Both the position numbers and the translations under genes were made by a program. Below the pieces are notes generated by a model, which was given only the letters and a program-made list of their open reading frames with translations, did not search any database and was not told the origin of the DNA. This document shows, piece by piece, positions 1 to 43,497 of a DNA stretch of 43,497 bases. Location: contig WAQC01000032.1 of assembly GCA_015520425.1 (NCBI GenBank), positions 1 to 43,497 on the forward strand. The letters run 5' to 3'. The DNA comes from Candidatus Pelearchaeum sp. (GTDB taxonomy: Archaea; Thermoproteota; Nitrososphaeria_A; Caldarchaeales; Caldarchaeaceae). Within the stretch, counting starts at the first letter, position 1. Each line of letters begins with the position of its first letter.

Positions 1-2
1 AA

Positions 3-395
3 GCTTACTGGCCCGAGTACGAGCTCTTTTTCCCCAACGTTAAGATAGACCCGCTGAGGGCTTACATCAGCTTAACGCCTAAAGAACCTGCAGGCGAGCC
101 TCTCCCAGATATGGAGATGCCACCCATAGCGCGGGCTTACTTTAGTGATATGCTTAAGGTGTTCGGCGAGTTGTTTAGGGTTCTTAAGTATGGCGGGAAG
201 GTCGCCATGGTGGTGGGCGGCGGGGTTTTTCCCGATAGGGTGATAGACGTGGATATACCCCTAGCACGTCTTGCCGCTGATGTTGGATTTACCGTGAAGA
301 GGATAATCGCCGTAAATAAAAGAGCGGCAACAACGCGTCGTGTCATAAAAATAGGAGAGAGCAGAGAGAGCATACTAATTATGCGGAAAGAATGA
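3..395 (+). CDS. C-terminal part of a DNA/RNA methyltransferase-like protein (5' end outside window)
   Basis: The reading frame is open from the first bases of the window, so the gene begins upstream. About 130 codons are visible, ending at the TGA at 393-395. The segment ARAYFSDMLKVFGELFRVLK followed by YGGKVAMVVGG resembles the late part of a Rossmann-fold SAM-dependent methyltransferase, where a helix leads into a strand after the catalytic NPPY-type motif. That motif and the SAM-binding loop would lie in the missing part. Archaeal DNA-modification-methylase-like and tRNA-modifying enzymes share this tail, so the substrate cannot be told. The last 17 bases overlap the end of the convergent glycosyltransferase gene. 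The family call is moderate; a specific function is not supported. Confidence 0.55.
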   Translation, partial: AYWPEYELFFPNVKIDPLRAYISLTPKEPAGEPLPDMEMPPIARAYFSDMLKVFGELFRVLKYGGKVAMVVGGGVFPDRVIDVDIPLARLAADVGFTVKRIIAVNKRAATTRRVIKIGESRESILIMRKE

Positions 396-1572
396 CAGCC
401 CTCTCTCTACCATCATGAGCCTCAATGCGGTATAGCCTATTCCGCCATCTAAACAAGGGCTTGAAAGCCGCTTTAAACCCAGAAACGATAACGGCACAGA
501 GTATTAGAAAAACCCCAGGAGGCCATAAGACGGCGTATATGAAAGGCACGCGATGCTTTCTGAGTTCTTCTCCAATAACGTGGCTTATCAGAATTATGGA
601 GAGGGATGATAGGAGGGTGTATGTCGGAATGTTGTAAGCAAGTGAATATGCTAAAGAAGCTAGCGGGAATATGAATAGCATGATTAACATGAATGCGTTT
701 ATGATGGATTTCTTGCTTGAACCCAGGTAGAGCGTCGTGAAGAGCCGTATCATCCCATTCCAGAGACTCTTTAGACTATTATTCCACTCGGCGGTCATGC
801 TGTTTGTCCCATCCAAGAAAAGCGTCCTTACCCCAGCGTCGCGCGCCAAAAGCGCTATTGCGCGGTCCTCCAAGACAGCGTCCCTAACCCTCGCATGGCC
901 GCCGAGCTTCTCGTAAATATCACGTCTAATGAGTATGAAGCTTCCGAAAGCAAATGCTGCTTTACCACTAGATACTTTATGCGGCCTCCCAAATGCATAG
1001 AGAGCGAGTAGAAGTATGGGAAGTACAGCCTTTATCCATGTACTACGCATCTTCATCCTTGGGTATTGCGTGACTAGCTCGGCGCCCTGCTTGAGCGCTG
1101 TAATGAGCGCGTTTCTTATACATCCTTTCCCAAACTCCGCATCAGCGTCGGTGAATAATAGCCACTCACCGCGGCTGTATGTATATCCCAGATGACATGC
1201 CCAAGTCTTCCCCAACCACCCTCCAGGAAGCTCACCTGCCTCAATAAGTTTAACGCCATGCTTGGAGTAGCGGCGCACAACCTCCCGCGTGGAGTCTGTT
1301 GATGAATCGTCAACAACTATAATCTCGCCCTTTTCATCTAGTTGGTGTATAATGCTCTCTATACATCTTCCTATGTTCCTCTCCTCGTTTCTTGTAGGTA
1401 CTATAACTGACAAAGTAGCGGGTAGCGCTTGCGACTCCTCTTTGACCTCTAGCTGGGGAAGCATCCGTAGTATGCGTTGTCTGGCTAACGCTATGCCCAG
1501 CCATGCGAGAGCAACCAAAACTTGGAAAAAGACCACGATGCCTCCCCAAAATTGCCCATCAACCACCAACAC
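379..1572 (-). CDS. Membrane-associated family 2 glycosyltransferase (CrtQ/HpnB-like)
   Basis: 397 residues. A hydrophobic N-terminal segment (about residues 8-30) is followed by a GT-A catalytic domain: VIVPTRNEERNIGRC (56-70), the nucleotide-binding EIIVVDDSSTDST (83-95), the metal-binding TDADAEF (141-147), and VLEDRAIAL near 233, which fits the acceptor-side ED motif. Two or three membrane segments lie near the C-terminus (about 290-370). This layout matches glycosyltransferases acting on lipid acceptors at the cytoplasmic membrane, such as the carotenoid glycosyltransferase CrtQ or hopanoid-associated HpnB. No carotenoid or hopanoid genes are nearby, so the acceptor is unknown. It is transcribed divergently from the hsp20 gene; its 3' end overlaps the upstream methyltransferase-like gene by 17 bases. 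Confidence 0.8.
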   Translation of the reverse strand: MLVVDGQFWGGIVVFFQVLVALAWLGIALARQRILRMLPQLEVKEESQALPATLSVIVPTRNEERNIGRCIESIIHQLDEKGEIIVVDDSSTDSTREVVRRYSKHGVKLIEAGELPGGWLGKTWACHLGYTYSRGEWLLFTDADAEFGKGCIRNALITALKQGAELVTQYPRMKMRSTWIKAVLPILLLALYAFGRPHKVSSGKAAFAFGSFILIRRDIYEKLGGHARVRDAVLEDRAIALLARDAGVRTLFLDGTNSMTAEWNNSLKSLWNGMIRLFTTLYLGSSKKSIINAFMLIMLFIFPLASLAYSLAYNIPTYTLLSSLSIILISHVIGEELRKHRVPFIYAVLWPPGVFLILCAVIVSGFKAAFKPLFRWRNRLYRIEAHDGRERAVILSA

Positions 1573-1636
1573 ATGGCCAGAGAAAGAAAACTCTTAATAA
1601 GCCTACGTATGGTGATAGAATGTAGGTGTATAGTAT
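1573..1636. promoter_or_regulatory. Divergent promoter region, glycosyltransferase / hsp20
   Basis: The 64-base gap between two divergent starts holds an AT-rich element, CTCTTAATAAG (about 1588-1598), that reads as TATA-like on both strands. Its distances from the two start codons suit short or leaderless transcripts. This is assigned by spacing and composition only. Confidence 0.4.
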
Positions 1637-2236
1637 ATGTCGGATAATTGGTGGGAAGAATGGAGAAAGAGAAGGCGGAGATGGCCTCTCTTCAGAAGTC
1701 TGTTTGAAGACATTGACGAATTTATGCGCGAGTTTGAAAAGCAGATGGAGGAGGAGTTCAAGTGGATTATGGAGAGAGCACCTAGGGAGCTAATAAGGGA
1801 AAGGACCACCAAGGATGGTGTAGTCCGCGAAGTAGGGCCATTCGTCTATGGCTACTCCATAACCATAGGCCCAGACGGCAAGCCAATCATCCGCGAGTTT
1901 GGAAACGTTAGGCCAGGAGCGCTTCCCGCAAAATCAGCTCTTGAAGTGAGACCAGAACGCGAGCCTCTCGTTGATGTTATAGAAGAAGACAATAGGATAA
2001 AGGTTGTTGCTGAGCTTCCAGGCGTTAGGAAAGAAGACATAGAGCTTAGCGTTGATGAGCGTATGATGACGGTTAAAGTGGATACTGAGAGCCGCAAGTA
2101 TTTCAAGGAGATAGAGCTACCAGCAGTCGTTGACCCCAACACCGCTAAGGCCAGTTATAACAACGGTGTCTTGGAAGTGGTGGTGGAGAAGAAGGCGGAA
2201 GCTCCGAAGAAGGGCCATAGAGTAAAGATTGAATAA
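1637..2236 (+). CDS. Small heat shock protein, Hsp20/alpha-crystallin family
   Basis: 199 residues. The C-terminal half (from about residue 103) is an alpha-crystallin domain with PLVDVIEEDNRIKVVAELPG, then EDIELSVDE and the typical YNNGVLEVVV strand (about 172-181), ending in GHRVKIE, which supplies the I/V-x-I tail used for oligomer assembly. The N-terminal region is rich in Arg, Glu and aromatic residues (WWEEWRKRRRRWP) and is the variable substrate-binding arm. Such proteins are ATP-independent holdases in the cytoplasm. The start at 1637 has no clear Shine-Dalgarno sequence, but a TATA-like element lies around 1590-1598, compatible with a short or absent leader. Confidence 0.93.
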   Translation: MSDNWWEEWRKRRRRWPLFRSLFEDIDEFMREFEKQMEEEFKWIMERAPRELIRERTTKDGVVREVGPFVYGYSITIGPDGKPIIREFGNVRPGALPAKSALEVRPEREPLVDVIEEDNRIKVVAELPGVRKEDIELSVDERMMTVKVDTESRKYFKEIELPAVVDPNTAKASYNNGVLEVVVEKKAEAPKKGHRVKIE

Positions 2237-2301
2237 TAACCTCAGCTCCGCTCAAAATATCTTTAGTAGCCGAGCCTTCCAGATTTAGGCAAATGGGCTA
2301 G

Positions 2302-2313
2302 GGTTAAATATGG
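2302..2313 (+). promoter_or_regulatory. TATA-like box upstream of the oxidoreductase operon
   Basis: GGTTAAATATGG lies about 37-48 bases before the ATG at 2350, in the 113-base gap after hsp20. A second AT-rich patch (TCTTTAAACC, about 2325-2334) is closer to the start. Either could position transcription of the oxidoreductase genes. Confidence 0.4.
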
Positions 2314-2349
2314 CTGGCAGAAGGTCTTTAAACCAAGTGGGCAAGCAGT

Positions 2350-4326
2350 ATGGCCCAAAGTAAAGTTTCTTGGATGATTGGAGGAGCCCAGGGCACTGGT
2401 GTTGATTCCGCAGCAAACATCTTCTCGCGAGCAGCCGCGTCTTCCGGCCTTAATGTCTTCGGAAAAAGAGAATACTACTCAAACATCAAAGGCGAGCACA
2501 GCTACTTCTCTGTAACGTTGTCAAACAGTGTAATACGCTCACACATGGATGAGGTCCATCTCCTCGCTACGTTTGATTCAGAGACGATTATTAGACATGC
2601 GTGGGAGGTGGAGTCTGGTGGCGGTATAATATTTGACCCGAAGCAAACTAGTGAGAAGATTACCAGCATACCTACGTTAGAGAAGAATGTAGTGAGTGGT
2701 ATATTGGAGAGGCTTAAGGGGGAAGGTCTGGGAAACAGTGTTATGGATGTTCTTGAAGTTGCGAAGAAGAACGGCGTAAAGCTCTATCCTCTCCCATACG
2801 TTGATTTGCTTAAGCAAGTTGGTGAGAAGATAGGGGAGACGCAGCTCAGTATCTTATCCAGAATGACCAACGTCATGGCTGTCGCAGCATCATTTGCGCT
2901 CTTCAAGCTTCCAGAAGAGCATCTCTTCAAAGCGATTGAACAGGTCTTTAAAGCCAAGGCTAAGGTAGCTAAAATGAATATAGAGGCAGCCAAGATAGCA
3001 GCCGAATATGCCGTTAGGAATTTCAGTAATAATGGAATAAGTTTCCACATAGAGCCTAGACCAGCAAAAGAGCAGCGGCTTCTCATCAATGGAACATCAG
3101 CAGTAGCTCTTGGAAAGATAGTTGCTGGCTGTAGATTCCAGACATACTACCCAATAACCCCCGCGAGCGATGAGAGCGTGTATCTGGAGGACCATGAAGT
3201 CTTTGAGAGTAGGGAGGTTGAGGTTCTCGCGGAGAATCCTCACCAAGCGGAGAGTATGGAGCTTAACGGTAAGGGGTCTATTGTTGTGGTGCAGACCGAG
3301 GATGAGATAGCTGCGATAACTATGGCTACTGGAGCCGCGCTGGCAGGAGCTAGAGCTGCTACAGCAACATCAGGACCAGGCTTCTCGCTGATGACCGAGG
3401 GGCTGGGATGGGCTGGGATGAACGAGGTCCCAGTAGTAATAACACTTTATCAACGCGGCGGCCCCAGCACCGGCCTCCCAACAAGACATGAGCAGGGTGA
3501 TATGCTCTTCGTCCTCCACGCTGGACATGGAGAGTTTCCACGCATAGTGATAGCCTCAGGAGATATTGAGGAAGCTTTCTACGACGCTATAGCGGCATTC
3601 AACTACGCAGAAAGATACCAGACACCAGTAATACACCTGCTTGATAAAGCACTAGCTAATAGTACAATGACGGTGAGGAAGTTCGTATATAATGACTTGG
3701 TGATTGATAGGGGTAAGCTGTATTTTGAGTGGCCCTCTGCTAATGGGCCGTACAAGAGGTTTGAATTCACTGATGACGGCATATCGCCGCGGACTGTTCT
3801 GGGGGCTGCTGGCGGTATATTCTGGAACACGGGAGACGAGCATGACGAGTTTGGACACATATCTGAGGAGCCTGTCAATAGGTGTAGGATGATGGAGAAG
3901 CGTATGAGAAAGCTTGAGACCGCTGATGCGGAGATTCCAGACAGGGAGAAGGTGATAATTCACGGTGATGTTGACGCGCCTTACATAATTGTGAGCTGGG
4001 GCTCCACTAAGGGGGCTATACTTGACGCCATAGAGTACCACGCCCAGCATGGTCTCCGCTTTGCCTTCGCCCAAGTAAAGCTCCTCAGCCCATTCCCAAC
4101 AAAACTATTGCAGGAACTACTGCCGCGCTATGAAAGAATAATCTGCGTAGAGCAGAACTACAGCGGCCAGTTCGCCCAGCTACTCGCCATGCGCACATGC
4201 ATAAAGCCCCATAACCTCATCCTCAAGTACAACGGGCGGCCTTTCTCATTTTCGGAAGCTAGAGATACACTTAAGAGGGCGATAGAGAAGAATGAGGCTA
4301 GGATAGTAACCAACGCGGGTGCGTGA
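2350..4326 (+). CDS. 2-oxoacid:ferredoxin oxidoreductase, fused gamma-alpha subunit
   Basis: 658 residues. Residues 1-190 form the gamma domain, opening with GGAQGTGVDSAANIFSRAA and ending before an acidic/basic linker. The alpha domain follows, with the diagnostic YPITPASDES (266-275) that contacts thiamine diphosphate and the 2-oxoacid. The fused gamma-alpha chain paired with a separate beta subunit is the Sulfolobus/Aeropyrum arrangement. The cytoplasmic enzyme oxidatively decarboxylates 2-oxoacids (pyruvate, 2-oxoglutarate and others) to acyl-CoA and passes electrons to ferredoxin, or runs in reverse in carbon fixation. The beta gene starts 12 bases downstream, so they form one operon. 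Substrate preference cannot be read from the sequence. Confidence 0.93.
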   Translation: MAQSKVSWMIGGAQGTGVDSAANIFSRAAASSGLNVFGKREYYSNIKGEHSYFSVTLSNSVIRSHMDEVHLLATFDSETIIRHAWEVESGGGIIFDPKQTSEKITSIPTLEKNVVSGILERLKGEGLGNSVMDVLEVAKKNGVKLYPLPYVDLLKQVGEKIGETQLSILSRMTNVMAVAASFALFKLPEEHLFKAIEQVFKAKAKVAKMNIEAAKIAAEYAVRNFSNNGISFHIEPRPAKEQRLLINGTSAVALGKIVAGCRFQTYYPITPASDESVYLEDHEVFESREVEVLAENPHQAESMELNGKGSIVVVQTEDEIAAITMATGAALAGARAATATSGPGFSLMTEGLGWAGMNEVPVVITLYQRGGPSTGLPTRHEQGDMLFVLHAGHGEFPRIVIASGDIEEAFYDAIAAFNYAERYQTPVIHLLDKALANSTMTVRKFVYNDLVIDRGKLYFEWPSANGPYKRFEFTDDGISPRTVLGAAGGIFWNTGDEHDEFGHISEEPVNRCRMMEKRMRKLETADAEIPDREKVIIHGDVDAPYIIVSWGSTKGAILDAIEYHAQHGLRFAFAQVKLLSPFPTKLLQELLPRYERIICVEQNYSGQFAQLLAMRTCIKPHNLILKYNGRPFSFSEARDTLKRAIEKNEARIVTNAGA

Positions 4327-4335
4327 GGTGGTTAG

Positions 4336-5322
<987 letters not shown>

Positions 5323-5360
5323 TCGGCCAATATTATCCCCATATTATAGCAATCATATTA

Positions 5361-5374
5361 CACTAATATATTGG
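5361..5374 (+). promoter_or_regulatory. TATA-like box upstream of the dsrE-like gene
   Basis: CACTAATATATTGG is centred about 26-30 bases before the ATG at 5394. With the usual archaeal spacing, transcription would begin at or next to the start codon, giving a leaderless dsrE-tusA transcript separate from the oxidoreductase operon. Confidence 0.45.
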
Positions 5375-5393
5375 CAAAAGCAGAATATCAAGT

Positions 5394-5783
5394 ATGGCGC
5401 AGAACCAACAGCAGGAAATCCACATAATCCTAACAACTAAAGAGCCTACGCGTGTATATCCAGCGGTAACCCTAGCTTTAGGTAGCGCGGTAATGGGCGC
5501 TAAGGCCTTCGTTTACTGCACGATGGATGGGCTCTCTATCGTCAGGAAAGGCGAGGTTGAGAAGATTCAGCTTGCAGGGGCTCCTCCCCTTTCAAAGCTT
5601 GTTGAAGACGCAAAGAATGCTGGCGTCAAATTCGTGGCCTGCGCGCCCTCAAAAGAGATGCTACAACAGATGGGGATTACTGCCGAGACAGTCCTGCAAG
5701 GCGTGGAGCTTGAAGACGTTTTCGGCTTCCTAAATAATGCCCTCCCAGCGGCACGGCAAGGCGGAATAGTACTGTTCGTATAA
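5394..5783 (+). CDS. DsrE/DsrF-like family protein
   Basis: 129 residues with the small alpha/beta fold of the DsrE/TusD-like family. The N-terminal strand (IHIILTTKEP) is followed by a helix with small residues (VTLALGSAVMGAKAFVYC), and C83 in VKFVACAPSKEMLQQMG aligns with the conserved active cysteine that carries persulfide sulfur in TusD/DsrE. C42 is a second candidate. The protein ends in the hydrophobic strand GIVLFV typical of the family. A TusA-like gene follows 18 bases downstream, so the two probably pass sulfur between them in the cytoplasm. Whether the end use is sulfur oxidation, tRNA thiolation or cofactor sulfur delivery is open, since no dsr, hdr or thiolation genes are present. 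Confidence 0.8.
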   Translation: MAQNQQQEIHIILTTKEPTRVYPAVTLALGSAVMGAKAFVYCTMDGLSIVRKGEVEKIQLAGAPPLSKLVEDAKNAGVKFVACAPSKEMLQQMGITAETVLQGVELEDVFGFLNNALPAARQGGIVLFV

Positions 5784-5801
5784 AAAGGGGAGGGGGACAG
5801 C

Positions 5802-6092
5802 ATGCAGACACAAAAGCAGAGAACAATCTTCGTTGAGGGTGATGAGGGTTTAGTGGATGCGGAGCCGACGGATGAGCTTGATGTAAGCGGGCTTGTATGC
5901 CCTTATCCAGGGTTTGAGGCTGTGAGAAAGATTGAAGCCGCACAGCGGGGCGCTGTTATAGATATTACAACAGATATGGAGAATGTGGCGCGCGAGTCTA
6001 TTCCAGTGCTAATGAGGAATCGGGGTTTCAAGTTTGCTGTTTTTCGCTGTCCTGACTCTGACCGCTGGGTTGTACGTGTCCAGAAGAGCTAG
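5802..6092 (+). CDS. TusA/SirA-like sulfur carrier protein
   Basis: 96 residues. It carries the family signature CPYP (C33-P36) in LDVSGLVCPYPGFEAVRK; this cysteine bears the persulfide in TusA. The following helix and the VIDITTDMENVARESIPVLM stretch complete the two-layer alpha/beta fold. A roughly 25-residue acidic N-terminal extension precedes the domain, longer than in bacterial TusA. A strong ribosome-binding site (GGGGAGGGGG, about 5786-5795) supports the ATG at 5802. It forms a two-gene unit with the DsrE-like gene upstream. Its last 65 bases overlap the 3' end of the convergent PPC-like gene. Confidence 0.88.
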   Translation: MQTQKQRTIFVEGDEGLVDAEPTDELDVSGLVCPYPGFEAVRKIEAAQRGAVIDITTDMENVARESIPVLMRNRGFKFAVFRCPDSDRWVVRVQKS

Positions 6093-6741
6093 CAATAGCG
6101 CGCTCACGCTTGGAAAGAACATCAGAAAACGTGGCGCTGGCGTATATTATCGCAAAAGCCAGCACCGCAAATCCTAAAACACCCCAAGGAATAGTCTCAA
6201 CAGTCCTAGTAGTCGTTGAAGTTACCGTAACCATCTCCCTAACTGTCTGGGTAACCGATACAACTTCCACCTGCGTAACCGTCCTAAATTCACGTTGAGT
6301 ATAAGTATCTGTTACTGTTACTGTTTTTACTGGAGGCTTTAGTATGCTTATTGATAGCGTGTAAGTCCCCGAAGAGCCTGCGAAGCCGAAGACAGCAAAA
6401 TAATAATACCCGCTTACAGGTGCCAGAACCCCTAAGCGCTCAGAGAGACCTGTTGGTTTAATTCCCCTATCAACCAAGTCCAGAAGAGGGTCAAACACCA
6501 CTATATCAAAATCCTGTCCCCGCGGCATTCTAAGTGTTATGATTAGAGTGTCTCCCTGCTCCACGTATATCTTAAAGTAATGAACAGTCTCCTGTTCTAG
6601 ATTGAATGAGTACTCTCCTGGCTCGACTTCAAGAGCTGTGCTGAAGCTTGTCCCAGGCTCTTCTAATGCATAAGCGCCAGTAAGAGCTGTTATGAGTAGC
6701 GCGAGCACTGTGGAAAGCCAAACCTTACTATAGCTGGGCAA
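6028..6741 (-). CDS. Secreted membrane-anchored protein with PPC-like domain and Thr/Val stalk
   Basis: 237 residues. A signal peptide (about 1-26, ending TGAYALEEPG) is followed by a roughly 100-residue beta domain with features of the PPC (pre-peptidase C-terminal) fold: HYFKIYVEQGDTLIITL, then a DFDIVVFDP strand and SGYYYFAVFGFAGSSGTYTL. Next comes a stalk rich in Thr, Val and Glu (about 135-180, containing TVTVTDTY and VTVTSTTTRTVE), then a transmembrane segment (about 188-208) and a short polar cytoplasmic tail. It is probably a cell-surface protein held above the membrane by the stalk. Similar stalks occur in the metallopeptidase at 23315. Function is unknown. Its 3' end overlaps the tusA-like gene. 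Confidence 0.65.
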   Translation of the reverse strand: MPSYSKVWLSTVLALLITALTGAYALEEPGTSFSTALEVEPGEYSFNLEQETVHYFKIYVEQGDTLIITLRMPRGQDFDIVVFDPLLDLVDRGIKPTGLSERLGVLAPVSGYYYFAVFGFAGSSGTYTLSISILKPPVKTVTVTDTYTQREFRTVTQVEVVSVTQTVREMVTVTSTTTRTVETIPWGVLGFAVLAFAIIYASATFSDVLSKRERAIASSSGHVQPSGQSQDSEKQQT

Positions 6742-6869
6742 GCCTTTTCACACAATCCCCTAAATGCAATAGCCTTTAAACGTTTTTACAATCTCAGATG
6801 AGTGTCCTAAAGGAATCAAAGACTGCTTGGCTTGGGTAAAACCTTATCTTATTCCCAAGACATTGCTGG

Positions 6870-9101
6870 TTGGAGGCTATGTACAAAATGCATAGCATTC
6901 GGGTGAGAGTCCTAGCATCGGTTATAGCCGCGTTGGTGGTTATGGTTGGTTTCCTTCCCTTTCAGCCTGCCTGGGCTGAGGATGAGCAGCTCCAAACACC
7001 CCTAGCCCAGCCTCTCCTCAAGCCTATTGAGGAGCTATTATCTGGGGGCGCTTTAAATAGGATACAGTTCTTCAGGGGAGACGATAGCTGGATTAGGGTG
7101 GGAGAGCAGTCGGCCGAGCCTGCGGGGGGAGCTAGGCCCTCGCAGCCCCTCGTATCAATACCCTACCGCTCACCGACAGCAAAGTTCAGCAGAAATGTCA
7201 TTCTAACATACGACCTAGGCGCAATACCATACCAAAACGAGCCGACAGTAGCGGTTAACCCACTAGACCCAGACCACGTGGTAGTGGGCGCTCACGACTA
7301 CGACACCCCGTGTGTGGTTTCCTATGTATCGTTTGACGGTGGGGAGACATGGCGCGGCCCGTTCCACGCAGACCTAGCCGTTGAAGACAGCTTCTGCTCA
7401 GACCCCGTTCTAGCGTTTGACCGCGATGGTAATGTGTATTATGCCTACCTATCAATAGGGACACGCCCACTGAGGGTTGGTCAGCTTCTGCTAGTAGCTG
7501 AGGTAAGCAGCGCTGTAGTATCAATCTCCCGCGACGGCGGGATAACGTGGGAAGGCCCATACATAGCATCAACAGGAATAGTAGAGCAAGGCCAGAACTC
7601 AGCCAGCATAACGTTCATAGACAAAATCTGGATGAACGTGGGCCCAGACCCATTCAACCCTGAGAGAGATAACATATACGTAACCTATACAGAGTTCAGG
7701 CTCATATACCCATTCCTAGACCAATACCCGTTCGTAGCGGCGCCAATCATTGAGGTCTCAATAAAGCTGGTCGTCTCCTATGATGGTGGGAAGACTTGGA
7801 CCAGGCCAGTCGCGGTCAGCCCAGTCTATAGATACCCTGCTGGTGAGCTTGATAGGCCAATAGTACAAGGTTCTAACATTGCGGTGGCCAAGGATGGGAC
7901 GTTATACATAGCGTATTATGACTCTATGTCCGACGGCCCATTTAAGGGCCTCTTCTCACCCTATGTGACGGTTTCCTACGATGGTGGCAGGAGCTTTGAG
8001 GGGCCTTATGCGGTGGTTCCAGGAGGGACGTGGGAGCAGGACTTCTTCCTAAAACCAACGTACTTCCGTTCATGGTCTTCCATGTTCCCCTTCATCGCAG
8101 TATCACCCAACAACAGCAAGGAGGTCTACATAGTTTTTGGAGCTTTAGGCGAGGCTGGTGGAGATAGGTCCGACGTATATTTCTCCAAATCAACTGACGG
8201 TGGGAAGACTTGGAGAGAGCCTAAACGCGTAAATGATGACTTGACGCTACGTAACCAGTTCTTCCCAACTTTAACCGTCTCGCCCAACGGGACCATACAT
8301 ATAATATGGGGCGATATGCGCGACGACCCAAACAACTATCGCTACCACATCTACTATACCAAGTCTGGTGATGGTGGGGAGACGTTTATGGAGAACTCCC
8401 GCGTCTCGGATTATCCCTCAAACCCTGGACGCGGGATTCCCATATTCATAGGCGACTACTTTGGAATAGCGGCCACGAATGAGGATGTGTATATTGTTTG
8501 GACTGACAGTAGGTCTGGGGAGGTTGGTGGGAGAAATCAGGACATCGCGTTTGCTCGTTTAAGAGCGATACCAAAGCCTTCAATAACATTAAGCCCGCCT
8601 GAGGGGCCTGCGGGCCAGACGATAACTATAATGGGGTTCAACTTCGCCCCAAGGCAGAGGGAGGTGTTTATTGAGGTTGATGGTGTGGTCATCTCCTCAG
8701 TACCAACAGATGACAGCGGCCGTTTTGTGGCGCAGATATTCATGCCCGTCTCTGGGGAGGGGGCGCATACCATACGCGCAATAGATGTGCTTGGAAACGT
8801 GGCTACAGCAAACTACTACTCTACCTTCGGCTTCAACACAATAGAAGACAGGATAGATTCCGTCATCAAGGAAATGGCTGGAAAACTAGAATCCATAAAA
8901 CCAGATAACCCACAAGCAGCTAACATTACTGTGTCAAAGATTGTTGATGAGGTTGTGAAGCGTATAGAGCCGTTGCTTGCCTCTCGTCAGGAGCCGCGAG
9001 ACTCTGGTATAACGCCAGCGTTTATAATATCCATCGCTGCCATGGTTATAGCTTTGGCCGCGCTTTTCATCGCTACGACGCGAGGTAGGAGCAGGTCATG
9101 A
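6870..9101 (+). CDS. Cell-surface Asp-box (BNR) beta-propeller protein, sialidase-like fold
   Basis: 743 residues. It has an N-terminal signal peptide (hydrophobic core about residues 12-32, cleavage near PAWAEDE). Six Asp-box repeats of the form S-x-D-G-G-x-T-W are visible (SFDGGETW, SRDGGITW, SYDGGKTW, SYDGGRSF, STDGGKTW, SGDGGETF), as in six-bladed sialidase-type propellers. A separate Ig/IPT-like beta domain follows (about 570-660, SPPEGPAGQTITIMGFNF), then a helix and a C-terminal membrane anchor (about 718-738). I could not recognise the arginine triad of true sialidases, so enzymatic activity is doubtful; it may be a binding scaffold or another glycosidase. The start could be any of three in-frame Met codons at 6870, 6879 or 6888. 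Its stop overlaps the next start (ATGA), so the two genes are translationally coupled. Confidence 0.8.
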   Translation: MEAMYKMHSIRVRVLASVIAALVVMVGFLPFQPAWAEDEQLQTPLAQPLLKPIEELLSGGALNRIQFFRGDDSWIRVGEQSAEPAGGARPSQPLVSIPYRSPTAKFSRNVILTYDLGAIPYQNEPTVAVNPLDPDHVVVGAHDYDTPCVVSYVSFDGGETWRGPFHADLAVEDSFCSDPVLAFDRDGNVYYAYLSIGTRPLRVGQLLLVAEVSSAVVSISRDGGITWEGPYIASTGIVEQGQNSASITFIDKIWMNVGPDPFNPERDNIYVTYTEFRLIYPFLDQYPFVAAPIIEVSIKLVVSYDGGKTWTRPVAVSPVYRYPAGELDRPIVQGSNIAVAKDGTLYIAYYDSMSDGPFKGLFSPYVTVSYDGGRSFEGPYAVVPGGTWEQDFFLKPTYFRSWSSMFPFIAVSPNNSKEVYIVFGALGEAGGDRSDVYFSKSTDGGKTWREPKRVNDDLTLRNQFFPTLTVSPNGTIHIIWGDMRDDPNNYRYHIYYTKSGDGGETFMENSRVSDYPSNPGRGIPIFIGDYFGIAATNEDVYIVWTDSRSGEVGGRNQDIAFARLRAIPKPSITLSPPEGPAGQTITIMGFNFAPRQREVFIEVDGVVISSVPTDDSGRFVAQIFMPVSGEGAHTIRAIDVLGNVATANYYSTFGFNTIEDRIDSVIKEMAGKLESIKPDNPQAANITVSKIVDEVVKRIEPLLASRQEPRDSGITPAFIISIAAMVIALAALFIATTRGRSRS

Positions 9102-11653
9102 AGAGGATTTTGCAGGTAACTACGGCTATACTTCTGCTACTCCTACTATATCCCGTCTATGCGCAGGAATACAAGCCTCCCCACGACAATCCTGGCCCTG
9201 CGGTTGATGTTGTTAAGTTTAACGCCTTCGCGGAGGAGATAGCTCCCGCCGCGATAGAGCGCGGGGATGTGGATATTTATCTCTACAGTATGCGGGTCTC
9301 TCGCGTAATCCCACTTGAGCAGAGCCCCGACCTTAGGATAATCCGAGCTCCGTCGCTCTCGCTCTCAATACTCCTAAACCCAGCCCCATCAACAGAGAAG
9401 GAGTTTAACCCATTCTCAATACCAGAAGTAAGGCAGGCAGTCCAATACCTAATCAACCGCGATTACGTGGCTAGGGAGATATACAAAGGCAAGGCAGTCC
9501 CAATGGTTGCGCACATAAGCCCATTTGAGTATGATTATGTAACCATCTTTAACGTGGTGAAAGATTCGGGGATAAGATACGACCCTGAGCTTGCCAAGAG
9601 GATGATAAGCGACGCCTTAACCGCTGTTGGCGCCGTTATGCGGGATGGAAAGTGGTACTATAACGACAATCCTATTAGGGTTAAGTTTGTGATAAGAACC
9701 GAGGATGAGCGCCGCGAGATAGGTGACAGCCTCGCGGCCGAGCTTGAGAAGATAGGGTTTGAGGTTGAGCGCATCTACCACAGGTTCGCCGAGGCAATAC
9801 TGCGGGTTTACACGACAGACCCAGCCGAGTTCCAGTGGCATCTATACACCGAGGGCTGGGGGAAGGGCGCTCTAGAGAAATATGACTTCGGGACGATAAA
9901 CCAGATGTGCGCACCCTGGCTGGGCAACATGCCTGGATGGCGGGAGGTGGGGTACTGGCAATACGAGAACCCAGCGCTTGATGATATGGGCCAGAGGCTC
10001 TTTAAAGGAGAGTTCAGCAGCAAAGAAGAACGTGATAGACTCTATAGAGACATGACAAAGCTCTGCATTGAGGAGTCTGTAAGAATATGGGTTGCAACCG
10101 TCTTGACGAGCACGCCTATAGATAAGGACATGCAGGGGGTAACAGAGGACCTGGGTGCTGGCGCGCGTTCCTTATGGCTGCTCCGCGCGGCGTATCTACC
10201 TGGAAAGAACGAGCTTAAGGTAGGGCATCTCTGGGTATGGACACCCCGCACCGTCTGGAACCCTATCGGAGGATTTAACGACGTATACAGCGTAGATATC
10301 TGGCGGAACATCTACGACCCGCCTATAACGCGCCACCCATTCACAGGAATACCAATCCCCTTCAGAGCCGACTTCAAGGTGGAGACAGCAGGCCCAGACG
10401 GGAAGCTAGACGTACCAGGCGACGCCGTAATGTGGGACGCAGAGTCAAAGACATGGAAACCCGTAGAGGCTGGAACCAAGGCGGTGAGCAAAGTAACCTT
10501 TGACTATAGCAAGTACGTAAACGCGAAGTGGCATCATGGAATCAAGATAAGCATGGCGGATATACTGTATAGGATATACCAGATATTTGATATTGTTAAT
10601 GACCCGCTTAAGTCTAAGATAGAGTTTGCCCTAGCAGCTACTACGAAGCCTATACTTGAAACGTTTAAGGGATTTAGGGTGGTTGACGATTCTACGCTGG
10701 AGGTTTATGTTGATTTCTGGCATTTTGAGGAGAGCTACATAGCAGAGTACGCTGAGTTCTTCGGCGGGGCCATGCCTTGGGAGGTCTTAGCAGCGATGGA
10801 TGATGTGGTCTTCAACAAGAAGCTACTCATGTACAGCGACACTTCCGCTGCTAGATTTGGAGTGGAGCAGCTAAGCCTAGTTCTACGCGAGCATGCAACG
10901 CTGGTCAAGCGTTCTCTCACGGAGTTTCTAAGAGAAAAGACCTTCCCAGAAAACGTATTCACAGTAATGGGCAAGAAGTACGAGACGTTAGATGACGCTC
11001 TGAAGAGATACAACGCTGCGATAGAATGGTTTAACGAGCGCAGGCACATGGTAATAAGTAATGGCCCCTTCATGCTGAGCGTTTTTGACCCAGCAGCCCA
11101 GTATGCCGAGCTCCGCGCCTATAGAGACCCATCCTACCCATTCAAGCCAGGAAGCTGGTATTTCGGGAGCCCAGAAAGGGTTGAGGTGAGCCTGCTTGAG
11201 GACCAGATAAAGCTTGGAGACACGCCGACCATAGCTATTGAGGCACGAGGACCAGGCACCCTACGTGCTAAATACGTATTGCGGGACCCAGCGAGCGGCG
11301 AAGTGATGGCGGAGGGAGTTGTTGAGCTTAGGGCTGGTAGGCAAGACCTTAGGCTCGCAGCTCAAAACCTTAGGCCAGGCTTCTACCAGCTTAGCCTACT
11401 CCTCTTCAGCGAGGATATCTCGCTGGTTCAGGAGATAGAGGAGACGGTGGAAGCTGTGATACCGATGATGGAGGAGACTACAACGACGACAACCGAAGTG
11501 GCTTCGCCGACATTAACTCAAACAACTACAGCCGCTACTACGGCTGCGGTTGAAGGAGAGGGCGGAGTGCAGCTTACGTGGATAATCGCGGTGGTAGTGG
11601 TCGCGATAGCCGCTGTGGCTGCTGTCGTTATGCTGCGGAGACGTAGGGCTTAG
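9098..11653 (+). CDS. Membrane-anchored extracellular solute-binding protein (family 5-like), halves apparently permuted
   Basis: 851 residues. It has a signal peptide (1-22) and, at the end, a Thr-rich stalk (TTTTTTEVASPTLTQ) plus a transmembrane anchor (about 825-845), as in archaeal substrate-binding proteins. The middle resembles DppA/OppA-type binding proteins, but the order is unusual. The segment equivalent to the second lobe (VDVVKFNAF, GDVDIYL, then EVRQAVQYLINRDYVAREIY at 110-129) comes first. The segment equivalent to the N-terminal lobe (KWHHGIKISMADILYRIYQI near 477, and ISNGPFMLSVF near 653) comes after it. No permease or ATPase genes accompany it. It overlaps the propeller gene by ATGA. 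Its last 4 bases overlap the convergent coiled-coil gene. Confidence 0.78.
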   Translation: MKRILQVTTAILLLLLLYPVYAQEYKPPHDNPGPAVDVVKFNAFAEEIAPAAIERGDVDIYLYSMRVSRVIPLEQSPDLRIIRAPSLSLSILLNPAPSTEKEFNPFSIPEVRQAVQYLINRDYVAREIYKGKAVPMVAHISPFEYDYVTIFNVVKDSGIRYDPELAKRMISDALTAVGAVMRDGKWYYNDNPIRVKFVIRTEDERREIGDSLAAELEKIGFEVERIYHRFAEAILRVYTTDPAEFQWHLYTEGWGKGALEKYDFGTINQMCAPWLGNMPGWREVGYWQYENPALDDMGQRLFKGEFSSKEERDRLYRDMTKLCIEESVRIWVATVLTSTPIDKDMQGVTEDLGAGARSLWLLRAAYLPGKNELKVGHLWVWTPRTVWNPIGGFNDVYSVDIWRNIYDPPITRHPFTGIPIPFRADFKVETAGPDGKLDVPGDAVMWDAESKTWKPVEAGTKAVSKVTFDYSKYVNAKWHHGIKISMADILYRIYQIFDIVNDPLKSKIEFALAATTKPILETFKGFRVVDDSTLEVYVDFWHFEESYIAEYAEFFGGAMPWEVLAAMDDVVFNKKLLMYSDTSAARFGVEQLSLVLREHATLVKRSLTEFLREKTFPENVFTVMGKKYETLDDALKRYNAAIEWFNERRHMVISNGPFMLSVFDPAAQYAELRAYRDPSYPFKPGSWYFGSPERVEVSLLEDQIKLGDTPTIAIEARGPGTLRAKYVLRDPASGEVMAEGVVELRAGRQDLRLAAQNLRPGFYQLSLLLFSEDISLVQEIEETVEAVIPMMEETTTTTTEVASPTLTQTTTAATTAAVEGEGGVQLTWIIAVVVVAIAAVAAVVMLRRRRA

Positions 11654-12456
11654 TCTTTGATGGCTTTAGACAGCTCATCTATGTGGCTGATAACCACCAG
11701 ATAGACCTCCTCAATAAATTGATTTGCCTTCTGACTGTATTCATCCACCCCTGGCGGCTGTGAGAAGAGCCACTCGCAGAAAACGCGCAGGTTGTATGGA
11801 GCGTCTGGTCTTGAGAGGGTCCAGCTACAAAGGTCGCCCAACGGCCCCTGCTCATACGTCACATCTTGTGGGAATGACTCTATCCAGTCAAAGAACACGC
11901 CCAGAGAGGCGATTATCTTATCTACCGCTATGGCTAGTGAGGGGTCGCTTCTCGCAGCTATGTCGCGGGTTTCATTCCAGTGTCTTAGGGCTCCCTCGCG
12001 GTCGCTGGGGACATCGTTTCTCAGCCAGCTCAGTAGGACGCGGTCGTTGGATAGCTTCTCCAACGCGTTACTTATCCTGGCTATCTTAGCCTCTAGCTCT
12101 TTTACGCGGGAGTCCGACTCACCTAACTGCGTTTTAAGCTGAGCTAGCTCAGCCTCCTTCTCCTCCAGTACCTGCCTAGCCTCCTTCTCCGCCTGCTCAA
12201 CCTTGCTGAGAAGAGCCTTCAAGCTCTCCAGCTCTGAAGACAGGCTACTAACCTTATTCCTCTCCTCAACCAGCTGCTCGTTGAGGTTCGCTATCTCACC
12301 ATCCCTATCCCGTATCTGCTCTTCCAGCGATTTTATCACCTGCTGCTGCATCAAGTATGCTGATATGAATCCTCCAACGAAGAAGGTTATTGCTATGACT
12401 GCGGCTAGCGAGATTAGGATGAGCCTCTTCATGCGGCTAACACTGCCCTTTACCAC
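11650..12456 (-). CDS. Membrane-anchored coiled-coil protein of unknown function
   Basis: 268 residues from GTG at 12456; an in-frame ATG at 12432 (MKRLILISLAAV) is an equally good start. One transmembrane segment near the N-terminus (about 12-32) is followed by about 100 residues of strong heptad-like coiled coil (EEQIRDRDGEIANLNEQLVE and on). A Trp-rich helical C-terminal domain follows (SWLRNDVP, HWNETRD, FFDWIESFP, CEWLFSQPP). I recognise no catalytic motif. It shares a 4-base overlapping stop with the binding-protein gene, and its surface or membrane location suggests it belongs with that block, but this is inferred only from proximity. Confidence 0.6.
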   Translation of the reverse strand: MVKGSVSRMKRLILISLAAVIAITFFVGGFISAYLMQQQVIKSLEEQIRDRDGEIANLNEQLVEERNKVSSLSSELESLKALLSKVEQAEKEARQVLEEKEAELAQLKTQLGESDSRVKELEAKIARISNALEKLSNDRVLLSWLRNDVPSDREGALRHWNETRDIAARSDPSLAIAVDKIIASLGVFFDWIESFPQDVTYEQGPLGDLCSWTLSRPDAPYNLRVFCEWLFSQPPGVDEYSQKANQFIEEVYLVVISHIDELSKAIKD

Positions 12457-12491
12457 CTATTCACTTGATAATAACCATATTCCAAATAGGC

Positions 12492-13964
12492 TTAGGAGAA
12501 GCGGTTGAAAGCCTCCTCAAGCTCAGCCATAAACCTCTTATGCCATTCGGGGAACTTGGCGCTGCTCTCTGGATACTCTTTATAAAGGCTTATCAGCCTA
12601 CGGCTCTTATTAGCCGTGAACTGGAGACCACGCGCGAGCTGCGGCTCCTCCCTTATACGGCGTCTTAGCTCCCCATCAAACAAGACCCGTAGAAAGTTAT
12701 TGACACGCGGGAACTTCGGGTGTTCGCGCCTCTTTATGTGCTCAATATCATCCTGCGAGAGGAAGTATTTCATCCCGTAGCTTATCTTATCGTTGGTTAA
12801 TGTCTGGAGATAGCGGCGTAGGACTTCAAAACTAGCCATCTGGTAGCCGTATATATCTACATACTCCTTGTTGTAGCGCCAGAGCATCTCCTCCGATACG
12901 TCGTTTGCCTCCACAGCCTCTGCAACCACTCTGCCCAGGATTACGCTAGCATAGAGCGAAGGCCCTATGCCCCCCGCGTCTATTGGTCTGGGCATCCAAG
13001 CCGCGTCGCCAACTATTGCATAACCATTAGCGACCATACAATCGTTCTGCCGCCTCACTGGAACCTGCCAAGTGGCGTAGGTATTCCCAGAATCAAGCGG
13101 GCTCTGGGAAAGACGCGCATTCCTAATAACACGGTTAGCTCGGACATACTCATCTATCAATGTACGTAGAGTATCGTCTTTACCGAACATCCTATTACGT
13201 CTATCCAGACTCTTCTTCTGAACACCTAGGCCGATATTCACCTTATTCTCTCCCTTTGGAAACGTCCATGAGTAGCCGCCTGGAGCTAGGTACTGGTCTA
13301 AGTGGATTAGACAGTAGCGCGGGTCAAACCATGTTGGGTCGTCCTCCCCTATCTCAAACTCAAGAATATATCTACCCGTTGACTCCATGTCGTTGTCCTT
13401 ATCTATGTTGCGTTCAATCCAGCTCTTTATTGGTAGGTGAATCCTCAGGACTGAGGCCGAGCCCGATGCGTCTATGACCATCTTGGCAGTTTTTCTAAAT
13501 ACCGAGCCATCCCTAAGATTTATGCCCTCAACGCCTCTGATAAATCCATCCTCAACCAGTAAGCGCTTAGCATCAACCTGAAAAGCAAACTCAACACCAA
13601 ACTTCTCAGCATATTCCAACTGTTTCTGGGGCCATATCTTCCTATTCAGGAGATAGCCCTCTCCATCAAACAGAACCTTAACTTCGTGGTCTGGGGAATA
13701 GACCACAACGCCATCTACGTGGTGTTCTAGCTCTGGGCTGCTGTATGAGATGCCCAGATTTTCGCAGACATAGTCTAGGCTCTTCTTGCTTACAGCATCT
13801 CCACACGCCCAGCCAGACCTCGTCTTCTTCCCATATTCTGCGCGTGGGTTCCTGTCTATCAGTAGTATCCGTAGGTTTTGCTGCGAATACTTTGCTATAG
13901 CCATAGCCGTATGCGTCCCAGCAGGCCCGCCGCCCACCACTATCACATCATAATCGGTCTGCAT
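12492..13964 (-). CDS. Geranylgeranyl reductase family FAD-dependent oxidoreductase
   Basis: 490 residues. The N-terminal Rossmann motif is YDVIVVGGGPAGTHTAMAIA (5-24), then an acidic strand end (LLIDRNP) and RSGWACGDAVSKKSLDYV, which matches the C-x-G/D-x-V region of archaeal geranylgeranyl reductases. A second FAD motif, YAIVGDAAWMPRPIDAGGIG (about 318-337), contains the GD that binds the flavin ribityl chain. Members saturate the isoprenoid chains of archaeal membrane lipids or of quinones and work at the membrane face. The roughly 100-residue C-terminal extension is longer than in the Thermoplasma enzyme. The exact substrate cannot be assigned. G1P dehydrogenase, another lipid enzyme, lies 5 kb away. 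Confidence 0.85.
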   Translation of the reverse strand: MQTDYDVIVVGGGPAGTHTAMAIAKYSQQNLRILLIDRNPRAEYGKKTRSGWACGDAVSKKSLDYVCENLGISYSSPELEHHVDGVVVYSPDHEVKVLFDGEGYLLNRKIWPQKQLEYAEKFGVEFAFQVDAKRLLVEDGFIRGVEGINLRDGSVFRKTAKMVIDASGSASVLRIHLPIKSWIERNIDKDNDMESTGRYILEFEIGEDDPTWFDPRYCLIHLDQYLAPGGYSWTFPKGENKVNIGLGVQKKSLDRRNRMFGKDDTLRTLIDEYVRANRVIRNARLSQSPLDSGNTYATWQVPVRRQNDCMVANGYAIVGDAAWMPRPIDAGGIGPSLYASVILGRVVAEAVEANDVSEEMLWRYNKEYVDIYGYQMASFEVLRRYLQTLTNDKISYGMKYFLSQDDIEHIKRREHPKFPRVNNFLRVLFDGELRRRIREEPQLARGLQFTANKSRRLISLYKEYPESSAKFPEWHKRFMAELEEAFNRFS

Positions 13965-14014
13965 CTTCTGCTACGCCTGGAATCACTGCAGGAATATAAA
14001 TCTCTAACACATAC

Positions 14015-15373
14015 CTAACGACCTATCTTTTCGGCGAAACGCTTCATCAGCATCGCTAGATGTATTACTGAGCGTTCTAGGTCTTTGGCGGCTATGTTTT
14101 CGTTGGGTGCGTGGAAGTTTGAGCCTGGGTGTGATATGCAGTTGAGCATGGCTGAGGGTATGCCGAGCTGTATTAGATGCGACATAGGCCCAGTTCCTGG
14201 CACTGAGGGCCATGTGTTGGGGCTCACGCCATAAACCTCCCGCGCTGTTTCTTCCGCCGCCTTGACTATAGCCGCGTCTGGGTTTGAGCGCGCTGGGCTC
14301 TCCATAGCATAAACCCTAACTTCAAAATCTCCAAATCGTCTAAGATGACGCTTGAGGAGCGTGAGTATCTTTTCTGGCCTCTGGTCTGGGACTAGCCTGA
14401 AGTCTATCTTAACACTCGCGGTGCTGGGAACTATCGTCTTGGCTCCAGGCCCAGTGTATCCAGATACTAGGCCAGCTATATTGCATGTGGGGCTCATAAT
14501 GAGTTTCTCAACCAGTTTTACTCTGTTCTTCTCGGTCAGCCTATTAACGCTCAAGGATTGTCTGAGCTTATTCGCGTCAAGCCTGATTGAGCGTATGAGC
14601 TTAGCCTCCTTTTTGCTAGGTCTCCTAACATCGCGGTAGAATTCTTTTATCTTCACGCGGCCGTCTGAGCCGCGCAGCGTGTTAAGCGCCTGGACAAGCT
14701 GCCAGGCAGGGTTGGGTATGACAGGCGCATACATGGAATGTCTATCGCCTGAGCTTGTTCTAGCGCTAATCTCAACATAGAGAAGGCCTTTAACGCCCAG
14801 GTATAGGTTTGGGACGCCCTCATCAGATATGTCGCCAGCCTCCCATAGGCAGGCGTCTGCATTAAGCTCATCTTTATGCTCCTTGATGAAAGCGCCTAGG
14901 TTGGGGCTTCCAACCTCCTCCTCACCCTCAATAATCCACTTCAACGAAACGGGAAGCTCTCCATATGTGTGGCGCAGTAGCCTTACCGCAGTTAGGCGCG
15001 CAGCTATATCGCCTTTATTGTCCGCTACCCCCCTGCCGAAGAGGAAGCCGTCGCGCTCCACCAGCTTGAACGGGTCTGAGTTCCACTCCTCAAGAGGTTC
15101 AGGAGGCTGGACATCATAATGGTTGTACATGAGTATAGTCGGTCTATCATCAGAGCTGGTTATGGAGGCAACTATAACAGGCCTATCAGCGTCATAAACC
15201 TTAACATCAAACCCTTCGCGCTCAAGCATGTTTTTCACAAGCTCCGCGCATTCTCTGATACCCTCATTACGCGCGGAAACACTGGGCTGTTCTATGAGTT
15301 GCCTCAAATCGGAGTAAAGTAGGTCTCTTATGTTGTCAAGATGTGTAGATAGTTTTTCCAGTTCTTCGCCCAT
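14015..15373 (-). CDS. M20 family metallopeptidase (ArgE/DapE/carboxypeptidase-like)
   Basis: 452 residues. Metal-site motifs are intact: MYNHYDVQPPEP (H85 and D87), FGRGVADNKGD (D118), the catalytic-base region IEGEEEVGSPNL (about 148-159), LWEAGD near 181, and a C-terminal SHPGSNFHAPNENI supplying the last histidine. A dimerisation insert (about 195-330) includes the family GDRHSMYAPVIPNP. This di-zinc hydrolase is cytoplasmic; candidates are a dipeptidase of the CNDP type or an N-acyl-amino-acid deacylase. A strong ribosome-binding site (GGTGGAGGGGG on the minus strand, just upstream of the ATG at 15373) fixes the start. It stands alone, divergent from the nicotinamidase gene. Confidence 0.9.
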   Translation of the reverse strand: MGEELEKLSTHLDNIRDLLYSDLRQLIEQPSVSARNEGIRECAELVKNMLEREGFDVKVYDADRPVIVASITSSDDRPTILMYNHYDVQPPEPLEEWNSDPFKLVERDGFLFGRGVADNKGDIAARLTAVRLLRHTYGELPVSLKWIIEGEEEVGSPNLGAFIKEHKDELNADACLWEAGDISDEGVPNLYLGVKGLLYVEISARTSSGDRHSMYAPVIPNPAWQLVQALNTLRGSDGRVKIKEFYRDVRRPSKKEAKLIRSIRLDANKLRQSLSVNRLTEKNRVKLVEKLIMSPTCNIAGLVSGYTGPGAKTIVPSTASVKIDFRLVPDQRPEKILTLLKRHLRRFGDFEVRVYAMESPARSNPDAAIVKAAEETAREVYGVSPNTWPSVPGTGPMSHLIQLGIPSAMLNCISHPGSNFHAPNENIAAKDLERSVIHLAMLMKRFAEKIGR

Positions 15374-15476
15374 TTAACCCCCTCCACCAAGCGGCTACAC
15401 ACCCTATTAAAAGACTCTCCCCCACGCTATTCCACCAAGCTAATATGAAGGGGAGTCGTAGCTGTTCTGGTCTGGT

Positions 15477-16064
15477 ATGGAGCAGGTTGAGCTACCAGAG
15501 CCTCGGGCCGTTGAGGTTGATAGTAGGAAAACCGCTCTGATAATAGTTGATATGCAGAACGATTTCGCTCACCCAAACGGGAGGCTGTTCGTCCCCACAG
15601 CACCAGCGACGATACCTGCGATAAAAGCGCTTCTGGACAAGGCTAGGAAGGCTGGCGTGATGATAGTCTATACACAGGATTGGCATGGCTATAATGACCC
15701 TGAGTTCAAGATATGGGGGGAGCATGCTGTGGCTAATACTTGGGGTGCTGAGGTAGTTGATGAGCTTAAGCCAGAGCCCAGCGATACTGTTGTTAAGAAG
15801 CTGAGGTATGACGCCTTCTATGGAACCCCGCTGGAGCATATACTGAGACTTGCTGGCGTGGAGAACTTGGTGATAGTGGGGACGGTTGCCAATATCTGCG
15901 TCTTACACACTGCGGGAAGCGCCGCTCTACGCTGGTTCAACATATACCTGCCAATAGACGGCATATCCGCACTGACGGACTTTGACATGAAGGCAGCAAT
16001 TAGGCAGGTCTCCTTCCTCTACCGAGGAACAATAACCAGAAGCGACCTGATAAGATTCGTATGA
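15477..16064 (+). CDS. pncA: Nicotinamidase (isochorismatase-like hydrolase family)
   Basis: 195 residues. The catalytic triad of the family is present: D25 in IIVDMQNDF, a Lys at 107/108 in DTVVKKLRYDAF, and C141 in VGTVANICVLHTA. The zinc-binding residues of nicotinamidases are also present: D68 and H70 in YTQDWHGY and H83 in WGEHAV. These metal ligands favour nicotinamidase over isochorismatase or other amidases. The enzyme hydrolyses nicotinamide to nicotinate in the cytoplasm. The nicotinate phosphoribosyltransferase gene starts 10 bases downstream, which strengthens the call and makes a two-gene NAD salvage operon. Confidence 0.92.
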   Translation: MEQVELPEPRAVEVDSRKTALIIVDMQNDFAHPNGRLFVPTAPATIPAIKALLDKARKAGVMIVYTQDWHGYNDPEFKIWGEHAVANTWGAEVVDELKPEPSDTVVKKLRYDAFYGTPLEHILRLAGVENLVIVGTVANICVLHTAGSAALRWFNIYLPIDGISALTDFDMKAAIRQVSFLYRGTITRSDLIRFV

Positions 16065-16074
16065 GGTTAATGGG

Positions 16075-17280
16075 ATGATGCGGAAACCCAGAATTTACAT
16101 CGCCTCGCCAGAGAGCATACGCGGGGGAAAGGTTACCGACATATACTTCGTTAGGGCTAAGCAGATTCTGGAAAAGACCAACTCATCCACCAAGAGGGTT
16201 GTGGCCGAGGCTCACGCATATAGCTTGCCGAATAGCTGGGAGTGGGGCGTATTAGCTGGTGTTGAGGAGCTTGCCTGGCTTCTTGAGGGCAAGCCCGTAG
16301 ATGTCTATTGCCTTGATGAGGGGACTGTATTCAGGCCTATGGAGCCCGTCGCCGCCATTAGCGGCGTTTATTCGGAGTTTGGAATCTACGAATCAGCCAT
16401 TCTGGGGTTTCTCCGCCACTCAACCAGCATAGCCACGCGCGCAGCGCGAGTGAAGGTCGCTGCTGGGGGGAAGCCTGTTATCTTCTTCGGCATCAGAACC
16501 ATACACCCAGCAATAACGCCAATGGCTGATAGGGCGGCGTTCATAGGTGGATGCGACGCTGTTTCAGGGGTTGTTGGAGCTGACATGATAGAGCAGAAAC
16601 CAGTAGGAACAATGCCTCACGCCCTAATACTCGTCGTTGGAGACCAGGTAAGCGCGTGGAAGGCTTTTGACGAGGTTATGCCCAGCGACGTGCCGCGTAT
16701 AGCGCTTTGTGATACTTTTATGGATGAGCGCACAGAGGCCGCGTTGGCGGTAGATACACTCGGAGAGCGTTTATCTGGCGTTAGGCTGGATACCCCAAGC
16801 TCGCGGCGCGGCGATATGAGGAAGATAGTCCAGGAGGTTAAGTGGATGCTCAGGCTAAAGGGGCGTGAGGACGTTAAAGTGCTGGTCAGTGGTGGAGTAG
16901 GCGAGGAGGAGGTAAGAAAGCTCAGCGATGTGGCCGACGGTTTTGGGGTAGGCACATCAATAGCGTTCCCACCCTCAATAGACTTTGCCCTAGACATAGT
17001 TGAGGTAGAAGGTAAGCCGATTGCCAAACGGGGGAAACTGCCAGGCCATAAGCAGGTTTACCGCTGCCCAAACTTCCACGACACAATAACGCAATTTAAC
17101 AAACAATTGGAAAAATGCCCCAGATGCGGTGAAGAGGTTAATCCATTGTTAAAGCCGCTCATTAAAAATGGTGAGGTGGTCAGAAAACTGCCATCGGCGG
17201 CTGATATTAGGAAATACACTATGGAACAGTTGGAAAAAATATTGAAGCTGGGTAGATTGGAGGAGCCGCTACTTGGCTAA
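16075..17280 (+). CDS. pncB: Nicotinate phosphoribosyltransferase, archaeal type with zinc-knuckle tail
   Basis: 401 residues. It converts nicotinate and PRPP to nicotinate mononucleotide, the next step after nicotinamidase. Family motifs include FFGIRTIHPAITP, the loop LDTPSSRRGDMRKIVQEVKW, and GFGVGTSIAFPPSIDF near 300-315, which binds the phosphoribosyl group. The C-terminal CP (about 331) with CPRC (about 348-351) forms the small metal-binding knuckle known from the Thermoplasma enzyme. The start at 16075 is supported by GAGGT at 16063-16067, overlapping the stop of the nicotinamidase gene. The last 12 bases overlap the convergent lyase gene. Confidence 0.9.
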   Translation: MMRKPRIYIASPESIRGGKVTDIYFVRAKQILEKTNSSTKRVVAEAHAYSLPNSWEWGVLAGVEELAWLLEGKPVDVYCLDEGTVFRPMEPVAAISGVYSEFGIYESAILGFLRHSTSIATRAARVKVAAGGKPVIFFGIRTIHPAITPMADRAAFIGGCDAVSGVVGADMIEQKPVGTMPHALILVVGDQVSAWKAFDEVMPSDVPRIALCDTFMDERTEAALAVDTLGERLSGVRLDTPSSRRGDMRKIVQEVKWMLRLKGREDVKVLVSGGVGEEEVRKLSDVADGFGVGTSIAFPPSIDFALDIVEVEGKPIAKRGKLPGHKQVYRCPNFHDTITQFNKQLEKCPRCGEEVNPLLKPLIKNGEVVRKLPSAADIRKYTMEQLEKILKLGRLEEPLLG

Positions 17281-18681
17281 TATTCCTCCTCTTGTCATCT
17301 TCTTCAGGTCCAGCACTTCGTCTATCGTCTTCTGGTCTATTACCCCTTCCTCCAGCAGTACCTCGCGAATCGTCTTACCTGTTTCAAGCATCTTCTTCGC
17401 AACCCTAGCTGCTTTGTCGTAGCCTATTATGGGGGCGACGACTGTAACTAGAGCTGGGCTACTCTCACCATAGCGCCTACACCTCTCTGGATTCGCCCTT
17501 ATCCCAGCTATACAGTTCTCCGCAAGATTCTTTGCAGTGTTTGCCAGTATCTCTATTGACTGGAGAAGGTCATACGCTATTAGCGGCATACCCATATTAA
17601 GCTCCAGCTCGCCCAGCCTGCATGCTACGCTAATCGCCTCATCATTACCTATAACCTGAGCGGCAGCCATTAGAGCTGACTCAGGTATAACTGGGTTAAC
17701 CTTCCCAGGCATTATTGAGGAGCCTGGCTGTACGGCGGGTAGCTCTATCTCGGCAAGCCCAGTATTGGGGCCTGAGCTCAGTATGCGGAGGTCATTCGCT
17801 ATCTTGAGTATGGATACCGCCACAGACCTGAGCGCTGCGCTCATCTCTAGACAGCAGTCGCGCGCTCCCATGGCTTCAAACCTGTTTGCAGCTATCCTGA
17901 AGTCTATTCCAGTCTGCTCGCGTAGCTGGTTTACCACGAGCTCGGCAAAACGTGGGTGCGCGTTAAGCCCAGTCCCCACAGCCGTACCTCCTATAGGTAG
18001 CTCCAGCAAGCTATCTAGAGCGTTGAGAACTCTTCTCCTACCCTTCCTAATCATCTCCGCATATCCAGAAAACTCCTGCCCCAGCGTTACTGGCACAGCG
18101 TCCTGGAAGTGAGTTCTACCAGACTTAACTATGTCGGCGAATTCTCGCGCCTTCTCGTCAAGCCTCTTCTCCAATAGCTCTAGGCTGGGGATGAGCTTCT
18201 TAACCACCAACTCAGCGGCGGAGACGTTTATCGCCGTGGGAAAGACATCGTTGGTTGACTGCCCCATATTCACGTGGTCGTTCGGATGTATGAGCGACTT
18301 ATCCCCACGCTTGCCCCCCAAAATCTCTATCGCGCGATTAGCGATAACCTCGTTGGCGTTCATATTTGTTGAGGTTCCAGAGCCTGTCTGGAACACATCA
18401 ACCACGAATTGGTCGTCAAGCTTTCCCTCCGCCACTTCAAGAGCTGCCTTTTCTATTGCAGAAGCCTTGTTGGGGTCTAGCAGGCCCAGCTCCTTGTTGG
18501 CTTTTGCGGCAGCATGCTTTATCAAGCCTAGAGCCCTTATGAATGGGCGTTGAAACCTGAGGCCTGAGATTGGGAAGTTCAGTATGGCGCGGGCTGTCTG
18601 GGCGGCGTAGTAAGCGTTCGCGGGAACTTGCATCTCACCCAAAGTATCGCGCTCAATCCTATACTCTCCAGCATCGCTCAT
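17269..18681 (-). CDS. fumC: Class II fumarate hydratase (aspartase/fumarase superfamily)
   Basis: 470 residues, full length for the superfamily. Motifs in order: SGTSTNMNANEVIANRA (about 103-119), HPNDHVNMGQSTNDVFPTA, GRTHFQDAVPVTLGQEF, GGTAVGTGLNAHPRFAE, and the catalytic loop PGSSIMPGKVNP (about 319-330). The reaction is probably fumarate + water to malate in the TCA cycle. Some segments lean to aspartase (VNPVIPE after the loop, where many fumarases have VNPTQ), so aspartate ammonia-lyase is the alternative. The SGT-SNMNANEV region and the GTAVGTGLN-HP segment lean to fumarase. It is a single gene, convergent with and slightly overlapping pncB. Confidence 0.82.
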   Translation of the reverse strand: MSDAGEYRIERDTLGEMQVPANAYYAAQTARAILNFPISGLRFQRPFIRALGLIKHAAAKANKELGLLDPNKASAIEKAALEVAEGKLDDQFVVDVFQTGSGTSTNMNANEVIANRAIEILGGKRGDKSLIHPNDHVNMGQSTNDVFPTAINVSAAELVVKKLIPSLELLEKRLDEKAREFADIVKSGRTHFQDAVPVTLGQEFSGYAEMIRKGRRRVLNALDSLLELPIGGTAVGTGLNAHPRFAELVVNQLREQTGIDFRIAANRFEAMGARDCCLEMSAALRSVAVSILKIANDLRILSSGPNTGLAEIELPAVQPGSSIMPGKVNPVIPESALMAAAQVIGNDEAISVACRLGELELNMGMPLIAYDLLQSIEILANTAKNLAENCIAGIRANPERCRRYGESSPALVTVVAPIIGYDKAARVAKKMLETGKTIREVLLEEGVIDQKTIDEVLDLKKMTRGGILAK

Positions 18682-18727
18682 ACTAGTCCTAATTTATGCT
18701 GCTAAATTTAAACCACTCACCCGTCTC

Positions 18728-19783
18728 CTAGCTTATTCCAATATCGTTAAGAATGTTCCTGATTTCTTCATCCTTTAGGTTAAGCTTATGCAGTATCGTG
18801 TACCTTTCTTTTCTTAGGTTTGGAGCGAGCTTAACCGCTTCTGTGAAGACATCCTCGTCTATACCTAACTCTTTCAGGGTTGATGGCGCGTGCATTGTTT
18901 TTAGGGCTTGCTTTACGCGCCGCCAGTTGGCGTTGTGGAGGTATGAGGTGAATATTGTCGCTATTCCGCATCGCTCTCCGTGTAGTGGGGGAGAGTCTAG
19001 GAGATATTCTAGAGCGTGTGCTATTAGGTGTTCGCTCCCGCTGCATGGCCTGCTGCTCCCAGCTATCCCCATAGCCACGCCAGCGCTGATGAGCGCCTCT
19101 ACTACTGTTCTTATCCCATCAGCCTCTCCCTTGCCTATGATTTCCGCAGAGCGCATAACCACTACCGAGCTTAGATACGCCAGATGCGCGGCGTATCTCC
19201 CATAGTATTCGCCAGTCTCCCTATGGCCCAGCCACCAGTCGCGGACAGCGCTATACTTGGCTACTAGGTCTCCGCATCCGCTTATAGTGTAGCGCATGGG
19301 GGCCAGCTTGATAACCTCCATATCCGCGATTATCTCAGTGGGCATCACGGATTTTCTAGAATATGCATGGCCCTCTTTACGTATGGAGGTCATCGGGCTA
19401 GCTATACCATCATGCGAGGCCACTGTTGGAATGCTAAAAAGCGGCAGGTTGAATGTCTCTGCCACAACCTTAGCCACATCCAACACTCTTCCCCCGCCTA
19501 TCCCTATTATAGCCCCATAGCCCGCGCGGATATTATTCGCCAGAGAGTCAAGCCACTCATTAACAGATGAAGACGAGTCAAGGATAACCACGTCAAACGA
19601 GATTTTCTCTGCTGCTTCCTCCACCTTCTTGCCGAGTAGCTTATATGGTGTGGGGCTGGTCAGCATCAAAGCCCTAGAGCCAGCCGTAGCTCTCACACGC
19701 TCAGCTATGACTGGGCCTAGTCTCTCGCCCACGATAACAGCGCGGGGAAGCTCCATAGCGTGTATGTCGGCAGCTCTATCCAT
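18728..19783 (-). CDS. egsA: sn-glycerol-1-phosphate dehydrogenase
   Basis: 351 residues. It reduces dihydroxyacetone phosphate to sn-glycerol-1-phosphate, setting the stereochemistry of archaeal membrane lipids. NAD(P)-binding motif: IIGIGGGRVLDVAK (about 93-106). Substrate and metal-site segments: SIPTVASHDGIASP, SGCGDLVAK (Asp ligand), GSEHLIAHALE (His ligand) and PLHGERCGIA (His ligand), all as in the archaeal enzyme. The start at 19783 adds nine residues before MELPRAV; the Met at residue 10 is a possible alternative. An AT-rich element (about 19807-19826) between this gene and the divergent regulator gene could serve both promoters. Confidence 0.93.
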   Translation of the reverse strand: MDRAADIHAMELPRAVIVGERLGPVIAERVRATAGSRALMLTSPTPYKLLGKKVEEAAEKISFDVVILDSSSSVNEWLDSLANNIRAGYGAIIGIGGGRVLDVAKVVAETFNLPLFSIPTVASHDGIASPMTSIRKEGHAYSRKSVMPTEIIADMEVIKLAPMRYTISGCGDLVAKYSAVRDWWLGHRETGEYYGRYAAHLAYLSSVVVMRSAEIIGKGEADGIRTVVEALISAGVAMGIAGSSRPCSGSEHLIAHALEYLLDSPPLHGERCGIATIFTSYLHNANWRRVKQALKTMHAPSTLKELGIDEDVFTEAVKLAPNLRKERYTILHKLNLKDEEIRNILNDIGIS

Positions 19784-19854
19784 GTCTCAGCGTCTCTGCG
19801 AGAGGATGCTATAGAAAATAATAAGTCTCACGCCGCTGTGGTTAGCCGTGGAGA

Positions 19855-20823
19855 ATGTTTCCTCCATGCGAGATGATGGTAAGGGATTTCCTTCCTAATG
19901 TTAGGGGTGTTATGATTCACCGTCTTCGGAAGAATGGCCACTCCCAACTTGCCATAGCCAAGTTGCTGGGAATAACCCAGGCCGCTGTGAGCCAATCACT
20001 TAGAAGGAGCGAGTCATTCTACCAGAGGAAGCTCCAGCAGATGGGGATATCTGCTGAGGAGATAGAGCTCCTCTCTAAGCTCCTTCACGAAGACTTGCTA
20101 GAGAGCCCAGAGCGCTCAAACGGCACGCTATACGCCTTCTGGAGAAAGCTACTAGGTGATGGTAGGCTCTGTGAGTATCACCGCACACTATACCCCCAAC
20201 TCGCCTCATGCGAGATATGCATGACACCCATTAGCGCTGAAACACTTGACGCTAAGAGGCTTGATGTAATAAGACAGCTTGAAGAGGCTGTGAAGAGCAT
20301 AGAGCGCTCACCATTTTTCTCTAACATCATGCCAGAGGTTTCAGTCAATATTGTTTATAGCGTGGATAATCCGCAGACCACCGCTGATATAGCTGCTGTT
20401 CCTGGGAGGATTGTCAAGGTTGGGGGGCGCGTCCAGGCTGTCGGTAGGCCGGTTTTCGGAGCTTCGCAGCATATGGCAAACGTCCTGCTGGCGGTAAGCG
20501 CCGTAGATAAGCGCGTGAGAGCTGCTATAAACCTAAGAAACGACCAAGGAATGAAAGAGGCAGTTAAATCGCTCAACATACACTCGCAAGTTATTGAGCC
20601 CAGTAGAGCCGAGCTTACGGAGGATGACGTTATAAGGTCTGTGGCTAGTGCTTACGCGTATTTGAAAACCCTGCCAGCCGCCGTCTTTCATGAGGGAGGC
20701 GTGGGATACGAGCCAGCAACATACATATTTGGAGAAAACCCGATACAGCTAGCCAACATAGCTAGGAAAATCGCCAGACTCTACGTAGGGCTCGCCAGAG
20801 CGTCTAAGCCTAGTAAGGGCTGA
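19855..20823 (+). CDS. thiR: HTH-ThiN fusion transcriptional regulator (ThiR-like)
   Basis: 322 residues. An N-terminal helix-turn-helix (about 25-55, SQLAIAKLLGITQAAVSQSL) is followed by a helical linker and a small Cys/His cluster (LCEYHRTLYPQLASCEICM, about 106-124). A C-terminal domain (about 155-315) resembles ThiN, the archaeal thiamine-phosphate synthase domain: NIVYSVDNPQT, then DIAAVPGRIVKVGGR and GGVGYEPATYIFGENP. Archaeal proteins with this architecture are ThiR repressors that sense thiamine phosphates. No thiamine gene lies in the window, so its targets are elsewhere. It is divergent from egsA. The final 75 bases overlap the convergent peptidase gene, an unusually long antisense overlap. 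Confidence 0.85.
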   Translation: MFPPCEMMVRDFLPNVRGVMIHRLRKNGHSQLAIAKLLGITQAAVSQSLRRSESFYQRKLQQMGISAEEIELLSKLLHEDLLESPERSNGTLYAFWRKLLGDGRLCEYHRTLYPQLASCEICMTPISAETLDAKRLDVIRQLEEAVKSIERSPFFSNIMPEVSVNIVYSVDNPQTTADIAAVPGRIVKVGGRVQAVGRPVFGASQHMANVLLAVSAVDKRVRAAINLRNDQGMKEAVKSLNIHSQVIEPSRAELTEDDVIRSVASAYAYLKTLPAAVFHEGGVGYEPATYIFGENPIQLANIARKIARLYVGLARASKPSKG

Positions 20824-22200
20824 TACCGATATAATCAAAAGCACCGCGAGTGAAAAGACGAGAAAGAGGAGAAACTGGGAATCCCGAAGGTCTCCCGCCA
20901 AGGTGGAGTCATCAGCGAATAGGCCTAGTCGTCTGAAGGTATTGTCGGTCGCCCCATCGCTAAGCATGGAGAAGATAGAAACAACATCCTGCGTCTCCCT
21001 TATGCTAACATTATTCTTGTTTAGATAGGCGAAGAAGTCCTCAAACAAATTTAGGCCATGCTTCTTGTATAATGTGTGGAAGACTAAGTATGATGAGGCA
21101 TAGTAGAGTGTTGGATTATGTGTTGGTGATGAGCGGCTCCACCCCACTATAAAACCCGCGGGATATGGAACGTTCTGAGAAACAGCCAAAAGACTATCCT
21201 CAACAGCTTTAACACCTCTAAGCCCTATGTTGTTTAGAAGGTATATTGAGAAGAAGTTGGCTGCTCCCTCGTGGAACCATAACAAGTCTTCATCTATGCC
21301 AGCGCTCCATAGGTAGTGGTGGATAAGCTCATGAACTGCGACATGCTCCATTATCCCAGGAAGCATCCTTATCGTGAATATGTTGATGTTAATATCGCCC
21401 AGCCCAGAGGGAAGTATGGGCACATAGCCGTCTACTCCCTCATAAAATGTACGCGGAAGGAAGAAGCGCACCGTGATATTCTCTGGCCTCACTTTGAATA
21501 GTTCCGTCATATTAGGAGAAAGGTCAGAGTATAGCATTAGGATATGACGCATATACGCTGAGTATTTCTCAGGAACAACACCCCTAAAACCATCAATAAC
21601 TATCTCATCAAAGCTTAGAGGTCTCTCCAAATTGTAGCTAATCCAAACCCTACCAGAGGGTAGTGGAAGAGTGAAAATAACGTTAATGTTATCCTTAGCC
21701 TTGCTGAACTGTTGCGGCTGGACACTATACTCATTAACCTCAGCCACGTTTTTGATACGAATAGCTAGCTTTCCAGAGAGCTTGTCGTCAATCATTATTA
21801 AGGGTGATAGAAAGAGCGCCCTATCATCAACAATTAAGGAAGCCATCTTAAAACTGTAGCGTAGGCTTATTGTATCGTATTCCAATGTGGAGATTGTTAT
21901 GTTATTGTAGAATATGTTTGTCTCGCCAGGCGCTATGTAGAGCGGCGATACAATATAGCTCGGCCTTCCATCTGTGAAAGACCAGACAATACGCTCACCG
22001 CGCGGCACGGCTAACCAAGTCTCACCAATACCCATAGCTCGGAGAAACTTCGCGTTAATCGTTACTCTCACCTCAGCATCTCCGTCTTCATCCACAGTTA
22101 TAACATAGGAGAGAGCATCCACTGGCTGTGTTAGGCTTGGTATGTTGGAAACTAGTAGTAGGGTGAAGACCAATATAGTGAGGAGAGTTTTCCTCTTCAG
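20749..22200 (-). CDS. Membrane-anchored gluzincin metallopeptidase (M1-like)
   Basis: The conventional start is TTG at 22173 (474 residues), but the frame continues upstream to an in-frame CTG at 22198-22200. Starting there gives an N-terminus with KRK followed by a hydrophobic core, a textbook signal peptide that the shorter version lacks. An extracellular beta-rich domain (about 25-260) precedes HELIHHYLWSAGIDEDLLWF with the following HEGAANFF. This is an HExxH zinc site with the third ligand Glu 17 residues after the second His, close to the M1 pattern. A C-terminal transmembrane helix (about 440-460) anchors it. It follows the small HTH gene directly (stop at 22201-22203). Substrate unknown. 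Its 3' end overlaps thiR by 75 bases. Confidence 0.72.
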   Translation of the reverse strand: MKRKTLLTILVFTLLLVSNIPSLTQPVDALSYVITVDEDGDAEVRVTINAKFLRAMGIGETWLAVPRGERIVWSFTDGRPSYIVSPLYIAPGETNIFYNNITISTLEYDTISLRYSFKMASLIVDDRALFLSPLIMIDDKLSGKLAIRIKNVAEVNEYSVQPQQFSKAKDNINVIFTLPLPSGRVWISYNLERPLSFDEIVIDGFRGVVPEKYSAYMRHILMLYSDLSPNMTELFKVRPENITVRFFLPRTFYEGVDGYVPILPSGLGDININIFTIRMLPGIMEHVAVHELIHHYLWSAGIDEDLLWFHEGAANFFSIYLLNNIGLRGVKAVEDSLLAVSQNVPYPAGFIVGWSRSSPTHNPTLYYASSYLVFHTLYKKHGLNLFEDFFAYLNKNNVSIRETQDVVSIFSMLSDGATDNTFRRLGLFADDSTLAGDLRDSQFLLFLVFSLAVLLIISVSALTRLRRSGEPYVESGDFPSYVG

Positions 22201-22575
22201 TTACTCATCACATACGTGGCAGGAGTCTATATCAACGTCAGGCTCTATTTTCTTATGTATATCGCATAGCATCCGCTTCTTACGTATCTCCGCAACCACT
22301 TCGTTAAATTTTCTCGCTATCTCTGTCTGCGGCGTCTTATTCAATATCAACACCACTATCTCGTTTATCTTTTCATTCACCTCTTTCACATTCTCCCAAT
22401 TTACAACAACACCCCTAACCCCGCGCATATAGTTGCTTATCGCCGCCTGCGTAACCCCCAGCGCACGCGCCGCCTCCTCTTGAGTATAACTATGCTCTAG
22501 GATTAGTTTCTTAGCTACCATAGCTCTTATTACTGGTATTGTGAGCTTGGACTCAATTTCTGCTGGAAGTAGCAT
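22201..22575 (-). CDS. Small HTH transcriptional regulator with C-terminal Cys/His cluster (COG2522-like)
   Basis: 124 residues. An Xre-type helix-turn-helix (about 30-52, YTQEEAARALGVTQAAISNY) is followed by helices and a C-terminal LCDIHKKIEPDVDIDSCHVC, a C-x2-H ... C-x2-C set that probably binds zinc. The same layout makes up the first 125 residues of the ThiR-like regulator 2 kb away, here without the ThiN ligand domain. It is the first gene of a minus-strand pair with the membrane metallopeptidase, which begins immediately at its stop codon, so it may control that gene or the divergent envelope genes. An AT-rich element at about 22584-22613 could be its promoter. Confidence 0.8.
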   Translation of the reverse strand: MLLPAEIESKLTIPVIRAMVAKKLILEHSYTQEEAARALGVTQAAISNYMRGVRGVVVNWENVKEVNEKINEIVVLILNKTPQTEIARKFNEVVAEIRKKRMLCDIHKKIEPDVDIDSCHVCDE

Positions 22576-22679
22576 AACGCGCGTTTTATTAATCGTGTTA
22601 GTGAAATAAAAGCATTACTTGAAGCGTATTCTCGTAGAAACGGTTAAGTAAAAGAATATTGCCCAAGGCCAATTCTGGT

Positions 22680-22697
22680 TATAAACTATAATAAATT
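22680..22697 (+). promoter_or_regulatory. AT-rich promoter element, copy 1
   Basis: TATAAACTATAATAAATT precedes the four-helix membrane protein gene. It differs from copy 2 (28111-28128) at two positions: the sixth base (A versus C) and the last base (T versus A), so 16 of 18 match and 16 of the first 17. It probably contains the TATA box of the plus-strand envelope genes. Its distance to the starts at 22727 or 22745 fits a short leader. Confidence 0.5.
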
Positions 22698-22726
22698 CAA
22701 CCATACTGCAGTAGGAACCAGCATAG

Positions 22727-23284
22727 GTGCAGAGGGTGGTCGGAATGATTGTTCCTCAGCAAATCACGCCGCCACCTCCTCCAACATGGCTTGACCCCGC
22801 TGTATTCCTCACCGACCTAGCATGGACGCTAATCAGAACTATAGTGACCTTCATTATCTCTTTCGGCATAGGCTTAGCGTCGCTGGGAGTCCTTGACAGG
22901 CTCACCCCTGGGGTTAGGGAAGTGAATAATATCCGCAACCACCCAATAGCTGTAGCGCTATTCGCGCTGGGCATATTCATCTTCCTCACATTCAGCCTGC
23001 TCGGCGCGGTTATATCTCCCCTACCAATAGGAATTACCTCTGGTCTAGGCCCCACAGTAAGTCCAGTGCTTATCTTCGCATATAGGATAACAGCGCTCTT
23101 AGCTGGCTTCCTGCTCTCGCTCTTCTTCGCATTCATCTACTACAGAATTCTAGCGCACCTGAGACCCTTCGGAATAGATTTGGACGAGATTGATAAAGAC
23201 GCCGTAGCTACGGGGATATACGTCCTGGGCTACTTGATATTCCTGGGAGCGATAATCTACATGGCTCTAGTGATTCCTGCATAG
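22727..23284 (+). CDS. Four-helix integral membrane protein, unknown function
   Basis: 185 residues. In-frame Met codons at 22727 and 22745 are both possible; the later one gives MIVPQQITPPPPPTWLDP. After a proline-rich N-terminus there are about four membrane segments: around residues 28-52, 75-97, 115-140 and 160-182. No catalytic motif is visible. The loop HLRPFGIDLDEIDKDAVATG before the last helix is charged and probably cytoplasmic. It starts the plus-strand series opposite the HTH/peptidase pair and is followed after 30 bases by the M6-like metallopeptidase, suggesting an operon. I do not recognise the family. Confidence 0.6.
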   Translation: MQRVVGMIVPQQITPPPPPTWLDPAVFLTDLAWTLIRTIVTFIISFGIGLASLGVLDRLTPGVREVNNIRNHPIAVALFALGIFIFLTFSLLGAVISPLPIGITSGLGPTVSPVLIFAYRITALLAGFLLSLFFAFIYYRILAHLRPFGIDLDEIDKDAVATGIYVLGYLIFLGAIIYMALVIPA

Positions 23285-23314
23285 TGGAGAAATCCCAAGA
23301 TAGGGGATAGGCAT

Positions 23315-24883
23315 ATGAGGAAAATCGCCGCAACCAGCGTCTTCGCAATTCTAATCATAGCAAGCATCGCACACGCGTATGCGGCTAAGCCACTCGTTGA
23401 TGAGGATTTCCAAGACCCGCGGATACCTTGGGAGCCTAGGCCTGTGACAGGAGGGCAGAAAACATTGATAATTCTTGTTGAGTTTTCGGATGTACGGTTC
23501 CTATCTCCCTTAAGCTATATACAGCAATTGGTTAGTAGTGTTGATGATTTCTTCAGACGGTCATCTTACGGCAAGATGTGGATAGAATACGACATATTGG
23601 AGACTGTAATAACATTGCCCAGACCGATGGCCTTTTACGGTAGTCCAGAGCCTGGAAACATGTTGGGAGACTCTGAGGCGGGTTTGTTACAATATTACAG
23701 AGATATATTCACTCTTCTTCGCGGAATGTCGCCGTTTAGGCTGGAAGACTATAAACACTTCGTAGTTATCCACGCTGGGGGAGATGAGGCGATAAGCGGA
23801 AACCCATACGAAAACTGGAGCCACTGTTATTGTCTTGGTCCTGCGGCTGAAGAGCTGGGTGATGCCAACCCTATTGCGGCGCTTATAGGTGTGGAGGGGG
23901 TTTGGGGTGTATCCACGTTTAGCGAGCAGGAAGATTGGGCGGTGTTCGCTCATGAATTCACGCATAGCTTGGGTATAAGCGACCTCTACGTATATGGGGA
24001 GCAGGGCTATAGTGCGAGGAGCGAGGTAGGGTATTGGTCTAATATGGACGCTGGAGCATTTCTAAACCCGCCAGCAGACATAGATGGATGGAACAAGTAT
24101 ATCCTCGGATGGATAGATGCAATTACACACAATAAGGGAGAGGCGGAATACGTGATTAACACGCTTGACACAAATCAAGAGCCGAAAGCAATAATAATAC
24201 CGATTAACGATGAAGAATACTACTTCCTCCATGCTAGGAGAAAAGTCGGGCAGGATGAAGCGCTACCTGCTGAGGGTGTCTTAATATTCAAGATAAACAA
24301 GATGCGCTCATTCAGCATGGAGGGAAGGCTACTAGCAGAGTTAAAAGACGCGAACCCAAAAACACCAGAAGAGTGCAGATTTTTGGCAGAGAGAAATAGG
24401 CTGTGCGAGGTTCTTGACGCGCCATACAACACGCCTGGAAAACAATATACTGCTGTAACACCTATAGGCGAGGTATATTTACTCGTCTTAAAGGAAGATA
24501 AGTTCATTGATAACGTTAGTGGTATTAGTGTTACTGTAGCTGATGTTGGAGATGGCTCATTTAAGCTAAGAATCTCCTCTATTGGCGGCGCAACTGAAGA
24601 AGAGGAGGAGGCTAAAACCGAGGAGACGATAACGATAACCTCCACAGTGTATCAGACCGTTACGGAGACGCTAGTTACAACAGTAACCACCGTTGGGACA
24701 GTTACAAAGACCGTCGTGGTTACTTATACCGTTAAGGAGAAAGAAGTTGAGATAAGGACCGTAGTAGATTACGCTCCCCTGCTTTTGGTTCTAACTGGAC
24801 TAGTAATGGGTATGGCGTTCATGGGAGCCTTAACGAGGAGAAGTAGAAGAATACCACCACCTCCACCGCCGTATAGGACATGA
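23315..24883 (+). CDS. Secreted, membrane-anchored M6-like metallopeptidase
   Basis: 522 residues. A signal peptide (1-23, ending AHAYA) is followed by a peptidase domain with KTLIILVEFSDVRF and DDFFRRSSYGKMWIEYDI, typical of the M6 (immune inhibitor A-like) family, and the zinc site AHEFTHSLGISDLY (H213, E214, H217, with D223 as the third ligand). Residues 425-480 are a Thr/Val/Glu-rich stalk (TITITSTVYQTVTETLVTTV and on), then a transmembrane helix (about 486-506) and a short basic Pro-rich tail. It is thus an ectoenzyme held off the cell surface. Its stop overlaps the next gene's start (ATGATGA). The target protein is unknown. Confidence 0.82.
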   Translation: MRKIAATSVFAILIIASIAHAYAAKPLVDEDFQDPRIPWEPRPVTGGQKTLIILVEFSDVRFLSPLSYIQQLVSSVDDFFRRSSYGKMWIEYDILETVITLPRPMAFYGSPEPGNMLGDSEAGLLQYYRDIFTLLRGMSPFRLEDYKHFVVIHAGGDEAISGNPYENWSHCYCLGPAAEELGDANPIAALIGVEGVWGVSTFSEQEDWAVFAHEFTHSLGISDLYVYGEQGYSARSEVGYWSNMDAGAFLNPPADIDGWNKYILGWIDAITHNKGEAEYVINTLDTNQEPKAIIIPINDEEYYFLHARRKVGQDEALPAEGVLIFKINKMRSFSMEGRLLAELKDANPKTPEECRFLAERNRLCEVLDAPYNTPGKQYTAVTPIGEVYLLVLKEDKFIDNVSGISVTVADVGDGSFKLRISSIGGATEEEEEAKTEETITITSTVYQTVTETLVTTVTTVGTVTKTVVVTYTVKEKEVEIRTVVDYAPLLLVLTGLVMGMAFMGALTRRSRRIPPPPPPYRT

Positions 24884-26337
24884 TGAATAAACCCAGAAAA
24901 ATAAACAGACCGCCTATTCAAAGAACACTAAGCATAACCATCTTGACCATACTGTTTCTAACTAACACACTTACTATGGCGTATGCGCAGGAGGATATAC
25001 GGCTGAGAGCTATAGAAGTATTGCAGACGAACTTTGAATATGTTAAGAAGAATCTCACCCCGTCATACGAGGCTGTTGAAGAGCTTAGCGGATATAGCAA
25101 GTTAAGAGCTACCGCCCTTCTTGGTCTTATGACCGCATACATATACCTCGGAACACAACTAGCAGAGCCTTTACAGTATCTCAACAGGATAGCGGAAAGA
25201 GTTAATCAGATGGTTGAAGAGCAGAGTGGCATAATATTTGGAAGATGGAGTAAAGAAGACTTCTTAAAACAATTAGCCATACATAGAGTAACTATAGAGT
25301 TTCTAGAGGCTCATTATGGAATAACCCGCGATGAGCGGAGTAGAGCCAATTTGATGAAGCTGGTTGATAATAGGATAAGCAATCTGGGTTGGAGTATAGG
25401 AGTATCGCGTGCTTACTCTCTACTTTCAGCGTCGTCATACGCGGTAATGCTATATGGTAAGGCGGAAGAGCCTGACCTTAGGGAGGTAGAGGCCGAGATA
25501 CTCAACACAGAGTTTGAAAAGCTCGTGAAAGAAACCGACCTGTTCAATTTATTAGTCTTATCCTACGTCTTGTCAAATTTAATAAGATATTCAGCTGAAT
25601 CGCAGACGTTCATCCGAAATGAGATAATAGTGCTATGGAATGTTACTTCGTTTTATGTTTTGCCCGCTGATGTTGGGCGCATAAAGGTCAATGCAGATGT
25701 CTATGAGACCGCCGTTATAACGCTTGGCGTTTATCTCACAATCCACGAAGCGGGTAAAATTCTTGGCGAAGAATATAGAGGTATTAGTGAGCGCTCTTTA
25801 AAATCCTCGGAACAGCTTGCTAAGGAGCTCATAAGGTTGTGGCGCTCCGACAATAGCCTAACACGCCATTTAACACAATTATTTACTATCTACAGCTATC
25901 TCCCGACATTGGAGCCCTCAACAGACATCATAAACAAACGAATACCCGTGTATGATGTGCTCCTACCTTTACTTCTAGAAAGATTGACCAGGCTAACGAC
26001 TAACGAGGATTTATCTAGGCTATTCGCGGATAACTCAGTGTTTGCCGTAAAGCTTCTGACAAGCGGGGATGGATATTACCCTATTGTGGAGGAGTTTATA
26101 GAGGGTGCTGAATTCTTCAATAGATTTGCTATATCTCAATTCTTATCATTATGGCTTGTTGAACAGAGCCGCCGCATCACCTCACAGATAATACCCGAAC
26201 CCCCAATAGCATACTATATCTCATTAATTTCTTCTTTAATAGTGCTGGGAGTCCTGACGCTCTTGTATAGGATGGGTAAGCTTCTTCCACCTGAGGTGAG
26301 AGAAGAATGGCCCAGCCGTCGCCTAGACTGGGGCTAA
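24880..26337 (+). CDS. Secreted helical protein with C-terminal membrane anchor, unknown
   Basis: 485 residues. An N-terminal signal peptide (hydrophobic core about 16-33, cleavage near MAYAQED) is followed by an almost entirely helical ectodomain of about 400 residues with no cysteine and no recognisable active site. One transmembrane segment (about 448-468) is followed by a short tail ending RRLDWG. The gene overlaps the M6 peptidase by 4 bases and the next membrane protein by 31 bases, so the three are probably translated together. Base composition is more AT-rich than in the flanking housekeeping genes. It could be a partner or substrate receptor for the peptidase; that is a guess from linkage. 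Confidence 0.6.
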   Translation: MMNKPRKINRPPIQRTLSITILTILFLTNTLTMAYAQEDIRLRAIEVLQTNFEYVKKNLTPSYEAVEELSGYSKLRATALLGLMTAYIYLGTQLAEPLQYLNRIAERVNQMVEEQSGIIFGRWSKEDFLKQLAIHRVTIEFLEAHYGITRDERSRANLMKLVDNRISNLGWSIGVSRAYSLLSASSYAVMLYGKAEEPDLREVEAEILNTEFEKLVKETDLFNLLVLSYVLSNLIRYSAESQTFIRNEIIVLWNVTSFYVLPADVGRIKVNADVYETAVITLGVYLTIHEAGKILGEEYRGISERSLKSSEQLAKELIRLWRSDNSLTRHLTQLFTIYSYLPTLEPSTDIINKRIPVYDVLLPLLLERLTRLTTNEDLSRLFADNSVFAVKLLTSGDGYYPIVEEFIEGAEFFNRFAISQFLSLWLVEQSRRITSQIIPEPPIAYYISLISSLIVLGVLTLLYRMGKLLPPEVREEWPSRRLDWG

Positions 26338-27521
26338 TCCTAACGCTGGTTGGTTTTATAGTAATAGCGGTTGGTTTGGCCGCTAATGCAGTGATTACAG
26401 ATGCCATAGACGCTAAAACCCTACAAGCCCAAAGCATCATTACGCTTCTTCCACTTGTTCTATACTCGGATATAGGTGTGGGAATCTTAGGATGGGGAAT
26501 TGGGCTGTATCTATCAAGTTTAAATCCTCTATCAAGAACATATCTATACCCAATAGTATCCGGAGTAGGTATCTTCATCCTAGTACAATCATTATTATTA
26601 CTTGACACCTCAGGAATACTCTATGCCTACGTGGATTTTTTCTGGGGACTCCAATTCGCGCTAGCGCCATCGCTGATAACCTCTGGCATAGTTTCTGGGG
26701 TGCTTGTTGAGAGGCGTAGGAGACTTGCAGGCATTCCCGAACCCAGTCTCCGTCATGAGAAAATACTAGTTATGATACTAGCGTTGATACTGCTGCTCTA
26801 CTATATACCAGCACCCACTATTGTTCTCCGCATGATTGCGCTCATACTCGCTACTTGGTTGATATGGCATTTTCTAAGCCCCTACGTAGCTTCAGTAATA
26901 TTACTGGGAATGTCTAGCAAATCTCTGAAAAACAAACAATCGCGCTATGATTTCATGATAGTGGAAAAGCCTCGCCCAGAGCCTATAACCCTCTCAAATA
27001 TAATCTCTAGAGCATACTATCCAGCAGCCTTCGGCGTTGGTCTAGCATTTACCCTCCTAAACCTCTCCCAATATATCCCTGAGCTAGCGGGACTCTTCCG
27101 CGAAGGGATGTTAGAGAGAACGGCAGATATTGTCTGGATTTCTTTAATTATAATGGCCGTAGGCTCAATCTACGTCGGTCCCGTAGCGTGGATTTTTGAC
27201 GATGCTGGTGTGAGGTTATATGATAGGTTAAGGCGAGTTATGCTAAAACCGCAGTTGGCTAGATTTGCTGACGAGCTTGTGGAGCTATACTCATTTATCC
27301 AAGTTCCGCTGAGCTTTTTTGTGGGCATATCAATAGGAAGACTGGCTGAATCCATCTTTCTGGCAGCGGTGCTGATATACACGATATTCATGGCCGCCTT
27401 CATAGTAACGCTACTATATGCTCTTCTCTCTTCGGAAAAACACCTATACCGTTTTATTCAAATTCTCCACTCGCGAGGAGCTTTAAAACCGCCTGAAAAA
27501 GGCTTATACGTAGGCACATAA
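26307..27521 (+). CDS. Polytopic membrane protein, unknown function
   Basis: 404 residues with roughly nine hydrophobic segments, including GLILTLVGFIVIAVGLAANA near the N-terminus and pairs near 150-185, 235-255, 275-300 and 325-385. A charged loop lies at about 205-235 (SKSLKNKQSRYDFM...KPRPEP). A strong ribosome-binding site, GAGGTGA at 26293-26299, lies 7 bases before the ATG inside the end of the previous gene, so the 31-base overlap is real translation coupling and not a start-site error. No transporter signature is apparent. It ends with a short soluble tail. The family is not recognised. Confidence 0.6.
   Translation: MAQPSPRLGLILTLVGFIVIAVGLAANAVITDAIDAKTLQAQSIITLLPLVLYSDIGVGILGWGIGLYLSSLNPLSRTYLYPIVSGVGIFILVQSLLLLDTSGILYAYVDFFWGLQFALAPSLITSGIVSGVLVERRRRLAGIPEPSLRHEKILVMILALILLLYYIPAPTIVLRMIALILATWLIWHFLSPYVASVILLGMSSKSLKNKQSRYDFMIVEKPRPEPITLSNIISRAYYPAAFGVGLAFTLLNLSQYIPELAGLFREGMLERTADIVWISLIIMAVGSIYVGPVAWIFDDAGVRLYDRLRRVMLKPQLARFADELVELYSFIQVPLSFFVGISIGRLAESIFLAAVLIYTIFMAAFIVTLLYALLSSEKHLYRFIQILHSRGALKPPEKGLYVGT
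27502..27509 (+). promoter_or_regulatory. TATA-like element before the PRC-barrel/zinc-ribbon gene
   Basis: CTTATACG lies about 24-31 bases before the ATG at 27533, within the end of the preceding gene. There is no Shine-Dalgarno sequence in front of that ATG, so a leaderless transcript is the simplest reading. Confidence 0.3.
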
Positions 27522-27532
27522 ATGTTGTTTTT

Positions 27533-28009
27533 ATGTCTGGGGTTACCCGAAGTAAGGTAGTGGGGCTTCAGGTCTATAACCCTGATGGAACGTTAGTTGG
27601 GACAGTACAAGATGTCATCTTGCCAATAGGAGAGGAAGGCGGGGAAATATCGCTGCAAATCATTACAAAGTATAATCAGACTGAGAGCGTTAAGTGGTCT
27701 GAGGTTGAGGCTGTTGGTGATATAGTGATTTTGAAGAATAAGATTGAACTTAAGGCGCCTGAGGGGCAGCAGCCTACCGCAGCTCCGCAGCCTTCGCAGC
27801 CAACCCCACAACCAGTATCTCCACAGCCGTATGTGGCTACTCCACCAACTCCACAGCCCCCGCAACAACAGAAGGGAATAGGCGGGATTGCTTCAAAACT
27901 TGGATTCGGCAAGAAGGAAGAAAACCGCTGCCCAACCTGCGGCTCTCCACTAACGTATATAGAACAGTATCAGCGCTGGTACTGCTACAACGAAGGAAAA
28001 TACGTCTAA
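27533..28009 (+). CDS. PRC-barrel protein with Pro/Gln linker and C-terminal zinc ribbon
   Basis: 158 residues. Residues 1-75 form a PRC-barrel-like beta domain (VVGLQVYNPDGTLVGTVQDV, then SVKWSEVEAVGDIVIL), a fold that in archaea and bacteria binds RNA or other proteins. About 45 residues of Pro/Gln-rich linker follow (PQPSQPTPQPVSPQPY). The tail begins CPTCGSPLTYIEQYQRW (from residue 133) and ends with only one further Cys, so the second zinc knuckle is incomplete compared with its two neighbours. There is no membrane segment. This tail is repeated in the next two genes. The protein is probably cytoplasmic and may link to the membrane proteins through a shared partner. Confidence 0.7.
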   Translation: MSGVTRSKVVGLQVYNPDGTLVGTVQDVILPIGEEGGEISLQIITKYNQTESVKWSEVEAVGDIVILKNKIELKAPEGQQPTAAPQPSQPTPQPVSPQPYVATPPTPQPPQQQKGIGGIASKLGFGKKEENRCPTCGSPLTYIEQYQRWYCYNEGKYV

Positions 28010-28139
28010 CACACTCTGTCTAGTTTTTACTATATTTTCTTTCTTGTAGCAAATTAATAATGCGACTAAAAATCAATTATTTTTGACTAAGTCCATCAAA
28101 AGACAATATTTATAACCTATAATAAATATAGAATAAGTT
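28010..28139 (+). terminator. T-rich terminator followed by a new promoter
   Basis: After the stop at 28009 come T-rich runs (GTTTTTAC and ATTTTCTTTCTT, about 28022-28046), suited to archaeal termination. Further AT-rich sequence leads to the promoter element at 28107-28128. The 130-base gap therefore separates two transcription units. I see no RNA gene in it. Confidence 0.45.
28111..28128 (+). promoter_or_regulatory. AT-rich promoter element, copy 2
   Basis: TATAACCTATAATAAATA is nearly identical to the element at 22680-22697. Together with ATATT just upstream it forms a TATA box (about 28107-28116) that would start transcription close to the ATG at 28140, giving a leaderless mRNA. Confidence 0.5.
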
Positions 28140-28730
28140 ATGACATATCCTCCTGTTCCCTCCGCGCGAAAACGTCCAATAGGCTTGACAATCCTCGCTG
28201 TACTCTTCATAATAGTTTCAGTGTTTGCATTCTTTGGTGCTGCTGGAGCGGCTGCTCAGGGGGCTATTTTAGAGGCAGTGGGCATGTCGCCAACGGCCGT
28301 GATAATAACAGGAGTGTTATCGGGTATTCTCGGCCTTGCGGCTGGAGTAGCCATGCTGATGGGAAGGGCTTACATGCTAGTAATAGGTGCGGTCGTGATA
28401 TACATCATAATATCCCTAATCAACCCATTCCTACAGCCCGCAGCTATTACAGACCCAATAACTGGACAGCAGATAGATTTACGTGGCCAGTCGCTGGCTG
28501 GTTCTGCGATAAGTATTCTCATAGCTTTGGTTGTCTTGTTCTACTTGACCCGCGGGCATGTTAAGGCGTTTTTCCAGCCTGCTCCGTCGGCTATGTATCC
28601 TCCGCCGACAGCGCCAACTCCGCCTCCTCCGCCAACCGCAGCATCAGCGTGCCCAACATGCGGCACACCGCTTCAGTTCGTACCCCAATACCAGCGATAC
28701 TGGTGCCCCACATGCAGGCAGTATAGGTGA
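28140..28730 (+). CDS. Four-helix membrane protein with C-terminal zinc ribbon
   Basis: 196 residues. A short Pro/basic N-terminus (MTYPPVPSARKRPIG) precedes about four membrane helices (around 15-37, 50-68, 72-98 and 120-142). A Pro-rich linker then leads to a zinc ribbon starting at residue 171: CPTCGTPLQFVPQYQRYW followed by a CPTC pair, giving four cysteines. The ribbon probably faces the cytoplasm. The same tail, with 21 or more of 26 positions identical by eye, is found in the following gene. It has its own promoter and a T-rich terminator (about 28744-28756), so it is monocistronic. Function unknown. Confidence 0.68.
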   Translation: MTYPPVPSARKRPIGLTILAVLFIIVSVFAFFGAAGAAAQGAILEAVGMSPTAVIITGVLSGILGLAAGVAMLMGRAYMLVIGAVVIYIIISLINPFLQPAAITDPITGQQIDLRGQSLAGSAISILIALVVLFYLTRGHVKAFFQPAPSAMYPPPTAPTPPPPPTAASACPTCGTPLQFVPQYQRYWCPTCRQYR

Positions 28731-28764
28731 ATTCTCCTCATATCACTTTTTATTTTGTGGGGAA

Positions 28765-28773
28765 AATTTATTA
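28765..28773 (+). promoter_or_regulatory. TATA-like box before the second zinc-ribbon membrane gene
   Basis: AATTTATTA lies 27-35 bases before the ATG at 28800, the spacing expected for a leaderless transcript. It follows a T-rich stretch (CTTTTTATTTTG) that probably terminates the preceding gene. Confidence 0.4.
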
Positions 28774-28799
28774 ACAATTAATGGCGGAAAGCCGCAATT

Positions 28800-29345
28800 A
28801 TGTTATGGCGCACAGGTTTTGTTAAGAGATTAGACAGGATACTCTTGGCGTTATTTGTTGTATTTATAGCGGCTAGCGTAATACCGTCTGCTTCCAGTCA
28901 GCAACGCGAGCAGCAGATTATTGCATTAGCTTTTGATATTTGTCTCTCTCCTCTAACACAAGACCAGCAGATAGCAAATCTATGCTTAAGGCTAGGGCAG
29001 CAGGCAACTTTTGAGCTTGCCAATCAAGTCGTCAATAGGGCTTGTCAAATAAGTCCTAACGAGGTCAGCCAATACTCTAGGCAGTTCTATGGGTTTGACG
29101 CTTGTGCTGGCGGTGTTTTGGGTGGTGTATGGCTTTGGGTAGCTGGGGGTGTTGGTGCGGCGCTTATAGTGGGAGCTGTTGTGGCTGCGATTATAAAGAG
29201 GAGAAGAGCCAGCTATATGCCCCCAGCAACGTATCCGCCAGCCCCACAGCAGGCGCCGCCGACCTGCCCGACCTGTGGAACACCACTACAGTTCATACCT
29301 CAATACCAGCGAAACTGGTGTCCAGCCTGCCAGCAGTATAAATAG
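28800..29345 (+). CDS. Single-pass membrane protein with Cys-containing ectodomain and C-terminal zinc ribbon
   Basis: 181 residues. An N-terminal hydrophobic signal or anchor (about 11-33) is followed by an ectodomain of about 70 residues with four cysteines (AFDICLSPL, IANLCLRLG, NRACQISP, FDACAGG), possibly disulfide-bonded. A transmembrane helix (about 103-128) and a basic stop-transfer (IKRRRASY) come next, then a Pro-rich linker and the zinc ribbon from residue 156 (CPTCGTPLQFIPQYQRNW, then CPAC). This orientation puts the ectodomain outside and the ribbon in the cytoplasm, a sensor-like layout. Function is unknown. It is probably a single transcription unit. Confidence 0.68.
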   Translation: MLWRTGFVKRLDRILLALFVVFIAASVIPSASSQQREQQIIALAFDICLSPLTQDQQIANLCLRLGQQATFELANQVVNRACQISPNEVSQYSRQFYGFDACAGGVLGGVWLWVAGGVGAALIVGAVVAAIIKRRRASYMPPATYPPAPQQAPPTCPTCGTPLQFIPQYQRNWCPACQQYK

Positions 29346-29394
29346 AATAACCCCCTTTTCATTATTTTATTCTCTAGGCTTACCTAAGCATTAA

Positions 29395-29403
29395 TTTTAA
29401 ATA
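29395..29403 (+). promoter_or_regulatory. TATA-like box before the Pro-rich zinc-ribbon membrane gene
   Basis: TTTTAAATA lies 24-32 bases before an in-frame ATG at 29427 but only a few bases before the ATG at 29406. If the message is leaderless, 29427 is the true start. A T-rich stretch (about 29356-29373) before it probably ends the previous transcript. Confidence 0.4.
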
Positions 29404-29405
29404 TA

Positions 29406-29999
29406 ATGTCAAATAAACTAGATAGTATGCTTCTACTAGCTTATCCTCCTTCACCACCACATTATCCCCCAACAGCCCCCTACGACCCTTACAGAATGCT
29501 CAAGGATTCTAGCATTAGGGTTTTCATAATTCTCCTAATAGGTACGCTGGTTTTGGCTGTTATTGGCTCTATACTAATAAGTACTTCAGTTGGTGTGCGT
29601 GGGTTGATAGTTCAGAGGAATGTTGCGCAGGAGATTGTTGGCTGGCTCTTCGTTATCGCTGGAGGTGTTCAGGGGATAGCTGCTCTTCTCTGGCTGCTAC
29701 TTATTCATATGAAGATAAATCCAAATGAGCTATGGTACATGTCGTCCAACTTGCGTTTATTAAGATACATAGGGTTCGTGGCTTATCCGTTCATTACAAA
29801 ATTTGAGCAGCAGCTCGCGGCTCAGGTTTATGGTGGGCAGTATCAGCAGGCTCCTCCCCCGCAGTATCAGCAGTCGCAACCACAGCCTTATGCGCCGACT
29901 CCACCAATCTACACATGTCCTAGATGCGGAAACCAAATACAGCCTGGAGCACCTATATGCCCCTACTGTGGATTCCAGTTCCAGCAGCCACAAACCTAA
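29406..29999 (+). CDS. Membrane protein with Pro-rich N-terminus and double-knuckle zinc ribbon
   Basis: 197 residues from 29406; the promoter position favours the internal ATG at 29427, giving MLLLAYPPSPPHYPPTAPYD. A Pro/Tyr-rich cytoplasmic head precedes two or three membrane segments (about 35-58, 76-100 and possibly 120-135). A Gln/Pro-rich linker follows (QQAPPPQYQQSQPQPY), then a zinc ribbon with CPRCGNQIQPGAPICPYCG, two complete CxxC pairs. This ribbon is of the common double-zinc-ribbon type and is not the QYQR tail of the previous three genes. The LAYPPSPP head resembles the start of the minus-strand protein ending at 30851. Function unknown. Confidence 0.65.
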   Translation: MSNKLDSMLLLAYPPSPPHYPPTAPYDPYRMLKDSSIRVFIILLIGTLVLAVIGSILISTSVGVRGLIVQRNVAQEIVGWLFVIAGGVQGIAALLWLLLIHMKINPNELWYMSSNLRLLRYIGFVAYPFITKFEQQLAAQVYGGQYQQAPPPQYQQSQPQPYAPTPPIYTCPRCGNQIQPGAPICPYCGFQFQQPQT

Positions 30000-30040
30000 T
30001 GCTCATTTTTATAAGCTACTTAACACACCCAGCTGCGGGG

Positions 30041-30050
30041 TATAAAATTT
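30041..30050 (+). promoter_or_regulatory. TATA box of the treble-clef membrane gene
   Basis: TATAAAATTT lies 40-49 bases before the TTG at 30090. With a start near 30072 the message would have an 18-base leader carrying GGGGTG (30077-30082), a usable ribosome-binding site. A T-run (CATTTTTATA, about 30004-30013) upstream probably terminates the previous gene. Confidence 0.5.
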
Positions 30051-30089
30051 TTAACCTATCCAAGCATAGGCTGCAAGGGGTGTTTATTA

Positions 30090-30854
30090 TTGGTTGTCGG
30101 CAGTAATGGTCTTAAAGCGGGTGCTCTTGCTGGTGTTCCCTTGGTAGCGATAAATGTAGCGGTTTCACTCACCATGAATCTCTCTCAGATAGGCCAGGTA
30201 ATAGGCGATGCCGTCATAACACTCGTAATCACTGCGCTTCTCGGTCTGATTATAGCAGGTTTGAAGAAGGCGCTGTTCTTTATGAGAATATCCTCGGCTA
30301 ATCTGGCTATGGTTATGGGGCTTGTTGCGGCAGGTTTGATGATATACGATGGGAGGCCAGAGGTTCTCGTGGGGCATGGCGTTAGGTCTGCGGCTGAGCA
30401 GTATCTGGGGCCGTCTATGGCTGCTATAATTCCCCCTCTTGCCGCTGGCCTCTTTTGGGGTATGTTGATGGGGACGCTCTACGCTAAGATGGGTGGCGAG
30501 AGGGCTGAAGCCATTCAGCAGCCCGTGCATCGCCGCGTATTTTCCCGCCTATTTACGCGCGAGAGGGAAGCCCAACAGCAAGCTAGGGCTGGAACACTCC
30601 AGCCCCCAAGGGTTCAGCAACCACCCATGTCTCCACAACAACAGATACAGCCGCGAATCAAGGCCGAGAAAGATAAGTGCGCCTCATGCGGCGCTAAGAA
30701 AGGCGGACTATTCGGCAAAAAAATCAAGTTTATGGAATGTAAGCGGGACGGCCTGATTTACTGCGAGAACTGTTATACAAGATTTCCACGATTCGGCGGT
30801 ATAACCTATGCCTGTCCTAGATGCGGCGGCGCGCTCTCAATAGTAACAGACTAG
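30090..30854 (+). CDS. Membrane protein with C-terminal seven-cysteine zinc module
   Basis: 254 residues from a TTG start, chosen because GGGGTG at 30077-30082 is correctly spaced and no ATG is available in frame nearby. Four hydrophobic segments (about 12-32, 36-55, 67-84 and 108-130) are followed by a basic, Gln/Pro-rich linker (HRRVFSRLFTREREAQQQAR...). The cysteine-rich end (from about residue 194) has CASCG, a lone Cys in FMECKRDG, YCENC and ACPRCGG. The first half looks like a treble-clef finger of the DUF4428/LIM kind and the last CxxC closes a ribbon. It shares the membrane-linker-zinc plan of the three preceding genes. Its stop overlaps that of the convergent gene by 4 bases. Confidence 0.65.
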   Translation: MVVGSNGLKAGALAGVPLVAINVAVSLTMNLSQIGQVIGDAVITLVITALLGLIIAGLKKALFFMRISSANLAMVMGLVAAGLMIYDGRPEVLVGHGVRSAAEQYLGPSMAAIIPPLAAGLFWGMLMGTLYAKMGGERAEAIQQPVHRRVFSRLFTREREAQQQARAGTLQPPRVQQPPMSPQQQIQPRIKAEKDKCASCGAKKGGLFGKKIKFMECKRDGLIYCENCYTRFPRFGGITYACPRCGGALSIVTD

Positions 30855-31306
30855 ACGGTGAATATTGTTACCATGATTAAGGTCGTAGGCTCTCCCGTCG
30901 GCTGAGGCTGTTTGAAAAATCCCACATGCACGAAGTTCTGATTACCCTCCCTGCTAGTCCATACATATACTCTATTCACACCGTTGGGTTTGCATTCCTG
31001 CTCTATGAAGACCTGCAAGACCGCCTGGACGTTCCCTATTTCATGGGGCTGGAAATACGATACATAGCCGCGCTGTATCTCCAACATGGCGCTGCATCTA
31101 TGCGCCTCCACCACTTCAAACCCGTTCTGTTGTAGCATGCCTTTAACGTCCTGGATAACCTTGTCGCGCGTGAGCGGCGGATACGGTGCTGGTCCTCTCG
31201 GCGGGTATTGGTAGGGAGGAGGCCCTGGCGGATAGCCTGGTGGTGGGGGAGATGGGGGATACGACAAGGCAGTAATCACCCGTGCTACTCTCCAATTCTC
31301 TACCAA
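30851..31306 (-). CDS. Small protein with Pro/Tyr-rich N-terminus and compact C-terminal domain, unknown
   Basis: 151 residues if started at TTG 31306; a TATA-like patch (about 31307-31315) favours a leaderless GTG at 31279, giving MITALSYPPSPP. The head is proline-rich (PPPPGYPPGPPPYQYPPRGP) like that of the gene at 29406. The C-terminal 100 residues form an alpha/beta domain (KVIQDVKGMLQQNGFEVVEA, then VQAVLQVFIEQECKP and VYVWTSREG) with no catalytic signature that I know. There is no membrane segment. It lies 10 bases after dtdA on the same strand and converges on the zinc-module gene. Function unknown. Confidence 0.55.
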   Translation of the reverse strand: MVENWRVARVITALSYPPSPPPPGYPPGPPPYQYPPRGPAPYPPLTRDKVIQDVKGMLQQNGFEVVEAHRCSAMLEIQRGYVSYFQPHEIGNVQAVLQVFIEQECKPNGVNRVYVWTSREGNQNFVHVGFFKQPQPTGEPTTLIMVTIFTV

Positions 31307-31316
31307 TAATTAAGCA

Positions 31317-32132
31317 TTAAAGCCTCACATAATCAACTCCAATCTCGCTCAACTCCTCTAGCAGTTTCTGACGTTGTTCCGAGTTTATTCCCTTCCAATC
31401 AACGTATGCGAGTCTTGGTTTCTCCACCGTCTTCTCAAACGCTTCCCGTATCATTTTGCTTGATAGTGGGAAGTGGTATTTCGGCGCTATGTGGCCGAAG
31501 GCTACCCTCTCCTGTAATACTAGGGGCGTGAATCGCGGCGTATAGTGGCCGCCGCCAAAACCAACAGCTATCTCAGGAGCATTCACATGCTCAGCCGCGC
31601 ATGCTGCTAGACATGCCTCTGCAACAATCTCACCCATCTTCGGGTTGTTCCACTCTGCTGGGGAGCTGCCTAGCTCTACGAAGAGTAGGGGCTTCTCCGA
31701 ATAGGGTCCGTGATGCGTTGCTTCCATACCCACATCCCATCCAGCTAGCCCAGCCTCTTCCACTAGGCGTCTCAGCTTGCTTACAGCAGAAAATATCGCG
31801 CGTGCGGATGTGGTGGCGAGAGAGCTTGGCCTACCTCCAAACTCCGCCTTCTCACCCCAGTTACCTACTGGATGAGACAGCACGGCCTTCACCCCAGCCT
31901 CCGAAACATGCTTAGACGCCACAACAATAAGCCCCGCATCAATACTGGAAACCTCATCATCAGCATAGATTGAAGGCCTATTTACCGTGATTATCCTAAT
32001 ATCCCCACGCCTATAGACGGGGTTCCCAAACATGCTGGAAGAATCTTCTCTGAAGCCGAATGACTCTATCAGCCGCTCCCTTATGTTGAGCGAGGCTGGG
32101 TCCTCTTTGGAGCAGAGTATGACTTTGTCCAT
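31317..32132 (-). CDS. dtdA: D-aminoacyl-tRNA deacylase, archaeal type
   Basis: 271 residues, normal for DtdA. It removes D-amino acids mischarged onto tRNA in the cytoplasm, using zinc. Recognisable family segments are VVASKHVSEAGVKAVLSHPV, the conserved GNWGEKAEFGGRPSSLA (about 109-125), GWDVGMEATHHGPYSEKP with the histidine pair, and VGFGGGHYTPRFTPL with another invariant His. The HxxN-free, all-archaeal/plant architecture is distinct from bacterial Dtd. It is divergent from the COG2521-like methyltransferase gene. Confidence 0.93.
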   Translation of the reverse strand: MDKVILCSKEDPASLNIRERLIESFGFREDSSSMFGNPVYRRGDIRIITVNRPSIYADDEVSSIDAGLIVVASKHVSEAGVKAVLSHPVGNWGEKAEFGGRPSSLATTSARAIFSAVSKLRRLVEEAGLAGWDVGMEATHHGPYSEKPLLFVELGSSPAEWNNPKMGEIVAEACLAACAAEHVNAPEIAVGFGGGHYTPRFTPLVLQERVAFGHIAPKYHFPLSSKMIREAFEKTVEKPRLAYVDWKGINSEQRQKLLEELSEIGVDYVRL

Positions 32133-32162
32133 GACTGTTATGCTGTCGTTGCGCTGGCGACT

Positions 32163-32173
32163 ATTAATTTATG
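32163..32173 (+). promoter_or_regulatory. TATA-like box before the COG2521-like methyltransferase gene
   Basis: ATTAATTTATG lies about 29-39 bases before the ATG at 32202 in the 69-base divergent gap with dtdA; the expected transcription start falls at or just before the ATG. Confidence 0.35.
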
Positions 32174-32201
32174 ATGGGACACCGTTTATTATCGTGGATG
32201 C

Positions 32202-33044
32202 ATGTCGGCTGGCGTTGGGCTAATCACATCTCACGTTGCCCGCGAGGTTCTCTCCAGAAGGGGGAGGGAGGGCCAGGTAAGAATCTCCCTTGACCTAGGC
32301 TTGTCCAGCGAGCTGTGCGAGATACGTAGCGAGGGGCTCTACGCTAGGGGAGTTTTACTTGAATGGGATTTTCTGGAAACGGTCTCGGAGGATGAGCGGG
32401 GAATATATACGGTTGAGACACCACCGCGCAAGCTCTACTTCTCGGCATCAGGCCATTTCTACATGCTAACCATGACCTCCTGGGGCCACGCACCTACGGT
32501 TGAGATAGACGGCGTGCACATGCACCGCGTAAAGGGTATGTTTCCTGAGGAGGATGCGCGGAGAAAGGTTGAGCTTATGGGCAGGCTAAGATGCAAGAGT
32601 GTTCTAGACATTTGTACGGGGCTGGGCTACACCGCCATCTGGGCCAAGAAGCTAGGCGCGTGTAGTGTTAAGACGATAGAGAAGGACGAGAACATCCTAG
32701 AGCTGGCCAGATACAACCCATGGTCGCGCGAGCTCTTCGCTGGAGGTATAGAGATAATCACAGGCGACGCGGTGAGCATAGTGGATGAGCTGGATGAACG
32801 GTTTGACGCAATATTAAACGACCCGCCCACGATTAAGATTGCTGGCGAGCTATATAGCAGGCAGTTCTATCAACGTCTATACGAGCTTCTGAAGCGCGGA
32901 GGTATTCTCATACACTATGTAGGAGAGCCTGGTGTGCGTTCGGGTAAGCGGATTTATGTGGGTGTCTTGGAGAGGCTTAGGAGCGCTGGCTTCAGCGCGA
33001 GCTTTGACCACTCCACACGCTGCGTTAAGGCGGTCAAGGTTTAA
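32202..33044 (+). CDS. SAM-dependent methyltransferase, COG2521-like
   Basis: 280 residues. An N-terminal region of about 115 residues ends in HMHRVKGMFPEEDARRKVEL. The Rossmann core follows: SVLDICTGLGYTAIWAKKLG (SAM-binding loop, about 132-151), TIEKDENILELA (acidic ribose-binding strand end), GDAVSIVDELDERFDAIL and NDPPTIKI (about 206-213). The NDPP motif is of the NPPY type used by N-methyltransferases, so the target is an exocyclic or ring nitrogen in a nucleic acid or protein. It is upstream of lysyl-tRNA synthetase by 52 bases, which would suit an RNA substrate, but this is not shown. Confidence 0.75.
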   Translation: MSAGVGLITSHVAREVLSRRGREGQVRISLDLGLSSELCEIRSEGLYARGVLLEWDFLETVSEDERGIYTVETPPRKLYFSASGHFYMLTMTSWGHAPTVEIDGVHMHRVKGMFPEEDARRKVELMGRLRCKSVLDICTGLGYTAIWAKKLGACSVKTIEKDENILELARYNPWSRELFAGGIEIITGDAVSIVDELDERFDAILNDPPTIKIAGELYSRQFYQRLYELLKRGGILIHYVGEPGVRSGKRIYVGVLERLRSAGFSASFDHSTRCVKAVKV

Positions 33045-33096
33045 ACCCTAATACCATGCTCTCTCAAGCTGCTAGGCTAGGGGAAGGACTTTAGCT

Positions 33097-34677
33097 ATGT
33101 CGCAGAGGCAGGTCATAGGGCTCGGCACTTGGATGGATAAGCTCGCCAGCAGGCTTGTGGAGCGCGAGAAGCGGCTAGGCCGCTCCCTAGAGCTCCTCAG
33201 AACCGAGGCTGGCATAGCAGCCTCTGGGATAGTCCACCTAGGGAGCATGGCCGACTCTGTGAGAGCCCACGCAGTAGCGCTTGCCCTCAAAAATCTTGGA
33301 TACAACTCCGAGACGATACAGTTCGCGGATGATATGGATGGTCTTAGAAGCGTTCCAGCGGAGCTTCCCCGCGAGGTTGGGAAATACCTGCTCCACCCAG
33401 TATCGCTAATCCCAGACCCATTCAACTGCCATGGCTCATACGCGGAGCACATGGAGTATCTCCTGCTTGACGCGCTTGAAAAGGCTGGGATAAGGGCGAC
33501 GTTCATGAGAGCATACGACGCATACAAGAGCGGGATACTCACAGAACAGATAAGGAAGATACTCAAAAACCATAAAGCGGTAGGCGAGAAGATTAACGAA
33601 CTCACAGGGCAGAAGAAGTTTCTTGACACGCTCCCATACTTCCCAATATGCGGAAACTGCGGGAGAGTCTATACAGCCTATGCATACAAGTTTGAGTCTG
33701 GGAGTGGTAAGGTTCTCTACCGTTGTAAGGGTGTTACGGTTAAGGGTGTCTGGCACGAGGGATGCGGCTATGAGGGGGAAGCGGACATAAAGAAGGCTGA
33801 CGGGAAGCTCTCGTGGAAGGTTGAGTGGGCCGCGCGATGGGCGGCGCTGGACATAAGGTTTGAAGCATACGGGAAAGACCTAGCCAACTCAATAATGGTA
33901 AACGACTGGGTCTCGCGCGAGATTCTTCAATTTGAGCCGCCCATGCACGTCCAATACGAGCTTTTCCTAGACGAGTCAAAGAGGAAGATATCCAAGTCGC
34001 GTGGGGTTAGTGTATTCACGCCGCAGAGCTGGTATAGATACGGAACGCCCCAGAGCCTCATCCTGCTCCTGCTCAAGCGTATAAAGGGGACACGCGTAAT
34101 CTCGCCACCGCTAATCCCAGCGTTGATGAACGAGCTGGACAGGCTACAAGACGCATACTACTCTGGAAGCGGCGACATAAAGTCTAGGGGCCTCTTCATG
34201 TATATCTATAACCTAGAGCCCCCGCGAGAGCCGCCCTCAAAAGTTCCCTACACCCTCCTCACCCAGCTTGCGGGCGCGGCTCCCGATGGGGCTGAGGAGC
34301 AGTTCGTGATAAGCCGCCTACAACGCTACGGCTACAAGGTTGACGACACAGTAAGGGAGAGGGTTAGGATGGCGATAAACTTCGTCAAAGACTTCGGCCA
34401 GGTGGAGGTCAAGCCAGTACAACTATCCGAGAACCAGAAGAAAGCGATTAACGAGCTAATCAAAGTCATAGAGAAGGCTGGAAGCGGCGACGAGATACAG
34501 AACGGAATATTCAACGCGGCGCGAAACAACGGCCTACAGCCAGCAGAGTTCTTCAGAACACTCTACGAGGTGCTGATAGGACAGCCGAGAGGGCCGCGTC
34601 TTGGGCCGTATATCTTTGAAGACCTAGGTCGTGAGAGGACGATAGAGAAGTTGCGCGAAGCCGTTGGTAGGCCGTAG
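33097..34677 (+). CDS. lysS: Lysyl-tRNA synthetase, class I
   Basis: 526 residues, the usual length for the archaeal class I enzyme. The HIGH-equivalent is HLGSM in ASGIVHLGSMADSVRAHA (about 45-60) and the KMSKS-equivalent is KISKSRG (about 298-304). A zinc-type cluster lies in between (ICGNCGRVY, YRCKG, EGCGYEG). The anticodon-binding C-terminal half is helical. It attaches lysine to tRNA-Lys in the cytoplasm. A ribosome-binding site (GGGGAAGGA, about 33079-33087) precedes the ATG. It ends at 34677 followed by a TTTTTG run that may terminate transcription. Confidence 0.95.
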   Translation: MSQRQVIGLGTWMDKLASRLVEREKRLGRSLELLRTEAGIAASGIVHLGSMADSVRAHAVALALKNLGYNSETIQFADDMDGLRSVPAELPREVGKYLLHPVSLIPDPFNCHGSYAEHMEYLLLDALEKAGIRATFMRAYDAYKSGILTEQIRKILKNHKAVGEKINELTGQKKFLDTLPYFPICGNCGRVYTAYAYKFESGSGKVLYRCKGVTVKGVWHEGCGYEGEADIKKADGKLSWKVEWAARWAALDIRFEAYGKDLANSIMVNDWVSREILQFEPPMHVQYELFLDESKRKISKSRGVSVFTPQSWYRYGTPQSLILLLLKRIKGTRVISPPLIPALMNELDRLQDAYYSGSGDIKSRGLFMYIYNLEPPREPPSKVPYTLLTQLAGAAPDGAEEQFVISRLQRYGYKVDDTVRERVRMAINFVKDFGQVEVKPVQLSENQKKAINELIKVIEKAGSGDEIQNGIFNAARNNGLQPAEFFRTLYEVLIGQPRGPRLGPYIFEDLGRERTIEKLREAVGRP

Positions 34678-34696
34678 TTTTTGGGCTTAGCCATAG

Positions 34697-34706
34697 ATTT
34701 AAATAA
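34697..34706 (+). promoter_or_regulatory. TATA box of the ssb gene
   Basis: ATTTAAATAA lies about 48-57 bases before the TTG at 34754, predicting a leader of some 20 bases. It separates the SSB gene from lysS as its own unit. Confidence 0.5.
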
Positions 34707-34753
34707 GAGGCTGGTACGGAATATGCGCACCTAAAAGAGCGTGTAAAGAAAGG

Positions 34754-35179
34754 TTGAGTGAAATAGTTAAGATAGGTAGTTTGACTCCGCGCTCGCGCGG
34801 AGTAAACCTAGTGGCTAAGGTTGTTGAGAAGCCGCCGACGAAGACTGTTTCTTCACAGTACGACCAGTCGGAGCATACGCTGTCTGAAGCTCTGATAGCA
34901 GACGACACAGGCGCTATAAAGCTGATTCTCTGGGACGACAACGCGGAGAAGGTTAATGAGGGCGATACGATAAAGGTGAACAACGGTTTTGTCAAGGTCT
35001 TCCGTGGTAGGATGCAGCTGAATCTGGGTAGGTATGGCTCTGTGGAGCTGTCAGATGAGGTTCTTGAGAACATAAACACGGAGAACAACCTCTCCGCGAG
35101 GGAGACTTATAGCAGCGACTACGGCTACCAGAGTAGGGGCTACGGCCAGCGCCGCCCATTTAGACGGGGAAGACTCTAA
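34754..35179 (+). CDS. ssb: Single-stranded DNA-binding protein, single OB fold (Sulfolobus type)
   Basis: 141 residues from TTG, since no ATG precedes the conserved N-terminus (MSEIVKIGSLTPRSRGVNLV). One OB fold (about 5-100) shows the crenarchaeal SSB pattern SEALIADDTGAIKLILWDDN, then EGDTIKVNNGFVKVFRGRMQ and LNLGRYG. A short tail rich in Tyr, Gly and Arg follows (DYGYQSRGYGQRRPFRRGRL), basic and not acidic as in bacterial SSB. It coats single-stranded DNA during replication and repair. A T-rich sequence (about 35193-35232) follows and probably ends transcription before the convergent nfeD gene. Confidence 0.88.
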   Translation: MSEIVKIGSLTPRSRGVNLVAKVVEKPPTKTVSSQYDQSEHTLSEALIADDTGAIKLILWDDNAEKVNEGDTIKVNNGFVKVFRGRMQLNLGRYGSVELSDEVLENINTENNLSARETYSSDYGYQSRGYGQRRPFRRGRL

Positions 35180-35192
35180 GAACCAAACCGCC

Positions 35193-35223
35193 TTAAACTC
35201 CCCCTTCCCTTATTCTTTATTCT
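35193..35223 (+). terminator. T-rich terminator after ssb
   Basis: The 44-base gap between convergent ssb and nfeD is pyrimidine-rich, with CTTATTCTTTATTCTTC-type runs around 35205-35232. It is the only convergent pair in the window whose genes do not overlap. Confidence 0.4.
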
Positions 35224-36528
35224 TCATTCTTCAACAGGCTCTACCAGCAGAAGACCCTCTCTGCGCTCAACTATCCTAACCTTCTGCCCTTTCCTAATCT
35301 CCGTCTTGGAGGTAGCTCTCCAGTACTCGCCTGAGACCAAGATGTAACCCTCCTCACCTGGCTTTAAGTCGTCCACGGCCTTGCCAACACCACCGAGATA
35401 CTGCTCAAAATAGCTCCTTCTCTTCTGTATCCTGAGCGCTTTATAGATTAGGAAGACGAAGATAGCACCAGCGACTGCAGTTGATACTCCTACTGAGAAG
35501 TATAGTTGTTGCAGCCATTCTTCGGAGACGTATATGGGGTAGGGCGGGTATCCTATGAGGAGAATCAGGCCTAGGGTTAGTGCGAAGATTCCTCCTAGGC
35601 CTGCTGCTCCGAATCCTGGTGTGTGCAGCTCAAAGATTATGAGGGCAGCGCCTATGGCTGCGAGTAGTATTCCTATGATATTCACGTTGAAGCCCTGACC
35701 CAGGAGCCCTAGGAGTATCATTATGCCCCCAGCTACCTCAGCGCCCCACCCAGGGCTCGTGAAACCAAGTATCAAGACCAGTATCCCTATGGAGAGGAGA
35801 AGACTGGAAACCAGCGGGTCTGAGAAGAGCGCTATTATTGAAGACCTTATGCTAGGCCCCGCCTTAACCAGCTTAGCCCCATTAAGGTCTAGAGTTCTCT
35901 CCCCACCAAGCCTATACACCGTCGCCCCATCCGCTTTCTCTAGAAGCTCCTCAGGCGACTCTGCTATTGCTTCTATAACCCCCAGCCTAAGCGCCTCCTC
36001 TGGGCCTAGGTTGTCATTATGCGTGATGAACCTAACAGCTTGGGTTGCGTTTCGCTTATGCAGCTCGGCGAGGGAGCTCATCTTGGCTGTGAGGAAGTTT
36101 ATGAGCTTGGTCTCGTTGCTCGGCTGGCCGCCGACAACTGGCTGGGCAGAGCCTATCAGCGTGTAGGGAGCCATCGCAGCATAGTCTGTCGCCATGAGTA
36201 TGTAGGTGCCTGCTGAGAGCGCCTGCTTGCCAGCTGGGTAGACGAAGCCTATCACGGGTGTGGGAGACTCTAGTATGGCGTCAATTATCCTGAACATGGC
36301 GTCGCCGAGGCCGCCGAAGGTGTCCAACGTCATGAGAACTGCCTCATAGTCTCCAGCGTTTCTTAGGTTCTCCTCAACATAGTCAGCCATGCCTGGCGAG
36401 ACGTAGCCGTTAAGCTCCAGCCAGAGGACGCGCTTCTCATCAGTAGAGCCATAGCTATCAGAAGCGGCGAGTAAAGCTGAAAAAGATATGAGGAATATTG
36501 CTATGGTTATAGTTGCGGCTCTATTCAT
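35224..36528 (-). CDS. NfeD-type membrane-bound serine protease (ClpP class)
   Basis: 434 residues. A signal peptide (1-21) is followed by a ClpP-like protease domain. S105 in QALSAGTYILMATDYAAMAP and K141 in SNETKLINFL correspond to the Ser-Lys dyad of Pyrococcus horikoshii PH1510 (Ser97/Lys138). Four or so membrane helices come next (about 230-345), then a C-terminal OB-like NfeD domain (DDLKPGEEGYILVSGEYWRA). PH1510 cleaves the hydrophobic C-terminus of its stomatin partner. Here the stomatin gene lies immediately upstream with an ATGA overlap, the same pairing, so the two act together in membrane quality control. Confidence 0.92.
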   Translation of the reverse strand: MNRAATITIAIFLISFSALLAASDSYGSTDEKRVLWLELNGYVSPGMADYVEENLRNAGDYEAVLMTLDTFGGLGDAMFRIIDAILESPTPVIGFVYPAGKQALSAGTYILMATDYAAMAPYTLIGSAQPVVGGQPSNETKLINFLTAKMSSLAELHKRNATQAVRFITHNDNLGPEEALRLGVIEAIAESPEELLEKADGATVYRLGGERTLDLNGAKLVKAGPSIRSSIIALFSDPLVSSLLLSIGILVLILGFTSPGWGAEVAGGIMILLGLLGQGFNVNIIGILLAAIGAALIIFELHTPGFGAAGLGGIFALTLGLILLIGYPPYPIYVSEEWLQQLYFSVGVSTAVAGAIFVFLIYKALRIQKRRSYFEQYLGGVGKAVDDLKPGEEGYILVSGEYWRATSKTEIRKGQKVRIVERREGLLLVEPVEE

Positions 36529-37319
36529 CTCTTCTTTGACGACTCTATCATACCCATCATAGCAGCCATTTCCTTAAGCCCGCTACTCTCGGTAATCACT
36601 ATCATGTTCTTCTCTCTAGCTATCTCAGCCCATGTCTGGAGTTCGCGAAGCCTCATGGCGGATGGGTTCTGGGCATAGTAGTCGGCTGCCTCAGCCATCT
36701 TCTGCGCTGCCTGCAGCTCTCCCTCAGCCATGATTATCCTGCTCCTCCTCTCGCGCTCAGCCTCAGCCTGCTTGGCGATAGCCCTCTGCATCGTCTCAGG
36801 TATCACCACATCACGTATTGCTACCGTTGTCACCTTAATACCCCAAGGCTCCGTAGCCTCATCAAGTATCTGCTGTATCCGCTTGTTAATCTCTTCCCTC
36901 CTAGTGAGGAGGTCGTCAAACTCCACCTGGCCTATGACATCACGCAGCGTGGTCTGAGCCAACATGGCAGAGGCTGTTATGTAGTCCTTAACACGCACAA
37001 CAGCAGCAATAGGGTCATTAACCCTGAAATAGACGATAGCATCAACATCAACAGTTACGTTATCCTTCGTGATTATACGCTGTTTGGGTACGTCAAGTGT
37101 TATTAGCCTTAGGTCAACGATGCGCCGCTTATCTATTATTGGCAGTATTATGACCAGCCCAGGCCCCTTGGCGCCGAGTAGCCTACCCAGCCTGAAGATG
37201 ACCACACGCTCATATTCTGTAGCTATCTTAATGGCCGATGATAGCAGCCCTAGTATTATTATGAGCAGGAAGATTGTTAGAAAGATGTTTCCAGGTGTGA
37301 GCTGTGCTAATACGCTCAT
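36525..37319 (-). CDS. Stomatin/prohibitin-like SPFH (Band 7) membrane protein
   Basis: 264 residues. An N-terminal membrane hairpin (about 10-30) precedes the SPFH core: ATEYERVVIFRLGRLLGAKG, VDLRLITLDVPKQRI, VDAIVYFRVNDP and TLRDVIGQVEFDDLL. A helical coiled-coil segment follows (AKQAEAERERRSRIIMAEGE), then the oligomerisation tail. The C-terminus ends in a Met-rich hydrophobic patch (KEMAAMMGMI) similar to the segment cleaved by PH1510 in Pyrococcus. First gene of the stomatin-nfeD operon. A TATA-like sequence lies at about 37346-37361 on the minus strand, consistent with a short leader. Confidence 0.93.
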   Translation of the reverse strand: MSVLAQLTPGNIFLTIFLLIIILGLLSSAIKIATEYERVVIFRLGRLLGAKGPGLVIILPIIDKRRIVDLRLITLDVPKQRIITKDNVTVDVDAIVYFRVNDPIAAVVRVKDYITASAMLAQTTLRDVIGQVEFDDLLTRREEINKRIQQILDEATEPWGIKVTTVAIRDVVIPETMQRAIAKQAEAERERRSRIIMAEGELQAAQKMAEAADYYAQNPSAMRLRELQTWAEIAREKNMIVITESSGLKEMAAMMGMIESSKKR

Positions 37320-37450
37320 AGTGCAGCAAGTTGATTAATTCATTACACACTATAATAGTTTTTGCCGATATAAACTGCATAATTCTCCGCATCTACGCGA
37401 GCCCTAGCCCGAAAATACGCCGATATTATGCGTAGTTTCCGCGGGATGGC

Positions 37451-37480
37451 ACATATATATCAATACAGACCGTATAAAAC
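37451..37480 (+). promoter_or_regulatory. Promoter region of the coiled-coil gene
   Basis: Two AT-rich boxes, ACATATATAT (37451-37460) and CGTATAAAAC (37471-37480), precede the ATG at 37491. The first is about 31-40 bases upstream, compatible with a very short leader; this is the main reason to prefer 37491 over the earlier ATG at 37428, which lies before the boxes. Confidence 0.4.
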
Positions 37481-37490
37481 TTGGCTGAGT

Positions 37491-39011
37491 ATGGCGCACA
37501 TTCCAGACCAGGAGGGAGTAAGTGAGCAGGATGTGGGTAGCGAGTCCCAGCCTAAGGAGGTTGGGGGTGAGGCAATGAAGCGCCTCACCGAGTTGGGCTT
37601 GGATGAGCAAACAATCAACGCATTACTGGAATTATTCGCCTCTCTAGAGAAACAACCCGCTAAGCTGCGTAAATATATCAAGACAGCTCTGAGGCTTAGG
37701 GAGCTTGAGCGTGAAACGGGAAAAAGCTTCACAGTCCTTCTCCGCGAATATGATAAGAAGTTTAAAGAGAGTGTGAAGCTTGAGTATGCGATAAGCGAGC
37801 TTAAGGCGAAGCGTGAGAAGATAGAGGAAGACCTGAAGATATACATGGAGCAGCAGAAACTAACGTTAGATAAGGTCAATAAGGCGTCCAACCTCTTCAA
37901 GCTCCTTGAGAGTCATGGCATCTCTACACAAGACTTGGAACTACTCGTCTCCGCTGCCAAGCAGCTTAAGGAGATTGGAGGAGACCCAGCTAAGCTTCTA
38001 GAGATGCTGGACGCGCGTAAGTCTCTCTTGAGCGAGATTGAGGAGCTGGAGAGTCGTAAGAAGAGTCTTGAAGAAGAGCTGGCGGCGATAGAATCTTCCA
38101 AGAAGGAGAAGGAGGAGCAGATAGCGGCTCTCATAGACGCTGAGCCAGAGTTCAACAGCATAATGGAGGCGAGGAGCAGGCTTAAGGCTGAGGTAGAACA
38201 GCTTGAGGATAGAGTGAATGAGCTAAACTCCAAGATAGAAGAACTGACACGCGAGTACGAGTCATTATACGGTTATCGCGGCAAGGCTGAGGAGATAGAG
38301 AATGAGATAAGACAGAAGCAGGAGCTTCTCGCATCGCTGGATGAGGAGATAAGCAAGAAAGAGGAGCAGGTTAAGATTCTTGAGGAAGAGGTTGATGCGG
38401 CGCGTTCGCTGCTCAACCTGATGCAGAACCCAGAGATAGTCCCAAATGAGGAGATTGAGACGCTTGCTCACCAGCTTCTAAACATAGTCAAGGTTAGGAA
38501 GGGAGAGCTTCCAGCGTTGAGGCCGCTTGAGCAGAGTTTGACGGAGAACGCGCGGAAGAGGATAGTTGAGCTGATTCTCCCAGCCATTAGGAGCGAGCTT
38601 GTCCCCAAGTGGGTGTTTGACAAGCTTGAGAAGGAGTTTAAGGCTCTGGCTGAGAAGCGCGTGGCTCTTGAGGCAGAGCTCGCGGAGCTCAGGAAGCTAT
38701 ACACCGAGCAGCGGCAGGAGAGGCCACCGCCACCAGCGCAGGAGGCTACCCAAGAAGCTGTAGAAAAAACGGAGACACGGCCAGCAGTGGCCTTCTTCAA
38801 GAGACTAAGCACCAAGCAGGAACTCACAAACACGATAGAGAAGAAAGCCCGCGTCAAATGCCCACACTGCGGTGAAGGGACGATAGTCATGCTACCAGTG
38901 AGAGAGGACTTGGAGGAAGCCGCCGAGGCTGGAGATAAAATCGTCCTAGAATGCAGTAGCTGCAGGCGCGATATACAGCTTAACCCCGCGACGCTTCTCC
39001 GCTATTATTAG
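37491..39011 (+). CDS. Long coiled-coil protein with C-terminal zinc ribbon
   Basis: 506 residues from the preferred ATG at 37491 (an earlier in-frame ATG at 37428 would add 21). After a helical head (about 20-75) come long coiled coils (about 80-335), with charged heptads such as EIEELESRKKSLEEELAAIE. A break and second helical region (about 335-420) follow, then a Pro/Gln linker and a zinc ribbon: CPHCGEG and, 30 residues on, CSSCRRD. There is no Walker motif, so it is not an SMC ATPase. It heads a same-strand series with Hjc and an Lrp regulator, which hints at a DNA-structure or scaffolding role. Function unknown. Confidence 0.65.
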   Translation: MAHIPDQEGVSEQDVGSESQPKEVGGEAMKRLTELGLDEQTINALLELFASLEKQPAKLRKYIKTALRLRELERETGKSFTVLLREYDKKFKESVKLEYAISELKAKREKIEEDLKIYMEQQKLTLDKVNKASNLFKLLESHGISTQDLELLVSAAKQLKEIGGDPAKLLEMLDARKSLLSEIEELESRKKSLEEELAAIESSKKEKEEQIAALIDAEPEFNSIMEARSRLKAEVEQLEDRVNELNSKIEELTREYESLYGYRGKAEEIENEIRQKQELLASLDEEISKKEEQVKILEEEVDAARSLLNLMQNPEIVPNEEIETLAHQLLNIVKVRKGELPALRPLEQSLTENARKRIVELILPAIRSELVPKWVFDKLEKEFKALAEKRVALEAELAELRKLYTEQRQERPPPPAQEATQEAVEKTETRPAVAFFKRLSTKQELTNTIEKKARVKCPHCGEGTIVMLPVREDLEEAAEAGDKIVLECSSCRRDIQLNPATLLRYY

Positions 39012-39048
39012 AAAAAGGGGAGTTGTTATAGTTGGGAGGGGATAGGTG

Positions 39049-39423
39049 ATGGCTGACAGCAATCCAATAATTAAGATGCTATCATGGAAGACGCGCCTAC
39101 TCAGCGATTCGGATATAGAAGCCATATTAGCAGCGATAGCGAACATCAAGCAGCACCCCTTCACACTAACAGACATAACAGAACTCCTCCCCGAAGAGCT
39201 TGTAAAAGACCGTAGAAAGAGGAGAAGCATATCCACGCTCCTCACGAACCTAGTTCAGATAGGCTACCTCTCAAAGCCCAGCGAGCGGAAATGGGTGAAA
39301 AACTCGGCGTCGTTCAGCCATTTCCTAAGCCCGCTCATAATAGAGCTGGGCCAGATAGAGAAACGCCCACTACACCGCGAAAAAGAAAGGAAGATAGTAG
39401 ATATACGTGAGAAGGTGGTGTAA
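39049..39423 (+). CDS. Small winged-helix-like protein, unknown function
   Basis: 124 residues from ATG 39049 (a GTG sits directly before it at 39046). GGGAGGGG (about 39034-39041) is a good ribosome-binding site. The sequence suggests a helical domain of winged-helix type: DSDIEAILAAIANIKQHPFT, LTDITELLPEELVKDRRKRR, SISTLLTNLVQIGYLSK. This matches a helix, recognition helix and wing, with a basic C-terminal tail. It may bind DNA. It lies between the coiled-coil gene and hjc with gaps of 37 and 24 bases, so co-transcription is likely. I do not recognise a family. Confidence 0.55.
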   Translation: MADSNPIIKMLSWKTRLLSDSDIEAILAAIANIKQHPFTLTDITELLPEELVKDRRKRRSISTLLTNLVQIGYLSKPSERKWVKNSASFSHFLSPLIIELGQIEKRPLHREKERKIVDIREKVV

Positions 39424-39447
39424 AAGGAAAGGGAGGTGCTCTCCTTC

Positions 39448-39879
39448 TTGCCCAGAAAGCCGCAGGATTCCGCTTCTCCCAGGTATAAGGCGCGTGTAGG
39501 CTATGAGGGCGAGTATAGCCTGTTGAGACGCTTCATAGAAGCCAGCGAGGACGGCTGCTACGCTGTGAGAACCCCTGGAAGCGGCGCGGGCAAGATGGCC
39601 AAACCCGACATAATAGCGGTAGACCACGGCGAGCTACTAGCTATAGAGGTTAAGTCCAGCAGCAAGCGCTACGCCATGCTGGAGGTGGAGCAGGTTAAGC
39701 GGCTCAAGGACTTCTCAAAAAGATTTAGGATAAAATGCCCACACTGCGGCGGCGAATTCCACCCAAAGCCAGTTGTGGCGATTAGATTCTTGGGCAGGGG
39801 ATGGCGCTTCCTTGAACTGCCCTTAAACGGCGAGGATAGGTCTATAACGATTAGATGGTCTGAGGGAGACAGGAAGTAG
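39448..39879 (+). CDS. hjc: Holliday junction resolvase Hjc
   Basis: 143 residues from TTG 39448. The start is chosen because GGGAGGTG (39431-39438), a near-perfect anti-SD match, lies 9 bases before it; the GTG at 39436 would sit inside that site. The nuclease motifs are intact: GYEGEYSLLRRFIE (Glu ligand), RTPGSGAGKMAKPDIIAVD (Asp ligand) and the ELLAIEVKSSS E-V-K core. A CPHCGGEF insertion near the middle adds a possible metal knuckle, not usual in Hjc as I know it. The enzyme cuts four-way DNA junctions in recombination and fork repair. Confidence 0.88.
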   Translation: MPRKPQDSASPRYKARVGYEGEYSLLRRFIEASEDGCYAVRTPGSGAGKMAKPDIIAVDHGELLAIEVKSSSKRYAMLEVEQVKRLKDFSKRFRIKCPHCGGEFHPKPVVAIRFLGRGWRFLELPLNGEDRSITIRWSEGDRK

Positions 39880-39891
39880 GTGGTATGGGGG

Positions 39892-40341
39892 TTGGAGCTA
39901 GACGACCTAGATAAGAAAATCCTTGAGATACTCCAGGAGGATGGCAGGGCGTCATACGCCGAGATTGGCAGGAAGCTGAACGTAAATGAGAACACGATAA
40001 GGTTTAGGATATCACGCCTCATCAAGGCTGGGGTTATCCGTAAGATAGTAGCGCTAGTAGACCCGCGTATGATTGGGATAAACCACTCAGCAGCGCTAAT
40101 GCTGCGGATAAGCCCAGAGAATATAGACGAGGTTCTGCGCGAGATGTCCGCCATGCGCGAGATACCACACATCTACCAGCTCTCAGGAGATTATGACGCT
40201 ATCGCAGTCATAATGGCCCACGACCTGGATGGACTCCACCAGACGATAAACAAGGTGAAGAGAATCAAGGGAGTGATAGAAGTCAACTCGCTGATAACCA
40301 TAAGGATAGTTAAGAGCGATGTCCGATACTCCTTGGTCTAG
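39892..40341 (+). CDS. Lrp/AsnC-family transcriptional regulator
   Basis: 149 residues from TTG 39892, giving the family-typical MELDDLDKKILEILQEDGRA; GGTGGT (about 39879-39884) lies 7 bases upstream and overlaps the hjc stop. A GTG at 39880 would add four residues. The N-terminal winged helix (ASYAEIGRKLNVNENTIRFR, ISRLIKAGVIRKI) is followed by the RAM/AsnC ligand domain (LMLRISPENIDEVLREM, then YQLSGDYDAIAVIMAHD). Such regulators respond to amino acids and form octamers. The neighbouring SHMT-like gene would be a reasonable target, though no operator is visible. Confidence 0.9.
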   Translation: MELDDLDKKILEILQEDGRASYAEIGRKLNVNENTIRFRISRLIKAGVIRKIVALVDPRMIGINHSAALMLRISPENIDEVLREMSAMREIPHIYQLSGDYDAIAVIMAHDLDGLHQTINKVKRIKGVIEVNSLITIRIVKSDVRYSLV

Positions 40342-40347
40342 GCTGAG

Positions 40348-40356
40348 CTAATATAC
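40348..40356 (+). promoter_or_regulatory. TATA-like box before the SHMT-like gene
   Basis: CTAATATAC lies 24-32 bases before the TTG at 40380. No ribosome-binding site precedes that codon, so the gene may have a leaderless transcript beginning with UUG, which would be unusual, or it may be read from upstream. Confidence 0.3.
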
Positions 40357-40379
40357 TACCTAAAGCTACAGAGCAGCCG

Positions 40380-41543
40380 TTGAACCCGACCAAGCTGGTG
40401 GCAGCGCATGAGCAGTATAGGCGGCGATGTCTTAACCTTGTTGCTAGTGAGAATGTTCTAAGCCCCGCCGCCAAGAGAGCCCTGGCAAGCGACCTGGCTG
40501 GGAGATACGCTTTTAGGCCTGAGTTCTACGGCGGCACGAAATACGCGCGGAAACTATGGGATATTGCCGAGCAGTTGGGGAAGGAGGTCTTCAGAGCGGA
40601 GTTCTGCTCGGCCACACCTCTATCGGGGCATGTGGCGCTTATGACAGCCCTATACTCAGCCACGTCCAAGGGGCAGAAGATAGCTGTGATAGCCTCTGAG
40701 CATGGCGGTTATCCAGGGCTGGACCACGACAAGATACCTGAAATCTTCTCGCTACAAACAGTCCAGCTACCGTTCAACAATAGCGAGCAGCAGCTAGAGC
40801 TGTGGGGCTGCCTAGATGTGATAAGAGATGAGAAGCCCAGCGTGGTAATCCTCGGTGCCAGCCTGATACTCTTCCCCCAGCCAGTCAAGGAGATTGCAGA
40901 GGAGGTACATAGCTACGGCGGCGCTGTAATCTTTGACGGCTCCCATGTTTTGGGCCTCATAGCGGGCCAAGCATTCCCAAACCCGCTCAACGAGGGAGCA
41001 GACATACTCCTAGGCTCAACCCACAAGTCATTCCCAGGCCCCCAGGGCGGCATAATACTAACCAATAACAAGGAGCTGGCCTCTAGGATAGAGTCTAACA
41101 CTCTCCACAAGTTTGTTGATAACATACACCTCAACAGGGTTGCTGCTCTCGCTATTGCGCTGGAGGAGATGCGGCGCTACGGCTCCAAATACGCCCCGCG
41201 CATAGTGGAGAACGCCAAGACGCTAGCGGCTGAGCTTGATAGGGCTGGGATAAACGTCTTCAAAGGCAGCAGAGGATACACGGAGACGCACCAGGTTTAC
41301 ATACCGAAGAGCCCAGACGAGGGTGTGCGGTTCAGGGACATGCTTGAGGAGGCTGGGATAGTGGCTGACATGGCTGTTAGGCTGGGAACCAACGAGGTAA
41401 CTCGCCTGGGCATGGGTGCTAGAGAAATGCGCGAGGTGGCGGCGCTCATCAAGCTCGCTTTGGATGGACGCACAAACCAAGCTAGACGAGGTGTGGCTAG
41501 GCTTCTAAAACGTTTCAAAAAGATAAGATACGCCCTCCAATAA
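40380..41543 (+). CDS. PLP-dependent enzyme of the serine hydroxymethyltransferase family (divergent)
   Basis: 387 residues from TTG, about 40 shorter than typical SHMT. The fold-type I SHMT plan is clear: LNLVASENVLSPAAK (substrate site), RAEFCSATPLSGHVALMTAL, GASLILFPQPVKEIAEEV, VIFDGSHVLGLIAGQAFPNP (cofactor Asp), and the lysine site GSTHKSFPGPQGG with K216. True SHMTs read THKTLRGPRGG, so the loop holding the 5-phosphate and folate side differs (FPGPQ for LRGPR). It may therefore use another carbon acceptor or act as an aldolase. The Lrp-family gene precedes it and the mevalonate-type decarboxylase gene follows after 16 bases. Confidence 0.75.
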   Translation: MNPTKLVAAHEQYRRRCLNLVASENVLSPAAKRALASDLAGRYAFRPEFYGGTKYARKLWDIAEQLGKEVFRAEFCSATPLSGHVALMTALYSATSKGQKIAVIASEHGGYPGLDHDKIPEIFSLQTVQLPFNNSEQQLELWGCLDVIRDEKPSVVILGASLILFPQPVKEIAEEVHSYGGAVIFDGSHVLGLIAGQAFPNPLNEGADILLGSTHKSFPGPQGGIILTNNKELASRIESNTLHKFVDNIHLNRVAALAIALEEMRRYGSKYAPRIVENAKTLAAELDRAGINVFKGSRGYTETHQVYIPKSPDEGVRFRDMLEEAGIVADMAVRLGTNEVTRLGMGAREMREVAALIKLALDGRTNQARRGVARLLKRFKKIRYALQ

Positions 41544-41559
41544 GGCTGGGAGCACGGCT

Positions 41560-42525
41560 TTGAAGGCAACAGCCAAAGCACACCCAATGCAGGCGTTGAT
41601 AAAATACCACGGCCTACGCGACTGGGAGCAGAGAATACCCTACCACGACAGCATATCCGTAAACGTGGCAGCCCTATACACAACCACCAGCGTGGAGTTC
41701 GGCGACTTTGAGAACGACCAAGCCCTGGTTGATGGTTCTCTGATTACTGGCCGCCCACTGGAGAGGATTTTAACGGTCATAGACGCGGTTAGGCGTTTAG
41801 CCTCTATTGAGGAGCGTGTCCGCGTGGAGTCTTGGAACTCGCTTCCAGTAGGCTCTGCTAAGGGGCTCGGCTTCTCCGCCGCCGCTGGAGCCGCTCTTGC
41901 AGCTGCAGCATACAGGGCTGCTGGCCTTGATAGAAGCCTCGGCTGGGATACGCGGCTAATCTCACGCATAGCTAGAAAGCTAGCTGGCTCAGCGTGTAGG
42001 AGCGTTGTGGGCGAGTATGCTAGGTGGTATGCTGGAACATGCGACGAGGACTCTTACGCAGCGCGCATAGCTGGGAAGAACGAGCTTGACCTGGCTATGC
42101 TCATCATACCCTTCCGCGCAGAGCTCTCTACGGAGGAGGCTCACAGGGAGGCCGAGCTCTCAGCATTCTTCCAGGCGCGCTGCGTCTCAGCGCAGAAAAG
42201 ATGCGACGAGCTTGAAGCAGCAATAAGGGGCGGAGACCTAGAGAGGTTCGGAGAGCTGGTGGAGCTGGACACCCTAGAGCTGCACGCGGTAACCATGACA
42301 GGCCCCAAGCGGCTAATCCTAACCTCGCCCGATAGTTTGAAGGTTGTGGAGCTGGTCAAGCAGCTACGCGGCGAGGGTGTTGAGTGCTTCTACTCCATGC
42401 AGACAGGCCCCAGCGTCTTCATAAACACCACCTGGGAGGATGTGGAATACGTGAAGGCACAAGTGGAGGAGCTGGGTTATAGGGCTATCAAGTCTGGGAT
42501 AGGAGGCCCCGCAAAGGCCGAGTGA
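41560..42525 (+). CDS. GHMP-kinase superfamily protein, diphosphomevalonate decarboxylase family, atypical active site
   Basis: 321 residues from TTG 41560. The start KATAKAHPMQALIKYHGLRD matches the decarboxylase N-terminus (AHPNIALIKYWGKRD type). SLPVGSAKGLGFSAAAGAAL is the ATP-loop, GSACRSVVGEYARWYAG carries the conserved Arg, and SMQTGPSVFI (about residues 290-300) sits where decarboxylases have the catalytic D-A-G-P. Lys and Arg of the Asp-Lys-Arg triad are kept, but the Asp is replaced by Gln. Classical enzymes make isopentenyl diphosphate by ATP-dependent decarboxylation. Without the Asp, relatives such as Thermoplasma mevalonate-3-kinase only phosphorylate. Family membership is likely; the exact reaction is open. 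Confidence 0.75.
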   Translation: MKATAKAHPMQALIKYHGLRDWEQRIPYHDSISVNVAALYTTTSVEFGDFENDQALVDGSLITGRPLERILTVIDAVRRLASIEERVRVESWNSLPVGSAKGLGFSAAAGAALAAAAYRAAGLDRSLGWDTRLISRIARKLAGSACRSVVGEYARWYAGTCDEDSYAARIAGKNELDLAMLIIPFRAELSTEEAHREAELSAFFQARCVSAQKRCDELEAAIRGGDLERFGELVELDTLELHAVTMTGPKRLILTSPDSLKVVELVKQLRGEGVECFYSMQTGPSVFINTTWEDVEYVKAQVEELGYRAIKSGIGGPAKAE

Positions 42526-42571
42526 AGGCGGATGCATTTTAATAAGTAGGCATTACCAGAAACGAGCAGGG

Positions 42572-42742
42572 ATGGTAGAGATAAGCGAGGAGGATATACC
42601 GTTTTTCGCCGAGGTTACCGCTGGCGGCAGGATAACGATACCAGAGGAGATTAGGAAGATATTTGAGATTAAGGATGGCGATGCTCTCTTCTGCCGTATT
42701 AGGATTGTGAAGCGTAAGTCAGCGCATCCAGAGACCAAGTGA
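42572..42742 (+). CDS. AbrB/SpoVT-type small DNA-binding protein
   Basis: A 56-residue reading frame from ATG 42572 to the TGA at 42740-42742. VTAGGRITIPEEIRKIFEIK followed by DGDALFCRI is the looped-hinge AbrB fold (TxxGRITIPxxIRxxLxIxxGD), which dimerises to bind DNA. A basic C-terminus (VKRKSAHPETK) follows. In archaea these small proteins act as transcription factors or as antitoxins of VapBC-type pairs. No PIN-domain toxin gene lies next to it on this strand, so a regulator is more likely. An AT-rich patch (CATTTTAATAAG, about 42535-42546) is a fair TATA box. The last 24 bases overlap the end of nreA on the other strand. Confidence 0.8.
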   Translation: MVEISEEDIPFFAEVTAGGRITIPEEIRKIFEIKDGDALFCRIRIVKRKSAHPETK

Positions 42743-43497
42743 GCGCTGCTCCTCATAGAACCTGAGAACCCTGCTCCGCCTGAGCCACGAGTCTAGATGT
42801 CTTCCTATACTCTCGCGCATGTGGCTTAGCAACTCCTTTAGGTCATCAAATCTACGCGGCTCACCTGCTAGTGCGCGTCTTGCAAGCTCCCTGAACCTCC
42901 ACACGCCGAGTGGAATCCAACCAGGCCATATCTCTATAACGGCTACCGCCGCGGCCTGCCTCCCCAGCTTATGCAGGTGCTCCAGAATTGGGAGTCTAAC
43001 AGCGTGATAAGCTCCTCCCACATTCTCAGGATACCTATCCCGCTCAAGAGGCAGCTCCGAATCCATAAACGGGCCAGAAACACCATTACGATGCCAGAAC
43101 TCTGCAACCTCAAACATCCAGGGAAGGGGTAGAAGCGCTATAGACACACGGTTGTGCACGCCTGAAGCTGTGTAGAATAGGAAATCGCTGATGAGCGCGT
43201 TTCTCTTCACCTCCCTTCGGAGACTCTTTCCTATGATGTCATCAACAGCGGTTATGCTCCACTCTGTTGGGACGAAGCGCCGCTCAATCCGCGTGCCTAG
43301 CAGCCCAGCGCTCAGCAGCCTGACTATATCATACTCCCGCAGGCCGGCGGCGTATAGCTTATTCACCGACTCTTCCGCCTTCAGGTCGGTGTCGGCGGCG
43401 ACCTTATCAACGATGCGCGGGACTTGGGGGTTCTCAGCTATCTGAACACGTTTGGCAGGTGCTGTGGGGCCGAATGGGGCTGCCCTCACCTGAAAAC
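42719..43497 (-). CDS. nreA: DNA repair protein NreA (C-terminal part; N-terminus beyond window)
   Basis: About 259 codons are visible, open to the window end; the GTG at 43489 is internal because the frame continues upstream (F-Q-V-R). NreA proteins are about 400 residues and start with a zinc finger, here off the edge. Conserved segments include VDKVAADTDLKAEESVNKLY, RRFVPTEWSITAVDDIIGKS, PLPWMFEVAEFWHR and ALAVIEIWPGW-like AVAVIEIWPGWIPLGVWRFR. The C-terminus EEQRSLGLWMR has the QxxL-x-x-W spacing of a PCNA-interacting motif, which NreA uses to act with the sliding clamp in repair of mitomycin-type DNA damage. Confidence 0.88.
   Translation of the reverse strand, partial: FQVRAAPFGPTAPAKRVQIAENPQVPRIVDKVAADTDLKAEESVNKLYAAGLREYDIVRLLSAGLLGTRIERRFVPTEWSITAVDDIIGKSLRREVKRNALISDFLFYTASGVHNRVSIALLPLPWMFEVAEFWHRNGVSGPFMDSELPLERDRYPENVGGAYHAVRLPILEHLHKLGRQAAAVAVIEIWPGWIPLGVWRFRELARRALAGEPRRFDDLKELLSHMRESIGRHLDSWLRRSRVLRFYEEQRSLGLWMR

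Follow-up and report, generated by a model that had tools for sequence, protein, structure and literature searches.

A membrane-anchored OppA/DppA-type binding protein of archaea and bacteria carries its two family halves in swapped order

The protein encoded at 9098-11653 on the plus strand of the window, by which we mean the whole 43,497-nucleotide stretch of Candidatus Pelearchaeum sp. DNA that was analysed, carries the C-terminal half (C-half) of its family first and the N-terminal half (N-half) second, and this arrangement is not due to chance. It almost certainly has the family-5 (cluster C) fold in genuinely circularly permuted form and belongs, as the membrane-anchored binding protein, to an ABC importer of the Dpp/Opp type. 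The gene, the parts of the protein and the gene preceding it are as follows.

9098-11653, plus strand: solute-binding protein gene, 851 aa, family-5 (OppA/DppA-type)
9098..9163, plus strand: signal peptide, residues 1-22 (sequence; hydrophobic helix in the model)
9203..10189, plus strand: family C-half, residues 36-364, equivalent to DppA 204-507 (Pfam, phmmer, structure comparison)
10190..10210, plus strand: fusion joint of the old C and N termini, residues 365-371 (...AAYLPGKNELKVGHLW...)
10208..11170, plus strand: family N-half, residues 371-691, equivalent to DppA 1-210 (phmmer, structure comparison)
11171..11467, plus strand: Ig-like beta domain, residues 692-790 (beta strands in the model)
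11468..11578, plus strand: Thr-rich disordered stalk, residues 791-827 (sequence; pLDDT < 50 over 793-828)
11579..11647, plus strand: C-terminal transmembrane (TM) helix with an RRRR tail, residues 828-850 (sequence; helix 828-850 in the model)
6870..9101, plus strand: upstream gene encoding a BNR/Asp-box beta-propeller with a weak TIG match and a TM anchor

The C-half contains lobe I segment Ia2, the entire lobe II and lobe I segment Ia3, whereas the N-half contains lobe I segments Ia1 and Ib, which bear the KWHHG and SNGPF motifs. The joint between them was placed by aligning 35 permuted homologues and by inspecting the termini of native-order proteins. Native-order relatives end ...GLGSIWALNTAYV and begin ...SITLVEFSSTGGLFMSPWNPVLGF, whereas the permuted window protein reads ...GAGARSLWLLRAAYLPGKNELKVGHLWVWTPRTVWNPIGGF. 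The Ig-like domain (residues 692-790) has no match in Pfam. As assessed by profile, it is present in 97 of 106 permuted and none of three native-order sequences examined, a count in which loci overlap in part and the 7fi3 fragment used ends short of its C terminus. The start ATG of the binding-protein gene shares bases with the stop codon of the upstream gene (ATGA). A converging gene on the minus strand (11650-12456), which encodes a membrane-anchored coiled-coil protein, adjoins the binding-protein gene.

The initial annotation had proposed a circular permutation from the order of three motifs, and their positions were confirmed, with VRQAVQYLINRDYV at residues 111-124, KWHHG at 477-481 and SNGPF at 654-658. 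The proposal itself finds support in the sequence, in structure prediction and in many homologues. Among solved structures, both halves are closest to Thermococcus kodakarensis OppA (TkOppA; 7fi3, pentapeptide-bound), which has 29 and 23% identity to the two halves over the structural alignments and shares the motifs YTEGW and DGKWYxN, but is in native order, N-half then C-half. When compared to 7fi3 by phmmer, the window protein aligns in two pieces in swapped order, residues 46-282 with 333-596 (E 1e-26) and residues 386-676 with 22-304 (E 5e-16). Rotation of the sequence, the check that had been suggested, merged these pieces: residues 366-690 followed by 35-365 give a single alignment of 21-573 to 22-596 of 7fi3 (E 5e-47). 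In a scan of 21 rotation points, the score levelled off at 161.8 bits when the new start lay at residues 285-385, compared with 96.0 bits for the unrotated core. Similarly, Pfam PF00496 (SBP_bac_5) matches the unrotated protein in two stretches totaling 81.7 bits, the best of which covers profile positions 143-355, and the rotated protein in one stretch covering positions 26-355 with 90.5 bits. Both scores exceed the curated cut-off of 32.4 bits. We found neither a continuous native-order match nor tandem degenerate copies, the two outcomes against which the annotation had set its proposal. NCBIfam yielded only matches to Opp4A/NikA-type models, far under cut-off, and no curated NCBIfam model therefore describes the permuted type. 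Order-dependent annotation and structure searches see half of such a protein: Pfam, Foldseek and the search of solved structures each aligned one half, or the halves apart.

The swapped order is widespread. The same genus has a homologue with 95% identity over the full length, and relatives down to ~30% identity mostly have one uninterrupted frame. In our collection of genome contigs, the same order is found in 47 loci, a few of which are interrupted by a contig end or frame break, from archaea (Pelearchaeum, Nitrosocaldus and others) and bacteria (Chloroflexota, Calidithermus [Deinococcota], Spirochaetes, Poribacteria, and Aerophobetes). The C-half precedes the N-half in 106 of the 109 sequences that have both, some of these loci overlapping. 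When the phylum of the window was searched with 7fi3, a native-order query that should favour native genes, there were 50 permuted genes (in 47 genomes) vs. two native ones among the pairs listed. The rotated window protein matches 100 of the 151 genomes in our sample of this phylum, and 15 of 151 genomes in the Chloroflexota sample have a near-full-length colinear match. The permuted form is the prevailing OppA relative across the sampled archaeal phylum, and it occurs together with its operon in several bacterial phyla. A plasmid collection returned a single weak match, to an ordinary-looking binding protein in Thermomicrobium.

Structure prediction is consistent with one complete fold built from the two pieces. 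The AlphaFold2 model of the full chain, made with the 35 permuted homologues, has a pLDDT of 90.1 and a pTM of 0.86, and the N-half modeled alone (residues 366-700) has a pLDDT of 93.3. Fits to DppA, NikA and 7fi3 were made half by half, using for the N-half its own model. Residues 29-369 of the full-chain model fit 7fi3 335-754 (Z 27.1, rmsd 2.4 Å, 336 residues aligned), Escherichia coli DppA 204-507 (Z 21.3) and NikA 184-501 (Z 23.0). The N-half model fits 7fi3 from residue 34 (Z 32.6, rmsd 2.7 Å, 303 residues aligned), DppA 1-210 (Z 9.9) and NikA 2-190 (Z about 10). Judging from these models, the two pieces would jointly cover the family fold once, with a cut near DppA 204-210, and the complementary fits to all three proteins point to a bilobed cluster C fold with the extra domain Ib. 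The cluster C chain order is Ia1-Ib-Ia2-II-Ia3, whereas the order here is Ia2-II-Ia3-Ia1-Ib. Because the family chain order is not preserved, we place the protein in a permuted subclass with homology to family 5, rather than among the standard members.

The published lobe limits of cluster C proteins indicate what the permutation has changed. In these proteins, Ia1, Ib, Ia2, and Ia3 together form lobe I, and the chain passes through lobe II on its way from Ia2 to Ia3 (PMC8519434, PMC10924461). In SapA, domain Ia spans residues 35:68, 230:312 and 532:561, Ib 69:229 and II 313:531 (PMC8519434); in YejA, lobe 1 spans residues 1-286 and 540-579, lobe 2 287-539, and the hinges 282-287 and 540-542 (PMC10924461). 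The cut in the window protein maps to DppA ~204-210, which is the Ib/Ia2 boundary within lobe I. Both hinge crossings are therefore preserved and lobe II is uninterrupted. This does not bear out the idea in the initial annotation that the two hinge crossings are rewired, since the published limits put both inside the intact C-half. What has changed is the connectivity of lobe I and the attachment point of the stalk. The latter was correctly anticipated: in two native-order archaeal relatives, L141 and L142, the Thr-rich stalk and TM anchor follow the C-half, whereas here they follow the N-half via the Ig-like domain.

Like E. coli DppA, OppA and NikA (family 5, cluster C), the window protein has the same fold, in two pieces, and the Pfam SBP_bac_5 match, and its relatives are accompanied by Dpp-type permeases and ATPases. 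Unlike them, it is cut at DppA ~204-210 with the old termini fused, and it has an Ig-like domain, a C-terminal TM anchor and a DppC partner whose permease domain is preceded by ~200 extra residues. The native-order L141 and L142, which belong to the same clan, have both halves, a Thr-rich stalk and TM helix, DppB, a long DppC, and two ATPases, but they lack the Ig-like domain and their stalk exits the C-half. Among large proteins that move, few natural circular permutants have been documented. Among ABC binding proteins, the literature searched contains one earlier permuted case, from another structural cluster: Treponema pallidum TpMglB-2 (Tp0684), a membrane-tethered cluster B glucose-binding protein proposed as "type Ic / cluster Bc", which binds its ligand and changes conformation, closing upon it (PMC4990184). 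It differs by its sugar-binding cluster B fold, by a different cut and by needing a fourth lobe crossing, whereas the hinge crossings are unchanged here. The window protein is thus permuted, but its sequence and fold match cluster C and not the TpMglB-2 type. Our search of the open-access literature turned up no description of a permuted binding protein of family 5.

Could the swapped order have another explanation? Two tandem degenerate family-5 copies, each missing a different half, are a likely evolutionary route to such a protein, and possible strand-like remnants are present at both ends (VDVVKFNAF at the start and PERVEVSLL at the end). As a description of the present protein, however, this is refuted. 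The halves match complementary parts of the family (profile positions 143-355 vs. 29-152, the latter for the N-half of a paralogue), and they are therefore not a tandem pair of decayed copies. Moreover, the C-half is preceded by just ~35 residues (the signal peptide), what comes after the N-half is an unrelated Ig-like domain, and both halves form one compact predicted fold (pTM 0.86), so that we regard this explanation as very improbable. It is just as hard to believe that the N-half came from another gene and grew to resemble the missing part by convergence. This has been floated for TpMglB-2, whose moved segment has little sequence similarity to its native counterpart (PMC4990184), but here both halves match 7fi3 significantly, and trees built separately for each half give the same main groups, including the neighbours L141, L142, L145, and L146. 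Finally, the assembly is fragmented (149 contigs), which raises the question of a chimeric contig, a rearranged read or a gene-calling error. Against this, dozens of independent genomes, among them one-contig genomes and named Calidithermus strains, encode the same order in a single open frame, usually with DppB/DppC and ATPases alongside, and there is therefore virtually no chance that it is an artefact.

A circularly permuted binding protein thus remains by far the best explanation, and its chain runs from the signal peptide through Ia2, lobe II, Ia3, Ia1, and Ib to the Ig-like domain, the Thr-rich stalk and the TM helix. The old C and N termini, which are neighbours in the parent fold, are now linked by a few residues, and the new termini are located in the Ib-Ia2 loop. 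The old termini could be joined because the N and C termini of cluster C proteins are near each other (PMC10924461). With lobe II and the two hinge strands unbroken, the Venus flytrap should still work: the ligand would close the cleft and be passed to DppB/DppC by a protein whose tether leaves lobe I at a new position. The permuted proteins very probably work like OppA, and the ligand is probably a peptide or peptide-like compound, because the homologue 7fi3 binds a peptide. Glu252 (E252) of YTEGW might, at a guess, be the counterpart of the Asp that binds the peptide amine (OppA D419, DppA D436).

The gene neighbourhood of the relatives is that of Dpp/Opp importers. Their operons encode DppB, DppC and one or two ATPases with oligo_HPY, and DppB is downstream of the permuted gene in 37 of 47 loci, which is the linkage expected of the family. 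No permease gene lies beside the binding-protein gene in the window. The same genome has a closely similar DppB/DppC pair on another contig (C115), a putative partner that is likely to be the permease of the window protein. In a one-contig genome of the same family (L122), DppB/DppC are encoded ~1 kb past the binding protein on the opposite strand. The DppC of this clan has ~200 extra residues ahead of the permease domain, with no Pfam match (L143:6955-8406, on contig C115 of the window's own genome; L067:11367-12938; L141:11118-12626), whereas other DppC homologues in the same genomes match the permease domain only. We rejected the idea that this DppC ectodomain co-evolved with the permutation, as the native-order L141 and L142 have the ectodomain as well, in DppC proteins of 503-506 aa. 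Of 47 named relatives, both archaeal and bacterial, 41 have a BNR beta-propeller gene with a TM anchor immediately upstream (L035-L038, L040-L065, L067-L071, L074, L076, L077, L079-L081, and L122), and the product of this gene is possibly a ligand-capturing partner of the importer.

The native-order genes L141:7173-9863 (genome G089) and L142:7464-10157 (genome G156) have permuted genes, namely L145, L146 and L169-L172, as their nearest relatives. Trees of the C-half, the N-half and both combined join these sequences with full or near-full support. An AU test rejected the separation of all permuted from the three native sequences (p 0.0002 with the halves joined), with p values of 0.003 for a focused set and 0.026 for the N-half alone. 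Independently of the trees, an insertion after LNP(V/A) and before FNPF (NVYDP...-like) is common to L141/L142 and L145/L146/L169, whereas TkOppA and the main permuted clade lack it. We therefore lean towards the view that the order switched at least two times at the same site, by two independent permutations or by one and a reversal; we hold this with reserve because the tree root is not fixed and TkOppA is a long branch. Rooting with ordinary family-5 proteins was abandoned, as they attached inside the permuted group with weak support on long branches, and the direction of change is therefore not fixed by the tree. L141 and L142, which are rare in being native-order, are candidates for a reversal or for the ancestral form. 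Being sisters of permuted genes from other families, they allow a matched-pair comparison of how chain order affects folding, flytrap closure and membrane tethering.

Most likely, a native-order OppA-type gene with a C-terminal anchor would have been duplicated in tandem and its copies fused in frame, and loss of the outer halves would then have left the permuted form. More clearly than in the window protein, L145/L172 keep a strand-like segment at either end (PVTEI at the start vs. LVVPQLVDI at the end), and this doubled strand would fit an origin by tandem duplication and trimming. No fused N-C-N-C intermediate was seen among the homologues. The genome of the window encodes two more divergent permuted binding proteins, L117 (G000:C91; a frame of 922 aa) and L118 (G000:C87; 889 aa), the latter on a very long branch. 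L152 (G051:C84), with a C-half-like match from residue 62 of a 705-aa frame, is possibly a further divergent permuted form.
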